A DNA stretch of 62,980 bases from the NCBI GenBank assembly GCA_025454525.1, contig JALOOG010000010.1:1-62980 (forward strand). The letters are read 5' to 3'. This stretch comes from Anaerolineae bacterium. Lineage in GTDB: Bacteria; Chloroflexota; Anaerolineae; Aggregatilineales; Phototrophicaceae. A model generated the notes under the pieces. The model made no database searches, was not told the DNA's origin, and was given only the letters and a program-made list of their open reading frames with translations. A program made the position numbers and the translations under genes. This document shows, in pieces, positions 1-62,980 of the stretch. How positions within the stretch are numbered: position 1 is the first letter of the stretch; the number at the start of each line of letters is the position of its first letter.

Positions 1-75
1 AAGGGGAAAAAATCGTAACAAATGTGACGAGTTTGGGGGTTGACTTTTTGAGAGAGAGGAAAATAAAGAGCTTTA

Positions 76-102
76 ACACAGAGGACACAGAGAACACAGA
101 GG
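76..102. repeat. three tandem 9-bp ACACAGAGR units
   Basis: Three head-to-tail 9-mers (ACACAGAGG, ACACAGAGA, ACACAGAGG) lie in non-coding DNA. Short ACACAGAG-type runs like this occur as dispersed intergenic repeats in several bacterial phyla. Only one copy is visible here, so its family status is inferred. Confidence 0.6.
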
Positions 103-130
103 AAGGGTGGAGAGAAGGGGCTGTTGTGAG

Positions 131-237
131 CTGTTTGAAACCCCATCCCTAGCCCTTCCCCATGTATGGGGAAGGGGACTGGTGTGCGGGGGGTGGGCTG
201 ATCCGTCTCCATGGGTGGGGTATTTTGCTGAGGTTAT
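131..237 (+). repeat. MITE-like repeat family 1, copy A (degenerate left end)
   Basis: This is an intergenic repeat with a CCCTAGCCCT block, a small palindrome around CCCATGTATGGG, a GGGCTGATCCGTCTCCAT block and a right end resembling CTGAGGTTA. The same blocks in the same order recur at 38067-38172 and 53334-53438, and partly at 9709-9775 and 35197-35246. The left terminal repeat is not recognisable in this copy. No ORF is present, so movement would need a transposase from elsewhere. Confidence 0.7.
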
Positions 238-354
238 TGAGTGGTTCATCCGATAAATAACTAAAATACATGCTGCCATTGGAACAGGGGATGATGTTGA
301 TTCTAAAAATTGGTTTGAGAATATCTCTTTCTTAAAACTATTTCCAAGATAAAC
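238..354 (-). repeat. MITE-like repeat family 2, copy A (inverted relative to copy B)
   Basis: Its reverse complement matches 53445-53560 over about 116 bp with scattered mismatches. Shared blocks include a GTTTAYCTTRGAAATAGTTT-like start, TAAGAAAGAGATA, GTTCCAATGGC and ATTTTAGTTATTTATCGGAT. The end near 239 reads AGTGGTTCATCC, the inverted-repeat partner of AGTGGTTTACC at the far end of copy B. The other end is degenerate here. Bases 355-458, up to the next gene, show nothing recognisable. Confidence 0.75.
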
Positions 355-458
355 CGATAAGAAAGTGACGATTGGCGCGTTTGTACGAGATAAAAATGCG
401 TGCCATGATGCCTCAAAGATTTATGGCGGATCGATGTTAGTTTGGCGAGTCAATTGGA

Positions 459-1757
459 TCAGAGGTCACGGGCGCAACGAAAACCGATCGTCTCATTTGC
501 AAAAGTGGGCGATTCCCATCGTTCAGCGGTGGGCTGTAACAGGCGTTCGTCGGTGGTATTAAATGCGCCGCCTAAGGCCAAACGCATTTGATCATCACCC
601 GCATTGACCCACTCCGCTACATTCCCGCTAAGATCATCTGCGCCGATCCAAGAGGATTCCCAATACTGACGGGTGCGATCCCAAGCGGCGGTTTGTCCAT
701 TGGAGTTCCAGCTGTAAATCAATGCGTCCGAACTAAAGTCGTTCCCCCATGGGTAAAGCCAAGCCTCTGGCCCACGCGCTGCGTATTGCCATTCGATCGC
801 CGTGGGTAAGCGACCCATACGCTGTAAACAAAAATCGTGCGCTTCTTGCCATGTGATCGTCTCACGGGGGCGGTTTGGATCGGGCCAACGACTCGCATTG
901 CTGGCTTGTCCTTTGAGTGCGTCGAATTGAGCATTACTCACCTCGTATTTATCGAGCCAAAAGGGGGTATCAATGCAGATCGGCGCGTCTAAGTTGTCGC
1001 TTAAACATCCCACAGGGACTAAAACCATTAAGATACGCATGTCGTCCATTTGAAAAGATTGGGAGGTTGTACGCCAATTATCATTATTGGTTTGAAGGTT
1101 GGTGGCGTTCTCTAATCCGCCTACAGGTACGGCGCGAGGAACGGGTGTCACTTGAAAGAAGCGCGTTTCAATCGCTTCTACGATGAAAATAAGAGGCATA
1201 CCAATGATGAAACCAACAACATAAACGCTAAAAATAAGCGCTAAAAAGACCAAACACCCTATCAAGACATTTTGCACAGGGTAGCGATCATAGATAGTCG
1301 GTTCTGGGGTCAGTTCTGAAGTTAACGGTTGCATCGGGCGGTATAACTTTAGCTGATCTTGAAGGGCCGATTTAAGCTTCTGAATACGATCTGAGTTCAT
1401 TTGATCGCCCAAACGCACCCAGACAAACGACTCTGGGTCAAGTTGGATGTGTTCGGACAATTGGGTTACATCTAATTTAAGATCTGTGTCAACAAAGATG
1501 ATTCGCTTTCCTAAGCGTGCTGCTTCTTGCAACTCTGCGAGACAATAGCTATTCGGAAATGACTTGGGTGTGATTAACCAGACAAACACCTCACAGGCTT
1601 TGATCTGAAGTGTGATCATCTGCCACCAATCCGCCCCACCCTTGCGTTCTTGATCATACCAGACAAAATGTTCACCGTACCACTCATATAACACGGGTAG
1701 TAGCTGGTTTAGTAAACGGCGGTCTTGATGAATATATGACACATAGATGCGGCTCAT
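459..1757 (-). CDS. TIR domain - transmembrane - FGE-sulfatase domain fusion protein
   Basis: The protein has 432 residues. Residues 1-140 form a TIR domain: an MSRIYVSYIHQD start and an SYCLAE segment that places Glu75 where bacterial TIR NADases carry their catalytic glutamate. A hydrophobic stretch at about 163-195 should span the membrane. Residues from about 243 to the end match the formylglycine-generating-enzyme/C-type-lectin-like fold (DKYEVSNAQF, RLPTAIEWQYAARG, YPWGN, LSGNVAEWV, IGFRCARDL). Bacterial FGE-like domains often serve as binding modules, so a sensor coupled to TIR signalling or NAD cleavage is plausible but inferred. The ATG has a GAGGGG only 2 nt upstream. The rpoC terminator separates it from rpoC. 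Confidence 0.8.
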   Translation of the reverse strand: MSRIYVSYIHQDRRLLNQLLPVLYEWYGEHFVWYDQERKGGADWWQMITLQIKACEVFVWLITPKSFPNSYCLAELQEAARLGKRIIFVDTDLKLDVTQLSEHIQLDPESFVWVRLGDQMNSDRIQKLKSALQDQLKLYRPMQPLTSELTPEPTIYDRYPVQNVLIGCLVFLALIFSVYVVGFIIGMPLIFIVEAIETRFFQVTPVPRAVPVGGLENATNLQTNNDNWRTTSQSFQMDDMRILMVLVPVGCLSDNLDAPICIDTPFWLDKYEVSNAQFDALKGQASNASRWPDPNRPRETITWQEAHDFCLQRMGRLPTAIEWQYAARGPEAWLYPWGNDFSSDALIYSWNSNGQTAAWDRTRQYWESSWIGADDLSGNVAEWVNAGDDQMRLALGGAFNTTDERLLQPTAERWESPTFANETIGFRCARDL

Positions 1758-1854
1758 ATCCCCTCATTTAACTTCTAAATGCTACTAGGCAGATCGTCGG
1801 AATGTATTCTATCGTATTTTACAGATTTTTCTATGCTTTAACTGGTCAGCAAAA

Positions 1855-1888
1855 TAAAAACGGCGACCTGAGTGATCAAGTCGCCGTT
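1855..1888 (-). terminator. rho-independent terminator of rpoC
   Basis: A 9-bp perfect stem, AACGGCGAC (1859-1867) with GTCGCCGTT (1880-1888), encloses a 12-nt loop. Read on the minus strand, the stem is followed by TTTTTATTTT. It lies 25 bp after the rpoC stop codon. Confidence 0.85.
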
Positions 1889-1912
1889 GGATAGGTGGGG
1901 TTTGTCAGTAGC

Positions 1913-4900
1913 TTAGCCGAGGTTCATTTCTTCAAGGCTGTCGCTGTCATCAAACGCATCTTCATCAAAATCGATCGCGCCTTGTTCTTCTAAGGTGGCG
2001 TTGGGTGCGATCAATTCGCGATCCTGATAGGTGTGGAAACCCGTGCCGGCCGGGATCAACTTCCCGATGATCACGTTTTCCTTGAGTCCATACAAACGAT
2101 CGATCTTGCCTTCGATCGCTGCGCCGGCCAACACTTTGATCGTGTGTTGGAAGCTTGAGGCCGATAAGAAGCTATCGGTACTCAACGCAGATTTGGTGAT
2201 CCCTAACAAGATCGGCACGCCTGCGGCGGGTTCTTTGCCTTGGGCGATCAGCTTCTCGTTAATGTCAAGCAGCATCAGGCGGTCGATCAATTCACCCGGC
2301 AAGAGGTCACTATCACCGCTGCGGGTTAATTGCACCTTCGACAACATCTTACGGATCATGATCTCAAAGTGCTTATCGGAGATGTTCACACCTTGACTCC
2401 GATAGACTTTTTGGACTTCAGTGAGTAAGTACATTTGGGCCGCTTCGCCGCCCAAGATGCGTAAGATCCGATGTGGGTTTTTCGCGCCTTCGGTCAATTG
2501 TTGACCCGGATAGACGTTCATGCCTTCCACGATATTCGGCAATAAGCGGGCGCTAGACGGGATCTCGTATTCTTCCACAGTGCGCCGTTCATAGCGGACA
2601 TAGATCGTATGCCCTTCCAGATGCACCGTGCCTTCTAACTTGCCGATCAAGACTCCATCGCCGCCGGCCTCACGGGCAAGAACCGCACCTTCTTTGATGG
2701 TTTGATCTTCTTCAACTTCAATGTCCCATCCGACTGGGATCGTATGTTCTTCGCTGCTGACTTGGCTATCGATCACTTGCGCGATCCGCACGCCGTCACG
2801 CTTGGTGAGGCGTAAGATCCCGCCGATGTCGGTCATGACCGCCTCGCCTTTGGGTTTCTTGCGGGCTTCAAACAACTCTTCAACGCGGGGGAGACCGCTG
2901 GTGATGTCACCGCTGGCCTGTGCCGTACCGCCTGTATGGAAAGTACGGAGCGTTAATTGCGTCCCTGGTTCACCGATGGATTGCGCGGCCACGATACCCA
3001 CCGCCGCACCGATGTTAACCATATCGCCACGTCCCAGATCCCGCCCATAACATAAGGCGCAAATTCCATGGATCAAGGCGCAACTCATCGGACTCCGGAC
3101 GTAAACTTGGTCGATGGCCTTGTTATTTTGCAGAATATCGCCAACTTCTTCATCGATCATGCCATTACGCACGACGATCAACTTACCGGTTTCGGGATCA
3201 TAAATGTCGGCGGCGGCACAACGTCCCACGATGCGTTCATAGAGCGTTTGGCCGGCGATGTCATCCGAACGGCGGATGTAAATGCCCTTATGCGTGCCGC
3301 AATCCATCCGGTTTACGATCACATCTTGGGCTACATCCACCAGACGACGGGTTAAATAACCTGCATCGGCCGTCCGTAACGCGGTGTCCGCAAGACCTTT
3401 ACGCGCCCCGTGCGTGGAGATGAAGTATTCTAACGCGGTCAACCCCTCACGGAAGTGACTGCGAATCGGGAGATCGATGATTCGGCCAGACGGGTCAGCC
3501 ATCAAACCGCGCATCCCCGCCAACTGGGTGATCGGGCCGAAACCGCCTTTGGTAGACCCAGAGAGCGCCATGATGGCGATCGGGCCATAGGGATCAAGCG
3601 TGTTTCGGATCAAGTCTTGCAACCGATCCTTAGCGCGATTCCATTCGTCGATAGTGCGTTGATAACGTTCTTCCTCTGCTAAGAGGCCACGCCGGAACTC
3701 GCGTTCAGCACGTTCGACGTTTTTCTCCGCTTCGGCAAGGATCTTACTACGGGCCTCTGGGATCGTTAAATCGGCAACGGCAATCGTCGTGCCGGAGACA
3801 GTCGCATAATGGAAGCCCATGTTTTTCACCGCGTCTACGATGTCGGTGGTGCGGTCTGATCCGATGCGTTGATAGCAACGCGCTACCAATTCTTGTAGTT
3901 CTTTTTTGCCGTGTGTGCCGTGGACAAAACGCATCTCATCTGGCAAGATCCGGTTAAACAAGGCGCGTCCAACGGTGGTAATTTCCGGTTTTTCTTGTGG
4001 TGATTGATAATCGTAGACATTGCCCAACAAGATGGGCGTGTGTAACTGAACGATGCCAAGTCGGTAGAGGTATTCGACCTCATCCATATCGACGATCAAA
4101 CGGCGTTCATGCAGATTCGCGAGTTCCAAGCGATCTGAAAGCTTGCGCTTCTTCATCTCTTTGAGCATCTCGTACCCGTTGAACAGCACACAATCGACCT
4201 CACCCTCTAAGAGGGCGCGGATCGTGCGATCCACTGCTTTTTCGAGGACTTTGATCCGTCCTGTATCGTCTTCTTCAACGACATCTTCATACAGTCGCAT
4301 CCCCGGAATGACCCGATTCAGCGCGTAATAGTAACCATTGGTGCGAAGCGCGATCCCGACTTTGACATCAGGTGAGTAGATGCTCTCGCTGTGGCGGAAG
4401 TCATTGGCGCGTTCTTTCAGCGTGACCACTTCCACCGACGGATCCATGGTCAGATAGTAGATCCCTAACACCATGTCTTTTGATGGTCCGACCACAGGTG
4501 CGCCGTCTGCGGGTTTGAGTAAGTTCTTGGTGCTAAGCATCAGGTCGCGGGCTTCCTGCACGGCCTTATCGCTCAAGGGCACATGCACCGCCATTTGATC
4601 GCCGTCAAAGTCCGCATTAAACGCAGAGCAGACCAAGGGGTGAATCTGGATCGCTTTGCCTTCTACCAATTGCGGCTCAAAGGCTTGGATACCGAGTCGA
4701 TGCAAGGTGGGAGCGCGATTCAATAACACCGGCCGCTCTTTGATCACTTCTTCTAAGACTTCCCAAACTTCCGGTTTTTCGCGTTCAATGATGCGCTTTG
4801 CGCCCTTCACATTGCTGGCGTAGTTATAGCGCACCAAGCGGCTGATCACGAACGGGCGATAGAGTTCTAAGGCCATGGTTTTCGGCAAACCGCATTGATG

Positions 4901-6490
4901 CAACTTCAAGCGCGGCCCGATCACGATCACCGAACGGCCGGAATAATCGACCCGTTTCCCTAACAAGTTACGGCGGAAACGGCCCTTCTTGCCTTTTAGC
5001 ATATCGCTAAGCGACTTCAATTCACGGCGGCCGCGGCGGCTTAACGCTTTTCCGCGTTGGCTGTTATCGATCAGGCTATCCACGGCCTCTTGTAACATGC
5101 GTTTTTCATTTCGCACGATCACATCGGGCGCGCCTAATTCTAACAGATGCTTCAGACGGTTGTTGCGGTTGATCACGCGGCGATAGAGATCATTGAGATC
5201 ACTGGTGGCAAAACGCCCACCGTCCAGTTGAACCATTGGACGCAGATCTGGTGGGATCACGGGTAAGACTGTCAAGATCATCCATTGAGGACGATTGCTG
5301 CTCTTACGCAAGCTCTCGACAACCCGTAAGCGCTTGGTGGCCTTCTTCTTGCGTTGCTTCGATTTGGTGGTGCGTACCTCAACCCAGAGTTCAGACGCAA
5401 GTTTATCCAGATCTAGATGTTCCAAGATCGAATAGAAGGCTTCTGCGCCCATATCGGCCCTAAACACCGATCCGTATTTGCTGCGAAGTTCACGATAACG
5501 CGATTCCGACAAGAATTGTAAGATATGCAACTCTTTGAGTTCATTACGGGCGCGTTCCGCTGCTTGTGTGACATTATCGCGGCGTGTCTCTAACTCTTGG
5601 ATGTGATCTTCAATGCCACGGGAGGCCTGATTGGCGACATTATCGGCTTCGACATTGAGGTTATCGAGTTCTGTTTGACGCATATCCTCGATTTCATTCT
5701 GAATGTCGTTGAGATAATCATTGACGATCACCTGTACCCGTGATAAATGATCCACCGTGACCAATTCACCCTTAGCGACCACCACCGTATCCGCATTTTC
5801 AAGGCTGATGTTAGAGGAGGCGGGTTGACCTAATAATGCTTCGATCCGGCTTTGTACCATTTGCGCTTCTTGCATCAATTCATCGCTTAAACGCGATAAT
5901 TCTTCGTCAAAATGACGGTTGATGTCGGTAGCGCGTTGTTCAAATTGGTTCAACACTTCATCGCGTCCACCGCGAATGGTGGCGACTTGTTCTTCAATAT
6001 CGCCGCCTAACTCGCTTTGTTTAAGGGCGAGTTCTTTTTCGATCCGGTTTAACGCCCGATTACGTGCGTCCTCATCAACATTTGTCACCACATATTGCGC
6101 GAAATACAACACGCGATCCAAGTTCCGACGGCTGATGTCTAACAATAAACCCAGATAGCTAGGGACACGCCGGGTATACCATACATGGGCTACTGGGGCG
6201 GCCAATTCAATATGGCCCATCCGTTCACGCCGCACCGAAGCGCGAGTGACTTCTACCCCGCATTTATCGCAGACGATGCCACGATAGCGAATGTTTTTAT
6301 ACTTTCCACAATAACATTGCCAGTCACGAGTCGGTCCGAAGATCGCTTCACAAAACAATCCATCTTTTTCGGGGCGCAGACGACGATAGTTAATCGTCTC
6401 AGGCTTGGTTACTTCACCATACGACCATGATTTGATCTGATCCGGTGACGCTAGGCTAATACGCAGTGCGCTGAAATCTTTCGCCTCCAA
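1913..6490 (-). CDS. rpoC: DNA-directed RNA polymerase subunit beta'
   Basis: This is the largest core subunit of RNA polymerase. With the start chosen here it has 1525 residues. The N-terminal zinc ribbon has Cys59, Cys61, Cys74 and Cys77, and the catalytic Mg site is the NADFDGD motif at residues 625-631. The usual core continues to an acidic tail ([15 protein letters not shown]). About residues 148-325 form a charged, heptad-like coiled-coil insertion absent from E. coli beta'. The ORF is open upstream to 6562, but a TTG at 6490 is preceded by AGGGAGGAA at 7-nt spacing and begins [15 protein letters not shown], the family's normal start. The gene is not next to rpoB; prfB lies upstream and a terminator downstream. 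Confidence 0.97.
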
Positions 6491-6510
6491 TGGCGTTCCT
6501 CCCTCTGCGC
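6491..6510 (-). promoter_or_regulatory. strong ribosome binding site that sets the rpoC TTG start
   Basis: The minus strand reads GAGGGAGGAACGCCA directly before TTG at 6490. This is an unusually good Shine-Dalgarno for a TTG start. No comparable site precedes the upstream in-frame start at 6562. Confidence 0.8.
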
Positions 6511-6624
6511 TACTAGATTTGGGGTTAAAAAACGGCTTGGCACAGACAAACGCTAAATTCAACGATAAGGGTTTTATCGCCGAATTTTAGGTGTGTTGTG
6601 TCTGTTTGCTACCATAGACGACAA

Positions 6625-6653
6625 AGTATAGTCTTCCTCTTACCGTCTGTCAA
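6625..6653 (-). promoter_or_regulatory. rpoC proximal sigma-70-type promoter (P2)
   Basis: On the minus strand a perfect -35 TTGACA (6648-6653), a 17-bp spacer and -10 TATACT (6625-6630) are visible. The expected start near 6618 gives a leader of about 128 nt. Confidence 0.85.
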
Positions 6654-6691
6654 GGAAAACTACGGAGAAAAAATACTATGAGACACACCAC

Positions 6692-6720
6692 ACTATAATC
6701 CTACAGGGTTCACCTGTCAA
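6692..6720 (-). promoter_or_regulatory. rpoC distal sigma-70-type promoter (P1)
   Basis: A second near-consensus promoter has TTGACA (6715-6720), a 17-bp spacer and TATAGT (6692-6697). It begins only a few bases after the prfB stop, giving rpoC two tandem strong promoters. Confidence 0.8.
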
Positions 6721-6724
6721 GCGG

Positions 6725-7828
6725 TTATACAATTTTCGACTTCAAAAACGCTTCCATAAAATCGTTTAACCGACCGTCTAGAACCGCGCCGGTATTCCCT
6801 ACTTCGTGATTTGTCCGGTGATCCTTCACCAATTGATAGGGATGCAATACATACGACCGGATCTGATTGCCCCATTCCGCATTGATGTTTTCACCTTTGA
6901 GTTCGGCCAATTGTGCCTCTTTTTTCTGTCGTTCTAATTCAAACAAACGCGATTTAAGAATCTGCATGGCGCGTTCACGGTTCTGGTTTTGGCTGCGCTC
7001 ACTTTGGCATTGCACGACGATGTTGGTCGGTAAATGGGTGATTCGGACGGCAGTGTCGTTTTTCTGGACATGCTGGCCGCCTGCTCCACCAGCACGATAG
7101 GTATCGATCCGTAGATCTTTTTCATTGATGTCTAGATCAATTTCCCCTTGAATATCTGGCCACAATTCCACTTTTACAAAGGAAGTGTGTCGGCGATTGG
7201 CAGCATCAAAGGGGCTTAAACGCACTAAACGATGTACGCCTTGTTCACTACGGAGATACCCATAAGCGTATGATCCCTTAATGCTCATGGTGACGCTTTT
7301 GATACCGGCCTCTTCGCCTTCCATGCGCTCGATGATTTCGACCTTGTAACCGCTCTGCTCTGCCCAACGTAGATACATACGTTCTAGCATTTGCGCCCAA
7401 TCTTGGGAGTCTGTCCCTCCCGCGCCTGCGTGGATCGCCAAAAGCGCGTTTTCGCTATCGTAAGCACCAGAGAGTAACGCTTGAATGGACATCTTTTCGA
7501 CCAAGGCGGTTAATTCACGGACTTCTTGATTGAGTTCCTCAGCTAAGCCGTCATCGTTTAAACGCGCCAATTCCAAAGCATCGTTGATACGCGCCGCTAG
7601 TTTACGCCATGGCTCAACATCATTTTTGATCTGGGAGAGCGCTTGCATGGTTTTTTTGGCTGCATCAGGCTTCATCCAAAAGTTAACATCTTCGGTTTCA
7701 ACTTCTAAGGCGCGTAAATCCGCCTCTTTTTGTTCCATATTCAACTGTTGCAACAGATGCTCAACTTCTTTTTTGAGCGTTATAATGGCGTTGATGATCC
7801 CGTTCATCGTTTGATAAATCCCTGTCAC
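6725..7828 (-). CDS. prfB: peptide chain release factor 2
   Basis: RF2 ends translation at UGA and UAA. The 367-residue protein has the SPF stop-recognition motif (LVRLSPFDAANRRHTSF) and the GGQ peptidyl-hydrolase loop (AGGAGGQHVQK). The GTG start at 7828 has GGAGG at 8-nt spacing and lies 2 bp after the preceding methyltransferase gene, suggesting coupled translation. The whole N-terminal coiled coil reads in one frame, so the programmed +1 frameshift that autoregulates prfB in many bacteria is absent. Confidence 0.95.
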   Translation of the reverse strand: MTGIYQTMNGIINAIITLKKEVEHLLQQLNMEQKEADLRALEVETEDVNFWMKPDAAKKTMQALSQIKNDVEPWRKLAARINDALELARLNDDGLAEELNQEVRELTALVEKMSIQALLSGAYDSENALLAIHAGAGGTDSQDWAQMLERMYLRWAEQSGYKVEIIERMEGEEAGIKSVTMSIKGSYAYGYLRSEQGVHRLVRLSPFDAANRRHTSFVKVELWPDIQGEIDLDINEKDLRIDTYRAGGAGGQHVQKNDTAVRITHLPTNIVVQCQSERSQNQNRERAMQILKSRLFELERQKKEAQLAELKGENINAEWGNQIRSYVLHPYQLVKDHRTNHEVGNTGAVLDGRLNDFMEAFLKSKIV

Positions 7829-7830
7829 TT

Positions 7831-8625
7831 TTAAAGCCTCCGTAACCGCTGCCTTAAGACCTCGTACATAAAAATCGCACCAGACACCGATACATTTAGC
7901 GAGTCGCTGATCACCCCTATCATCGGGATTTTTAACAACAGATCCGCTTGGCGACTCCAGATTTCGGGTAATCCGACATCTTCTGTCCCTAAGACAATGG
8001 CTGTGTTGTCTGCAAAGTCGGTTTCATACAAACTGCGATCTCCTTCCAGATGCGCGGCCGCGATCTGATACCGCCGATCTTTAAAAAACGTGAGTGCTTG
8101 TGAGGTTTTTAACGTATACACATTATTCAAAAAGCACGCCCCCGTACTACTTCGGATGATATTCGGGTTATATAGATCTAACGGCGTATCAATGGAAAAA
8201 ATCGTTTTGAAACCGGCCGCATCGGCGGAGCGTAATAATGCGCCGATATTGCCTGGTTTTTCTAATCCTACCAATGCCAAGATCGGCCCTTCAATGATAC
8301 GTGTAAGTTGATCTCCGCCTAACAGCGCATGGCTGTGCATTACGGCTAAAACCGCGGATGGATTGGTGCGGTAACTCACCTTTTGCATGAGATCCGCGCT
8401 CACCTCAAACACGGGGTAATCGGCCTTAGCAAATTGAAATTGCGAGTCGGGTAACGTGGGACAATAGAACGCAAAATCCACACGATACCCCGCCCCTAGC
8501 GCCCGTTCAAGATCCCGCGGATCATCGATCACAAAACGTTGTTCGTGTTCGCGGTCTTTTTTATCGCGTAGTCGCTTGATCAGCTTTACACGCGGATTCT
8601 GAAAACTGGTGATCTTCTCTAACAC
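7831..8625 (-). CDS. TrmH/SpoU-family RNA 2'-O-methyltransferase
   Basis: This is a 264-residue SPOUT enzyme that should use S-adenosylmethionine to methylate a ribose 2'-OH in rRNA or tRNA. The N-terminal region resembles the substrate-binding domain (TSFQNPRVKLIKRLRDKKDR). The catalytic knot shows motif 1 (GLEKPGNIGALLRSADAAGF), motif 2 (IVLGTEDVGLP) and motif 3 (IPMIGVISDSLNVSVSGAI). It starts with GTG and a weak ribosome site, downstream of ftsY and directly before prfB. The exact target nucleotide cannot be told from sequence. Confidence 0.88.
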   Translation of the reverse strand: MLEKITSFQNPRVKLIKRLRDKKDREHEQRFVIDDPRDLERALGAGYRVDFAFYCPTLPDSQFQFAKADYPVFEVSADLMQKVSYRTNPSAVLAVMHSHALLGGDQLTRIIEGPILALVGLEKPGNIGALLRSADAAGFKTIFSIDTPLDLYNPNIIRSSTGACFLNNVYTLKTSQALTFFKDRRYQIAAAHLEGDRSLYETDFADNTAIVLGTEDVGLPEIWSRQADLLLKIPMIGVISDSLNVSVSGAIFMYEVLRQRLRRL

Positions 8626-8648
8626 CGTCTATCATCCAACATGAAGAA

Positions 8649-8671
8649 GTTCACGCCAAAGCGGGGTGAAC
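8649..8671 (-). other. hairpin between ftsY and the methyltransferase gene
   Basis: GTTCAC (8649-8654) and GTGAAC (8666-8671) form an inverted repeat in the 81-bp gap. There is no run of T after it, so it could be a processing or pausing site rather than a full terminator. Confidence 0.4.
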
Positions 8672-8706
8672 CGATGCCATGTAATTATGCAATTTAGGCT
8701 AAAAAT

Positions 8707-9609
8707 TCAGTTTTCGTCGAACAAACTGAGGACAAAATTTTCTGGGTTGAACAAGACGAGGTTATCCATGCCCTCCCCCAAGCCCACGTACTGCACGGGA
8801 AGCTTGAGGTCATTGAACACGGAAAACACCATCCCACCCTTTGCCGATCCGTCTAACTTGGTGACGATGACCCCTGTCACATCGACAACCTCTTGAAAAC
8901 GTTTTGCTTGTTCGAGCGCATTCTGTCCGGTCGTACCATCCAATACCAACAGCACCTCATGGGGTGCATCCGGTATGACGCGGGAACATACCGCTTTGAT
9001 CTTGGCGAGTTCGCCCATTAAATTAAAATTGGTGTGTAACCGTCCAGCGGTGTCCACCAACAAAATCTCATAATCACGCGCTTTGGCAGCAGCAGTCGCA
9101 TCATAGACCACGGCAGCGGGATCGCTTCCGGCTTTGCCTGCGACCACTGGAGCATTGACCCGTTCGCCCCATTTTTGGATCTGTTCGATCGCGGCGGCGC
9201 GAAAGGTGTCGCCCGCGGCTAACATAACTTTACGGCCGGCTAGATTTAAGCGATAGGCCAATTTGCCGATTGAGGTGGTTTTACCCGAACCGTTCACGCC
9301 AACTACCAAGATGATCGATAAATCGCGGCCGCTGATATTCATCACCGGTGGGGTTTTTAACATGCCCATCAACACTTCACGAAGCGCTTTTTGGACTTGA
9401 TCGGTATTACGCATCCCCTCACGTCCGGCACGGGAGCGCAATTCTTCCACGATTTTTTGTGAGGTATTTACGCCGACATCCGCCTGAATCAGGACAGTTT
9501 CGATGTCTTCCCATGTTTCATCGTCAATTTTGCTCCCGCCTAAGAGCGTGGCGATACGTCCGAAGAAAGATTGACGAGTTTTAGACATGCCACTGCGAAA
9601 TATACCCAC
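8707..9609 (-). CDS. ftsY: signal recognition particle receptor FtsY
   Basis: This SRP-family GTPase docks ribosome-SRP complexes at the membrane. The 300 residues cover the N domain (helical, 1-90) and G domain: P-loop GVNGSGKTTSIGK, GDTFRAAAIEQ, VDTAGRLHTN, TKLDGSAKGG and a C-terminal GLGEGMDNL. It lacks the long acidic A domain of E. coli FtsY, as is common outside proteobacteria. The GTG at 9609 has AGGAG at 8-nt spacing. It is first in a likely unit with the methyltransferase and prfB. Confidence 0.95.
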   Translation of the reverse strand: MGIFRSGMSKTRQSFFGRIATLLGGSKIDDETWEDIETVLIQADVGVNTSQKIVEELRSRAGREGMRNTDQVQKALREVLMGMLKTPPVMNISGRDLSIILVVGVNGSGKTTSIGKLAYRLNLAGRKVMLAAGDTFRAAAIEQIQKWGERVNAPVVAGKAGSDPAAVVYDATAAAKARDYEILLVDTAGRLHTNFNLMGELAKIKAVCSRVIPDAPHEVLLVLDGTTGQNALEQAKRFQEVVDVTGVIVTKLDGSAKGGMVFSVFNDLKLPVQYVGLGEGMDNLVLFNPENFVLSLFDEN

Positions 9610-9646
9610 TTGTAAAGCTCCTGATTTAAGGCCATCATCGCGTCAA

Positions 9647-9675
9647 AGTATACACGCGCCCTGTTATCTTCACAA
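9647..9675 (-). promoter_or_regulatory. sigma-70-type promoter for ftsY
   Basis: On the minus strand TTGTGA (9670-9675), a 17-bp spacer and TATACT (9647-9652) are visible. The expected start is about 30 bp before the ftsY GTG. Confidence 0.7.
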
Positions 9676-9708
9676 GAGAGCGCTCTTTTGGGGAATTTAG
9701 AATGGGGG

Positions 9709-9775
9709 GGAAAGTTGATTGCGAAAAACACCTACCCTAGCCCTCACCCATATATGGGCGGGAGGGGGTGTAAGG
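9709..9775 (+). repeat. MITE-like repeat family 1, copy B (left half only)
   Basis: GGAAAGTTGATTGCG followed by CCTACCCTAGCCCTCACCC and a CCCATATATGGG palindrome matches the left half of copies at 38067 and 53334. The right half is missing. Confidence 0.55.
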
Positions 9776-9845
9776 AAAATGTGTCGATGAGTCGTCTTTA
9801 CAGAAAGCGGATGTTGTTACAAACTGCATTTCGTGATCATATCGA

Positions 9846-9869
9846 TTTGATTTAGAGTTTGATTTAGAG
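9846..9869 (+). repeat. exact tandem duplication of a 12-mer before moaC
   Basis: TTTGATTTAGAG occurs twice head-to-tail and ends 13 bp before the moaC start codon. It could be a regulator site or replication slippage. Confidence 0.6.
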
Positions 9870-9882
9870 AAAGTAAGCCTTT

Positions 9883-10362
9883 ATGAGTTTGACTCACTTG
9901 GATGAAAATGGACGAGCGGAGATGGTGGATATTGGCGCAAAGCCGGATAGTGATCGGATGGCGATCGCATCTGGAAGTGTGTTTATGAACGCCGAAACGT
10001 TACAGTTGATTAAAGAAGGCGCACTCAAAAAAGGCGATGTCTTGACGATCGCACGGATCGCTGGGATCATGGCGGCAAAACGTACCGCAGACTTGATCCC
10101 GTTGTGTCATCCGATCTCATTAAGCAAAATCGGCGTTGATCTGGCCATTGACGAAGCGCAAAATGCTATTCATATTACCGCCACGGCCAAAACATCTGGT
10201 AAAACCGGAGTCGAAATGGAAGCCTTAACCGCAGTTAGTGTGGCCGCTCTTACGGTGTATGACATGGCAAAGGCGGTTGATCGAGAGATGCGGATCACGG
10301 ATATTCGGTTGATCGAAAAGCGGGGTGGGGTTCATGGTGATTATGTGGCCGTTGAGGGATAA
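9883..10362 (+). CDS. moaC: cyclic pyranopterin monophosphate synthase MoaC
   Basis: MoaC works with MoaA in the first step of molybdenum cofactor synthesis, making cyclic pyranopterin monophosphate. The 159 residues are full length. The family motifs LCHPI (74-78) and KTGVEMEAL (107-115) and the active-site Asp127 are present. It is followed 2 bp later by the fused moaD-moaE gene, giving a compact Moco unit. moaA is not in this window. Confidence 0.95.
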
Positions 10363-10364
10363 AC

Positions 10365-11081
10365 ATGCAAGTAGAGATTTTATTATTCGCCACACTTAAA
10401 GACTTAGCGGGGACAAACCGCCTCACGCTTGATTTATCCTTAAGCACGGCTACGGTGTCGGATGTGCGGGTGTCTTTAGCTCAACGGTATCCAGGATTGG
10501 CGGATCATTTGAAGGCGGCGATCGCGTCGGTGAATCAGGAATATGCTTTCGCTGGTGATTCGGTGAATGAGGGGGATGAGGTCGCTTTTTTCCCACCTGT
10601 GAGCGGTGGAGCGGATCTACCAGAAGTGATTCGTTTAGCCGATTCGCCGATTGATCATGATGAATTGATCGCGGCAATCACCACACCGAACACGGGCGCG
10701 GTGTGTTTATTTAGTGGTTTTGTGCGCGGTGCAACTGATAAAGAGGGGCATTTGGCACAAACCGATTATCTTGAATATGAGGCGTATGAACCGATGGCGT
10801 TGGCCAAAATGCAGCAAGTGGCCCAAGAGATCCGCGAACGGTGGAGCGCGGTGCAAGGGATCGCAATCGTGCAGCGGATCGGCCGCTTAGCTGTTGGGCA
10901 GAATACGATCTTGATCGCCTGTTCATCTGGACATCGGGATCAAGGCTGTTTTGAGGCGGCGCGTTATGGGATCGATCGGCTGAAAGAGATCGTCCCCGTC
11001 TGGAAAAAAGAGGTTGGGCGAGATGGTGCCACTTGGATCGAAGGGGAATACCTTCCCTCAGAAAGTGATAAGCGTCACTAG
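10365..11081 (+). CDS. molybdopterin synthase MoaD-MoaE fusion (MoaX type)
   Basis: Molybdopterin synthase inserts two sulfurs into cyclic pyranopterin monophosphate. Residues 1-82 are a ubiquitin-like MoaD domain ending FPPVSGG (GG at 81-82). MoaE follows directly (SGFVRG, YLEYEAYEPMA, RIGRLAVGQ, PVWKKE). In separate MoaD the terminal glycine carries the thiocarboxylate, so the fused chain must be cut after the GG to work, as is known for the mycobacterial MoaX fusion. The total length of 238 fits a complete fusion. Confidence 0.93.
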   Translation: MQVEILLFATLKDLAGTNRLTLDLSLSTATVSDVRVSLAQRYPGLADHLKAAIASVNQEYAFAGDSVNEGDEVAFFPPVSGGADLPEVIRLADSPIDHDELIAAITTPNTGAVCLFSGFVRGATDKEGHLAQTDYLEYEAYEPMALAKMQQVAQEIRERWSAVQGIAIVQRIGRLAVGQNTILIACSSGHRDQGCFEAARYGIDRLKEIVPVWKKEVGRDGATWIEGEYLPSESDKRH

Positions 11082-11179
11082 CAACTGGATCTTACTTGTG
11101 GTACATATCCGGATGTGACAAATAAATAGGTTTCATTTTTCATTTAATGAGATTTTGCAATTCAATTGAGGAGTATTTC

Positions 11180-12427
11180 ATGTCAAGACGAGTCGTCGTT
11201 ACCGGATTAGGGATGATCTCCCCGATCGGTCATAACGTAGCGCAAACATGGGACGGAATCAAAAACGGTCGGAGTGGTGCGGGGCGCGTCACGCTGTTTG
11301 ATACCGAAAAATATCTGGTGAAGATTGCGGCGGAGGTCAAAGATTATGACCCTACACACTATATGCCAGCCAAGGAAGTTCGGCGGCGGGATCGCTATCA
11401 ACATTTTATTGTGACGGCGGCCCAAGAAGCGGTGAAACATGCCGGTCTTGAACTCAATAGTGATGAGGAACGCTATCGCACAGGGGTATTCATTGGTTCT
11501 GCGGTGGGTGGTGTGACCAATTACTTTGAACAGGTGAATATGTTAGCTGAAACGGGCGATCCGCGTAAAGTCACCCCTTTCGGCATCCCGATGTTGATGG
11601 TAGACGGTGGAAGCGATATGGTCAGCATTGAGATCGGCGCGATGGGTGCAACCTATACACCAACTTCAGCCTGCGCTACGGGTGCAGATTGCATTGGTCA
11701 CGCTTTTGATCAGATCCGTTTAGGTCGGTTGGATCGCGCTTTAGCGGGTGCGGGTGAAGCGCCGATCATCCCGATCGGGCTGGCGGCGTTTGATCGGATT
11801 GGTGCGTGTTCACGGGATAACGATACCCCGCAACAAGCTTCACGTCCGTTTTCAAAGGATCGTAACGGGTTGGTGTTTTCGGAAGGCGCGGGGGTACTCG
11901 TTTTAGAGGAATTAGAAAGCGCAAAAGCCCGTGGCGCAACGATCTACGCGGAGGTAATGGGTTATGGCTCAACTTCCGACGCATTTCATCTCACCGCGCC
12001 GCATCCTGAAGCGATCGGGGCGATCCGTGCGATCCGTTTGGCGTTAGAAGACGCGAGATTAAACCCGCAAGATGTCCAGTACATCAATGCACATGGCACA
12101 GCGACTCAACTCAACGATGCGATGGAAACCAAAGCGATTAAGGCGGTATTTGGGGATCATGCCTATCAAGTACCGATGAGTTCTACAAAAAGCATGACCG
12201 GACACGGCATGGGCATGACTGCCGCGCTAGAAGCGGCTTTTTCCGTCTTGGCTATTTGTGATCAAGTTGCTCCACCAACGATCAACTTACGTGAACCCGA
12301 TCCAGAATGCGATCTCGATTATGTGCCACACACAGCACGAGAATTCCCGATCGATTGTGTGATGAGCAATTCTTTCGGGTTCGGCGGCCATAACGTTTCA
12401 CTGATCTTTAAACGATTTTCAAACTAG
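11180..12427 (+). CDS. fabF: 3-oxoacyl-[acyl-carrier-protein] synthase II
   Basis: KAS II condenses malonyl-ACP with growing acyl-ACP in fatty acid elongation. The 415-residue protein has the Cys-His-His triad: Cys165 (TSACATG), His305 (NAHGTAT) and His342 (STKSMTGHG), with Lys337. The ATG at 11180 follows GAGGAG at 6-nt spacing and begins MSRRVVVTGLG as usual. An in-frame ATG at 11147 has no ribosome site. rnc follows after 7 bp. The loop after His342 reads GHGMGMTAA rather than the usual GHLLGAAG, a mild divergence. Confidence 0.93.
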   Translation: MSRRVVVTGLGMISPIGHNVAQTWDGIKNGRSGAGRVTLFDTEKYLVKIAAEVKDYDPTHYMPAKEVRRRDRYQHFIVTAAQEAVKHAGLELNSDEERYRTGVFIGSAVGGVTNYFEQVNMLAETGDPRKVTPFGIPMLMVDGGSDMVSIEIGAMGATYTPTSACATGADCIGHAFDQIRLGRLDRALAGAGEAPIIPIGLAAFDRIGACSRDNDTPQQASRPFSKDRNGLVFSEGAGVLVLEELESAKARGATIYAEVMGYGSTSDAFHLTAPHPEAIGAIRAIRLALEDARLNPQDVQYINAHGTATQLNDAMETKAIKAVFGDHAYQVPMSSTKSMTGHGMGMTAALEAAFSVLAICDQVAPPTINLREPDPECDLDYVPHTAREFPIDCVMSNSFGFGGHNVSLIFKRFSN

Positions 12428-12434
12428 AGGCCCA

Positions 12435-13142
12435 ATGAAAGCTAGGCAATTTCAAGAGGTGATCGGCATTCGTTTTAACGATGTCGCCTTACTTAGACAA
12501 GCACTGACCCATCGCTCGTTCATCAACGAACAAGCGGATGACCATATGCGCGATAATGAACGCATGGAATTTTTAGGCGATGCGATCTTGGACTTCATCG
12601 TCGCAGATATGTTGTACCAAAATTACCCTGATATGTCGGAAGGGGAACTCACTCGTTTACGTTCTGGTCTTGTCCGTACCGAGTCGCTCGCCGAATTAGC
12701 GCGGTCGTGTAACATCGGCGAATATCTGTATATGGGCAAAGGCGAAGAAAATAGCGGGGGACGTGAACGCACCAATAACTTATGCCGGGCGTTTGAAGCG
12801 GTGATCGGCGCGATCTATCTTGATCAAGGGTTAGAAGCCGTGCGGAGTTTTGTCCTACCGCGCTTGCAACATTTGCAACAACGCGCCTTAGAAGAAGCGA
12901 TGTACAAAGATGCGCGTAGCCAGCTCCAAGAATGGAGCCAAGCACAATTGAGCATCACCCCGATCTATCGCACCCAATCGGCTTCTGGACCCGATCATAA
13001 CAAAGAATTTGTGATCGAAGTGCTGATCGGTGAGCGGGTGGTGGCAACTGGGACGGGCCGCAGTAAACAAACGGCGGCCCAAGCAGCTGCTCAAGCGGCA
13101 TTGACCTTGATCCGTGAAGGTAGATTCACCTTAGAAGCATAA
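12435..13142 (+). CDS. rnc: ribonuclease III
   Basis: RNase III cleaves double-stranded RNA in rRNA processing and mRNA turnover. In 235 residues it carries the signature NERMEFLGDAIL (41-52) with catalytic acidic residues, a second acidic site in AFEAVIGAIYLD, and a C-terminal double-stranded RNA-binding domain ending in GRSKQTAAQAAAQAAL. The ribosome site is AGAGG just before the ATG. It sits immediately after fabF and is convergent with the next gene, 1 bp apart. Confidence 0.95.
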   Translation: MKARQFQEVIGIRFNDVALLRQALTHRSFINEQADDHMRDNERMEFLGDAILDFIVADMLYQNYPDMSEGELTRLRSGLVRTESLAELARSCNIGEYLYMGKGEENSGGRERTNNLCRAFEAVIGAIYLDQGLEAVRSFVLPRLQHLQQRALEEAMYKDARSQLQEWSQAQLSITPIYRTQSASGPDHNKEFVIEVLIGERVVATGTGRSKQTAAQAAAQAALTLIREGRFTLEA

Positions 13143-13143
13143 G

Positions 13144-15210
13144 TTAACGGCGAATCCCTAGTTCTACGATCGCTAAACGATGATCCGAGGCGTGCGTATC
13201 TACTACGCCCGCCCGGAGATTCGACATCCCTAATACCCAAAGGTAATCAAGGCGGGCCCGTCGTCCAATGCTGGTTTGCCAGAAAGTGACTTGGAAGGTT
13301 GGGGCTGCAAAAGCCGGATCATCAAACGCGGTGGTAAAGCCGATACTCCGGACTTGTTGGATCAATTCGGAGTCTGGCACATTGTGAAATGTCCCGCCTA
13401 AAACAACCCGTCGCAACCGAAAATTGGGGTTATGAAAGTTCATGATCCCAAAAATTTGATCCAATTGACGGCGTTGATCCTGTTCTTGATCGGAGATCGT
13501 GCGATCATCTACTCCTTCAACCAACACGCCCAACCATGTGTTATAGAGGGTGATCTCCTGCTCATCGGGCTGAATCTGCACCCGTTGGAGTCCGGTTTGT
13601 TGACCGACACTTGTTAACAATGTGCCGTCATCAAAGATAATCGGCACTCGTGATAACACCGCGAGTCCCTGTAAGCCTTCATTGGTGGCGTAAAAGCGGG
13701 TGTCCATGCCTAAGCGCCGTGCTAACCATAGGGCTTGATCAACTCCGAAACTGGTGGAGCGTGCGATCTCAACTTCTTGTAACAAGACCACATTGGCGGT
13801 ACTGGCTGCGATCGTCTGGGCGATCGCTTCTAAGTCATAGTGAAAAAACTCGTTATAGCCTGCGTGGATGTTGTAAGTGGCAATGTTGAGGGTTTCAGTA
13901 TCGCGCACCGGTGTCACAACGATCGGTCGTGCCGCAAAGGCCGCGCCTCCGCTGATGAGTGTGATCACCAAGATCCCTAAAACCGATTGAATGATCGTGC
14001 CGCCCTTCCAAGGGATTCGACGCTGCCCTTGTAACATCGGCAAGGCCGCAATAAACACACTCAACAAGATCACGCCTAATCCTAAACCGCGAAAACCACG
14101 GATCAAGGGTGGGATGATGTCGTTTAAAAATGCTAAGCGTGCGCTAAATTCCCGTACATAAGCGTATTCATAGGTGAACAGGTCAAATACGAGAAAAAGG
14201 GTCAATACTAAGGCGGAAAATGTCACCCATAACCCGCTAAAGCTGCGCTCTTTTTCCGCTTGTGGGCGAATTAACCACCACCACATCATGCTGACACAAA
14301 ATTGGGCGATCACCAACGCAACTCCAGCGATTGTGCCGCTAAAACGTGTGCCGATCACCACCAGCAACGCTACTAACAGCATCCACGCCCAACCGCGTAA
14401 ACTTGCATCAAAGATCCCGATAAACACTTTTCCCCATTCACGGATCTGCGGCACGATCGGTAACAAGGTCGCGATCAATAACAAGGGGACAAAACGGGTA
14501 TAATCGGTATTAGCGCGTCCGGCCACCGCATTGGGTAAGGCAAGTAATGAGATCTCTAAAAAGAGCAACCCGCCTAAGCCTAACCCACTCCAAAAAGTCA
14601 ACAAATGGCGCGTTTCGGCGCGTTCATCGGCATCTTGACGGAAAAAGTTTAACAAAGCCAAGCCCAGTAAGAGGCCAGAGAGGATCAATTGTGGTTGTAC
14701 GTAACTGGCTTGGGTTGAAGGATCAAGCGTATTACCGATTGCCCGCAAAACCTGATCCGCGGCGAATCCGTATACAAACAAGTAGGGCAAAGTGCGTGGC
14801 CGCCAACGGATGATCAACGCAAGATATAACAAGGCACATCCGATGGTGATGGCCGCGGAGGCCGGCATGGTGATCGAGACGCTGATATTCATCAAAGCGC
14901 GGCCAATAGCGACTCCCACAGCAGCTAAGATCAACAGCGCTCGAAACCGCCCTAAGAGTAAGGCCAATATGGGCAATGCGATCAGGTACACTAACAACGT
15001 GATCTCACTGCTGACCACGTTCGGAGCAATTAGCCCCGGTAAAGAGGGATCGACGAGATCGGGATTGACGGCAGGAAACACGGAAGCGCTACTCACCCGT
15101 GCGTATAATGCACCGATCAGGTAGCGTAAAGCTTGGATCAAAAACAGTCCAACCAACCCAGCTTCAAGTAGATAGCGTATTTTGAGCAAAAGACGAAACG
15201 ATGCTTGCAA
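13144..15210 (-). CDS. polytopic membrane protein with C-terminal endonuclease/exonuclease/phosphatase domain
   Basis: In this 688-residue protein the first 440 or so residues hold about ten to twelve hydrophobic segments. The last 240 resemble the EEP (DNase I-like) superfamily: TLNIATYNIHAGYN, NVVLLQEVE, RARLDYLWV and THASDHRLAIVE. Two catalytic positions look changed: the usual GDFN-x-x-P reads GGTFHNVPDS, and the THL histidine motif reads NTWLG. Related membrane-anchored proteins exist, but the substrate is unknown. The TTG start lacks a clear ribosome site, so the N-terminus is uncertain. Confidence 0.7.
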   Translation of the reverse strand: MQASFRLLLKIRYLLEAGLVGLFLIQALRYLIGALYARVSSASVFPAVNPDLVDPSLPGLIAPNVVSSEITLLVYLIALPILALLLGRFRALLILAAVGVAIGRALMNISVSITMPASAAITIGCALLYLALIIRWRPRTLPYLFVYGFAADQVLRAIGNTLDPSTQASYVQPQLILSGLLLGLALLNFFRQDADERAETRHLLTFWSGLGLGGLLFLEISLLALPNAVAGRANTDYTRFVPLLLIATLLPIVPQIREWGKVFIGIFDASLRGWAWMLLVALLVVIGTRFSGTIAGVALVIAQFCVSMMWWWLIRPQAEKERSFSGLWVTFSALVLTLFLVFDLFTYEYAYVREFSARLAFLNDIIPPLIRGFRGLGLGVILLSVFIAALPMLQGQRRIPWKGGTIIQSVLGILVITLISGGAAFAARPIVVTPVRDTETLNIATYNIHAGYNEFFHYDLEAIAQTIAASTANVVLLQEVEIARSTSFGVDQALWLARRLGMDTRFYATNEGLQGLAVLSRVPIIFDDGTLLTSVGQQTGLQRVQIQPDEQEITLYNTWLGVLVEGVDDRTISDQEQDQRRQLDQIFGIMNFHNPNFRLRRVVLGGTFHNVPDSELIQQVRSIGFTTAFDDPAFAAPTFQVTFWQTSIGRRARLDYLWVLGMSNLRAGVVDTHASDHRLAIVELGIRR

Positions 15211-15272
15211 CGGAGATCCGATCCCTTCCCGTCAGTCAAGTTCAATACTGAGCATAAAGTCTATACAAGGTG

Positions 15273-15278
15273 TATAAT
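15273..15278 (+). promoter_or_regulatory. candidate -10 box for the deaminase-CYTH gene
   Basis: A perfect TATAAT lies 42 bp before the ATG, but no good -35 box is at 16-18 bp. The ribosome site is AGGAG, about 11 nt from the ATG. Confidence 0.4.
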
Positions 15279-15319
15279 TTCGCAAATTTCGCCCGGTTAA
15301 CCAAGGAGATACTGATCTC

Positions 15320-17305
15320 ATGCAAACCGTCGACATCATTTTAACGGGCGGCACAGTCATCACTATGAACGAACACTTCGATGTCATTCCCAATGGCGCG
15401 ATCGTCATTGGAGATACCAAGATTATCGCGATAGGGACGGCTGATGAAATTGCCGCTGCTTACCAAGCGCCTCAAACCCTGAATTGTCAGGGTCAATACA
15501 TCCTTCCCGGCCTGATCAACACCCATACGCATGTCCCGATGACGCTGATGCGGGGGTTAGCGGATGATTTGCGATTGGATGTGTGGCTGATGGGCTATAT
15601 CATGCCAACAGAGCGTGAATTTGTCAGCCCGGAGTTTTGTCGTTTAGGGACACGCTTGGCGTGTGCGGAGATGATCCGCGGGGGTGTCACCACCTTCACC
15701 GATATGTATTATTTTGAAGATGACATCGCCGAAGCAACGGCCGAAGTAGGTTTACGGGCCGTGTTAGGTGAAACCATCCTGAAATTCCATGCCCCCGACG
15801 CAGAAACCTATGAAGAAAGTCTCGCATATTGCCGTAATTTTATCCAAAAGTGGCATCAACATCCGTTGATTACACCGGCGGTTGCGCCCCATGCCCCCTA
15901 CTCGAATACCCCGGAAACGTTGCAAAAATGCGTTGATCTGTCGCTTGAATTTAATGTGCCGTTGATGATCCACATCGCTGAAACTAAACAAGAGGCCGAT
16001 GATCATGTCCGACTGCATCAACAATCGTTGGTGCATTGGCTAAATCGGATCGGATTGTTCCGGGCGAAGGTGATCGCGGCGCATTGCGTGTGGATCGATG
16101 AAACGGAAATGCGGGTGATGCGTGAAAAAGGCGCGGCCATTGCCCATAATCCTGCGGCAAATTTGAAGCTCTCTAGCGGGATCGCACAAGTCACCAAGAT
16201 GTTAGAGATCGGTGTGACGGTAGGGATCGGCACAGATGGGCCGGCCAGCAATAATGATCTGGATATGTTTGAGGAAATGCGATTGGCGGCGATGTTAGCC
16301 AAAACGCAAACCTATGATCCGACTGCCCTTCCGGCTAAACAAGCGTTACTGATGGCCACACGACAAGGGGCAAAAGTGCTTGGGTTGGATAAGGTGACAG
16401 GTAGCCTAGAAGTGGGTAAATACGCCGATGTGATCGTGATGAATTGCAACACACTTCACACGATGCCGCATTATGAATTTAACCCGGAATCGGTCTATTC
16501 CCAGATCGTCTACACGGCCAAAAGTTCCGATGTGAATCATGTGATCTGTCATGGTGCATTGCTGCTACAAGACAAACAACTCTACGGTTTAGATGAGATC
16601 GCGCTCAAACAAGAAGCACAAGCTTACGCCGATCGCATCGGGAAGTTCGTCGCCACTCATCAGCAAGATGTGATGAGTAAACTGCTGGCGATCACCGACA
16701 AATTGCAACGTAGCGAAAGTTTTGAGATTCAAGTCAAAGCAGCATTACAAGATCCGGAAGCGTTGGATAAATTGTTCAATCATCCCGATGTGGAGATCTT
16801 GCGGGCTGTGCATTATCGGCAATATGACACCTATTTTATGTTCAACGATCGGAGTAAAGGGCGCGTTCGCTACCGGGAAGACGATAAGTTGGACGAAAAA
16901 GGCGAAGTTCGTGAGGTACGGACTCGACTCACCTATACATCTTATCGGAAGGAACGGGATTTTAACTCGACCGTTGTCCTCTCACATTCACGGTTTATCG
17001 CGCCTGCGGATCGTCCATTGCGCTTCTACACGGAATATTTTAAAGCGGATAAGCTGATCAAAGTCCAAAAAGAGCGCCGTCGTTGGCGGATTCACTATCA
17101 AGGGGTGTTGTATTTTGTGAATTTTGACCGGATTCTCGATCCCGAAATTCCCGGTACGTTCCTAGAGATCAAAACGCGCACTTGGTCGGCCTCGGATGCA
17201 GAAGTCAAAGCAGATCGTATTCAAGAGATGTTAAAGATCCTTGGTGTGGGACAAGGTGACATCACCACCGTAGATTACATTGAGATGCAGGGGATGACAA
17301 GCTAA
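15320..17305 (+). CDS. amidohydrolase (MTA/SAH deaminase-like) fused to a CYTH domain
   Basis: The 661-residue protein joins two enzymes. Residues 1-450 resemble the MtaD/SsnA amidohydrolases that deaminate methylthioadenosine, S-adenosylhomocysteine or related aromatic amines: metal ligands H69 and H71 (NTHTHVP), IHIAETKQE, AAHCVWID and GTDGPASNNDLDMF. From about 465 it resembles a CYTH triphosphate-tunnel domain: EIQVK at 469-473 (ExExK with Gln for the second Glu), QYDTYF, GRVRYRED, RTRLTYT, KVQKERRRW and FLEIKTRTWS. The purine nucleoside phosphorylase gene follows, which supports a purine-salvage role for the first half. The ligand of the CYTH half is unknown. Confidence 0.85.
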   Translation: MQTVDIILTGGTVITMNEHFDVIPNGAIVIGDTKIIAIGTADEIAAAYQAPQTLNCQGQYILPGLINTHTHVPMTLMRGLADDLRLDVWLMGYIMPTEREFVSPEFCRLGTRLACAEMIRGGVTTFTDMYYFEDDIAEATAEVGLRAVLGETILKFHAPDAETYEESLAYCRNFIQKWHQHPLITPAVAPHAPYSNTPETLQKCVDLSLEFNVPLMIHIAETKQEADDHVRLHQQSLVHWLNRIGLFRAKVIAAHCVWIDETEMRVMREKGAAIAHNPAANLKLSSGIAQVTKMLEIGVTVGIGTDGPASNNDLDMFEEMRLAAMLAKTQTYDPTALPAKQALLMATRQGAKVLGLDKVTGSLEVGKYADVIVMNCNTLHTMPHYEFNPESVYSQIVYTAKSSDVNHVICHGALLLQDKQLYGLDEIALKQEAQAYADRIGKFVATHQQDVMSKLLAITDKLQRSESFEIQVKAALQDPEALDKLFNHPDVEILRAVHYRQYDTYFMFNDRSKGRVRYREDDKLDEKGEVREVRTRLTYTSYRKERDFNSTVVLSHSRFIAPADRPLRFYTEYFKADKLIKVQKERRRWRIHYQGVLYFVNFDRILDPEIPGTFLEIKTRTWSASDAEVKADRIQEMLKILGVGQGDITTVDYIEMQGMTS

Positions 17306-17321
17306 CAAAAGTGTTTAGAAT

Positions 17322-17350
17322 AGGCAAACGACAAACGTTGTCGTTTGCCT
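17322..17350 (+). other. perfect 13-bp inverted repeat between the deaminase and PNP genes
   Basis: AGGCAAACGACAA and TTGTCGTTTGCCT flank a 3-nt loop. No T run follows, so it may be an attenuator, an RNase processing site or a protein-binding site rather than a simple terminator. Confidence 0.65.
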
Positions 17351-17371
17351 TGGACTTGATCCCTTACGCTA

Positions 17372-18220
17372 TTGGATATGAAGATGAATTATACACGTCA
17401 AGATTATGAAGATGCAGTCAGCTTGATTCGTAGTCGGATTAGCATTCAACCCACAATCGGGCTAGTGCTAGGTTCGGGGTTGGGTGGTTTAGCGAATGCG
17501 ATCGATCATGCGGTGAGTATCCCGTATGAGGACATTCCCGGATTTCCACAATCGACCGTACAAGGTCATCACGGGCGACTGGTGATCGGTGAATTAGAGG
17601 GCAAAACGGTTTTATGTCAACAAGGGCGCACCCATTTCTACGAAGGTTACAGCATGGCACAAGTAACTTTCGCGATTCGGGTGATGTACTTTTTGGGGAT
17701 TGAAACCGTGATCTTGACGAATGCGGCCGGCGGAATTAACGCCGAATTTCGTGCGGGTGACATCATGTTGATCAATGATCATATCAATTTGATCGGAATG
17801 GTGGGGAATAATCCACTGATGGGATGGAATGATGACTCGATCGGGCCGCGTTTTCCTAGCATGACTCAAACTTATGATCGGCGCTTGCGTGATTTAACGC
17901 ATCAAGTGGCGCAACACTATCAGATCCCCTTACAAGAAGGGGTGTACATGGGGTTATCCGGCCCTAGCTTTGAAACACCTGCGGAAGTCCGCATGATCCG
18001 GATGTTGGGGGGGGATGCGGTCGGTATGTCTACGGTCAATGAGGTGTTGGTGGCGCGTCATGCGGGGATGCGGGTATTGGCCTTTTCAAGTATCACCAAC
18101 GTGGGTATTGACCAATTAGACACCGAAACTGAAACCAACCATGAAGAAGTTTTAGAGGTCGGACGGGTGATTGTGCCGCGCCTAACGATGTTGATTCGAG
18201 GTGTTTTACAGCGTCTATGA
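17372..18220 (+). CDS. purine nucleoside phosphorylase (trimeric class)
   Basis: This enzyme cleaves purine nucleosides with phosphate to free base and ribose-1-phosphate. Motifs are GLVLGSGLGG, GHHGRLV, QGRTHFYEGY, LTNAAGGIN, GLSGPSFETPAEVRM and SSITNVGIDQ. The TTG at 17372 gives 282 residues; ATGs at 17378 and 17384 are equally possible, and no strong ribosome site decides. The stop overlaps the next start (ATGA). With the upstream deaminase it forms a salvage pair. Confidence 0.92.
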   Translation: MDMKMNYTRQDYEDAVSLIRSRISIQPTIGLVLGSGLGGLANAIDHAVSIPYEDIPGFPQSTVQGHHGRLVIGELEGKTVLCQQGRTHFYEGYSMAQVTFAIRVMYFLGIETVILTNAAGGINAEFRAGDIMLINDHINLIGMVGNNPLMGWNDDSIGPRFPSMTQTYDRRLRDLTHQVAQHYQIPLQEGVYMGLSGPSFETPAEVRMIRMLGGDAVGMSTVNEVLVARHAGMRVLAFSSITNVGIDQLDTETETNHEEVLEVGRVIVPRLTMLIRGVLQRL

Positions 18221-19029
18221 TCACGGTGGTCTTTCTGATTGAGCAGTTAGCGATCGCATTGTATGTATTTATCTTGATCGGGATCGCGCTGTGCTTTCGG
18301 GAATGGATAAATGCGCGTTGGGATTTTCGCTCCACACAATTTGAATTAGAGCGGGACATCGCACGTTATCGGAGTGCGAACGCTTGGACAGTGATGATCT
18401 TGTTGATCGAAGCGTTTTTGATCGTGGTTGGCGTTCAGCTTGTGGTAGCGCCTACGGTGCGTGCTATGGAGAATATCCAAGTGGCTGAAGTGGCTGCGAT
18501 CGAAGATATTGACTTTAATACCCCGACTCCTGCGCCGCGTAGTACCGTGGTATTTGATGTGGATGATGTGGTGTTTGAGGAAATTAATCCGGCCGAAGCA
18601 ATCCGAGCGACTGCCACTGAACCTCCTACGCCAGTGGGTACGATCGTGCCTAACGCCCCTGAAGCGATCGGTTGTGATACCCCCAACGCCACCCTCCAGA
18701 TCCCAACAAATGGGATGCGTGTGTTTCAGATCACGGAGATCCGTGGCACCGCGTTCACAGATAATTTTGCCTTCTATAAACTGGAATTACGCGGCGGGAT
18801 CTACACCAACTATATTTCGTTGGATCGCGGTCTTAACCCGTTGACTGACTTAGGCAGCCTTGGGCAATTTAACCCGACTCCGTATGAACCTGGCTTGTAT
18901 CAATTTCGGGTGGTGGTGTTTGATGTCACCGAAACATTGCGCGCTTCCTGCACGATCAACATCTACATTGAAGAACCTCAACCCACTCGCACGCCGCTAC
19001 CCTTACCGACGGTTGGCGTAAACCCATGA
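18217..19029 (+). CDS. membrane-anchored protein of unknown function
   Basis: The 270-residue protein has two N-terminal membrane segments (about 5-25 and 58-80) with a short charged loop between them. A Thr/Pro/Ala-rich linker (NTPTPAPRS, ATEPPTPVG) follows, then a beta-rich, Ig-like region to the end (RGTAFTDNFAFYKLELR, PGLYQFRVVVFDVTE) with two cysteines that could pair. The extracytoplasmic C-terminus is inferred. It overlaps both neighbours by 4 bp, so it is co-translated with purine nucleoside phosphorylase and the DUF2520 gene. No function is recognised. Confidence 0.75.
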   Translation: MITVVFLIEQLAIALYVFILIGIALCFREWINARWDFRSTQFELERDIARYRSANAWTVMILLIEAFLIVVGVQLVVAPTVRAMENIQVAEVAAIEDIDFNTPTPAPRSTVVFDVDDVVFEEINPAEAIRATATEPPTPVGTIVPNAPEAIGCDTPNATLQIPTNGMRVFQITEIRGTAFTDNFAFYKLELRGGIYTNYISLDRGLNPLTDLGSLGQFNPTPYEPGLYQFRVVVFDVTETLRASCTINIYIEEPQPTRTPLPLPTVGVNP

Positions 19030-19886
19030 CCGCACCAACGCTTGGCCTGATTGGTGTGGGAAAAGTCGGGACAACTTTGGCGATTTGCTTGGCCGATTTT
19101 CCATTGACTCATGTTTATAATCGCACCCCGAACACGGCTGAAAAATTAGCGCGTGAACTGGGTGCGATCCGAGTCTCTAGCGCGTTAGAAGTGGTAGAAC
19201 ATTGTGACCTTACCTTGATGGCAGTTGCCGATGATGCCATTGGGGAGATCGTACAGTCCCTCCGAGAAGCTCAGCTAACTGGAAAAGCTGTCATCCACAC
19301 GTCCGGCGCACATAGCTTAGGGGTGTTAGCGCCTTTAATGACGCAAGGCGCGATGATCGGGAGTTTACATCCGGTTTTGCCATTTGCATCGGTCGAAAAT
19401 GCGCTCAAGTTGATCCGCTCTACCCAGATCACAATGGCTTTAGAAGCTTCTGATCGACAATTGCAAATTTGGTTAGATCGGATCGTATCGGCTTTGAATG
19501 CGCGTGCGATCGCACTGCCAAGTGGATCGAAGGCACTTTATCACGCGGCCTTGGTGATGGCCAGCAATTACACGGTGACGCTGTATGCTGTGGCCGAAAA
19601 CTTGTTGATGGAATTAGGGGCATCGCGAGAAGTAGCAGATCAAGCGTTAAATACCCTGATGACGGCTACCGTAGACAACTTGAAAACCAAGGGAGTCCCA
19701 CAAGCACTCACAGGGCCTTTGGTGCGGTCGGATGTTGAGACGATCCGCGCACATTTAGCCGCATTAGGATCCACGGATCTCGGTCAACTTTACCGTGATT
19801 TAGCGCGTCTGACTTACCCGCTGTTATTGGCGCGTGGCGTTTCGATAGATACACTAGACCTCATCATCAGAAATGAAAAGATATGA
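19026..19886 (+). CDS. Rossmann-fold DUF2520 oxidoreductase-like protein
   Basis: The 286-residue protein has an N-terminal NAD(P)-binding fold (GLIGVGKVGTTLA at 6-18) and a 6-phosphogluconate dehydrogenase-like helical C-terminal domain (LHPVLPFAS, YHAALVMASNY, GPLVRSDVETI), as in the DUF2520 family. DUF2520 genes are often found next to panB and panC, and here it directly precedes them. No separate panE is in the window. A role as ketopantoate reductase, or in another step of that pathway, is therefore reasonable but unproven. Confidence 0.8.
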   Translation: MTAPTLGLIGVGKVGTTLAICLADFPLTHVYNRTPNTAEKLARELGAIRVSSALEVVEHCDLTLMAVADDAIGEIVQSLREAQLTGKAVIHTSGAHSLGVLAPLMTQGAMIGSLHPVLPFASVENALKLIRSTQITMALEASDRQLQIWLDRIVSALNARAIALPSGSKALYHAALVMASNYTVTLYAVAENLLMELGASREVADQALNTLMTATVDNLKTKGVPQALTGPLVRSDVETIRAHLAALGSTDLGQLYRDLARLTYPLLLARGVSIDTLDLIIRNEKI

Positions 19887-19908
19887 GAAGAAATGAAAAG
19901 ATATGCGA
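19869..19908 (+). repeat. 20-bp tandem duplication at the DUF2520/panB junction
   Basis: The units 19869-19888 and 19889-19908 differ at one base. The first copy supplies the TGA stop of the DUF2520 gene (19884-19886). The second supplies the panB ATG (19903). Confidence 0.8.
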
Positions 19909-20748
19909 CTCACCATCCGAGACATCCAAAAATTAAAAGAGCAAGGTGAAGCGATCGTCGTGATCACCGCTTACGATGCGATGAGCGCCCGTTTAAGCGA
20001 GATCGCACAAATCCCGATGATCCTTGTCGGTGACTCGTTGGGGATGGTGGTGCAAGGGCATGACTCGACCATTCCCGTCACCCTTGATCAGATGATCTAT
20101 CATGCGGAGATCGTGGTACGGGTGACACAAAAGCCGTTGATTATCGGCGATCTGCCATTTATGAGCTATAGCATCAGCCCCGAACAGGCGTTAAGCAATG
20201 CGGCCCGCATGATGCAAGAAAGTGGGGTGTCGTGTGTCAAAGTTGAAGGTGGGGAATTTATGGCCCCGACGATTCAGCGGATCGTACAAGCGGGGATTCC
20301 GGTGATGGCACATATTGGTTTGACTCCGCAAAGTGTTAATCAATTCGGCGGTTTTCGGGTGCAAGGGCGCGAGATCGAGTCCGCACGCAAGTTGCTACAA
20401 GATGCGATCGCGATCGAACAGGCGGGCGCGTTCGCGGTAGTCTTAGAGTTAGTCCCTGCCCCTCTCGCGCAAGTGATCACCGAACGATTGAATATCCCGA
20501 CGATCGGGATCGGTGCGGGCGCGGGGTGTAGTGGTCAAGTGCAAGTATTCCATGATCTATTGACCTTAGCTGCGGATTTTTTGCCTAAACACACTAAACG
20601 ATATGCGAATCTTAGCGACTCAATCGCCGATGCGCTCCAACATTATGTCCAAGAGGTCAAAGCGGGTGTTTTTCCGTCTGAAACCAATAGTTTTTCGATG
20701 AATCAAACGCTTGTTGATCAATTACGCCGCGAATTTTTACAGGATTAA
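19903..20748 (+). CDS. panB: 3-methyl-2-oxobutanoate hydroxymethyltransferase
   Basis: PanB adds a one-carbon unit from methylenetetrahydrofolate to alpha-ketoisovalerate, giving ketopantoate. The 281 residues have the TIM-barrel motifs ITAYDAMSA, VGDSLGMVVQGHDSTIPVT, VKVEGG, AHIGLTPQS, ELVP and IGIGAGAGCSGQVQV. panC starts 4 bp after its stop. Confidence 0.95.
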   Translation: MRLTIRDIQKLKEQGEAIVVITAYDAMSARLSEIAQIPMILVGDSLGMVVQGHDSTIPVTLDQMIYHAEIVVRVTQKPLIIGDLPFMSYSISPEQALSNAARMMQESGVSCVKVEGGEFMAPTIQRIVQAGIPVMAHIGLTPQSVNQFGGFRVQGREIESARKLLQDAIAIEQAGAFAVVLELVPAPLAQVITERLNIPTIGIGAGAGCSGQVQVFHDLLTLAADFLPKHTKRYANLSDSIADALQHYVQEVKAGVFPSETNSFSMNQTLVDQLRREFLQD

Positions 20749-20752
20749 GCCG

Positions 20753-21646
20753 ATGCAAGTGATTGATACCCTCTCTGAATTACGTCTTGCGCGTAAAGGT
20801 TTGTCTGGGACGATTGGACTTGTCCCCACCATGGGGGCATTACACGCCGGACATTACGCCTTGATGGAACAAGCTCGCGGTGAAAATGATCAGGTGATCG
20901 CGACGATTTTCATCAACCCGCTGCAATTTGCACCGACCGAAGACCTAAGCACCTATCCACGGGATCTGCCGAATGACCTAAAATTGTTGGAATCCGCCGG
21001 AGTCGATCTGGTGTTTACACCGACTCCGGCGATCATGTATCCGGCGGACTTTCAAACGGCGGTTGAAGTGAGTCGAATTGCACAAGGTCTTGAAGGTGGT
21101 CAACGCCCTGGACATTTTCGCGGTGTGACAACGGTCGTAAGTAAGCTATTTAATCTGACACAACCCGATCGGGCTTATTTTGGTCAAAAAGACGCGCAAC
21201 AAGTGGCTGTGATCCGACGTATGGTTTATGATCTCAATTTTCCGTTAGAGGTGGTGGTCTGCCCTACCGTGCGTGCTGAGGATGGGTTAGCCTTAAGTTC
21301 ACGCAATGCGTATCTCACCTCCGAACAACGTCAGGCTGCGCCAGTATTATATCGTGCGATGCGATCGGCGGGTGATGCTTATGATCAAGGGGAGCGTGAT
21401 CCGAACCGCTTGCGCGCTATCTTAGAGGCGATCGTGGAAGCTGAACCGTTGGCAGACTTGGAATATGCGTCTATCACAAATGCACAAACATTGGCAGAAC
21501 TCCAGCAACCGACGGATCAAGCTATGTTATTATCAATGGCAGTGCGTATTGGTCGCGCCCGTCTTATTGATAATTTGTTGTTACCGTTGTCGCTCAATGA
21601 CCGATCCGGATTATCGATTGCATTAGCCAATCCCGAATATCAATAG
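20753..21646 (+). CDS. panC: pantoate--beta-alanine ligase
   Basis: PanC uses ATP to join pantoate and beta-alanine into pantothenate. The 297 residues show the PTMGALHAGH nucleotide-binding motif, FINPLQFAPTEDL, GHFRGVTTVVSKLFN, YFGQKDAQQ and LSSRN. The ATG at 20753 follows an AGGA and begins MQVIDTLSELR. The reading frame is open upstream to 20711 but would overlap panB. Confidence 0.95.
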   Translation: MQVIDTLSELRLARKGLSGTIGLVPTMGALHAGHYALMEQARGENDQVIATIFINPLQFAPTEDLSTYPRDLPNDLKLLESAGVDLVFTPTPAIMYPADFQTAVEVSRIAQGLEGGQRPGHFRGVTTVVSKLFNLTQPDRAYFGQKDAQQVAVIRRMVYDLNFPLEVVVCPTVRAEDGLALSSRNAYLTSEQRQAAPVLYRAMRSAGDAYDQGERDPNRLRAILEAIVEAEPLADLEYASITNAQTLAELQQPTDQAMLLSMAVRIGRARLIDNLLLPLSLNDRSGLSIALANPEYQ

Positions 21647-21657
21647 AAAGGTTATTT

Positions 21658-23367
21658 ATGTTTGATCACCCTTTACCAAAAACCGCTTTTGAGGCGCTTG
21701 ATTGGTCTGTAGAACACTATCAACCCTACTTAGATCAACTGGTACAGTATACGCTCACCTCCGATAACTTGACCCCGTGGTTAGAGCAATGGTCACAGGT
21801 CAATAAGTTTATCTATGAGGTCTATCAACGGATTTATGTCGCAACCACCGTAGATACCACCGATGAAATCGCGCTCAAACGCTTTGAAACTTTTATGAGC
21901 GCGGTCTTTCCGGTGGTTCAAGTGGCGCTTGATCAACTCAATCGGAAGTTGTTAACCGTAGCCGATCATTTGCCGGAGGGTTTCGATGTACCGTTGCGTT
22001 ATGTTCGCACCCAAGTTCAACTCTTTCGGGAAGAAAACTTGCCATTATTCACCGAACAGAGCAAGTTAGACACCGAATACGATCAAATCATCGGCGCGCA
22101 AACGATCGAATGGGAAGGGCAAGAGTTGACCCTACCCCAACTCGACCCGATCCTACAGGAAACGGATCGCGCTAAGCGTGAACAGGTGTGGCGTTTAAGT
22201 ATGGAGCGCCGTCTACAAGACCGTGAAACGCTGAATCAGCTCTGGGTGAACTACATGAAGTTACGCGGTCAAATTGCTAAAAACGCGGGCTTTTCGGATT
22301 ATCTCTCGTACCGTTGGCAAGACTTAGGGCGGTTTGATTACACTCCAGCTGATAGCGTTGCCTTCCAAAACGCGATCGAACAAGTGGTTGTGCCGGTTGC
22401 TCAACGGCTGTATCAACGTCGTCAAGCCCAATTAGGCGTGGAGTCATTGCGTCCATGGGATACGTTGGTAGATACGTTAGGGCGCGCTCCATTACGCCCT
22501 TATCAGTCGGATCAAGAGTTAGAGAGCAGAATGGAACGGATCTTTGACTGTGTAGATCCGATATTTGGTCGCTATTTTCAGACCATGCGAGATGAAAAAT
22601 TGCTAGATTTGCCGAATCGTAAGGGTAAAGCACCCGGCGGTTACTGCACTACATTTAGCATGGTGGAACGGCCGTACATTTTCATGAACGCCGTTGGGAT
22701 GCACGATGATGTACAAACCTTACTTCATGAAGGTGGACATGCCTTTCATGCGTTTGAGTCGTTTAAGTTACCCTATAACCAACAACAAAACCCACCGATG
22801 GAATTTGCCGAAGTCGCATCCATGGCGATGGAATTACTCGGCGCGCCTTATCTCACCCAAGATCAAGGCGGTTATTACAGCGAAAGCGAGTCGGCCCGCG
22901 CTCGTATCGAACATCTTGAGGGTTTGATCACTTTTTGGGGGTATATGGCGGTGGTGGATGCGTTCCAACATTGGGTCTATACCCACCATGAACAAGCAAG
23001 TATCCCTGCCAATTGTGATCAAAAATGGTCGGAACTATGGGATCGGTTTATGATCGGGATCGATTACAACGGTTTGGAAGCGATCAAAGAGACCGGTTGG
23101 CAACGCAAGGTACATATCTATCAATTGCCTTTCTACTATGTTGAATATGGCCTCGCACAATTGGGGGCGGTGCAAGTATGGGCTAATTCGCTGCGAGATC
23201 AAGCAAAAGCGACGGCAGATTATCGCTACGCGCTCTCATTAGGTGGCACTAAAACGCTACCCGAATTGTTTAGCGCGGCCGGCGCAAAATTTGCCTTTGA
23301 CCCCGAAACACTACAAACCGCGGTAGAGCTGATCGAAACGACGATCACTCAACTTGAGCGCGCCTAA
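21658..23367 (+). CDS. M3-family oligoendopeptidase
   Basis: This cytosolic zinc peptidase of the PepF/thimet-oligopeptidase family cleaves short peptides. The 569-residue protein has the zinc site HEGGH (His357-His361) in LLHEGGHAFHAFES, with the downstream glutamate region PPMEFAEVASMAMELL and a substrate-binding YYVEYGLAQLGA. No signal peptide is seen. The ribosome site is AAAGG before the ATG. It follows panC by 11 bp, so co-transcription is likely without any obvious functional link. Confidence 0.92.
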   Translation: MFDHPLPKTAFEALDWSVEHYQPYLDQLVQYTLTSDNLTPWLEQWSQVNKFIYEVYQRIYVATTVDTTDEIALKRFETFMSAVFPVVQVALDQLNRKLLTVADHLPEGFDVPLRYVRTQVQLFREENLPLFTEQSKLDTEYDQIIGAQTIEWEGQELTLPQLDPILQETDRAKREQVWRLSMERRLQDRETLNQLWVNYMKLRGQIAKNAGFSDYLSYRWQDLGRFDYTPADSVAFQNAIEQVVVPVAQRLYQRRQAQLGVESLRPWDTLVDTLGRAPLRPYQSDQELESRMERIFDCVDPIFGRYFQTMRDEKLLDLPNRKGKAPGGYCTTFSMVERPYIFMNAVGMHDDVQTLLHEGGHAFHAFESFKLPYNQQQNPPMEFAEVASMAMELLGAPYLTQDQGGYYSESESARARIEHLEGLITFWGYMAVVDAFQHWVYTHHEQASIPANCDQKWSELWDRFMIGIDYNGLEAIKETGWQRKVHIYQLPFYYVEYGLAQLGAVQVWANSLRDQAKATADYRYALSLGGTKTLPELFSAAGAKFAFDPETLQTAVELIETTITQLERA

Positions 23368-23371
23368 ACTG

Positions 23372-23397
23372 CTTGGGGGGATTAACGTCCCTCCAAG
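23372..23397 (+). terminator. probable terminator after the M3 peptidase
   Basis: CTTGGGGGGA and TCCCTCCAAG form a 10-bp stem (one G-U) with a 6-nt loop. The following T tract is weak (CGTTCAATTT). Confidence 0.6.
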
Positions 23398-23503
23398 CGT
23401 TCAATTTCCTCGCTCGCATGAATTTAAAATGAATCTCTCGTTACAATCACCGCTCACAGTGGTAAGATAAGATTTGAGTCAAAAAGTACAAACAGGTCAA
23501 TTC

Positions 23504-24892
23504 ATGTCGGTTAGACGTTCCCTACTCTTGTTAGCTCTTTTGATGTTCGCGTTGCCGATTCTGGCTTTTTCGGTCAACCAACGAATCGCCCTAGAACAAA
23601 CCGCCCCGACTTTGGATCTTAGCACCCTACAAACACAAGTGATCGGGCGTGGACGGGTGGAGTCGGTGGTATCTGCGATCGGCGCAATTGAAGCCGAACA
23701 AACCGTTAGCTTAAGTTTTCTAGTTCCTGGACGAGTTGCAGAAGTTTTCGTCAAACAAGGCGATTATATCTTTGCTGGTGAGCCGTTGATCCGTTTAGAT
23801 AATGCGGCGGAGCAGTTAGCCTATCAACAAGCGCAATTAGGGGTGGATAGCGCACAACTCAATTTTAATGACATCACCAGTCCGGTAAGTGAAGAAGATT
23901 TACGGATCGCTCAGGCCAATGTGGATAGCGCTTGGGGACAATATTTAAGCATCAGCAACGCTGTCACAGATGAAGATATTCGGGCGGCGGAATTGCGTTA
24001 TCAGCAAGCCTTTAGCGCTTATGAGGCGCTTCGTGAAGCGCGAGATCAAGCTCCGGGGGGTTTTGGTAGCCCAACCTATAACACGCTTGATGCACAGACC
24101 GGGGCGGCCTCGTTTAATGCGGAAATTGCGCGTTTGCAATTGGAGTCGTTGCGTACCGGTAATGCCCCTCAAGCCAATGCCGCTTATGCCCGCGTGATTC
24201 AAGCTCAACGCGAATTTGAACGGGTACAAGCTGGGCCAACGCAATTTCAAATTGACGCGGCTGCATTAGGAGTCCGTCGGGCTGATGGGACGTTACGTCG
24301 GGCCGAAACCGCGCTCAATCGTACTACGCTCACCGCGCCATTTGATGGGATCGTGACCGCTGTGAATGTCGAAGTCGGTGCGCTTTTGATCCCCGGTTTC
24401 GCCGTGATCGAAATGAGTGATATTTCACCGTTACGTTTAACGGTACAAGTGGATGAAGTCGATATTCGGCTTGTCAACCGACAACAACCGGCCCGTGTGG
24501 AATTAGACGCATTGCCCGATGTGGAGATCCCGGCTTTGGTACAGGGGATCGCCTTGGTCGGTACGACCACCAACGGCATTGTAAGTTACGGCGTTGATCT
24601 CACGCTGAATGCGGGGGATTCGCGTGTCCGCGTTGGCATGACTGCCGAAGCAAACATCATCATTGAAGAACGGCTAGATGTGTTGGTGATCCCGAATTTT
24701 TACGTGCGGTTGGATCGCGAACAAGATAAGGCCTTTGTGGAAGTCTTGCGCGCTGATCAAACGATCGAAGAAATTGAGATCACACTAGGGTTACAAGGAC
24801 TCGAAGTGAGTGAGGTGATCGCAGGCTTGGCCGAAGGTGACATCGTGGTACTTGATCCTAACAGTGATCGCTTTCCATTCTTAGAGGGATAA
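23504..24892 (+). CDS. HlyD/MacA-type periplasmic adaptor (first)
   Basis: This is an adaptor of a MacAB-type efflux pump. Starting at ATG 23504 it has a membrane anchor (LLLLALLMFALPILAF), a lipoyl half-motif (EQTVSLSFLVPGRVAEVFVK), a helical hairpin of about 150 residues, the second lipoyl half (TLTAPFDGIVTAVNVEVGA) and a beta-barrel/membrane-proximal region. A TTG at 23474 would add ten residues but has no better ribosome site. It is the first gene of the efflux operon; another adaptor follows after 4 bp. Confidence 0.88.
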   Translation: MSVRRSLLLLALLMFALPILAFSVNQRIALEQTAPTLDLSTLQTQVIGRGRVESVVSAIGAIEAEQTVSLSFLVPGRVAEVFVKQGDYIFAGEPLIRLDNAAEQLAYQQAQLGVDSAQLNFNDITSPVSEEDLRIAQANVDSAWGQYLSISNAVTDEDIRAAELRYQQAFSAYEALREARDQAPGGFGSPTYNTLDAQTGAASFNAEIARLQLESLRTGNAPQANAAYARVIQAQREFERVQAGPTQFQIDAAALGVRRADGTLRRAETALNRTTLTAPFDGIVTAVNVEVGALLIPGFAVIEMSDISPLRLTVQVDEVDIRLVNRQQPARVELDALPDVEIPALVQGIALVGTTTNGIVSYGVDLTLNAGDSRVRVGMTAEANIIIEERLDVLVIPNFYVRLDREQDKAFVEVLRADQTIEEIEITLGLQGLEVSEVIAGLAEGDIVVLDPNSDRFPFLEG

Positions 24893-24896
24893 CATC

Positions 24897-26357
24897 ATGA
24901 GACGACTTTTACGTAACGCGGTGATCGTCCTCGTTCTATCAACCGTGGTGATCATCGGGATCCAATGGAACAATTATAACAACGCAGTGACCGCCGCCAC
25001 TGAGCAAGCCAGTATCACCCTTGACGAGACAGTGGTTGAAACGGGGGATCTAACGGTGACGGTCAGTGGGACAGGGGCGATCACCCCAGAGCGTCAAACC
25101 GCATTGACCTTTGAACTCTCTGCGCCTGTGGTTGAAATTCTTGCACCAGAAGGGACACAGGTGAATGCAGGTGATCCGATTGCCCGCGTTGATGCGGCGG
25201 ATTTTGATGCAAATGTTGGGGACGCACAATTGGCCTTAGAGATTGAACAACTGTCGTTTAATGCGTTGACCGCCCCACCCCGTGAGGTCGATTTGGCTGC
25301 TGCTGAAGCTGCTTTGACCGCGGCGATTGCGGGTTATAACGCGGCGGTTGCTACTGGGCCCGACTCTCAACAAGTCGAGATCGCCCGCTTACAAACGGAA
25401 TTAGCCCGTAATCAATTGTGGCAAACACAGCTTCAAGCGGACGGTGCTGTGAATCTGGACTTGTTTCAATTTCCGCCCGACACTCCCCCCGAAGTTGAAC
25501 AGTTTATCCGAGACACGATCAACGGCTTTAATGCCCAAAATCGCATACAATTTTCGACCGCCTTAGAACAATCCGAATTTGGGATCGATATTGCGGATGC
25601 GAATTTTGCGGCCGTACAGTTGCGTGGGCCGGATTTAGGCGCAGTCAATTCAGCCAATGCCGCGATCGTGCAAGCACAAATTGCCCGCGATCGCTTGGTG
25701 AATGGCCCGAATGAATTTGAACTTGCCCAAGCGCAAATTGAGCTAGAAAATGCCGAAATTGCGTTAGAACAAGCGCAAAATGCCGCTGATCGGACACTGT
25801 TAACCGCACCGTTTAGCGGTGTGATCGCCCAAAATAACCTAATTGTGGGTCAATTGCCTCCCACAGACTCGATCTCGGTGTTGCTGATCGATACCAGCGG
25901 TTATTACATTGATGTGCCGATTGATGAAACCGATGTGGTGAACGTGCAGGTGGGTCAATCGGTGACGTTGGTATTAGACGCGCTGCCAGAGGCTAATATC
26001 AGCGGACAAGTCACCCAGATCGCGGTTACGCCGACTCGTGTTGGTCAATTGGTCACCTATTTGGTGCGCGTGGCGTTAGATCCGACATCGGAAGCGATTC
26101 GGATCGGCATGACGGCCACGGCACGGATCGCGACGCAAGAGGTCAAAGACACCTTGTTGATCCGTAACAGTTTCATCCGCATTGATCGCACGACACAACA
26201 AGCGTTTGTCACGATCGCGTTAGAGGATGGGACTTATCAGGAGATCCCGATCGTGTTGGGGGCGCGTAATGACACCTTTAGTCAAGTGGTATCGGGCGTG
26301 ACGGAGGGTCAACGCATCGTCTTGTTACCGCGGAATGCGGTGATCCCCGGACAATAA
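24897..26357 (+). CDS. HlyD/MacA-type periplasmic adaptor (second)
   Basis: The 486-residue protein has the same plan as its neighbour: an N-terminal anchor (AVIVLVLSTVVIIGI), lipoyl halves (EGTQVNAGDPIARVD; TLLTAPFSGVIAQNN), a longer Ala/Gln-rich hairpin and a C-terminal beta domain. Sequence similarity to the first adaptor suggests an old duplication. Both would bridge the permeases to the outside or to a partner. Confidence 0.88.
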   Translation: MRRLLRNAVIVLVLSTVVIIGIQWNNYNNAVTAATEQASITLDETVVETGDLTVTVSGTGAITPERQTALTFELSAPVVEILAPEGTQVNAGDPIARVDAADFDANVGDAQLALEIEQLSFNALTAPPREVDLAAAEAALTAAIAGYNAAVATGPDSQQVEIARLQTELARNQLWQTQLQADGAVNLDLFQFPPDTPPEVEQFIRDTINGFNAQNRIQFSTALEQSEFGIDIADANFAAVQLRGPDLGAVNSANAAIVQAQIARDRLVNGPNEFELAQAQIELENAEIALEQAQNAADRTLLTAPFSGVIAQNNLIVGQLPPTDSISVLLIDTSGYYIDVPIDETDVVNVQVGQSVTLVLDALPEANISGQVTQIAVTPTRVGQLVTYLVRVALDPTSEAIRIGMTATARIATQEVKDTLLIRNSFIRIDRTTQQAFVTIALEDGTYQEIPIVLGARNDTFSQVVSGVTEGQRIVLLPRNAVIPGQ

Positions 26358-26367
26358 GGATAATACG

Positions 26368-27210
26368 ATGTTAAAATGGTTTAAACGGAATGGACAAGCC
26401 CCCGCTAATCAAGATAACACCGGCCGGCGGGTGGTGATCGACATTCAAGAGATCACCAAGATGTATCTGATGGGTGATATTGAGGTTCACGCTTTACGTG
26501 GCGTGGATCTCAAAATTTATGAAGGGGAATTTTTGTCGATCATGGGGCCATCTGGGAGCGGTAAAAGCACCCTGATGAACATTTTAGGCGCGCTAGATCA
26601 ACCCACATCCGGATCGTATTTCTTGGATGGCGTGGATGTTAGTAAACTGCCTGAAAAGGAACTTGCCCGGATTCGCAATAAAAAGATCGGCTTTGTGTTC
26701 CAAAACTTCAACTTGTTAAAACGCACCACGGCTCTACGTCAAGTTGAATTGCCGTTGATCTACGGAGGCACATCGAATCGGGTGAAACGCGCCCGTGCTG
26801 CGCTGGAGTCCGTGGGATTAGGCAAGCGTTTAGATCACCTTCCAAGTGAGCTTTCAGGCGGTCAACAGCAACGGGTGGCGATCGCCCGTGCGTTGGTGAA
26901 TGAACCCGCAATGATCCTAGCAGATGAACCCACCGGAAATTTAGATTCGCGTAGTGGCACGGAAGTGATGCAAATCTTTCAGACGTTAAACCGTGAACAG
27001 AACATCACAACGGTGTTTGTCACGCATGATCCATGGATCGCACGTCATACCAACCGGGTGATCATGTTGCGCGATGGAAAAGTGGTCGCAGATCGCAAAG
27101 TCATGAACCCGTTAGTGGCGGGTGAGGTCGAACGCCCTTCCGAAGCCGAAGAATTGGAAAGTGTGTTCCAAGAGGCTTACTACGGCGGCGACGAAGAAGA
27201 ATACAATTAG
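26368..27210 (+). CDS. ABC transporter ATPase, MacB/LolD type
   Basis: This is the cytoplasmic ATPase of the efflux system. In 280 residues it shows Walker [10 protein letters not shown], the Q-loop FVFQNFNLL, the signature [15 protein letters not shown], Walker [13 protein letters not shown] and the H-loop VTHD. The acidic C-terminal tail ([13 protein letters not shown]) is unusual. The ribosome site is AAGGA. It is separate from, not fused to, the permease, unlike E. coli MacB. Confidence 0.93.
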
Positions 27211-27222
27211 GATCGTGTCATC

Positions 27223-28695
27223 ATGGAACATCAGCCCGCTTTAGCTTGGCAACCGATTCAAGATCTCCCAGAAAATTGGCGTGCCTTAGCGAATACAGAA
27301 CTTCCCTCACTGGTGAAAGTATGGCAAGAACAAGCGCAACAACTGCGCGAGTCCAGTAGTTATCAGGTGTTTTTAGAGCGGATGAGGCGCAAGATCGCGA
27401 TCGAAACGGGGATCATTGAGCGTCTGTATAGGATTGATTATGGGATCACCTTGTTACTGATTCAAGAGGGATTCGATGTTGCGCTGATCCCTCATGGTGC
27501 AACCGATAAACCCGCGAGTGAGGTGGTTGCTATTTTACAAGACCATGAACAGGCCTTGGATAGCCTATTTGATTTTGTCAAACAACAACGCGATTTGTCG
27601 ACTTCTTACATCAAAGAACTGCATCAACTGTTTACGCGCCATCAAATGACTACTGATGCGTTGGAAAAAGGAGTTTGGAAAACACATCCCAACAATCCAT
27701 TACGTCCAGACGGTGAGGTACATGAGTATTGTCCACCGATTCACGTTGCTTCGGAAATGGATAACCTGATCCGTTGGCATCAACAGCACGTTGAGCAGAA
27801 TATCCCACCGGAAATTGAGGCAGCTTGGTTACATCATCGTTTTACCCAAATTCACCCCTTTCAAGCTGGAAATGGACGGGTCGCACGGTGTTTAGCGAGT
27901 CTGGTCTTTATCCGTGCCGGTTGGTTTCCGTTGGTGATCGTGAGTCGCGAAAACGTCGAATCGTATAACAAGGATCGGACGGAATACATCCATGCTTTAG
28001 AACAAGCGGATCATGGTGATCTCAAACCGTTGATCGATTTATTCGCTAAGCGTCAACGTGAGGGGTTTGTACGCGCATTGGGTTTATCAGAACAAGTCCG
28101 CGAAGAAACCACCTTTCAAGCCATTGCATTGGCCGCTGCCAATAAAGTGAAACAAAGACAAACCGAAACATTATTACAAGGGCGTAACACTGTTGAAGCT
28201 TACGCGAACACGTTGTATGAAATTACCCAGACTCGCCTTAATCAGTTAATCGACACCCTCAACGCCTCTTTGAGTGAGATTGCACATCAAGTTTACTTTA
28301 GGGGGGGTGCTCATGATCAATCAGAACGTCGCACTTATCATCGTTATCAAGTGGTGGAAACGGCCAAGTCCTTAGATTACTATGCCAATTTCCGCGATTA
28401 TCATAGTTGGTATGTCCTCACGATTAAAATTGGCGATGCTCATCTGGAGATCTTGATCTCATTTCATGCGCTGGGATATGAATATCGCGGGTTGCTGGCG
28501 TGTTGCATGTGTGCTTATTGGAAAGACCCTTCTGAAGACGACACGGGTAAGATCATCCGCGATCTACAACCGCTCACCGAGTCACCGTTACAATTTTCGT
28601 ATGCCGACTCGATGGAACACCTCAAGCCGCGCTTTGACGATTGGTTGGATAGTGGCTTACGCGCCGGCCTGCTCTATTGGCAAAAAGGGCTATAA
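27223..28695 (+). CDS. Fic-domain protein embedded in the efflux operon
   Basis: In this 490-residue protein the Fic core at about residues 120-280 carries IHPFQAGNGRVAR (His211 to Arg219). The usual acidic residue of HPFx(D/E)GNGR, which binds Mg, is Ala215. An IAIETG segment near residue 65 resembles the inhibitory helix motif (S/T)xxxE(G/N) with its Glu kept but the flanking residues changed. Fic proteins commonly transfer AMP to target hydroxyls. The C-terminal 200 residues are unassigned. The gene sits between the ATPase (12 bp) and a permease (6 bp). Confidence 0.85.
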   Translation: MEHQPALAWQPIQDLPENWRALANTELPSLVKVWQEQAQQLRESSSYQVFLERMRRKIAIETGIIERLYRIDYGITLLLIQEGFDVALIPHGATDKPASEVVAILQDHEQALDSLFDFVKQQRDLSTSYIKELHQLFTRHQMTTDALEKGVWKTHPNNPLRPDGEVHEYCPPIHVASEMDNLIRWHQQHVEQNIPPEIEAAWLHHRFTQIHPFQAGNGRVARCLASLVFIRAGWFPLVIVSRENVESYNKDRTEYIHALEQADHGDLKPLIDLFAKRQREGFVRALGLSEQVREETTFQAIALAAANKVKQRQTETLLQGRNTVEAYANTLYEITQTRLNQLIDTLNASLSEIAHQVYFRGGAHDQSERRTYHRYQVVETAKSLDYYANFRDYHSWYVLTIKIGDAHLEILISFHALGYEYRGLLACCMCAYWKDPSEDDTGKIIRDLQPLTESPLQFSYADSMEHLKPRFDDWLDSGLRAGLLYWQKGL

Positions 28696-28701
28696 CCCCC
28701 T

Positions 28702-29934
28702 ATGAACATTTTAGAAAGCCTACGCATCGCGATCACCGCCCTAACCACCAACGGACTCCGCTCCTTCTTGACGATCCTCGGCATGACGATCGGAGTCGGC
28801 GCGGTGATTGGATTGGTAAGTTTGGGGCGTGGTGTCGAAGTCTTTGTGGCCCAAGAATTCGGCGGATTGGGGTCAAATTTGCTGCAAGTGACCACCGTCC
28901 GCCCGTCTAGCCCAACTCGCACGCGGATTGAACCCCTGACGACGCTAGAAGCGCGGGATCTGGCTAATCCCGCGATTGCACCAAGTGTCCGTCAAATTGC
29001 ATCCGAATATCGGTTGTTAGGGTTGGTGGATGGCCCGGATGGTACAAGTAACTTGACGATTCGAGGTGTCACCGCCAATTTTACCGATGTTTTAGACTGG
29101 GAGTTGCGTGAAGGCGCGTTTATCTCATCAGCAGACGTTGAAGATACAGCACGAGTCGCTCTCTTAGGGGTGGATGCCGTAGAGCGCTTATTCGGCGATA
29201 AGGACTTTAACCCGATTGGGGCAACGATCCGGATTAACGATCGCACATTCACCGTGATCGGAGTCATGGCAGAATTAGACGCGGCGTTCACGGGAGATGA
29301 TGAATCGGTGTTGATCCCGCTCACCACGGCGCAAACCCGCTTAAGTGATGCTCGCACCCGTGACGGGGGTTATCGGTTGACGATCCTGCACGTTCAAGTC
29401 GTGTCGGAGGAACTGCTCGAAACAGCCACACAAGAGATCGAAGCTTATCTCAAGCAAGCCCATAATATCATCTTTGAAGGTGAACAAGATTTTCGTGTGG
29501 CGAATCAAGCGCAATTGCTCAATTTTTTCCGCACGTTAACCGGTATTCTCACCATTTTTTTGAGTTTGATCGCGGGGATCTCGTTGTTAGTAGCGGGGAT
29601 CGGGGTGATGAACATCATGTTGGTCACGGTCACTGAACGCACGCGAGAGATCGGTTTACGGAAAGCGGTCGGTGCGAGGGGCGCGGACATCATGACACAA
29701 TTTTTAATGGAAAGCTTGATCTTAGCGATCATCGGCGGTATTTGCGGGATCGGCTTAGGTTGGATCGGTATTCAGGTCGGCGGCACGATTGTGACGGATG
29801 TGCAGTTGACGATCACATTAGACGCGGTGATCTTAGCGACATTTGTTAGTACCTTTGTGGGTGTGGTATTTGGTCTATATCCGGCTAGTCGGGCGGCGAA
29901 GATGCGTCCGATCGATGCATTGAGGTTTGAATAA
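28702..29934 (+). CDS. MacB/FtsX-type ABC permease (first)
   Basis: The 410-residue protein has one N-terminal membrane helix (SFLTILGMTIGVGAVIGLVS), a large extracytoplasmic MacB core domain (about 50-270) and three C-terminal helices with the conserved VTERTREIGLRKAVGAR loop that couples to the ATPase. No ribosome site is visible, so translation may be coupled to the Fic gene. The next permease starts directly after its stop codon. Confidence 0.9.
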   Translation: MNILESLRIAITALTTNGLRSFLTILGMTIGVGAVIGLVSLGRGVEVFVAQEFGGLGSNLLQVTTVRPSSPTRTRIEPLTTLEARDLANPAIAPSVRQIASEYRLLGLVDGPDGTSNLTIRGVTANFTDVLDWELREGAFISSADVEDTARVALLGVDAVERLFGDKDFNPIGATIRINDRTFTVIGVMAELDAAFTGDDESVLIPLTTAQTRLSDARTRDGGYRLTILHVQVVSEELLETATQEIEAYLKQAHNIIFEGEQDFRVANQAQLLNFFRTLTGILTIFLSLIAGISLLVAGIGVMNIMLVTVTERTREIGLRKAVGARGADIMTQFLMESLILAIIGGICGIGLGWIGIQVGGTIVTDVQLTITLDAVILATFVSTFVGVVFGLYPASRAAKMRPIDALRFE

Positions 29935-31158
29935 ATGTCGATTTTATTTGACAACATTCGCACCGCCCTGATCGGTTTACGAAGCAATAAACTACGTGCA
30001 TTTCTCACGATGTTGGGGATCACGATCGGAGTTGCTGCCGTGATCGCCTTGGTATCGATCGGGCAGGCGATTGAAGAATACGTCACCGAAGAATTTGAGG
30101 GGATCGGGTCAAATCTCTTATTTGTATTCGGGTTCAATGAAGAAGGTGATTTTGAGCCACTAACTCAAAGTGATGTGCGTGCTATTTCGGATTTTTTTCG
30201 TGTGCCGGATGCGTTGCGCGTGATGCCACAACGGGGGGCGACTCGCCCGGTGGTGAGCGAAGGTCGTGAGATCAGCATCTCGGTTCAAGGGGTGATGCCG
30301 AATTACAGTGCGATCTACAGTCGTGATGTGGTCGCTGGGCGTTTTTTTGATCAAAATGATGTGGATACTGCTGCCCGTGTGGTGATCTTGGGTCAGACCA
30401 CCGTAGAACAACTTTTCCCCGATACTTTTCCTGTCGGTCAAACGGTTCGTATTGCTGGGGTGCGATTCAGCGTGATCGGAGTCTTAGATAAAGGCAGCGG
30501 ATTTGGCCCACCCGGTAGTCAAGACAATGTGATCCTTGCGCCGATCACCACGGTTCAGACTCGTCTGGTCGGGGATCGTGTTCTCACGGGTGAGCGCCCG
30601 GTGGATTTTATGGTGATCCAAGCGCGGGATAGTGATCGGGTGAACGATGTCGCACAACAAATTCGCCTCACCTTGCGCGAAGAACGGGGCATTAGCTTTC
30701 GCGATGAGGATAATTTTCAGGTGATCGCGTCTACGGAGGTATTAGAAACATTTCAACGAATCACAGCGTTGATCACCTTATTTTTAGGCGTGTTAGCCGG
30801 GATCTCGTTATTGGTGGGTGGAATTGGGATCATGAACATCATGTTGGTCACAGTGACAGAACGCACCCGCGAAATTGGATTGCGAAAAGCAGTGGGCGCA
30901 CAAAATGTCGATATTCTGATACAATTTCTTACAGAAGCTACGGTTTTAGCCTTAGTCGGTGGTGCGATCGGGATCATGGTTGCGGCCGGTTTTTCAGCGT
31001 TGATCAGCGCGTTGGTTGCGGAATTGGCCGTGAGTGTTCAAATATCTAGTATCTTACTGGCTACCGCGATCTCGGTGGCGATTGGGATCTTTTTTGGGAG
31101 TTATCCCGCTAGTCGGGCAGCTAATTTAAATCCAATTGACGCTCTACGTTACGAATAA
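29935..31158 (+). CDS. MacB/FtsX-type ABC permease (second)
   Basis: This is a 407-residue paralogue of the preceding permease with the same one-plus-three helix plan and the same VTERTREIGLRKAVGAQ coupling loop. The ATG abuts the previous TAA. Two related permeases with one ATPase suggest a heterodimeric transporter. The substrate is unknown. Confidence 0.9.
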   Translation: MSILFDNIRTALIGLRSNKLRAFLTMLGITIGVAAVIALVSIGQAIEEYVTEEFEGIGSNLLFVFGFNEEGDFEPLTQSDVRAISDFFRVPDALRVMPQRGATRPVVSEGREISISVQGVMPNYSAIYSRDVVAGRFFDQNDVDTAARVVILGQTTVEQLFPDTFPVGQTVRIAGVRFSVIGVLDKGSGFGPPGSQDNVILAPITTVQTRLVGDRVLTGERPVDFMVIQARDSDRVNDVAQQIRLTLREERGISFRDEDNFQVIASTEVLETFQRITALITLFLGVLAGISLLVGGIGIMNIMLVTVTERTREIGLRKAVGAQNVDILIQFLTEATVLALVGGAIGIMVAAGFSALISALVAELAVSVQISSILLATAISVAIGIFFGSYPASRAANLNPIDALRYE

Positions 31159-31189
31159 GATTGTTCTAAACATTCAAAAGTGATAGAAT

Positions 31190-31729
31190 ATGTTAAACCA
31201 CACCGATGAAGCTATTCCGCGTTCCCGTGTTTTTGTGTTAATTGACGGCGTGTTTGTCGTGAAATGGGATGAGCATCAAGTACAAGAGCTGTTGACTGGG
31301 CATTACCGCAACTTTGAGCGGCGCGATTTTGGCGCGGCGATCACCGACTTTGAGCTAAACCAACTCAAACAGGCGGGTATTGTCAAAGATTTTGACCGCG
31401 AACAGGTTTGGTTATCGTCCTCCCCTGAACGCAGCAAGTATTATCAGCTAAATGCCCAACGCCGTCGCATCCGTTCTTACTATTTACACACCACCCTACC
31501 CGCTACCCAGATGGCGGCGATAGATGCCTGTTTATCACAATTAGGCGTTGATGATGAGGTAGAAGCGCGCATCCGTGATGACTATGTGGTGATCTGGGGG
31601 ACAAACGGACGCGCATTTGCGGACTTTGAAGAGGCCGAAGAAGTACGACAATTTTTAGCTTCGGAAGTGCCAAGCCTATTTCAACCAACTGTGATCGCAT
31701 TTATTGAAACGACGAAACGAGATGGATAG
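31190..31729 (+). CDS. uncharacterised protein next to the efflux operon
   Basis: This soluble 179-residue protein has no signal peptide or membrane segment. An N-terminal half rich in charged residues (VFVVKWDEHQVQELL, YRNFERRDFGAAITDFE) is followed by a mixed alpha/beta half (RDDYVVIWGTNGRAFADFEEA). I do not recognise the family. It lies 31 bp after the second permease and ends 1 bp before the start chosen for the GbsR/MarR regulator, so it probably belongs to the same transcript. Confidence 0.65.
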   Translation: MLNHTDEAIPRSRVFVLIDGVFVVKWDEHQVQELLTGHYRNFERRDFGAAITDFELNQLKQAGIVKDFDREQVWLSSSPERSKYYQLNAQRRRIRSYYLHTTLPATQMAAIDACLSQLGVDDEVEARIRDDYVVIWGTNGRAFADFEEAEEVRQFLASEVPSLFQPTVIAFIETTKRDG

Positions 31730-31730
31730 T

Positions 31731-32309
31731 ATGTCAGATGAACATGAGAATTTAAGTGTTAAAATTACCAATAAAGACTTGATCACTGTTCACACCACCA
31801 TGTTAGATGGGTTGAGTCAGTTATCTGATTATTTTGGCTTTAGTAAGGTGATGGGACAGCTTTACGGTGCGCTCCTGATGAGTGGTGAACCGCTTTCGTT
31901 AGATGATCTAATGGATACGCTTAATATTTCTAAGGCCAGTGTCAGCATGAATATTCGCACCTTGGAACACATGGGCATGGTGCGTCAAGTGTGGGTGCGT
32001 GGCAAAGGCGGCCGTCGCAAATACTATGAGGCAGAAACCGATTTTCTCCAGATTATGGCCAATATCCTCAACGGACGCGAAATGCGGGATGTGGATCGTG
32101 CGCTCCATGTGATGCAAGACAACATCACCCGACTCAATAAGTCGTTAGAGAACATGACTCCAGAAGAACGCGAGATCGCTGAAGTTTATGTACAACGCAT
32201 CCAACAATTACAACGGATGTTTCGATTTGCCCAGATCGTGATCACCTCGATCTTAGCGCGAGTGGGTGAACTGAACCTCGACTCGATTTCAGAAGTTGAA
32301 ATTCATTGA
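31731..32309 (+). CDS. GbsR/MarR-family transcriptional regulator
   Basis: In about 192 residues there is a winged helix-turn-helix (PLSLDDLMDTLNISKASVSM) and a basic wing (RGKGGRRKYYE), followed by a C-terminal dimerisation coiled coil, as in the GbsR family. The ATG at 31731 has GAGATGG upstream; an ATG at 31722 overlapping the previous gene is possible. Its position as last gene suggests it controls the efflux operon, possibly including itself. This is inferred. Confidence 0.85.
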   Translation: MSDEHENLSVKITNKDLITVHTTMLDGLSQLSDYFGFSKVMGQLYGALLMSGEPLSLDDLMDTLNISKASVSMNIRTLEHMGMVRQVWVRGKGGRRKYYEAETDFLQIMANILNGREMRDVDRALHVMQDNITRLNKSLENMTPEEREIAEVYVQRIQQLQRMFRFAQIVITSILARVGELNLDSISEVEIH

Positions 32310-32310
32310 G

Positions 32311-32970
32311 TTAAGCGCGTTCAACCCAAATACAAAGCGCGACCTTGTAACCAAGAATTTGAGCTTGATCGTTGACTTGTACGGTTAACGGTCCCTCAAA
32401 AGGTTCGCGCTCTGTTACCTCAATTTCGGTGTTTAACCGAAACTCTCGATCTAGCATGTATTGCAACATCTCGCTGTCTTTGGCCTCTAATTGGGCGATG
32501 GTGGCCGACGTATAGAGCGGCAATTGCGTTAACGGGATTAAATCGCGTTTGACAACCGTGCCTTCATCGGTCGGAATGGGATCGCCGTGGGGATCAACGA
32601 TCGGATCGCCTAATTTGCGGGCAATCGCTTGAACAAAACGATCTGAAACCGCATGTTCTAAGCGCTCCGCCTCATCATGCACTTCTTGTAACTCATAACC
32701 GAGTTCATTGACGAGGTAGAGTTCAATCAAGCGATGTCGCCGAATGACCCGTAGGGCTAAAATTTCGCCTTGTGGGGTCAATAAGACACCGTGATATTTT
32801 TCATAGTCGATCAGGCCCGCCTCGACCATTCGGCGGGCCATATCGGTAATTGAAGGGGCTTTGACCCCTAATTGATCCGCCAACGCATTGGTTGGCACAC
32901 GTTCCATCTTTTGTTGAAGCACATAAACCGCTTTTAGGAAGTTTTCGACTGCTTCCGTTTGGTTAATCAC
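32311..32970 (-). CDS. DtxR/MntR-family metal-dependent regulator
   Basis: The 219-residue protein has an N-terminal winged helix (VPTNALADQLGVKAPSITDM), the dimerisation/metal-binding region typical of DtxR (RRHRLIELYLVNELGY, HDEAERLEHAVSDRF, DPIVDPHGDPIP) and a C-terminal SH3/FeoA-like region. Such proteins repress iron or manganese uptake when the metal is bound. The GTG start has AGAGGA at 8 nt. It lies 12 bp after ppk on the same strand and ends 1 bp from the convergent GbsR-type gene. Confidence 0.9.
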   Translation of the reverse strand: MINQTEAVENFLKAVYVLQQKMERVPTNALADQLGVKAPSITDMARRMVEAGLIDYEKYHGVLLTPQGEILALRVIRRHRLIELYLVNELGYELQEVHDEAERLEHAVSDRFVQAIARKLGDPIVDPHGDPIPTDEGTVVKRDLIPLTQLPLYTSATIAQLEAKDSEMLQYMLDREFRLNTEIEVTEREPFEGPLTVQVNDQAQILGYKVALCIWVERA

Positions 32971-32982
32971 GCTACTATTCCT

Positions 32983-35106
32983 CTAAGGCGTTTGATCTAA
33001 TCCAAAACTATCGCGCATAAAAATTGCTTGGCTACTGTAGATCTCTTGGCTTTCTCGCACTCCCAAGGGACGATATACACCATCGGCATGAAGTTCCCAC
33101 GTATTGATCGCGCTGCCTAAATCGGTCGCTAACACCCGTAACAACCTGCGTTGATGACGGGGATCGATCACAGGTGCGACCGTTTCAACGCGATTATACA
33201 GATTTCGGCGCATGAGATCGGCACTACCGATATACACCCGTTGATCTTCCGGCGCATTATGGAAATAGTAAATCCGCCCATGTTCCAAGAAACGCCCTAC
33301 AATGCTGATCACCCGAATATTCTCGCTTAACCCCGGCACGCCGGGTCGCAAACAACACAAGCCACGCACGATCAAGTTGATTTTGACTCCGGCCTGGGAG
33401 GCCTGATACAACTTTTGGATAGCAAGGTCTTCTTCTAATTGGTTCATCTTAAAGATGAGGTGTGCGGATTTACCGGCCTGTGCGGCACGAATTTCATGAT
33501 CAATGAGATCCACAAAGGTTGGTAACAAATAATCGGGGGCTACCAACAATTGTTTATAGGTGGTTTTTGGTGCGTATCCGGTGAGTCGATTAAACAAGCG
33601 GGTTGCATCATCGCCAATTTGAGGATGTGTGGTCAATAAGCCGTAATCCGTATACATGCGGGAGGTGCTGGCATTGTAGTTTCCGGTACCAACATGCACG
33701 TAACGTCGCAATCCATCGCCTTCTTTGCGAACAACTAACGCGATTTTAGAATGTGTTTTAACGGATAACTTTTCAACGCCATAAGTGACGTGAACCCCTT
33801 TATGTTCCATCGCCCGCGCCCATTCGAGGTTATTTTCCTCATCAAAGCGCGCTTTCAATTCAACCAAGACGGTTACTTGTTTATCGTTATCCCGTGCGTC
33901 CATCAATGCCTGTACGATCGGCGAGTTACTCCCTACGCGGTAGAGGGTCACTTTGATCGCCAATACATCGGGATCGCGGGCGGCAGCGCGGAAAAATTCT
34001 TCGACTAATCCAAATGAGTCATAGGGATGATGCACCAGAATATCGCCTTGTCGGATTGCGGCGAAAATATCTACATTCGGCCATAAGCCTTCGGGAATTT
34101 TAGGGATATGCGGTGGATACTTTAAATCTGGTCGGTCAAGTGCCAGCAATTCAAACAGGCTGGATGACCCTAATGCTCCACCAATGCGGTAGACATCCCG
34201 ATCGGGATCTACTTCTAGCTCTTCGATCAGGCGATCTAACATCTTTTGGCTGATCGTTTCTGGCACGCTTAAGCGCACAATTGACCCAAAGCGCCGCTCC
34301 TTAACACTGGCTTCGATCACAGCGCTAATGTCATAGAGATCGCTTTCGCGTTCGTTTTCGTAGTCAATATCAGCGTTACGGGTGACACGGAACGGATGTT
34401 GTTCAACCACACGCATTCCTGGAAACAACATATCAAGATTATCGGCGATCACATCGTCAACCCATGTGTAAATCACCTTATCGCCGATCTCAAAATTGCC
34501 ATACTTGCGGGTGATCTTGCCAACGTCAATTAAACGAGGTAACGCTTCAGGGACTTTGATCCGCACAAATTCGTAGCTTCCTGCTTCATCACCAGAGACG
34601 TGTTGTAAAAACACGCCTAAGTTCAAACTCAAATTAGAGATAAACGGGAAAGGCCGGGCATGATCCGCAGCCAGAGGGGTTAAAACGGGAAATACCTCTT
34701 CATAAAAATATAACCGTAATGACTCGCGATACTCCGATGATAGATCCTTCACGCTGGTAATAAAAACATTGTGTGTTTCAAGTTCATTGAATAAAGTCCG
34801 CATGGTCATACGTTGATCATTCATCAAGTGCAAGACTCGTTGACGGACTTCTGCTAACAGCTGAGTGGGGGTATAACCATCTGGGCGAGTGCGATTGATG
34901 CCAGCATGATACTTTTGCAAATAAGATGACATACGTACCATAAAAAATTCATCTAAGTTATTGCCGACGATTGCCAAAAATTTGATCCGTTCTAACAAAG
35001 GAATCGCGGAATCATTAGCAAGTGCTAACACCCGACGATTAAACTCAATAGCGCTCAATTCACGATTGATATAATTTTCTGGAGTTAATTCTGGTAAATG
35101 GCTCAT
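32983..35106 (-). CDS. ppk: polyphosphate kinase 1
   Basis: PPK1 makes polyphosphate reversibly from ATP. The 707-residue protein has N-terminal YINRELSAIEFNRRV, LDEFFMVR, HPYDSFGLVEEFF, VELKARFDEENN, the autophosphorylated-His region KTHSKIALVVR and VGTGNYNA. The ATG at 35106 is chosen over in-frame starts up to 35157 because a -10 box at 35156-35161 places transcription start near 35149. The dtxR-type gene follows in the same unit. Confidence 0.94.
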   Translation of the reverse strand: MSHLPELTPENYINRELSAIEFNRRVLALANDSAIPLLERIKFLAIVGNNLDEFFMVRMSSYLQKYHAGINRTRPDGYTPTQLLAEVRQRVLHLMNDQRMTMRTLFNELETHNVFITSVKDLSSEYRESLRLYFYEEVFPVLTPLAADHARPFPFISNLSLNLGVFLQHVSGDEAGSYEFVRIKVPEALPRLIDVGKITRKYGNFEIGDKVIYTWVDDVIADNLDMLFPGMRVVEQHPFRVTRNADIDYENERESDLYDISAVIEASVKERRFGSIVRLSVPETISQKMLDRLIEELEVDPDRDVYRIGGALGSSSLFELLALDRPDLKYPPHIPKIPEGLWPNVDIFAAIRQGDILVHHPYDSFGLVEEFFRAAARDPDVLAIKVTLYRVGSNSPIVQALMDARDNDKQVTVLVELKARFDEENNLEWARAMEHKGVHVTYGVEKLSVKTHSKIALVVRKEGDGLRRYVHVGTGNYNASTSRMYTDYGLLTTHPQIGDDATRLFNRLTGYAPKTTYKQLLVAPDYLLPTFVDLIDHEIRAAQAGKSAHLIFKMNQLEEDLAIQKLYQASQAGVKINLIVRGLCCLRPGVPGLSENIRVISIVGRFLEHGRIYYFHNAPEDQRVYIGSADLMRRNLYNRVETVAPVIDPRHQRRLLRVLATDLGSAINTWELHADGVYRPLGVRESQEIYSSQAIFMRDSFGLDQTP

Positions 35107-35155
35107 GGAAAAACACGTTTCTTTGGCTGATAAAGCTATCCAATACATCACGTTC

Positions 35156-35164
35156 ACTATACCA
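35156..35164 (-). promoter_or_regulatory. extended -10 promoter for ppk
   Basis: The minus strand reads TGGTATAGT, a TGn extension plus TATAGT. There is no good -35. The predicted start near 35149 gives a leader of about 43 nt to the ATG at 35106. Confidence 0.55.
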
Positions 35165-35196
35165 CAAACAAACCTTTATAAAAAATGCTGGCGTGC

Positions 35197-35246
35197 TTGG
35201 TATGGGCTGATCCGTCTTCATGGGTGGGGTAATTTTCTGAGGTTAC
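35197..35246 (+). repeat. MITE-like repeat family 1, copy C (right half only)
   Basis: GGGCTGATCCGTCTTCAT, GGTGGGGTA and TTTTCTGAGGTTAC match the right half of the complete copies. The left half is absent. Confidence 0.65.
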
Positions 35247-35330
35247 TTGAGGAGGGGTTTGATCCGTATCTAAACTTGCTTGGGTCATCTAAAACTTTCG
35301 TAAGAAAAACCTATCTTTTGCGTCAAAGTA

Positions 35331-35339
35331 TGGTATGAT
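35331..35339 (+). promoter_or_regulatory. candidate extended -10 promoter for the DEAD-box helicase gene
   Basis: TGGTATGAT (TGn plus TATGAT) lies about 176 bp before the helicase ATG and would give a leader of roughly 170 nt. The -35 region is poor. Confidence 0.45.
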
Positions 35340-35371
35340 GAACGCAGTTAGCGAATTTTGTGATGTTCTAA

Positions 35372-35458
35372 CCTCGTTTTAGACGAGGATTTTCTGTGTT
35401 ACCTGCTGTACGTTGCTGAAAAGCATACTGGGTGCGGTTGGAGCGGGTGTACACAGAA
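35372..35458 (+). ncRNA. structured leader RNA of the DEAD-box helicase mRNA
   Basis: Three pairings are visible. A hairpin CCTCGT/ACGAGG lies at 35372-35388. A long helix pairs 35392-35407 with 35442-35458, made of 8 bp TTCTGTGT/ACACAGAA, a 1-nt bulge at 35450, then 8 bp ACCTGCT-side pairing with two G-U pairs. Inside it, a TGCT-GAAA-AGCA hairpin at 35414-35425 has a GNRA tetraloop and a GTA/TAC extension. The helicase ATG is at 35515. It is likely a cis-acting mRNA element. No known class is recognised. Confidence 0.6.
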
Positions 35459-35514
35459 TCTACCGAGCGTTCTAATCGCCACAAGTATCTATCCAGCACG
35501 TATAGAGGGTGACA

Positions 35515-37224
35515 ATGGAAACCAATTTTAATCAACTTGGTTTGCAGCAAGATCTGCTGCAAGCAATTATCGAGTGTGGCTATGAGACTCCCACACCGAT
35601 TCAAAACAACGCGATCCCCGCATTACTCGGTGGGCGTGATGTCCTCGGTCAAGCACAAACGGGTACAGGTAAAACCGCCGCTTTTGCGCTCCCGATGTTA
35701 CAAGTGATCGACACAGAGCAATCGCACATCCAAGCGTTGATCTTAACTCCCACCCGTGAACTCGCTTCACAAGTGGCCAACAACATCCACCTTTACGGTA
35801 AATACCGTCAAGCGCGTGTTTTGCCTGTGATCGGCGGCACCTCTTACGATCGCCAATTGCGTCGCTTGGAAAAAGGCGCGCATATTGTGGTCGGAACCCC
35901 GGGCCGTACTTTGGATTTGATCAACCGGGGCGCAATGGATTTTAGCCGCGTGAAATATGTGGTTTTGGATGAAGCAGATGAAATGCTCAAAATGGGCTTC
36001 ATTGAAGATGTAGAGACCATTTTACAGACCATCCCACGCGATCAACGTCAAACCGCGTTGTTTTCGGCAACTTTGCCGGATGAGATCCAAAAGATCGCAC
36101 GTAATTACATGCGTGATCCACAACTGATCAAGATGGCCAAAGAAAAATTGACCGTTGAAGCGATTGAACAACGTTACTATCTTGTCCATCCGGACTCAAA
36201 ACTGCCTGCCCTTTCGCGGTTGTTAGAGACTGAAGAAATTCACAGCGCTTTGATCTTCACCCGTACTCGTGCTGGATCGATGGAGTTGGCCGAAGCACTT
36301 TTAGAGCGCGGTTACACAGCGGATGCGTTGCATGGAGAACTTAATCAACCTGCTCGTGAGTCTGTTTTGCGCCGCTTCCGCAATGGGCAATTACCGGTCT
36401 TAGTGGCAACCGATGTGGTAGCGCGTGGTGTAGATATTACAGGGGTCTCGCATGTGTTTAACTACGATATGCCGTATGACCCGGAAGATTATGTACATCG
36501 CATCGGGCGGACAGGTCGTGCGGGTCGGACGGGGATCGCGATTATGATGGTGACACCGCGTGAGCGTCGTTATCTGAATGCGCTAGAGGATTACACCAAA
36601 CAAAAGATCGTGCGTCATGAACTGCCAAAACTAGAGACGGTGCGTCAACATCGTGATCGGCGCTTTTTATCGCAACTCACCAACGTGATCGATAACGACT
36701 CGTTGGAACGAGAGCAAGCGATGTTGGAAGAATTGTTAACGCATGGTTATGATATTGAGCAGATCGCAACAGCGACCCTCCGTCTCTTGCGCGCTGATGA
36801 ATTGAATCGCCCGATCGATCATGTTAAATCGGTTTCCGATGAGCCAGTCAAACGTAGCAGTGACGGCCGTCGGCGCGGTGAACAAGGCGATCGCGGGGAT
36901 CGTGGCGGTAAACGTGAAGGGCGCGGTGATGTTAAATCACGTCGTCCGGAGATCATGACGGGACGCGAGGCGGGTATGGTGCGGTTGATCTTGAATCAAG
37001 GTCACAATCATGGGATTCGGCCGCGGGATATTGTCGGCGCGATCGCGGGTGAAGTTGGGATCTCTGGTAAAGACATCGGGGCGATCGACATCCAAAACGA
37101 TCAAACTTTTGTTGATGTGAAAGCCTCTCAAGCGGATCGGATCTTGCGTGAGATGGGTCAATGGCGTTTACGTGGTAAACCGATCAAACTCACCCGCGCT
37201 GATCAATCCATGCGGGGCAAATAA
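35515..37224 (+). CDS. DEAD-box ATP-dependent RNA helicase
   Basis: The 569-residue protein has all core motifs: Q motif, AQTGTGKTAAF, TPTRELASQ, GTPGRTLDL, DEADEML, SAT, the motif IV region ALIFTRTR, ATDVVARGVDI and HRIGRTGRAGRTG. After a basic Gly/Arg linker (about 440-480) comes a DbpA/CsdA-like RNA-binding domain (GMVRLILNQGHNHGIRPRDI). It probably unwinds structured RNA in ribosome assembly or at low temperature. The ATG at 35515 follows AGAGG; a GTG at 35509 is an alternative. A strong terminator follows. Confidence 0.93.
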   Translation: METNFNQLGLQQDLLQAIIECGYETPTPIQNNAIPALLGGRDVLGQAQTGTGKTAAFALPMLQVIDTEQSHIQALILTPTRELASQVANNIHLYGKYRQARVLPVIGGTSYDRQLRRLEKGAHIVVGTPGRTLDLINRGAMDFSRVKYVVLDEADEMLKMGFIEDVETILQTIPRDQRQTALFSATLPDEIQKIARNYMRDPQLIKMAKEKLTVEAIEQRYYLVHPDSKLPALSRLLETEEIHSALIFTRTRAGSMELAEALLERGYTADALHGELNQPARESVLRRFRNGQLPVLVATDVVARGVDITGVSHVFNYDMPYDPEDYVHRIGRTGRAGRTGIAIMMVTPRERRYLNALEDYTKQKIVRHELPKLETVRQHRDRRFLSQLTNVIDNDSLEREQAMLEELLTHGYDIEQIATATLRLLRADELNRPIDHVKSVSDEPVKRSSDGRRRGEQGDRGDRGGKREGRGDVKSRRPEIMTGREAGMVRLILNQGHNHGIRPRDIVGAIAGEVGISGKDIGAIDIQNDQTFVDVKASQADRILREMGQWRLRGKPIKLTRADQSMRGK

Positions 37225-37240
37225 CGGCAAGTAACACGGA

Positions 37241-37975
37241 TTACAAGGGACTCGGAGATGACCGAGTTCCTTTTTTAATTGATTGCAAGCGTGTTTGGCC
37301 GTAGTCACATAATGCCAACAAGGGACATATTTCGCATCGCGGATCGCTCCAAGTACAGATCTGTTGACCATGCCGTAACATATCCACATGAAAGTTATAC
37401 AATACATAAGGATCGGGTGGTAACAATTGGAGCAAGATCGTATGGGCGGTTTCCGCACTCGTTTTGATAGGAAATAAGCCGATCCGGCCGCTGACCCGAT
37501 GTACATGCGTATCCACCGGAATCACCGGTTTGGCAAAACAAAATAACAAGACCAAAGTAGCGGTTTTGACTCCGACTCCCGGCAAACTGGTTAACCAAGT
37601 TAAGCCCTGCTCTACTGGAAGATCACGCAAAAAATCAATGTTTGCTTCGCCCCGCTCATCAATGATCCGTTTTAAAGTCGCTTTGATATTCGGTGCTTTT
37701 GCTTCTGGAAATGTGGAAGGCTTGATCAATTGCGTCAATTCGTCTACAGATGCGTCACGGATCGCTTCCCATGAGCCATACTTTGCCCACATTTGATTAA
37801 ACGCGGCCTTTTCGTTAGCGGCAGTGGTGCGATGACTTAACATCGTCATGATCAATTCTACCATGGGCGATCGGCGCGGAGTTATAGGTCGTTCCCCATA
37901 GGTTTTGATTAAGATCGCATAGACGGCTAAGGCGCGATCTCGTTGCAAGGGATCAACTTCAAGTTTTTTTCTCAT
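37241..37975 (-). CDS. nth: endonuclease III-family DNA glycosylase
   Basis: This base-excision repair enzyme removes oxidised pyrimidines. The 244-residue protein has the helix-hairpin-helix LPGVGVKTA with catalytic Lys, the catalytic Asp in PVDTHVHRVSGRIGL, and a complete 4Fe-4S motif C-x6-C-x2-C-x5-C (CTWSDPRCEICPLLALC). The ATG at 37975 has AGGG 7 nt upstream; an in-frame ATG at 37999 lacks a ribosome site. The helicase terminator is encoded in its 3' end. Confidence 0.92.
   Translation of the reverse strand: MRKKLEVDPLQRDRALAVYAILIKTYGERPITPRRSPMVELIMTMLSHRTTAANEKAAFNQMWAKYGSWEAIRDASVDELTQLIKPSTFPEAKAPNIKATLKRIIDERGEANIDFLRDLPVEQGLTWLTSLPGVGVKTATLVLLFCFAKPVIPVDTHVHRVSGRIGLFPIKTSAETAHTILLQLLPPDPYVLYNFHVDMLRHGQQICTWSDPRCEICPLLALCDYGQTRLQSIKKGTRSSPSPL
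37247..37276 (+). terminator. rho-independent terminator of the helicase gene, inside the end of nth
   Basis: GGGACTCGG (37247-37255) pairs with CCGAGTTCC (37262-37270), with one G-U pair, and TTTTTT follows directly. The hairpin lies inside the last codons of the convergent endonuclease III gene. Confidence 0.85.
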
Positions 37976-38066
37976 GATAAGCCCTGTCACCACCTTCATT
38001 AAACTTATTCTAAAGACCTTGATAGCAAGTTACGGATAGAATTTCATTAAAAGTTTTGAAGGATGT

Positions 38067-38172
38067 GTAACATCAGGAAAGTTTCTCCTGTCCAACCCCA
38101 CCCTAGCCCTCACCTATGTATGGGGAGGGAACTGGCCCGTCTCTAGATGGTGGGGTACTTTTCTGAGATTAC
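38067..38172 (+). repeat. MITE-like repeat family 1, copy D (complete)
   Basis: The 106-bp element runs from GTAACATCAGGAAA to TTTTCTGAGATTAC, imperfect terminal inverted repeats. It holds the CCCTAGCCCT block and the CCTATGTATGGGG palindrome in the middle. There is no ORF and no clear target-site duplication. Confidence 0.75.
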
Positions 38173-38228
38173 TTATGTCCAATTTTTGCTTGTGTTTCTG
38201 GGCAATCGTGGTTATCATGCAAGTTCCA

Positions 38229-38247
38229 ATTGAGACTAAATCTCAAT
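38229..38247 (+). promoter_or_regulatory. candidate operator before the thioredoxin-reductase-like gene
   Basis: The perfect inverted repeat ATTGAGA-N5-TCTCAAT lies 25 bp before the ATG. It sits just after a weak promoter-like pair, TTGTGT (38190-38195) and TATCAT (38213-38218), 17 bp apart. A repressor at this position would block transcription. It could also be a short leader hairpin. Confidence 0.5.
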
Positions 38248-38271
38248 AAAGAATCAAAGGACATAAATCAA

Positions 38272-39171
38272 ATGAGGCTAGATGCGATCATTGTTGGGGG
38301 CGGTGTGGCTGGGTTAACCGCGGCGCTGTATCTAGGTCGTTTTTGCCGTGATGTTATGCTTTTTGACACGGGTAAACAAGCCAATCGGGTTTCTCATGCA
38401 GCTCATGGTTTTTTGACTCGTGACGGCACTTCACCCGCAGAATTGATCAACATCGGACGTGAGCAGTTAGCACGTTACGAGACCGTGCGTATTCAATCCG
38501 ATGAAATCATAGCCATAACCCCGTCTGAAAATGGTTTTATCGTCACCGTAGACCAAATGACCTCGTTTGCAACGCGCAAGGTACTGTTAGCCACAGGATT
38601 GAAAGATGGCTTACCGCCAATCTCTGGGATCGAATTATTTTGGGGAAAAAGTGTATTTCATTGCCCTTATTGTGATGGTTGGGAGCGACGTAATCAACCG
38701 TTAGCCATTATCAATGATGGTGCGCCTGCTATTCACACCGCGAAACTCTTGCGGGTATTGACCGACGATCTGGTGATCTGCACCAACGGAATTAGCGCAT
38801 TAAATGCGGTTGAACGCACAGCGTTAAATCAGTATGGCATCCAGATCATCGAGACTCCTATCGATCGGCTTGAGGGGCAAGACGGACAATTAGAACAGAT
38901 GGTTTTTTCAGACGGTCAACGTCTTTCGCGGCAAGGGGTGTTTATTCGCCCTACCTCAATTCAACATTCCGCTTTAGCGACACAACTCGGCTGTCTGATG
39001 ACCCCAGAGCAATTCGTGCAGATCGATGAATTTGGACGTACCAGCATCGCGGGGGTATATGCGGCGGGTGATTTGGCTAATCGGGTGCGTCAAGTGGTGA
39101 TGGCCTCCGCGCAAGGTGCGTCTGCGGCTATTGGGATCAACATGGATTTGATTGCGGAAGATTTTGGCTAA
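38272..39171 (+). CDS. thioredoxin reductase-like FAD/NAD(P)H oxidoreductase
   Basis: The 299-residue flavoprotein has an FAD-binding IIVGGGVAGLTAALYLGR at the N-terminus, the redox motif HCPYCDGWE (CxxC), and a C-terminal GVYAAGDLANR FAD motif. The CPYCDGWE form is typical of stand-alone thioredoxin-reductase-like disulfide oxidoreductases rather than classic TrxB (CATCDG). The NADPH-binding glycine motif in the middle is poorly conserved (AIINDGAPA in place of GxGxxA), so cofactor use is uncertain. The ORF is open to 38230 but the ATG at 38272 fits the family. Confidence 0.85.
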   Translation: MRLDAIIVGGGVAGLTAALYLGRFCRDVMLFDTGKQANRVSHAAHGFLTRDGTSPAELINIGREQLARYETVRIQSDEIIAITPSENGFIVTVDQMTSFATRKVLLATGLKDGLPPISGIELFWGKSVFHCPYCDGWERRNQPLAIINDGAPAIHTAKLLRVLTDDLVICTNGISALNAVERTALNQYGIQIIETPIDRLEGQDGQLEQMVFSDGQRLSRQGVFIRPTSIQHSALATQLGCLMTPEQFVQIDEFGRTSIAGVYAAGDLANRVRQVVMASAQGASAAIGINMDLIAEDFG

Positions 39172-39181
39172 CCGTGTAAAA

Positions 39182-39224
39182 AAACATCGACTCGTTATTG
39201 TAGGATGATCACGAGTCGATGTTT
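39182..39224. terminator. bidirectional terminator between the flavoprotein gene and copA
   Basis: A 14-bp perfect stem, AAACATCGACTCGT/ACGAGTCGATGTTT, has a 15-nt loop. On the minus strand it is followed by a run of seven T, so it should end copA well. On the plus strand the tail is weaker. Confidence 0.85.
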
Positions 39225-39230
39225 ACAAGT

Positions 39231-41702
39231 CTATCCGTGAGTTGCGAGTTTTTCCGTTGGGTTGATGTCGATGCGAGTGCGTCCCAGTCGAAGCGAGTTC
39301 ATCACGACAAAGACGGAACTGAACGCCATTGCACCCGCCGCTAGAGTCGGCACAAGCCCACCTAATATCGCCACCGGAATCAAGACCACATTGTAGACAA
39401 AGGCCCAAAACAGATTTTGATAGATCGCACGCATCGTGAAGCGGCTCAATTGAAATGCACGAGTCACTCCCCGAAGATCCCCGCTCATCAAGGTGACATC
39501 AGCCGCTTCGATCGCGATGTCTGTCCCTGTACCGATCGCGATCCCAACATCGGCCTTAGCTAACGCGGGCGCATCGTTGATCCCATCACCGACCATCGCC
39601 ACACGCTGCCCTTCTGATTGCAATTGGCTGATCGCTTGCGCTTTATCCGCAGGCAATACATCCGCTAACACCCGATCGATCCCGACTTCCCGGGCGATGC
39701 TTTCGGCCGTCAAACGATTATCTCCGGTGATCATCACCACATGCAGGCCTTGCGCCTTTAACTGGGTAATGGCAGTGAGCGATCCCTCTTTTACTGTGTC
39801 AGCGATCGCGATGAGTCCGGCGACCTGACCGTCAATAGCGACCACAATGGCAGTACGCGCCCGCGCTTGCAACCCTTGGATCTCTGCCTGATAAGGGGCT
39901 AGATCCCGCTGTTCAGCCAAATAACGCGGACTGCCTACCACCACTTGGTGGCCGTCAATCGTGGCATAAATACCGCGTCCCGATTCCGCTGCAAAATCTA
40001 CCGGATCGCTTAAGGGAAGTCCGTCCTCTTTCGCCCGGTTCACAATGGCCACACCTAACGGATGCTCACTCCCCCGCTCCGCGCTCCCCGCAAAAGTTAA
40101 CAGTTGCGCTTGTGTGAACGGACTAAACGCGATCACATCAGTTACGATCGGTTCACCCCGCGTGATTGTGCCGGTTTTATCCAACGCGATCACCTGCACA
40201 TGGCGCAAGCTCTCTAAGGCCTCACTGTTTTTAAACAAGATGCCGTTTTCCGCGCTTTTGCCCGTCCCTACCATGATCGCGGTGGGAGTCGCTAAGCCCA
40301 AAGCACAGGGACACGCAATCACCAAAACCGCCACGGCATGGATCATCGCTTCGGTAAACGGGGCATTCCCCAAGATCAGCCAACCGATAAATGTCAAAAT
40401 CGCTAACACGATCACGATCGGCACAAACACACCAGATACTTGATCGGCGATCCGTTGAATCGGCGCTTTTGACCCTTGCGCCTGTTGCACAAGGCGGATA
40501 ATTTGGGCGAGAGCAGTCTCTGCACCGACGTGCTTTGCTTCGATGATCAAACGCCCTTGTTTGTTGATCGTCGCGCCGATGACATCGCTCCCGATGCTTT
40601 TGTTAACGGGTAAGCTTTCCCCCGTGAGCATCGACTCATCTACCGAAGATTGCCCATCGATCACGATCCCGTCTACAGGAATCCGTTCACCTGGACGCAC
40701 AATCACACGATCTCCAACCACCACATCTTCAATGTTGAGTGTGATCTCTTGTCCATCGCGTAAGATGACGGCGCTACGGGGGGCCAAGCGGATCAATTTT
40801 TTGATCGCCGCACTGGTGCGCCCTTTAGCACGGGCTTCTAAGAGCTTGCCTAAAGTGATCAACGTTAAAATCACGGCCGACGTTTCAAAGTAATCCATGT
40901 TACCGACCGTTCGCGAAAATCCGAACGTTTTTCCCAACATCACAACAACGCTATACCCATACGCCACACTTGCACCAATCGCGATCAAAGTGTCCATATT
41001 GGCGGTACGGTTGCGAAGTGCTTTATACGCACCGATCAGATATTGTCGCCCCAACAACGCATAGACCGGAGTGGCTAAGGCGGCAAACACATAGATCCAA
41101 TTGGGCCACATCAACCACGGAAATGTTTGATATAAAAATGGGAGATCGTGATGAAAATGCACCATCATGCTTAAGACAAACAACGGTAGCGTGAAGATCG
41201 CACCGATGATCACCAAACGTTGTTGACGATCGATCTCCGCTTGTCGGGCGATCTGCTCTGCGTCTTCTGAAGCGTCTGCTTCCAATTTCAACACCCCATA
41301 GCCCGCATTTTCGATCGCTTTGACCAATTCGGATCGCCGGGTTGCACCCGGCAAATAATGTACAGTGGCCTTTTCAGTCGCTAAATTGACATGCGCTGCT
41401 AAAACCCCCGGTTGTTTGATAAGCGTGCGCTCCACCGTGTGAACACACGACGCGCACGTCATGCCCGTGATCGGAAGTTCTAAATCCGCTTGTGCTACGC
41501 CATAACCTGCATTTTCTACCGATTGAATCAATTGATTCACGCTCAATTGATCGCCTTGATAGGTGATCGTGGCGCGTTCGGTTGCGAGGTTTACGTTAAC
41601 TTCGCTCACCCCATCGGCCTTTTTTAAGCTGCGTTCTACTGTGCGAACACAAGAAGCACAGGTCATCCCTGTGATCGGAAGTTCAATCTTTTGTGTAGAC
41701 AT
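39231..41702 (-). CDS. copA: copper-translocating P1B-type ATPase with two HMA domains
   Basis: This exporter pumps Cu(I) out of the cytoplasm. The 823 residues begin with two heavy-metal-binding domains, each GMTCASC (Cys15/18 and Cys83/86). Membrane helices include the CPC metal site ([13 protein letters not shown]). TGES, the phosphorylation motif DKTGTITRG, the HP motif (SEHPLG) and [10 protein letters not shown] follow. The ATG at 41702 is chosen over a GTG at 41711 that adds three residues. No clear CueR- or CopY-type operator is seen upstream. Confidence 0.95.
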
Positions 41703-41771
41703 ATCGGTCACTTTCGTGTTATTTGAAGTGATAACTTGAGTCTAACGGAGAACGGTGATCCTCAATATGCG

Positions 41772-42425
41772 CTATTTAGCGGGATCTTCACGGTGTTCCT
41801 GATAAAACTTTTCCCACACGCGCTCAAAATCTTGATAGACCACATCTTTTCCAGTCTCTAACGACTTCATCTCACCCGTTGCGAGATCTTCCAAAACTTT
41901 TTGTACAAAATAGATCATCTCATTGGCCTCATACGCGGCGTTATACCGATGAGCAACCCATGAAAGCAGATAAAACAAGGCGATCAAACCCACAATTACC
42001 GCGTTACTCCATGGCACAAACACAATGATTGAGGTCATAAAGGTTGGGATTAAAAACACGTCCAATAAGTACAGAAGTTTGATCCGCGTTTCAAGTTGAA
42101 TACGAGTCATTTCATCGGTCATCGTATAAAATTTGCCGATCAAGACAGCTGATGATGAGGTACGGCGGCGATAATGCCAACTCACCTTACTGGTAGTGGT
42201 CATACGAAACGCGCCGTTGCTTTCGGAGTCATCGATCATGCGAAATTCATAACGTCGTCCGCTGGCAAACAAGTTTCGGTGATGTAACCGTTGGGTGCTA
42301 GGGCGGGCCGCTTCGATCAACGTTTGCAGACATACCGCCGGAGTCGCATTTACGATCAAAACAACCGGCACATGCACAAACCAAAACCACCCTTGTAATC
42401 TTTGCCATAGGCTTTGCGTGAACAT
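41772..42425 (-). CDS. small membrane protein downstream of the sortase
   Basis: This unrecognised 217-residue protein has an N-terminal hydrophobic stretch (WFWFVHVPVVLIVNATPAV), a polar middle, and two adjacent membrane helices (about 115-160: LLYLLDVFLIPTFM, AVIVGLIALFYLLSWVA), ending with a charged helix. The ATG at 42425 follows the sortase stop by 4 bp, so the two are co-expressed. A partner or helper for the sortase is possible, but there is no direct evidence. Confidence 0.7.
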   Translation of the reverse strand: MFTQSLWQRLQGWFWFVHVPVVLIVNATPAVCLQTLIEAARPSTQRLHHRNLFASGRRYEFRMIDDSESNGAFRMTTTSKVSWHYRRRTSSSAVLIGKFYTMTDEMTRIQLETRIKLLYLLDVFLIPTFMTSIIVFVPWSNAVIVGLIALFYLLSWVAHRYNAAYEANEMIYFVQKVLEDLATGEMKSLETGKDVVYQDFERVWEKFYQEHREDPAK

Positions 42426-42429
42426 GGAT

Positions 42430-43050
42430 TTAGTTGATCCGTTCGGCAATCACCACTAAGCGCGATTGATAGAGATCTTGTATAAAGTCATACCCTTCAC
42501 AGGTAATCAGGGTCAATTGATCGCGTTCGGTGGGATATAATGGGGTGAGATCTTCGGGTTCAACCAAGTAAGACTCGCGGACTTGATAATAAGTTTCACG
42601 CCCTTCATAAATCAAAATCACTTGATCCCCAATGACCAGATCGCGTAAAGAAGCAAACACTCCGCGTCGTCCATTGCTTAATTCTACATGGCCAGATAAA
42701 ACGATATTGCCCGGTTGATCTAACCAAGGTGTGCCTTCTAAATGCCCGATGTTGTTCCCCAATTGTCCCACGTCCCAAGTTTCGCCATCCAGATACACCG
42801 GAATGATCGGCGCAGTTACCCCCGCCGCCGGAATCAATAGCGTTGCATTCGATACAATGCCACTCATTGGCGTTGTGGTCAATGAGGGTCTCTCTAAGGT
42901 GATAGGTATGGGTGTGAAAGTGGATTCAGGGGTGTGAATCGGATCAGGGGGTGATACGCGGGTTTGATCATAAAAGACAAAGATCACACCTGCGATTACG
43001 CCGATGATCAACAAAATGATACCATTAGGGCCGCGTTGACGTTTATACAT
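42430..43050 (-). CDS. sortase-family transpeptidase (class D/E-like)
   Basis: The 206-residue protein has a single N-terminal membrane anchor (GIILLIIGVIAGVIFVFY) and a Pro/Thr-rich linker. The sortase barrel carries the complete catalytic set: His121 (VLSGHVEL), Cys184 (LITCEGYD) and Arg197 (YQSRLVV). Sortases attach proteins to cell-surface polymers or to each other. No protein with an LPxTG-type sorting signal is encoded in this window, so the substrate must be elsewhere. Confidence 0.88.
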   Translation of the reverse strand: MYKRQRGPNGIILLIIGVIAGVIFVFYDQTRVSPPDPIHTPESTFTPIPITLERPSLTTTPMSGIVSNATLLIPAAGVTAPIIPVYLDGETWDVGQLGNNIGHLEGTPWLDQPGNIVLSGHVELSNGRRGVFASLRDLVIGDQVILIYEGRETYYQVRESYLVEPEDLTPLYPTERDQLTLITCEGYDFIQDLYQSRLVVIAERIN

Positions 43051-43097
43051 ACCATCACATCACTCTTTAGGGTCTATTATAACAACAGGAGCAATTT

Positions 43098-43943
43098 ATG
43101 CCGCAACCGATTTATCAGTTTAACCCCTTTAACGGCACTGCCCCGATTATCAATCTAGCCTTAGCTAATGGATTCCCCCCTCCGACGTATATCCCGTTGT
43201 TGCGATCGTTTATGGATCGTTATCATGTGATCAGTATGTTACCGCCCGCGCTTTGGCCAGACACCCAACCCCCTGATGAGATTCGTAGTTGGCCGGTTGA
43301 CATCACACAACCGTTGTTACAAGGCATTCGTGATTATGATTTACAGCAGATCATCGCAATCGGCCACTCTTTCGGCGGGATCGGATCACTCCTTGCCGCT
43401 ATTGAAGCTCCCGAACGGTTTAAGGCCTTGATCTTGTTAGATCCCACGATCCTAAGCGATGAACGCATGTCCATGTTAGATCAACTTCGGGCCATGAATG
43501 CACTTGATCAAATGCCATTAGCGGCGCGAGCGATCAAACGACAAGATGATTTTGCCTCTGTTGAAGAGGCCTTCGGTTATTTCCGCTCTAAACCCTTGTT
43601 TGCGGATTGGTCGGATGAGGTACTACGCTTGTACGTTGAACAGGGGACAAAACCGACCCAAAGTGGTGTGCGATTATGGTGGTCTCCAAAATGGGAAGCC
43701 TATTATTTTAAAGCTGGATACACGGGCATTTGGGAAGATCTCCCCAAATTGCGCGGATTGCTCCCAATTTTAACCCTTCGCGGGACGACCAGCGACACTT
43801 TTCTCGCTGAAACAGCGGAGCGGTTATGCGCCCTGCTACCCGATATGACCTATGTTGAAATTGAAGGTCACGGTCATCTTTTCCCACAAACAGCCCCTGA
43901 TCAAACAGCGGCTGTGATCAACGAGTGGATCGCACAACTTTAA
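43098..43943 (+). CDS. alpha/beta-hydrolase fold protein
   Basis: The 281-residue protein has the nucleophile elbow GHSFGG (Ser), a likely acid in LILLDPTIL or further along, and the catalytic His in EGHGHLFPQ. It resembles generic alpha/beta hydrolases, and the substrate cannot be inferred. The ribosome site ACAGGAG precedes the ATG. It is divergent from the sortase gene, with TATTATAA in the 47-bp gap as a possible -10 region. Confidence 0.85.
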   Translation: MPQPIYQFNPFNGTAPIINLALANGFPPPTYIPLLRSFMDRYHVISMLPPALWPDTQPPDEIRSWPVDITQPLLQGIRDYDLQQIIAIGHSFGGIGSLLAAIEAPERFKALILLDPTILSDERMSMLDQLRAMNALDQMPLAARAIKRQDDFASVEEAFGYFRSKPLFADWSDEVLRLYVEQGTKPTQSGVRLWWSPKWEAYYFKAGYTGIWEDLPKLRGLLPILTLRGTTSDTFLAETAERLCALLPDMTYVEIEGHGHLFPQTAPDQTAAVINEWIAQL

Positions 43944-43983
43944 CGTGTTACGGGGCGCATTAATGCGCCCCACCATGCGATCG

Positions 43984-44268
43984 CTACTCGATCACTTGTA
44001 CACCCTTCCAAAATGCCACGCGATTGGTGATGTTTTTCGCGGCATCTTTGGGCGTTGGATAATACCAAGCGGCGTTCGGGTTGGTTTGACCGTTCACCAC
44101 CACGTTGTAATAGCTGGCCAGACCTTTCCACGGACAAGTTGTATGATGATTGCTATCTTGGAAATATTCTTTGTTGATCGCATCTTCTGGGAAATAATGA
44201 TTGCCTTCTACGATCACAGTTTCATTGCTTTCGGCGATCACTACGCCATTCCAAACTGCCTTGGCCAT
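43984..44268 (-). CDS. DUF427 domain protein
   Basis: The 94-residue single-domain protein matches DUF427 (AVWNGVVIAES, VEGNHYFPEDAI, TTCPWKGLASYY, AWYYPTPKDAA). The CPWKG motif is the family hallmark. The biochemical role is unknown. The ribosome site AAGGAG is strong. It is convergent with the hydrolase gene. Confidence 0.88.
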   Translation of the reverse strand: MAKAVWNGVVIAESNETVIVEGNHYFPEDAINKEYFQDSNHHTTCPWKGLASYYNVVVNGQTNPNAAWYYPTPKDAAKNITNRVAFWKGVQVIE

Positions 44269-44330
44269 GTCAAGCTCCTTGTCATTAGATGATATTTTTT
44301 AGAGCGCCGTTTCGATCGGATTCTTACCGA

Positions 44331-45086
44331 CTAAAATTCACCTCTTTGGATCGGGCGGATCACACTGAAATAAACGGCCGTCCCTAACATCATCACCGCC
44401 ATGAACGCCCACAACAGCGCCCATACTTGCGGCGGGATCAAAGGCGCAATCTCACGCGAAAATGCGGCCGCGTCATTGCGGATCTCTCCCCCACCGACTC
44501 GCATGGCGATGTTGGTAAATTGAATCAGGTTGATCAGGTCAAACACGGCATGTAAGGAGGTAATCAGTGCTAACACATTCAACGCGAACATATTGAAGGT
44601 TTGTCCCCATTTGACTCCCATCCAGACCAACCCTAAGCCAAACAAGACTCCGACAATCAAGGCAATAGGCAATCCGAATTGATCGGGCCGTGCAAAAAAT
44701 ACCGAAAATAAGACCAAGCCTGTCCCTAAAATCACGGAAAGCGTGCGCGTAAAACTCACGGTGTTGATCAAGTAGAACAGCACCGCGCCAAAAAAAGCCG
44801 CGCCTAAATAGCCCGCAGGCAAGATCAACGCCCGAATCCCACCGGCGGTCGTCGCAAATCCTGATCCATTGGATAAGACGGTAAAACCGCGGATCTCCCC
44901 TCCGGTTATCACCGCCATAAGGCTATGTCCCGCCTCATGCACATAAGTCACAAACAAGCGAAAGGGATAGGCTAACGGACTTAGGGCCGGGACATTCCAT
45001 AGCACATAAACCACGCCCATGGCGATCACGGTTAAGAGCAACGCATTGCGCCGAAATTCACGAGATTGTAGATCGGTTGTAAACAT
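44331..45086 (-). CDS. M50B-like membrane metalloprotease family protein
   Basis: The 251-residue protein has about six membrane helices. HEAGH lies in the second segment (YVHEAGHSLMAVITGGEI), the zinc-binding motif of M50 (S2P-like) peptidases. A second metal ligand region may be HAVFDLINL in a later helix. It is smaller than classic site-2 proteases and has no PDZ domain, matching the M50B-like group. Targets are unknown. It starts 78 bp from the divergent endonuclease IV-like gene. Confidence 0.8.
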   Translation of the reverse strand: MFTTDLQSREFRRNALLLTVIAMGVVYVLWNVPALSPLAYPFRLFVTYVHEAGHSLMAVITGGEIRGFTVLSNGSGFATTAGGIRALILPAGYLGAAFFGAVLFYLINTVSFTRTLSVILGTGLVLFSVFFARPDQFGLPIALIVGVLFGLGLVWMGVKWGQTFNMFALNVLALITSLHAVFDLINLIQFTNIAMRVGGGEIRNDAAAFSREIAPLIPPQVWALLWAFMAVMMLGTAVYFSVIRPIQRGEF

Positions 45087-45164
45087 CTAAAGTAACATCC
45101 TGTTTTAATTCGCACGATTGTGTATGATCAATGCGTTATACGCTGAAATTTAAGGATAGGTGAC

Positions 45165-46043
45165 GTGATAGATTTTATTCGATTTGGTACCGTTGGCGCA
45201 CCCCAAACTGCCCCTAAAAATGGTGGCACGATAAGCGCAATCGAACACATCAAACAACTTGGACTCGGCCATTTAGAGATCGCTTGGGTGCGTAGTGTGC
45301 GCGTTTCGGATCAAACTTGCGCGGAAATTAAAGCACAACGTGACAAATTAGGCATCAGTCTCAGCATCCACGCCCCTTATTTTATCAATCTCAACAGCCA
45401 AACTACAGAGAAAATGGCTGCGAGTGATGAGCGTTTATTAACGGCTGCCCGGCGCGGGTATCAAGCTGGGGCGCGTGATATTGTCTTTCATCCCGGAAGT
45501 TACCATGGACAACGGGCCGAAATGGTCTATGAACGTGCCAAACAAAAATTATTAGAGATCACCGGAATCTTGCGAGAAGAAGGCGTAGATGTGATCTTAC
45601 GCCCGGAAACGATGGGCAAAGGTGCGATGTTCGGCTCATTAGAGGAAACCGTGCAGCTTAGCGCCGAAGTGCCAGGAGTCCTCCCGTGCGTGGATTGGGC
45701 GCATCTTCATGCCCGCCGTGGGGACGGTTCATTTAATTCCTATGCTGAATTTAGCGCCGCACTGAGTTTGATCAAGGACAAATTGGGGGATTATGGCCTT
45801 AAAAACGCCCATTTTCACATCAGCGGAATCGATTACAATGCCAAAGGAGAGATCGCACATCTCCCGTTAAACGAGGCCGATCTCCGTTATCGTGAATTGT
45901 TACAGGCCTTTGTCGATTATGGCGTGGAAGGGACGGCCGCGATCGAAGCCCCTGAACCTTTTCATACGGCCGATTGTCTGATGTTCCAAGCAACCTACCG
46001 TCGTTTGTCTGGTGTCCAATTAGAGCGAGATTTAGAGGAATAA
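45165..46043 (+). CDS. endonuclease IV-like (Nfo family) TIM-barrel protein
   Basis: The 292-residue protein carries most metal ligands of AP endonuclease IV: HAPYFINL, VFHPGSYHG, LRPETMGK, VDWAHLHAR, HFHISG, GEIAHLPL and IEAPEPF. The GEIAHLPLNEADL form is like archaeal deoxyribonuclease IV proteins. It would cut abasic sites with bound zinc or manganese. The GTG start has an AAGGATAGGTG leader. The stop overlaps the ATG of the next gene by one base. Confidence 0.8.
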   Translation: MIDFIRFGTVGAPQTAPKNGGTISAIEHIKQLGLGHLEIAWVRSVRVSDQTCAEIKAQRDKLGISLSIHAPYFINLNSQTTEKMAASDERLLTAARRGYQAGARDIVFHPGSYHGQRAEMVYERAKQKLLEITGILREEGVDVILRPETMGKGAMFGSLEETVQLSAEVPGVLPCVDWAHLHARRGDGSFNSYAEFSAALSLIKDKLGDYGLKNAHFHISGIDYNAKGEIAHLPLNEADLRYRELLQAFVDYGVEGTAAIEAPEPFHTADCLMFQATYRRLSGVQLERDLEE

Positions 46044-47200
46044 TGCAAAAGTGGTGGTCTTTTATCCTAAGAATATCCGCGCTGTTGTTGTGTATGCAGA
46101 TCGTTTTGATCGCGGGGGCATCTTTGTTAGGTCGCCTACAACCCCGTGAAGGCTGGTTAACTTTTATGTCGCTCACCCCTCCAAACGGTGAACATCAGTT
46201 TTTGCAGGTGGAACGACATGGCTTAGAATGGGCGCAACAAAATTTTCCCACTTGGGCGGAATTTCCGATTAATTTACCGTCGGCCCCTGCTGCCAGTGTT
46301 ACCACCATTACCTCAAGTGGCACAACCACTACGGTAACGATGCTTGATCAACCGACTTGGAATATCTTTGTGATGGATGCTGACCGCCGTTTATCCGCCC
46401 GCCTTACATGGAATCAAAACGCGCATAGTCGTTTTCCGGCATGGTCTCCTGATGGGCGTTATTTGGTCTATCATGAAGGGGGCTTGACTATGAGCGATTA
46501 TGATCTGTTTGTCCGTCGGCTTGATGGACGTGGCTACTATCAATTGACTTATGACGACTTGTTTACCGATCAACCCGATCAAAATCATCTGGGTAATGCG
46601 ATGGCTGCTTGGTCTCCCGACGGTCAACGGATCGGGTTTCATTCCGATGTGATCGGCAATTGGAGTCTGTTCATGATCAATCCAGATGGCACAGATTTAA
46701 CCCAAGTCACCTTTGATAACGGAGAAGAGATCTTCTGGGATTGGTCATGGGATGGCAGTCAGATCGCATTTAGCAAAACGATCAGCGATGACCTCACTAG
46801 TACATGGTTTGTCCATGTGATGAACCCTGATGGAACAGACATCACCCCAATCACTTATTTTGATGATCCTCAACTTTCCCCTAGTACTGGCAGTTATGCC
46901 CAGATCCAAGAAACGCATCCGTCGTGGTCTCCTGATGGGACACGCATCGTCTTTTCATCGAATCGTGAAGGGGGGACAAATCTCTATATCATCGAAGTCT
47001 CTACCGGAGAGATTACCCGCCTCACCGATGATATCCTCATACTCGATTACAATCCGATCTGGATTTCTGAGCATGAGATTCTTTTTATCTCGGATCGGGC
47101 GGGGCTAAGCCAAGTGTTTTTGCTTGAACTAACAAGTGGGGACATTCGTCAACTCACCTATTTTGAGAGTGTGATCGAAGGCCCCGCATGGTTGCGATAA
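46043..47200 (+). CDS. membrane-anchored TolB-like beta-propeller protein
   Basis: The 385-residue protein has an N-terminal membrane anchor (ISALLLCMQIVLIAGASLLG). Repeated PD40/TolB blades follow, such as WSPDGRYLVYHEGG, WSPDGQRIGFHS, WSWDGSQIAFSK and WSPDGTRIVFSSNREG. The propeller is probably outside the membrane and binds a protein or polymer. The ATG at 46043 shares its A with the preceding TAA; the ORF open to 45974 overlaps the previous gene and is not used. Confidence 0.82.
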   Translation: MQKWWSFILRISALLLCMQIVLIAGASLLGRLQPREGWLTFMSLTPPNGEHQFLQVERHGLEWAQQNFPTWAEFPINLPSAPAASVTTITSSGTTTTVTMLDQPTWNIFVMDADRRLSARLTWNQNAHSRFPAWSPDGRYLVYHEGGLTMSDYDLFVRRLDGRGYYQLTYDDLFTDQPDQNHLGNAMAAWSPDGQRIGFHSDVIGNWSLFMINPDGTDLTQVTFDNGEEIFWDWSWDGSQIAFSKTISDDLTSTWFVHVMNPDGTDITPITYFDDPQLSPSTGSYAQIQETHPSWSPDGTRIVFSSNREGGTNLYIIEVSTGEITRLTDDILILDYNPIWISEHEILFISDRAGLSQVFLLELTSGDIRQLTYFESVIEGPAWLR

Positions 47201-47204
47201 GCGC

Positions 47205-48008
47205 TTAAGAGATGCTCATCGGGAGGCGAAGGTAACGCAAACTTTCACGCATATCCGCCACCCGATCCATCTCTAAGACGATCATCGGTGGATGAGTCAG
47301 AGAGCGGATAATCCGTAAGACTTCTTGATAATTCAGCACACCCGCCGGATAATCAAAGCTATGATGTTCATCAATGATGCCGTTATTGTTGTTCATGTGA
47401 CTATGGATCAACCAAGGTTCAAGGATCTGAATCCAATTTAGCAGGGTAAATTGGCTTTCAGAAAACAAGTGCGCGTGTCCTACATCTAAACAAGCACGTA
47501 AATGAGGATGATCGACGGCTTTTAGCAAATTAGCGAGAATCGTTGGATCAAATTCCCACATATTTTCGAGGACGACCGTCACCCCTAATGTTGCCACTTG
47601 ATTGATCAGCCGAGACCAAAACTCAACGTTGCGGCTATGCCAACCTTCACGATAATAGGTGTTATGGAGCGTGCCGATAAAATTTGCGTGTAATACCATC
47701 ACTTGCGCGCCTAATTCGGCGGTGATCGCGGCTGCATGGAGATAACGCTCACGACAAACCGCGTTAATCCGTTCATCGGGGCTACCGGACACCATATCCA
47801 TAAAGGGTCCATGTACGGTAATCGGCCCGCTGACAGTTTGAAGCAATTGCTGATAGTGTGTAAGCGTGCCTTTCCAATCACCATCCAACACATCGGGATA
47901 AGCAAACGCCATGACTTCAATCCCTAATCCATGCTCACTGGCAAGGGTGACGCATTCTTCAACATTGTTACGACTTGCGCTCAATAGCACTTGGTCAGTA
48001 GAAGCCAC
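47205..48008 (-). CDS. sugar phosphate isomerase/epimerase-like TIM barrel
   Basis: The 267-residue member of the xylose isomerase-like/AP endonuclease 2 superfamily shows ITVHGPFMD, VLHANFIG, VVLENMWE (Glu ligand), CLDVGHAHLF and HSHMNNNNG (His ligand). It probably binds a divalent metal and an unknown sugar or related substrate. The GTG has GAGGAA 5 nt upstream. Its end lies 4 bp from the convergent propeller gene. Confidence 0.78.
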   Translation of the reverse strand: MASTDQVLLSASRNNVEECVTLASEHGLGIEVMAFAYPDVLDGDWKGTLTHYQQLLQTVSGPITVHGPFMDMVSGSPDERINAVCRERYLHAAAITAELGAQVMVLHANFIGTLHNTYYREGWHSRNVEFWSRLINQVATLGVTVVLENMWEFDPTILANLLKAVDHPHLRACLDVGHAHLFSESQFTLLNWIQILEPWLIHSHMNNNNGIIDEHHSFDYPAGVLNYQEVLRIIRSLTHPPMIVLEMDRVADMRESLRYLRLPMSIS

Positions 48009-48110
48009 AATAGTTCCTCATTCCCAATGATAGTTAAAGTCATGTTAAATTTTACAACAGTTCTCTAACGAGACATCGCGAGAAGCGGTTATAAAATGGA
48101 TAGAAATCAC

Positions 48111-49259
48111 CTACGAATCCTGACAATCGCGCCCCCAAATCGGTGGAGTATTGCCGGGAGCGGTTTCATCCACCAAAATCACTTCCCCATTTTCTGCATC
48201 TAATACGGTCAATTGATAGCTACTGCGAAAAGCCACCATGGTTCCATCTAAGCTAAAACGTGGATAATCGACATAGATGAGATCATCACGTCCTAAGTAA
48301 GCGGTTGCGTCACTATCGCCATTGCCTACCAACGGCAAGCGCCAGATGCGATTTTCCGGTAGATCACGAAAGTTACGTAACACCGCTAAGATCCCAGCTC
48401 CGTCCGGTGTCCAAGTCAGATCAAGCGCCAAATTCCAAAAAAACGTGAGTTGGGTGGGCAAAGCGTTCGCCTGATTGGCGATCATCCATTGGGTATCATT
48501 GTTCGGACTCGGTGAATACACAAATGCGATCAATTCGCTGTTCGGACTCCACCGGGGCATACTTACGTTTCCAGTGCTAAAGTTAGTCAAGCGGTAACGA
48601 GTTTCGCCGTCCGCGCTCACTATCCAGAGATCCGCTTCTCGTAACATGGGCGCGGGGGGTTGATTATTCGGCGGTTCTTGAGTCGGTTCAGCGGTGGAGT
48701 AAATATCCGCGCCCGCGACTCGCTCCTCATACGACACATATACCAACCATTCCCCGTCCGGTGACCATTGCGGCGTATGCTCATCCCCACTCCGACTATA
48801 AAATGTGGGTTCACCACCCGCAGGATCTACCCATGCAATGTGATATTGCCGTTCATCTTCCCCTTCAAAGCCATCACGGGCAATGCGAAATACGATCTTA
48901 TCGTCCTTCGGTGACCATTGCGGCTCCCAGATCCCCCATTGTTCAGGGGGGAGATCCGAATAAGAGACCAATTCCACCCGATCCCGTCCATCTAAGCGGG
49001 CGGTATAGGCCCGTCCGAGTCCATTTTGGCCCGTCAAAGTAAACAATATACGACATCCATCTGGTGAAAATCCCCAAAGGTGATGCCACGCCTCCCCAAA
49101 ACGGAGTTCACGTCGCAATTCTGTTTGAAGATCATACACGATGATGCGATCATGCGCGGCTGGCACCGTCCCTAGAATGACACCGTGATCGGCGGTAGTT
49201 TGTGCTTGTGTTAGCGATCCTGTGATCCATAAAATTGCCAACACCCAAAAAACACGCAT
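48111..49259 (-). CDS. secreted TolB-like beta-propeller protein
   Basis: The 382-residue protein has a signal peptide (MRVFWVLAILWITGSLTQAQ). PD40-type blades follow (FSPDGCRILFTL, WSPKDDKIVFRI, WSPDGEWLVYVSYEE, WSPNSELIAFVYS, WTPDGAGILAV). Between blades it has a Pro/Gln-rich insertion (EPPNNQPPAPM). It lies upstream of the TIM-barrel gene on the same strand, so this pair mirrors the plus-strand TIM barrel-propeller pair. Function unknown. Confidence 0.82.
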   Translation of the reverse strand: MRVFWVLAILWITGSLTQAQTTADHGVILGTVPAAHDRIIVYDLQTELRRELRFGEAWHHLWGFSPDGCRILFTLTGQNGLGRAYTARLDGRDRVELVSYSDLPPEQWGIWEPQWSPKDDKIVFRIARDGFEGEDERQYHIAWVDPAGGEPTFYSRSGDEHTPQWSPDGEWLVYVSYEERVAGADIYSTAEPTQEPPNNQPPAPMLREADLWIVSADGETRYRLTNFSTGNVSMPRWSPNSELIAFVYSPSPNNDTQWMIANQANALPTQLTFFWNLALDLTWTPDGAGILAVLRNFRDLPENRIWRLPLVGNGDSDATAYLGRDDLIYVDYPRFSLDGTMVAFRSSYQLTVLDAENGEVILVDETAPGNTPPIWGRDCQDS

Positions 49260-49350
49260 TATGATTTTCTCCCATTAGTTAACCTCAATTTAAACGCTAT
49301 ACTTTACAGTTGTGTGAACGACCCTTACTTTCCTTACCTCTATAGGAGTA

Positions 49351-50682
49351 ATGATTGCTATGTTGAAACAATTCGCCCGTTGGCTGTTTCTTAGTTTACT
49401 CTTGCTTGCACCCACCACGTTTGCCCAAACTGAGCCGATTGTGATCGATTTTTACTATCCGACCGCCGTTGAAGGCCCGATCACCGAAGCGATGCAACGT
49501 TACGCCGATGATTTTATGGCTGCTAACCCCGGCATTGTGATCAATCCGATCTACAGCGGCAGTTATACGCAAACTCGCGAAACGATCCTCACCGAGATTA
49601 ACGCCGATGCGGTGATTGTGGACGTGGCAGTGATGTTAGCGACCGACCTGTATAGTTTTATCGAAAATGCGCCGATCGTCCCAGTGCAAGATTTTATCGA
49701 TCCACTCGAAAATGCCGAAGATTACACCGCTGACTTTTTTCCGGCCATGTTAGCCAATTCCCAAGATATGGAAGGCGTGATCTGGTCACTGCCCTTCCAA
49801 CGTAGCACCCCCCTACTGTACTACAATGCGGATCTTTTGCGCGAAGCGGGTTATGAAGAAGCGCCTCAAAACAATGAAGAATTGATCGAAATCGCGCAAG
49901 CGCTCACCACTGAAGATCGTGCGGGTTTCTTACTTCCTGTAGCTGGTGCTTTCCCGATCTGGTTGTATCAAAGTTTCGCCGCAGCGTATGGACAACCGTT
50001 AGTTGATGCTGATCCGACGCAAGTCTATTTCAACACGCCGGAATCTTTAGCCGCGATCGAATTTATGACGAAGATCGGTCTGTCACAAGCGGAGGGTGGT
50101 TTTGGTGTGGGGCCGTTGGGTGGTAGTGCGTGGGGTGATACCCCGGCCGCGTTCACCAGTGGTGCGGCCGCGATGATCTACCACACGAGTGGTAGCCTCA
50201 CCCAGATCCTCAAAGATGCAGAATTTGAAGTCGGTGTCAGTTTCTTACCCTCTGGTCCAGCGGGTGACGATGGTACAGGTTATGGCGCTCCGATGGGCGG
50301 TGGCAACCTCTATCTGTTTAATGATGGGAGTAAATCCGAAGCGGAATTAGCCGCGATGTGGGCGTGGGTGATGTACCTTACATCGCCGGAAGTGCAAGCC
50401 GATTGGGGAGCGTTGAGTGGATATATCGCGGTGCGTCAAAGCGCGTGGGAACTTGATCCGCTAAAAACGTTAACCGAAGAAACCCCGCAATACGCAATTC
50501 CACGCGATCAAATGGCGGTTGCGGTCAAAGAATTTGATGCTTATCGGAGCATCGATATTCAAAACATCATCAACCCCGCCTTAAGCCGAATCCTTTCAAC
50601 TGATGCGCCACTATCAGAAGCACCCGCAATCCTTGAAGAGGCCCAAGCGCAGATCGATGCGCTGTTAGCTGAATACCGTTAA
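49351..50682 (+). CDS. ABC transporter sugar-binding protein (UgpB-like)
   Basis: The 443-residue extracytoplasmic solute receptor has a signal peptide ending near TTFAQ. Family 1 features are IVIDFYYPTAVEGP, VIWSLPFQRSTPLLYYNADLLREAGY, and the C-terminal EVQADWGALSGYIAVRQSA. The fold resembles glycerol-3-phosphate or oligosaccharide receptors; the ligand is unknown. AGGAG lies only 2 nt from the ATG at 49351 and 11 nt from an in-frame ATG at 49360, so either could be the start. The two permease genes follow. Confidence 0.9.
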   Translation: MIAMLKQFARWLFLSLLLLAPTTFAQTEPIVIDFYYPTAVEGPITEAMQRYADDFMAANPGIVINPIYSGSYTQTRETILTEINADAVIVDVAVMLATDLYSFIENAPIVPVQDFIDPLENAEDYTADFFPAMLANSQDMEGVIWSLPFQRSTPLLYYNADLLREAGYEEAPQNNEELIEIAQALTTEDRAGFLLPVAGAFPIWLYQSFAAAYGQPLVDADPTQVYFNTPESLAAIEFMTKIGLSQAEGGFGVGPLGGSAWGDTPAAFTSGAAAMIYHTSGSLTQILKDAEFEVGVSFLPSGPAGDDGTGYGAPMGGGNLYLFNDGSKSEAELAAMWAWVMYLTSPEVQADWGALSGYIAVRQSAWELDPLKTLTEETPQYAIPRDQMAVAVKEFDAYRSIDIQNIINPALSRILSTDAPLSEAPAILEEAQAQIDALLAEYR

Positions 50683-50702
50683 CCTGATCGTTCACTGAAA
50701 CT

Positions 50703-50733
50703 GGCATTGAGGGGAAATTTCTCTCTCAATGCC
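50703..50733 (+). other. intercistronic hairpin between binding protein and permease genes
   Basis: GGCATTGAG pairs with CTCAATGCC and extends inward with G-U pairs to a stem of about 12 bp. It sits 18 bp after the binding-protein stop. Such hairpins can protect the upstream message and lower permease expression. It also covers the in-frame ATG at 50729, supporting 50753 as the permease start. Confidence 0.65.
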
Positions 50734-50752
50734 CCACCTCAAGGATTACACC

Positions 50753-51661
50753 ATGCTGTCGCATCGTTTATGGACACGCCTCACCCCTTATCTCTTGATC
50801 GCCCCAACCCTACTCTTGGTCTTGGTGTTTACGCTCTTACCGGCGACGCGCACCTTGTATGACAGCCTGTATCAACCGGCCCGCCGAGCTATAGAGCCAT
50901 CCGTGTTTATTGGATTGCAAAATTACGCTGATCTCTTTGACCTAACGCATTATTTAGGCGGCCGCTTCTTGCCGATCCTACAAAATACGGTGATCTTTGT
51001 GTTTGTGAGCTTGGTGGTCGCTGTGCCGTTAGCATTAGGGTTCGCGTTACTGCTCAATCGTCAAATTCGGGCTTTAGGATTTTGGCGCTTTAGCCTCATT
51101 TACCCGATGTTACTGCCCTTGATCGGTGCGGCCAGTATTTGGGCGTTCCTCTATTCTGATTCGATCGGCTTGATCAACACCGTGATCCGATCTTTAGGGG
51201 GTCAGGGCCAAAATTGGCTAGGAAATCCGAATCTTGTCTTGGGATCGGTGATTGTGGTGAATATTTGGAAGCAAGCTGGGTATTACAGCCTATTTTATCT
51301 TGCTGGGTTGCAAAATATCTCGCGTGATATTTATGAAGCGGCCGATCTAGACGGTGCAAACGCTGGGCAAAAACTGTTATGGATCACCGTGCCGTTGTTG
51401 CGTCGAACGACCCTGTTTATCGTGGTGATCGCGATCACCTTTGGCTTTCAAACCGTTGAGCAGTTAGCGGCATTAGGCTTAGGCAATCCTGCGGATCGGA
51501 GTAATCTCTTGCTATGGTTTATCTTCCAGAACATCAGCGAACGCCGCAATTGGGGCTATGTGAACGCGATGACCGTGATCCTTGTGAGCATTCTCCTGCT
51601 ATTCACAGTCGCCAATTTTCTGATTTTTGAGCGTCGGGGGGTAGAAGATGAACGGGCGTAG
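50753..51661 (+). CDS. ABC sugar permease, MalF/UgpA-like
   Basis: The 302-residue membrane subunit has six helices (LIAPTLLLVLVFTLLPA first). The EAA loop YEAADLDGANAGQKLLWITVPLL contacts the ATPase. The ATG at 50753 has AGGA 8 nt upstream and lies outside the preceding hairpin. It overlaps the next permease gene by 14 bp. Confidence 0.92.
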   Translation: MLSHRLWTRLTPYLLIAPTLLLVLVFTLLPATRTLYDSLYQPARRAIEPSVFIGLQNYADLFDLTHYLGGRFLPILQNTVIFVFVSLVVAVPLALGFALLLNRQIRALGFWRFSLIYPMLLPLIGAASIWAFLYSDSIGLINTVIRSLGGQGQNWLGNPNLVLGSVIVVNIWKQAGYYSLFYLAGLQNISRDIYEAADLDGANAGQKLLWITVPLLRRTTLFIVVIAITFGFQTVEQLAALGLGNPADRSNLLLWFIFQNISERRNWGYVNAMTVILVSILLLFTVANFLIFERRGVEDERA

Positions 51662-52463
51662 GTTTACAACGGCACTCACTGTAATCTTTGCGGCACTCTG
51701 GTTAGCGCCGTTGTTTTTTAGCATTTTGATGAGTTTTCGCCCGGAAGCTGAACCGATCAGCATTGGTAACATCTTTTTTGGAAGTCAGATCACGTTAGAA
51801 AATTACCAAACGGTGTTGACGATCGCGCCATGGGGATTACATTACCTCAATAGTGTCATTTTTGTGGTCGGGGTGTTGATTGTACAGTTATTCACCGTCA
51901 CCTTAGCCGGATATGCCTTTGCGCGGATGCAATTTCCCGGACGGGATTTTTTATTATTGATTGTGCTATTGCAAATTATGATACCCGCAGCGGTGTTGCT
52001 TGTCCCAAATTTTGCGACAATACGTGATCTTGATCTGTTTAACACGCATTGGGCGCTGATGCTCCCGTATTGGGGATCGGCATTTGGGGTGTTATTGATC
52101 CGTCAAACTTTTCGCGGTATCCCCTATGAGTTAGAAGAAGCGGCACGAATTGACGGCGCAACGTTATTTCAGGTGTTGCGTCATGTCTATATCCCGCTAT
52201 CGATTCCGGCGTATTTGTCATTTGCGTTGGTGTCGATCAGCAGCCATTGGAACGAGTTTTTATGGCCGTTTATCATCACCCGTTCAGATGAAGTACGACC
52301 GTTGACCGTAGCACTCAATCAATTGTATCAAACGTCTGAAACAGGCGCACAATACAGTCAACTTATGGCAGGGACGATCTTGGTAATCGCGCCCTTGGTG
52401 GTGTTATTTGCGCTTTTTCAACGGCGTTTCATCGAGAGTTTCGCCTCTAGTGGCTTGAAATAG
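51648..52463 (+). CDS. ABC sugar permease, MalG/UgpE-like
   Basis: The 271-residue second membrane subunit has six helices and the EAA loop LEEAARIDGATLFQVLRHVYIP. No ATPase gene follows; proC is next. The pair must use an ATPase encoded elsewhere, as MsmK-type shared ATPases do in some bacteria. Confidence 0.92.
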   Translation: MNGRRFTTALTVIFAALWLAPLFFSILMSFRPEAEPISIGNIFFGSQITLENYQTVLTIAPWGLHYLNSVIFVVGVLIVQLFTVTLAGYAFARMQFPGRDFLLLIVLLQIMIPAAVLLVPNFATIRDLDLFNTHWALMLPYWGSAFGVLLIRQTFRGIPYELEEAARIDGATLFQVLRHVYIPLSIPAYLSFALVSISSHWNEFLWPFIITRSDEVRPLTVALNQLYQTSETGAQYSQLMAGTILVIAPLVVLFALFQRRFIESFASSGLK

Positions 52464-52466
52464 GTG

Positions 52467-52486
52467 TATAATCGCCGCTTTATAAT
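52467..52486 (+). promoter_or_regulatory. candidate -10 region for proC
   Basis: Two TATAAT boxes (52467-52472 and 52481-52486) lie between the permease stop and proC. TTGAAA at 52455 is not at a normal spacing from either, so an independent promoter is only possible. Confidence 0.35.
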
Positions 52487-52499
52487 TCAGGAGGAGACC

Positions 52500-53321
52500 A
52501 TGCCACTACAAAACACCACCGTTGCCTTTATTGGCTCTGGGGTGATGGGTGAGGCGATGATCAAGGGGCTGTTAAATCAACAATTGGTGAACAGTCAACA
52601 GATTATCGCCTCGGATCCGCATCCCGAACGCCTGCAACAATTGGAGGCGGCTTATCAGATCAAGACAACGCTTAGCAACAGCGAAGCAGGAATGCAGGCC
52701 GATCTTTTGGTGTTATCGGTCAAGCCACAAGTGTTAGACAAAGTGTTGAGCGAATTACGCGGTCAAGTCACGGCCGCGCCCTTAGTCTTAAGTATTATCG
52801 CGGGCGCACAAATTGAAAGCATTGCGGCTGGTTTGGACAATGCTCGCGTGGTGCGTTCTATGCCCAACACCCCCGGACAGATCGGGCAAGGGATCACGGT
52901 ATGGACTGCATCGGCGGAAGTGGCCCCCGAACAGCGCGCCCAAGCACAGGCCTTATTAGGCGCGTTAGGGGATGAGATGTATGTTGAAGATGAGCGCTAT
53001 CTGGATATGGCGACCGCGCTTAGCGGCACGGGGCCGGCCTATACGTTCATGTTTATGGAGGCGATGATCGATGCGGGTGTTCACATGGGATTTTCGCGGC
53101 GTGATGCGGAGCGTCTGGTGATTCAGACCATGCGTGGATCGGTGGAGTATGCGATCGAGTCGAAATTGCATCCGGCACAATTGCGGAATCAAGTGACGAG
53201 TCCCGGTGGCACATCGGCCGCCGCGATCTATGAGATGGAAAAGGGACGGATTCGCACGGTGATCGCGGATGCGGTGTGGGCCGCTTATCGACGTGCCGAG
53301 GCCTTAGGCAAACCTAAATAA
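52500..53321 (+). CDS. proC: pyrroline-5-carboxylate reductase
   Basis: ProC makes proline from pyrroline-5-carboxylate with NAD(P)H. The 273-residue protein has the Rossmann motif FIGSGVMGEAMIKGL, SVKPQVLD, RSMPNTPGQIGQG, ALSGTGPAYTF and the C-terminal VTSPGGTSAAAIYEMEKG signature. The ATG at 52500 follows a strong CAGGAGGAG. The ORF open to 52464 is not used. Confidence 0.95.
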   Translation: MPLQNTTVAFIGSGVMGEAMIKGLLNQQLVNSQQIIASDPHPERLQQLEAAYQIKTTLSNSEAGMQADLLVLSVKPQVLDKVLSELRGQVTAAPLVLSIIAGAQIESIAAGLDNARVVRSMPNTPGQIGQGITVWTASAEVAPEQRAQAQALLGALGDEMYVEDERYLDMATALSGTGPAYTFMFMEAMIDAGVHMGFSRRDAERLVIQTMRGSVEYAIESKLHPAQLRNQVTSPGGTSAAAIYEMEKGRIRTVIADAVWAAYRRAEALGKPK

Positions 53322-53333
53322 GTGACTTGACAA

Positions 53334-53438
53334 GTAATCTCAGGAAAGTTTCTTGCGTCCAACCCCACCCTAGCCCTCTGCCCATACATGGGGTGGGCTG
53401 ATTCGTCTCCATAAGGTGGGGTATTTTTCTGAGGTTAC
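53334..53438 (+). repeat. MITE-like repeat family 1, copy E (complete)
   Basis: The 105-bp element has terminal inverted repeats GTAATCTCAGGAAA and TTTTTCTGAGGTTAC. It holds the CCCTAGCCCT block, a CCCATACATGGGG palindrome and GGGCTGATTCGTCTCCAT. There is no ORF. Confidence 0.8.
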
Positions 53439-53440
53439 GC

Positions 53441-53558
53441 AGTGGTTTACCTTAGAAATAGTTTAAGAAAGAGATACGCTCAAACGGATCTTTGGAATCA
53501 ACACCACCTCTCGTTCCAATGGCGGCGTGTATTTTAGTTATTTATCGGATGAACCACT
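53441..53558 (+). repeat. MITE-like repeat family 2, copy B
   Basis: The 118-bp element is bounded by AGTGGTTTACC and GGATGAACCACT (terminal inverted repeats). It lies 2 bp after the family 1 copy. The body matches 238-354 in opposite orientation. From 53559 to the atpA promoter there is AT-rich DNA with no gene that I can support. Confidence 0.75.
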
Positions 53559-53678
53559 CAGACCATTTTTTCTCGTTGAAAATCAGGACAAATGTTTTAT
53601 GTTTTCTTGTGTTTTGGGGTCTATCAGCGATCGGTCTTTACAAAATAGCAAGTTGATGAGCGAGTGATTGTGAAAATG

Positions 53679-53707
53679 TGGACATATACAAATGGATCGG
53701 TTAAAAT
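53679..53707 (+). promoter_or_regulatory. sigma-70-type promoter for the atpAGDC operon
   Basis: TGGACA (53679-53684), a 17-bp spacer and TAAAAT (53702-53707) lie upstream of atpA. The expected transcript start near 53714 gives a leader of about 80 nt. Confidence 0.6.
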
Positions 53708-53734
53708 CATCGGTGTTTGAATTGCGGTGAATTC

Positions 53735-53752
53735 CGGTAGCGCAAGCTACCG
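53735..53752 (+). other. leader hairpin with GCAA tetraloop before atpA
   Basis: CGGTAGC-GCAA-GCTACCG is a perfect 7-bp stem with a GNRA loop, followed by TTAAATATT. It lies between the promoter and the atpA ribosome site. It may be a weak terminator/attenuator or a stability element. Confidence 0.65.
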
Positions 53753-53792
53753 TTAAATATTATCCACCTTAAAGTTGAGGAGTCCCAATAGA

Positions 53793-55298
53793 ATGGCGGA
53801 AATCTCCAAGAATATTTATGAATCCCTTTTGAAACAAATCGAAGGTTATTCACCAACGATCGAGTCGGTGGAAGTCGGTTATGTGGAAGAAGTGGGTGAC
53901 GGTATCGCACGCGCCAATGGTCTCGAAAACATTCGTTTTAGTGAATTGGTGCGCTTTCAAAATGGTACGATCGGCATGGCGTTTAACCTTGAATCGGATA
54001 ACGTCGGGATCATCATCATGGGTAATTACGACAACATCCAAGAAGGTGATGAAGTACGTCCGTTGGGCCGTATCGCTTCCGTTCCGGTGGGCATGAGTTT
54101 AGTTGGCCGCGTGGTGGATGCACTAGGGACTCCGATCGACGGCAAAGGCCCGATCGTTTCCACAGAATACTACAACGTTGAACGGATCGCCCCCGGCGTG
54201 ATGGAACGTCGTAACGTGGATCGTCCGGTGCAAACCGGAATTATGGCCATCGACTCGATGATCCCGATCGGGCGTGGTCAACGTGAGTTGATCATCGGTG
54301 ATCGCCAAGTGGGTAAAACCGCGATCGCGATCGATACGATCATCAACCAAAAAGGCCAAGGTATGTATTGTATCTACGTGGCCATCGGCAAACGCCGCGG
54401 CGAAGTAGCGCGGTTAGTGGCGACCTTAGAAGAAAATGGCGCGATGGAATATACTACCGTGGTCGTTGCGTCTGCATCAGATGCCGCCTCGCTCCAATAC
54501 ATCGCCCCCTATTCGGGTTGCGCGATTGGCGAATGGTTCATGGAAAACGGTAAAGATGCGTTGGTGGTGTATGATGATCTTTCTAAACACGCTTGGGCCT
54601 ATCGTCAAGTTTCCTTGCTGATGCGCCGTCCGCCCGGCCGTGAAGCGTATCCGGGGGATGTGTTTTATCTCCACAGCCGCTTATTGGAACGTGCGGCACA
54701 ATTGAGCAATGAACGCGGCGGTGGTAGCTTGACCGCGCTCCCGATCATCGAAACCTTACTCGGTGACGTGTCTGCATTTGTGCCTACCAACGTGATCTCG
54801 ATCACCGATGGTCAGATCTATTTGGAAGCGGAGTTGTTCTATTCCGGTCAACGTCCGGCGTTGAACATTGGTATCAGCGTGAGTCGCGTCGGTGGTGACG
54901 CACAAACCAATGTGATGAAGCGGATCGCGGGCGGTTTGCGGATTGACCTCGCGCAATTCCGTTCATTGGCGGCCTTCGCACAATTCGGATCAGACCTTGA
55001 CCCCGCTACGCAACGTCAATTGGATCGCGGTTTGCGTTTGATGGAACTGCTTAAACAAGGTCAATATCAACCGATGAAATTGAGCGATCAAATCGCCTTG
55101 ATCTTCGCGGGTACCGGCGGTCATGCGGACAAGATTCCGGCGGATCGCGTGAAAGAGTGGCAAGAATCCTACTTGCGTTACTTTAATAGCCAATACGCGG
55201 CGTTAGCGGAAAACATCGCGACCAACAAGAAGATGACCGATGACGTTCGCGCAGGTTTGACCGAAGCGGTCACAACCTTCAATCAAAACTGGAGCTAA
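53793..55298 (+). CDS. atpA: ATP synthase F1 subunit alpha
   Basis: This is the non-catalytic nucleotide-binding subunit of F1. The 501 residues have the P-loop [71 protein letters not shown] and the catalytic-site arginine region GISVSRVGG. The ATG at 53793 ([10 protein letters not shown]) follows GAGGAG. It is the first gene of a four-gene F1 operon. No delta (atpH) or Fo genes precede it. Confidence 0.97.
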
Positions 55299-55301
55299 GC
55301 G

Positions 55302-56291
55302 ATGCCAAGCGCACGCGATATTAAAAAGCGCATTCGTAGCGTTAAAAATATCGGACAGATCACCCGCGCACTAGAGGCGGTTTCGGCCTCGCGCGTTCGC
55401 AAAGCGCAGGCGCGTGTCCTTGCCAGCCGTGCGTATGCTCAAAAAGCGTGGGAGATCTTGTTAAATGTGCAAAGCACCGGGCAAGCGGGTGTGCCTATGC
55501 ACCCGCTTTTGACCCAACGCCAAGACATTAAGCGCGTGATGGTGGTGTTGATCACCTCTGAACGCGGTTTGGCGGGCGCGTTTAACTCTAACATCATTCG
55601 GGTGGCGCAACGCTTTGCACAACGTATCGGAAAACCAGTTGATTTTGTAACGATCGGCCGTAAGGGACGCGACTCGATGATCCGCGCCCGCGCCAACGTG
55701 GTTGCGGAATTTAAGCTTTCGGCTGAACCGACGATCGCGGATCTCACCCCGGTCTCACGGCTTGCGATTGATGAATTTTTAAGCGGTCGCGTGGATGATG
55801 TGTTTATCGCTTACACCGATTTTATCAACACGATCACCCAACGTCCGGTAGTGCAAGGTTGGCTACCGTTGATCCCACATGACATCGGCGACTTGATCGG
55901 CGGTCAATATATCAAAGAAATCCCGGCCGTTGCTTCTGGACGTTCCGATTATGAATTTGAGCCGAACCCGATCGCCATTTTAGATGAGATCGTGCCACGC
56001 TTTACCGAATTACAACTTTATCAGGCCGTGCTAGAAAGCCTTGCTAGTGAACACTCTGCCCGGATGGTGGCGATGCGAAATGCGTCGGATAATGCGACAC
56101 AATTCGCCGCGGATCTGACTTTGGTCTACAACAAAGCGCGCCAATCGGCGATCACCAGTGAGATTCTCGATATTGTCGGCGGCGCGGAGGCCTTACAAGG
56201 GGCGATCGACAAAAGTGCTGCGATCGTCGCTAAAGAACTGGCGAACGCTCAACGTTACCATGCCCGTACCGCTCAAAATAGCATGATTTAA
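55302..56291 (+). CDS. atpG: ATP synthase F1 subunit gamma
   Basis: This is the rotary stalk subunit. The 329 residues begin MPSARDIKKRIRSVKNIGQI and end with the conserved helix ARMVAMRNASDNA and ITSEILDIVGGAEAL. It is about 40 residues longer than E. coli gamma, with extra length in the central domain and a C-terminal extension (AIVAKELANAQRYHARTAQ). GGAG precedes the ATG. It starts 3 bp after atpA. Confidence 0.95.
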   Translation: MPSARDIKKRIRSVKNIGQITRALEAVSASRVRKAQARVLASRAYAQKAWEILLNVQSTGQAGVPMHPLLTQRQDIKRVMVVLITSERGLAGAFNSNIIRVAQRFAQRIGKPVDFVTIGRKGRDSMIRARANVVAEFKLSAEPTIADLTPVSRLAIDEFLSGRVDDVFIAYTDFINTITQRPVVQGWLPLIPHDIGDLIGGQYIKEIPAVASGRSDYEFEPNPIAILDEIVPRFTELQLYQAVLESLASEHSARMVAMRNASDNATQFAADLTLVYNKARQSAITSEILDIVGGAEALQGAIDKSAAIVAKELANAQRYHARTAQNSMI

Positions 56292-56306
56292 TCTTGAGGA
56301 GACTAA

Positions 56307-57719
<1,413 letters not shown>

Positions 57720-57724
57720 TCAAC

Positions 57725-58177
57725 ATGGCGGATTCTATTCATGTAGAGATCGTCTCGAAAGAGCGTCTTGTGTTTGAAGAACGCAACGCATCCCAAGTAC
57801 AGATTCCAGCCGCGGAAGGCGAAATGGGGATCTTGCCTAATCACGCCCCTACCCTCACTACGCTAGGTTTTGGTGAATTGGTCGTGCGTAAAGGCAACGC
57901 CGAAGAGCGTTTTGTGATCTATGGTGGCGTGGTAGATGTGCGCCCCGGTAAGGTGGTCGTGTTAGCAGAATTAGCCGAGTCCTCGTTTGACATCGATCTA
58001 GAAGCGATTGAGAGCGCGCGTGCTTCTGCTCAACAAAATATGAGCAAAGGCCTACCGCCCGAACAAAACCGTGAAGCGACTTTAGCATTACGCCGGGCCG
58101 AATTGGCCTTACGGGTGACTCAAAAAGTCCGTCAACGCGGTAGCATCCTACGGATCATTGATCAAGAAGAAGAATAA
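57725..58177 (+). CDS. atpC: ATP synthase F1 subunit epsilon
   Basis: The regulatory central-stalk subunit has 150 residues: an N-terminal beta sandwich (IHVEIVSKERLVFEE, GEMGILPNHAPTLTTL) and a C-terminal helical hairpin (AIESARASAQQN, ALRRAELALRVTQKVRQR). It starts 5 bp after atpD and is followed by a strong terminator. Confidence 0.93.
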   Translation: MADSIHVEIVSKERLVFEERNASQVQIPAAEGEMGILPNHAPTLTTLGFGELVVRKGNAEERFVIYGGVVDVRPGKVVVLAELAESSFDIDLEAIESARASAQQNMSKGLPPEQNREATLALRRAELALRVTQKVRQRGSILRIIDQEEE

Positions 58178-58202
58178 GCGTTATTCAGCTTCAGTTGTCG
58201 CA

Positions 58203-58241
58203 CGCCCGGATCGCTCCAGTCGCATCCGGGCGTTGCTTTTT
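58203..58241 (+). terminator. rho-independent terminator of the atp operon
   Basis: CGCCCGGAT and ATCCGGGCG form a 9-bp perfect GC-rich stem with a 12-nt loop, followed by TTGCTTTTT. Confidence 0.9.
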
Positions 58242-58261
58242 AAAATGACTATGTGTAAATT
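58233..58261 (+). promoter_or_regulatory. candidate mreB promoter overlapping the atp terminator
   Basis: TTGCTT (58233-58238), a 17-bp spacer and TAAATT (58256-58261) lie 36 bp before the mreB TTG. Both boxes are imperfect. Confidence 0.35.
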
Positions 58262-58296
58262 ATCCAATACATTCAACCAACGATAGGGAAAACACC

Positions 58297-59313
58297 TTGT
58301 TCGGAAAACGACTCGGTATCGACCTCGGCACCGTAAACGTATTGATCTGGGATAACGGGCAAATTGTCCTTCAAGAGCCGTCAATTGTGGCTTTATCCGC
58401 GCAAGAGGATACCCGCGGGGAAGTGGAGATCTTAGAGATCGGACAACCGGCCCGTGAGATGTTAGGTAAAGTGGATAGTGAGGACATCCAGATCGTGCGC
58501 CCGTTGCAAAATGGGGTGATCGCCGATTATGAAGTCACCGAAGCGATGTTGAGTTATTACATCAATAAAGTCACCGGACGCTTACGCCTGTTCAAACCGA
58601 CGATCATGATCTCTGTGCCATATGGTGTTACCAGTGTGGAGCGGCGAGCTGTAAAAGAGGCCGCCCTACACGCCGGAGCGCGGGAGGCCTTTATGATTTG
58701 GGAGCCTTTGGCTGCGGCGATCGGCGCGGGTCTACCGATCGGCACACCGGCCGGAGATATGGTGATCAATATGGGGGGTGGGATCACCGAAGCGGCGATC
58801 TTGAGCATGAATAACATCGTGCGCGCTGAAAGCGGTCGTGTCGGTGGGTTAAAATTAGATGATGCGATCATCAGCTACGTCCGACGTAAATATAACTTGA
58901 GCATTGGTCAACCGACAGCGGAATCGATCAAGATTCAGGTAGGTGCGGCGGTCAACTTGCCTCAAGACCTCACTATGGACATCCAAGGGCGCGATAACGT
59001 GAGCGGTCTGCCACGGACGGTTACTGTAACGACGGGTGAAGTCGTGGAGGCGTTATCCGATCCATTGGGACAAATCGCGCAAGTGGCTAAAAACGTTTTA
59101 AGCAACACACCGCCGGAATTAGCCTCTGACATCATCGATCGCGGGATCGTATTGACGGGAGGGGGCGCATTATTGCGCGGGATCGATCAATACTTGACAA
59201 AAGAAACGGGTGTTCCGGTCTATCGTGCTGAAAATCCGATGATCACGGTGGCGAGTGGCGCGGGTCGTGCTTTAGAAGATCCGGCACTGTTTAACCGTGT
59301 GGCCCAAAACTAA
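58297..59313 (+). CDS. mreB: MreB-like actin-family cell-shape protein
   Basis: The 338-residue bacterial actin has the phosphate-1 loop GIDLGTVNVLIW, the GVTSVERRAV region, EPLAAAIGAGLPI and the adenosine motif VLTGGGALLRGID. The phosphate-2 loop reads INMGGGITEAA instead of the usual DIGGGTTE-x-A, so the conserved Asp is Asn. The TTG start has AGGGA upstream. mreC and mreD do not follow and the gene is alone, so it may be a divergent paralogue. Confidence 0.88.
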   Translation: MFGKRLGIDLGTVNVLIWDNGQIVLQEPSIVALSAQEDTRGEVEILEIGQPAREMLGKVDSEDIQIVRPLQNGVIADYEVTEAMLSYYINKVTGRLRLFKPTIMISVPYGVTSVERRAVKEAALHAGAREAFMIWEPLAAAIGAGLPIGTPAGDMVINMGGGITEAAILSMNNIVRAESGRVGGLKLDDAIISYVRRKYNLSIGQPTAESIKIQVGAAVNLPQDLTMDIQGRDNVSGLPRTVTVTTGEVVEALSDPLGQIAQVAKNVLSNTPPELASDIIDRGIVLTGGGALLRGIDQYLTKETGVPVYRAENPMITVASGAGRALEDPALFNRVAQN

Positions 59314-59315
59314 GG

Positions 59316-59339
59316 AGGCATAGCGACAAGCTACGCCTC
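59316..59339 (+). terminator. hairpin after mreB
   Basis: GAGGCATAGC pairs with GCTACGCCTC apart from one mismatch, with a short loop. There is no long T run, so it may be a weak terminator in the 38-bp convergent gap with rex. Confidence 0.5.
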
Positions 59340-59351
59340 TGATAGTCTCTC

Positions 59352-59981
59352 TCAGGGGAGATAATAGGTCATACGTTGCAGATGCACCACTGGATCGATA
59401 TACTGCACCCGAACATCTGACGGCACATTGAGATTAATCGGGGCATAGTTTAAAATCCCCTTGACTCCCGCATCTACCAGTTGATCGGCCACTTGTTGAG
59501 CATATTCGGCCGGTACGGCGATCATGCCTAACTTGATATTACGCGCTTGGATCGTTGTTTTCAAATCATCTACAGATAACACCGTAAATTGACCGATCTT
59601 TTGTCCGACGCGCTTTGGTGACGCATCAAACACGCAGGCGATATGAAAACCGCGATCCGCAAAGCCTTTGTAGTGTGCGATAGCCGTACCCAGATCTCCC
59701 GCGCCGACCAAAGCGACTTCCCACTCTTGGTCGACTCGCAACACCTCGCGGAGTTTATCTTGCAGATACGAGATCTGATACCCTGTGCCTTGTTTTCCAA
59801 ACCCGCCAAAGTGGGATAAATCCTTGCGAATTTGTGCCGAACTGATGCCTAACCGTTGCCCTAGTTCATGTGACGAAGTAATATCGCGGCCTTCTTGGGC
59901 CAAACGATTTAATGCACGTAGGTAAATCGGTAAACGTCCAATAACAATATCCGGGATGTTATCCGTTGGATTAGACGACAT
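59352..59981 (-). CDS. rex: redox-sensing transcriptional repressor Rex
   Basis: Rex binds NADH/NAD+ and releases DNA when NADH rises, controlling fermentative and respiratory genes. The 209-residue protein has the winged helix (SSHELGQRLGISSAQIRKDL, SHFGGFGKQGTGY) and the Rossmann domain (VALVGAGDLGTAIAHYKGF, MIAVPAEYAQQVAD, GILNYAPINL). The ATG at 59981 has GGAG upstream; the ORF open to 60107 would run through the likely operator. A Rex-box-like site lies 37 bp upstream. Confidence 0.94.
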   Translation of the reverse strand: MSSNPTDNIPDIVIGRLPIYLRALNRLAQEGRDITSSHELGQRLGISSAQIRKDLSHFGGFGKQGTGYQISYLQDKLREVLRVDQEWEVALVGAGDLGTAIAHYKGFADRGFHIACVFDASPKRVGQKIGQFTVLSVDDLKTTIQARNIKLGMIAVPAEYAQQVADQLVDAGVKGILNYAPINLNVPSDVRVQYIDPVVHLQRMTYYLP

Positions 59982-60017
59982 AAAGATAACTCTCCGTGGT
60001 GGGTTAGTCTGCTGAGA

Positions 60018-60035
60018 TTGTGAAATTCTTCTACA
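60018..60035 (-). promoter_or_regulatory. probable Rex operator (autoregulation)
   Basis: The plus strand reads TTGTGAAATTCTTCTACA, close to the Rex consensus TTGTGAAAnnTTTCACAA, with the first half perfect. It lies just after the expected transcript start of rex. Confidence 0.65.
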
Positions 60036-60045
60036 TTCATCGTTT

Positions 60046-60051
60046 ATTATA
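60046..60051 (-). promoter_or_regulatory. -10 box of rex
   Basis: A perfect TATAAT on the minus strand lies 65 bp before the rex ATG. The -35 region is poor. The start would be near 60039, so the Rex operator would act as a roadblock. Confidence 0.5.
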
Positions 60052-60105
60052 CATTGACTACGGTCAGATACCAGATGAATATCTCTTGGTTCACGGTAAG
60101 AAATC

Positions 60106-60132
60106 AAAAACGCCCGTGTTTTGGGCGTTTTT
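60106..60132. terminator. bidirectional terminator between gyrB and rex
   Basis: AAAAACGCCC and GGGCGTTTTT form a perfect 10-bp stem with a 7-nt loop. The A and T ends give a U tract on either strand. It should end gyrB on the minus strand. Confidence 0.85.
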
Positions 60133-60155
60133 GACGGGCAAAACCCAGTAATGGA

Positions 60156-62141
60156 CTAAATATCTAAGTTGCGAACGCGCCGCGCATGGGTTTGAATAAA
60201 CCGGCGGCGGGGCGGCACATGCGATCCCATCAGCATATCAAACACCCGATCCGCTTCGGCCGCATCTTCCACAGTCACCTGTAACAAGGTGCGACGGGCT
60301 GGATCCATGGTGGTTTCCCACAATTGATCTGGGTTCATCTCACCTAACCCTTTATAGCGCTGCACGTTGACCCGATCTGGGTTATTGTAGCGCTCTAAGG
60401 CCTTGTTTAAGATCTCGGTTTGATAGATTCCCGGTTCATTGTAGATGTATTCAATGTTTTTACCGTCCTTCAAGCGGAACAACGGTGGTTGCGCGATATA
60501 CAGATGTCCTGATTGGATCATGGGTAGCATTTGACGGAAGAACAAAGTCAATAGCAAGGTGCGAATATGCGCCCCGTCATAATCCGCGTCAGTCATGATG
60601 ATCACACGCTCATATCGAATCCGGCTCACATCAAAATCTTCGCCGATCCCCGTCCCCAATGCCGAGATCAGCGCTTTGATCTCATTATTGTCTAGGATCT
60701 TATCGAGGCGTGCGCGTTCGGTGTTGAGGATCTTCCCACGTAAGGGCAAGATCGCTTGAAAATGGCGATCTCGGCCTTGTTTCGCGCTACCACCCGCTGA
60801 GTCCCCTTCCACGATGTAGATTTCTGATCCCGCACCATGTTTTGAGCAATCGGCTAACTTGCCTGGTAGTGTGGAACTGTCTAACAGACTGGGGCCACTC
60901 CGCACCAGATCGCGGGCTTTTTTCGCGGCCTCACGGGCGCGGCGACTGGTCATACACTTATCGACGATCTTACGTGCCTCGCGTGGGTTCAATTCCAAAA
61001 ATTCATAGAATGCTTCGGAAACCACTTGAGACACCACCCCTTGAATTTCTGGATTTAGGAGCTTCACTTTGGTTTGGCTCTCAAATTGCGGATTCGGTAG
61101 CTTAACGCTGATAATCGTCGTCAGGCCTTCCATTGTATCGCTACCAGAGAAATTCGTGTCTTTTTCCTTCAATAAACCCGCTTTACGGGCATACCGATTG
61201 ACCACACTGGTTACAGCTGCCCGTAACCCTGTGAGATGCGATCCCCCGTCTGGGGTACTGATGGTGTTGGCAAACGCTAATTCGGTCACGTTGGCGGTAT
61301 CGGTGTATTGGAATGCGACTTCTACACCGACATAGTAACTCGTTTTGCCGTCGGCGTTGATCTCGGTTTCTTTATCGGCATAAACGGGTTCGTGCAAGGC
61401 ATCGCGATTGCGATTCAGATAACGCACAAACGACCGCAAGCCACCTTCAAAGTAATAGGTGATCTCTTTCGGTAATGGTTTCACCCGTTCATCGCGTAAG
61501 GTCAAGGTGACTTTGCGAGTCACAAACGCCATTTCGCGGAAACGTTGTGCCAAGACCGCATAACTAAATTCGTTCTGTTCCATCACCGTAAAATCAGGTT
61601 TGAAGGTTTGGATCGTCCCTGTGGATTCGTTTTCTTCCAAGGGGCGGATCGGCTCAACGGTGGTGATGGGGATGCCCCGCCGATAGACTTGTTTCCATAG
61701 TTGGCCATCACGTTTGATTTGGGCGACAAATTCTTCTGAGAGTGCATTTACCGCCGACACCCCCACACCATGCAGACCGCCGCTGACTTTATATGCGGCA
61801 TTGTCAAATTTACCCCCTGCCCCGATCTGGGTCATGACCACTTCCAGCGTAGGAATCCCCTTTTCGGGATGAATCCCAACCGGAATGCCCGCGCCGTTAT
61901 CCTCCACCGATACCCAATCGTCATCATGTAGCGTTACGATAATTTGATCGCAACGTCCCGCCAAAGCTTCGTCAATTGAGTTATCCACCACCTCGTAGAT
62001 CAAGTGATGAAGTGCGCGCACATCCGTACCGCCGACGTACATGCCCGGACGCTTACGAACGTGATCCATTGGATTAAGCGCTTGGATACTGGACTCATTG
62101 TATTCTTGTACCTGTGAGGTAGCGGTCTTTCTATCCGCCAT
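60156..62141 (-). CDS. gyrB: DNA gyrase subunit B
   Basis: This is the ATPase and TOPRIM subunit of gyrase, which introduces negative supercoils. The 661 residues have the GHKL ATPase motifs ([39 protein letters not shown]), the [21 protein letters not shown] and [14 protein letters not shown], and a C-terminal [19 protein letters not shown]. The length fits GyrB without the extra domain of proteobacteria. The ATG has AAGGAG 5 nt upstream. A consensus-like promoter lies above it. Confidence 0.97.
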
Positions 62142-62192
62142 TTTAACTCCTTCAATTGTCGGAATTTTCCCGCGATGATTGTCCCATTTTTA

Positions 62193-62209
62193 CGCCCAAA
62201 AAATGGGCG
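62193..62209 (-). other. small leader hairpin in the gyrB 5' UTR
   Basis: CGCCCA and TGGGCG enclose a 5-nt loop just after the predicted transcript start. It could stabilise the 5' end of the message. Confidence 0.45.
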
Positions 62210-62221
62210 GACTCTTCTTTA

Positions 62222-62250
62222 ATTATATACCACTCTGGAAAAGGTGACAA
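62222..62250 (-). promoter_or_regulatory. sigma-70-type promoter of gyrB
   Basis: On the minus strand TTGTCA (62245-62250), a 17-bp spacer and a perfect TATAAT (62222-62227) are visible. The expected start near 62215 gives a leader of about 74 nt. Confidence 0.85.
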
Positions 62251-62255
62251 TAGGG

Positions 62256-62980
62256 CTACTTTAGCCAATCGGCGGCGGCTTGAGCCAACCCGTCTAATGA
62301 CCCATATTTCACGGTGCATTCCGGTAAGGCCTCAATAAATTGTGTCCCGTAACTTTTATGCAAGATCCGGCTGTCAAATACACTTACAATACCGCGATCT
62401 TGTCGGGTACGGATTAAGCGCCCAAACCCTTGTCGAAACCGTAGGATCGCATCGGGCAGTGCATATTGATTAAATTGATCGTTATAGGTTTCGGAACGCG
62501 CCGCAAAGATCGGATCAGTTGGCACAGTAAACGGTAAACGAGTGATCACCAAGGCGCTTAATGACTCGCCGGGGATGTCCACGCCCTCCCAAAAGCTGCG
62601 CGTCCCCAACAACACCGCTTTATCGGTTGATTTAAAGCCATCCACTAAAGCTTGGCGGCTGCTCCCATCGCTTTGATCGTAAACGGTGATCCCACCTAAC
62701 GCTAAACGCGGGCCGATCGCTTGGGCGGTTTGTCGCAATTGCGAGTAACTGGTAAACAGCACCAGCACCCGCCCATTCAGGGCTGCGGCCAATTCAATAA
62801 TCCCGCGTTCAATGGCTTTTTGATAGCCATGTTTATCGGTGGGTTCGGGGATGTCGTTGGGAATATATAACAGCGTGGAGTCACGATAATTAAACGGTGA
62901 TCCGACCTCTAATGTCTCTACCCCTTCTGCATGTAAGCGATCGTGGATAAAACTAAAATTATCGGCTGAACGTAAGGTGG
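62256..62980 (-). CDS. DinG/XPD-like ATP-dependent helicase, C-terminal part (cut by window edge)
   Basis: The frame is open from the window edge for about 240 codons to its stop, so only the C-terminal helicase domain is seen. Upstream of the first start codon in the frame it reads GSPFNYRDSTLLYIPNDIP, as in DinG-type helicases. Motifs then follow: LVLFTSYSQLRQ, LLGTRSFWEGVDIPGESL, VITRLPFTVPTDP and the motif VI region FRQGFGRLIRTRQDRG. Family members are 5'-3' DNA helicases, often with an N-terminal exonuclease or iron-sulfur domain that cannot be checked here. Confidence 0.9.
   Translation of the reverse strand, partial: TLRSADNFSFIHDRLHAEGVETLEVGSPFNYRDSTLLYIPNDIPEPTDKHGYQKAIERGIIELAAALNGRVLVLFTSYSQLRQTAQAIGPRLALGGITVYDQSDGSSRQALVDGFKSTDKAVLLGTRSFWEGVDIPGESLSALVITRLPFTVPTDPIFAARSETYNDQFNQYALPDAILRFRQGFGRLIRTRQDRGIVSVFDSRILHKSYGTQFIEALPECTVKYGSLDGLAQAAADWLK

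Follow-up and report, generated by a model that had tools for sequence, protein, structure and literature searches.

A nucleoside deaminase fused to a triphosphate-tunnel barrel across Chloroflexota: a candidate re-purposed CYTH domain

Why would a purine-nucleoside deaminase carry a triphosphate-tunnel barrel? The question is raised by a forward-strand gene in the window (the whole stretch of DNA analysed, 62,980 nucleotides), where positions 15320 to 17305 form a single open frame of 661 codons encoding an amidohydrolase followed by a CYTH domain of the triphosphate-tunnel (TTM) fold. The founding CYTH paper is that of Iyer and Aravind 2002. An initial annotation had read the chain as an MTA/SAH-type deaminase joined to a CYTH domain and knew of no described function for this pairing. 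The observation is confirmed, and the fusion is a family trait across many Chloroflexota; no description of a deaminase-CYTH pairing was found in the literature searched, in which coverage of subscription journals is thin. Computation establishes the two domains, their conservation, the exchanged residues and the fold as a prediction. From residue roles transferred by alignment, the best-supported reading would be a re-purposed tunnel that senses a triphosphate-type ligand for the nucleoside deaminase.

Architecture and predicted fold

The 661-residue protein can be divided into three parts. The deaminase domain (residues 1-442, positions 15320 to 16645) is supported by Foldseek and phmmer matches to solved deaminases, the linker helix region (residues 443-462, positions 16646 to 16705) by the helices of the full-length model and by conservation, and the CYTH/TTM barrel (residues 463-656, positions 16706 to 17287) by a separate model whose best matches in the PDB are TTM/CYTH structures. 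In Pfam searches both domains exceed their cut-offs: with the whole protein, Amidohydro_1 covers residues 60-413 (263.6 bits, cut-off 25, 3.6e-78) and CYTH (PF01928) covers residues 469-647 (24.1 bits, cut-off 23.2), the latter score rising to 27.7-27.8 bits for the C-terminal part alone. The full-length predicted model (mean pLDDT 90.7, pTM 0.84) contains helices at 426-449 and 451-458 in the linker, where 108 of 109 aligned rows have Lys at K454 and L455 is invariant. The two parts, whole or partial, share one frame in all 110 loci compared, window included, which shows that the fusion is no assembly artefact or chance read-through; in two of these loci (L046 and L056) the gene runs off the contig, and the choice of loci favours fusions, as 29 were reached via the CYTH part and 80 are the best of 271 whole-protein matches.

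Residues 445-661 modelled alone (model m36fce6e83e07; mean pLDDT 88.9, pTM 0.85) are predicted to form a barrel that resembles the solved eight-stranded closed TTM barrels. Its best Foldseek matches are the TTM-fold entries 7nsf, 1yem and 2een (E 5.0e-8 to 7.7e-8), and VIA-align places it on 2een_A with Z 17.6 and rmsd 2.3 over 170 aligned residues. Further VIA-align matches are 2aca_A (Z 16.6), SaTTM 7nsd (16.1), mouse ThTPase (14.3), ygiF (13.1) and Vtc4 (8.8), in a list that also includes eukaryotic Mediator subunits with Z up to 13.1; the structure alignments do not include loci L001-L030. The barrel anticipated by the initial annotation was thus recovered, and neither of the outcomes that would have spoken against it, a missing barrel or a different fold, was seen. 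Among the 50 Foldseek matches listed for the full-length model there are amidohydrolase-superfamily chains only, and that search is uninformative on the second domain.

Profile-profile alignment agrees with the Pfam assignment, giving a probability of 95.3% (global) and 71.1% (local) against 15 rows of standalone CYTH proteins from the same class, 96.1% and 93.3% when the SaTTM stretch was added to this template, and 11.3% and 7.8% against the SaTTM stretch alone. A sequence search of the PDB with the CYTH domain returned nothing at E<=10, either as a single sequence or as a profile; the TTM entries came to light through structure comparison alone. The Pfam CYTH model finds 43 of 80 fusions at E<=1, so that many fusions are probably annotated as plain amidohydrolases.

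Spread and descent of the fusion

The survey of this architecture proposed at the outset established it as a family trait. The CYTH half is matched in 182 of the 298 genomes of the class (E<=1e-3), and the matches listed in the class, read by eye, lie in frames of at least 650 aa except for two of 203 and 538 aa. The deaminase half is matched in 234 of these 298 genomes (E<=1e-60). Across the phylum, the CYTH part was found in 89 of 400 genomes, with 39 outside the class, spanning five further families. In a separate collection, the best 80 of 271 whole-protein matches contain both parts at 50-67% identity, and carriers with species names include Longilinea arvoryzae KOME-1 and Leptolinea tardivitalis YMTK-2. 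Five of these 80 loci are named as non-Chloroflexota (L036, L047, L079, L090 and L102); the name given to L047, Pleurocapsa minor (a cyanobacterium), is probably wrong. Relatives of the standalone CYTH protein that the window genome also encodes, for their part, turn up in 15 of 120 genomes from the class, compared with 182 of 298 for the fused domain.

Phylogenetic analysis of 51 deaminase halves placed all 42 fused rows on one side of one branch, with support of 100/99 and recovery in 100% of 200 bootstrap trees; the nine unfused rows are few and uneven, taken as one search gave them, and the tree flags L140 and L135 as long branches. Eleven rows that come from beyond the class group together. 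Because L113, a further row from outside the class, sits among class rows and the class row L117 lies at the base, the tree does not cleanly follow classes. The simplest reading of this topology would be one fusion followed by mostly vertical descent, and transfer between lineages is also possible. An apparent loss of the fusion in G250 is a 455-aa frame at which the contig ends. Of the genomes with a deaminase match and no CYTH match, seven were inspected; in G004 and G125 the frame stops at a contig end, and in G028, G062, G174, G237 and G259 the deaminases are all barrel-less. The barrel-less L131, L132, L134-L136 and L140 from these genomes fall outside the fused group in the tree. L131 and L132 are unfused deaminase relatives with 43-44% identity (family f33 of the class), and a Pfam search of L131 gave no CYTH match.

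Both halves are maintained by purifying selection. Among pairs that share 75-98% identity, dN/dS ranges from 0.02 to 0.18 for the deaminase half (residues 1-459) and from 0.025 to 0.27 for the CYTH half, counting the pairs that gave a value, which are not independent and include some with saturated dS. The CYTH half is the less conserved, with 41-66% identity to the window as compared with 50-67% for the whole protein.

Residues of the tunnel

All motifs named in the initial annotation (RxRY, LTY, KxRRRW, EIK and EIQVK) were located in the window protein, as EIQVK at 469-473, RVRYRED at 515-521, RLTY at 536-539, KERRRW at 584-589 and FLEIK at 614-618. Their conservation was followed in a 109-row alignment (the window and 108 loci, dropping L056, which a contig end truncates, and L001, which duplicates the window) and, with 15 extra fused rows (L128-L142 being left out as partial or unfused), in 124 fused rows that reduce to 115 distinct sequences. 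Invariant in all 115 are E469, Q471, K473, D503, R517, R519, K584, R586, R588, D603, E616 and K618. Near-invariant positions are Y505 (Tyr in 112, Trp in 3) and Y653 (Tyr in 110, Leu in 3, a gap in 2), and position 614 is Phe in 83 and Tyr in 32 of the 115.

Residue roles were moved over from solved TTMs by alignment at about 20% identity. On this basis, RxR (R517 and R519; positions 16868 to 16876) would provide phosphate-binding arginines, as would K584 and R586 in the basic strand KxRxR (K584, R586 and R588; 17069 to 17083), which align with the K and R of EKIR in SaTTM (a weak alignment) and of EKYR in standalone CYTH proteins. A DxY pair (D503 and Y505; 16826 to 16834) is the likely counterpart of the beta-water motif of SaTTM, in a weak alignment of 11% probability; the standalone CYTH protein of the window genome aligns without this pair. 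That standalone protein is encoded at L111:1321-1932 on the reverse strand, keeps ExExK and ExE intact and scores 56.6 bits against the cyaB cut-off of 57.95.

The two acidic motifs are where the fused family departs from its relatives. At positions 16724 to 16738, ExExK is replaced by ExQxK (E469, Q471 and K473), and at 17165 to 17173, ExE is replaced by ExK (E616 and K618), both in 115 of 115 sequences. Aligned to standalone CYTH proteins, Q471 stands at the second Glu of ExExK, K618 at the second Glu of ExE, and E616 at the metal-1 Glu. Standalone CYTH proteins of the same class keep ExExK and ExE in 15 of 15 rows (two of them identical; L157 was excluded as below the threshold used), so within the rows compared the ExQxK/ExK pair is specific to the fused family. 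The initial annotation had described a degenerate ExExK. EIQVK does depart from ExExK, but the change is not decay: the fixation of ExQxK and ExK in 115 of 115 argues for a re-purposed tunnel and against an ordinary triphosphatase or cyclase.

Invariant residues often occupy alternate strand positions (469/471/473, 517/519, 584/586/588, 601/603 and 616/618), with variable positions between them (e.g., 470, 472, 585, 587, 602 and 617), a pattern that may be expected of a selected tunnel lumen. The alternation is imperfect, since E520, L537, L554/S555 and T621 are invariant beside conserved residues in the 109 rows, and whole-strand odd and even means of conservation hardly differ in strands 1 and 2.

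What the exchanged residues would mean for metal binding can be gauged from two characterized enzymes. As described in PMC4641920, ygiF holds metal 1 by the substrate and Glu-160 and metal 2 by Glu-4, Glu-6 and Glu-162; metal 2 has been proposed as the ion that activates the water for attack, and exchange of Glu-6 or Glu-160 for Ala impairs activity. For SaTTM, PMC8233210 describes metal 2 as requiring the second Glu of ExE, which is Ala in cyclases, and a calcium-bound state in which two calcium ions use E5, E7 and E137. By alignment, a single ligand of the three at metal 2 is retained in the fused domain, and a second is exchanged for Lys. Metal site 2 would therefore be unable to form, as two of its three Glu ligands are Q471 and K618, and with this site missing the ligand would not be hydrolysed in the classical way. 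Because SaTTM E7, the counterpart of Q471, also binds metal 1 (PMC8233210), metal site 1 of the fusion may be weakened too.

A comparison with the CYTH-family TTMs (SaTTM 7ns8/7nsd, ygiF 5a60 and PH1819 2een) brings out what is kept. The barrel fold is the same (Z 12.7-17.6), and RxR, KxR, the first Glu of each motif, the plug Tyr (Y653) and the F/Y at 614 are common to both; in contrast, the fusion has Gln and Lys as the second Glu of ExExK and ExE, lacks the Lys of LTYK, where T540 stands in the alignment with standalone CYTH proteins and SaTTM, and is joined to a deaminase. Taken together, the CYTH domain probably binds a triphosphate-type ligand and is not a classical triphosphatase or cyclase.

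Substrate of the deaminase and role of the barrel

The nearest Foldseek matches of the deaminase are 3lnp, 4f0s, 4dzh and 4f0r (E 5.9e-46 to 4.5e-45), and phmmer aligns the deaminase half to 4f0r at 3.5e-94. The fusion deaminase has 35-41% identity to the six best solved entries and 31% to TM0936 (1p1m). Fold, length and invariant metal ligands are common to the MTA/SAH deaminases 4f0r, 4dzh and TM0936 and to NCBIfam PRK09045 and PRK07228, whereas the fusion bears an additional barrel. The Amidohydro_1 fold is present with the ligand set HxH, H, E, H, D, which begins with H69-x-H71 (positions 15524 to 15532); H69, H71, H218, E221, H255 and D306 are invariant in 115 of 115 distinct fusions and together make up what we take to be the known amidohydrolase metal site. 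No curated NCBIfam cut-off was reached among 25 of 71 matching families listed, the best score being 456.8 against 540 bits. By homology, the half is predicted to be a metal-dependent purine-nucleoside deaminase of the MTA/SAH/5'-deoxyadenosine type.

5'-Deoxyadenosine is a by-product of radical-SAM enzymes. The window genome, with a completeness of 97.27%, encodes an MTA phosphorylase (TIGR01694, 292 bits, cut-off 275), an SAH hydrolase (ahcY, TIGR00936, 639 bits, cut-off 498) and two classical adenosine deaminase homologues (PF00962, above cut-off). Next to the fusion, and outside it, lies a purine nucleoside phosphorylase gene (17372 to 18220, forward strand; TIGR01700, 345 bits, cut-off 293), as the initial annotation had stated. 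These genes favour 5'-deoxyadenosine or a similar 5'-modified adenosine as the most likely substrate in the window genome, by an argument of elimination from gene content and not from activity. The SAH hydrolase contains HxTxE, read as HVTTE in the translation, which is the SAH-preferring form of the enzyme (PMC10978960), and a route from SAH through SIH to inosine via a SIH-type hydrolase is therefore disfavoured in this genome. The frame adjoining the SAH hydrolase is sugar/nucleoside-kinase-like and lies under every NCBIfam cut-off.

We lean, at somewhat less than an even chance, towards a deaminase whose TTM barrel has turned from an enzyme into a ligand-binding module and acts as an allosteric sensor. 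As judged from TTM structures, the tunnel would keep the binding of a triphosphate-type ligand such as Mg-ATP, tripolyphosphate or short polyphosphate, with predicted contacts from K473, R517, R519, K584, R586 and perhaps R588, and with metal 1 on E616. Ligand binding might then shut the tunnel, the linker helix might relay this closure to the deaminase, and nucleoside deamination might as a result be tuned to the energy or phosphate state of the cell; these steps are more speculative than ligand binding itself. That the fusion links the salvage of purine nucleosides with a signal from phosphate or a nucleotide is a plausible idea. Against a sensor stand the loss at T540 of the LTYK Lys, which helps to hold triphosphate in SaTTM, and the occurrence of the deaminase in barrel-less form in relatives, e.g., L131. 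The fixed replacement at the metal site, together with one identifiable enzyme, offers a clean test of the TTM fold as a triphosphate or polyphosphate sensor, for which deamination would be an easy read-out.

That the CYTH half is still an enzyme seems unlikely to us, at about half the weight given to the sensor. It would then use one-metal chemistry as in the yeast polyphosphate polymerase Vtc4, or act as a pyrophosphatase like AtTTM1/2, and the fusion would couple two catalytic steps, the second being, e.g., PPi/PPPi removal or phosphoryl transfer. The strict conservation of the lumen residues would suit such an activity. Vtc4 (3g3r) is described in PMC4641920 as seeming to have metal site 1 and no site 2, with basic residues at the acidic patch of TTMs, and Q471 and K618 go in this direction; however, its fold match to the fusion is remote (Z 8.8), against Z about 16-17.6 for the nearest structures, archaeal TTM proteins and class IV cyclases, and no VTC match (PF09359) appeared at E<=1 for the window domain, nor among 25 of 29 families listed for the 80 members. 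Arabidopsis TTM1/TTM2 (7z67; fold match Z 14.8), according to PMC8233210, lack ExExK and ExE, are reported to be active and to use pyrophosphate, and are fused to a kinase-type domain, so that chemistry beyond classical hydrolysis is possible in such a tunnel. Their partner is of the phosphoribulokinase type, whereas the partner here is a deaminase, and their cluster, from plants and Amoebozoa, keeps W/YxRxR (PMC8233210). In the neighbourhood, neither an acceptor nor a product pathway came to light.

Quite improbable is a tether or scaffold, in which the CYTH half would position the deaminase within the cell by binding polyphosphate or nucleic acid, or would do no more than stabilise the oligomer, with no ligand control. 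CHAD domains occur fused to CYTH (PMC8233210) and bind polyphosphate (PMC6537752), and R558, R568, Y573, W622 and D626, which are also conserved and lie outside the classical motifs, could be structural or interface residues. A pure scaffold, however, would have no need of the ligand-binding-type lumen residues, most of which are kept.

The sensor reading has a more specific form, which we consider improbable: in a whole class of amidohydrolases, a triphosphate tunnel that has lost its catalytic metal site through two fixed exchanges would act as the gate, reading ATP, tripolyphosphate or polyphosphate and switching salvage of 5'-deoxyadenosine and kindred nucleosides. If true, the TTM fold would here serve bacteria as a dedicated sensor. 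Tripolyphosphate is a by-product of the synthesis of S-adenosylmethionine and of adenosylcobalamin. In such a protein, the Glu-to-Lys change at K618 may put an ammonium group at the place of metal 2.

The class IV adenylate cyclase CyaB (2fjt, 3n0z) shares the barrel fold with the fusion (Z about 16). Cyclases are distinguished by HFxxxxExExK and by replacement of the first Arg of RxR (PMC8233210); the fusion, unlike CyaB, lacks this signature and keeps the Arg (R517, invariant). An ordinary inorganic triphosphatase, ThTPase or class IV adenylate cyclase merely fused to a deaminase, to which the CYTH profile match and a weak cyaB match in NCBIfam (15.2 bits, cut-off 57.95) might point, is very improbable in view of the universal ExQxK and ExK, of Q463 and R464 at the HF position before the first motif of the window protein, and of position 515, at which the aromatic residue of the ThTPase motif W/YxRxR is Arg in 97 of 109 rows, the window's among them, and Tyr in 4, leaving the motif absent.

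As for the neighbourhood of the fusion, the phosphorylase proposed as a partner by the initial annotation is the next gene in the window and is not a conserved companion: of 80 loci, 3 have it close to the fusion (L031-L033, which show the highest identity to the window), a lower bound given that some loci end shortly past the gene. A conserved operon of fusion and phosphorylase was ruled out on this count of at least 3 of 80. When the flanking frames of 79 loci were clustered, the most frequent family among the 22 largest listed was present in 14 loci on the downstream side and, counting the same strand, in 27 on the upstream side. Divergent from the fused gene, at 13144-15210 on the reverse strand, is a gene for a 688-aa protein that looks membrane-like by eye and ends in an endonuclease/exonuclease/phosphatase domain (Pfam 9.3e-7); a relative of it is found close to the fusion in 23 of 80 loci, which makes it a commoner neighbour than the phosphorylase. 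Further upstream, at 10365-11081 on the forward strand, a MoaD-like (ThiS) domain and MoaE (Pfam 3.1e-13 and 8.3e-33) share a single frame of 238 aa, which comes right after a frame that is MoaC-like by eye.
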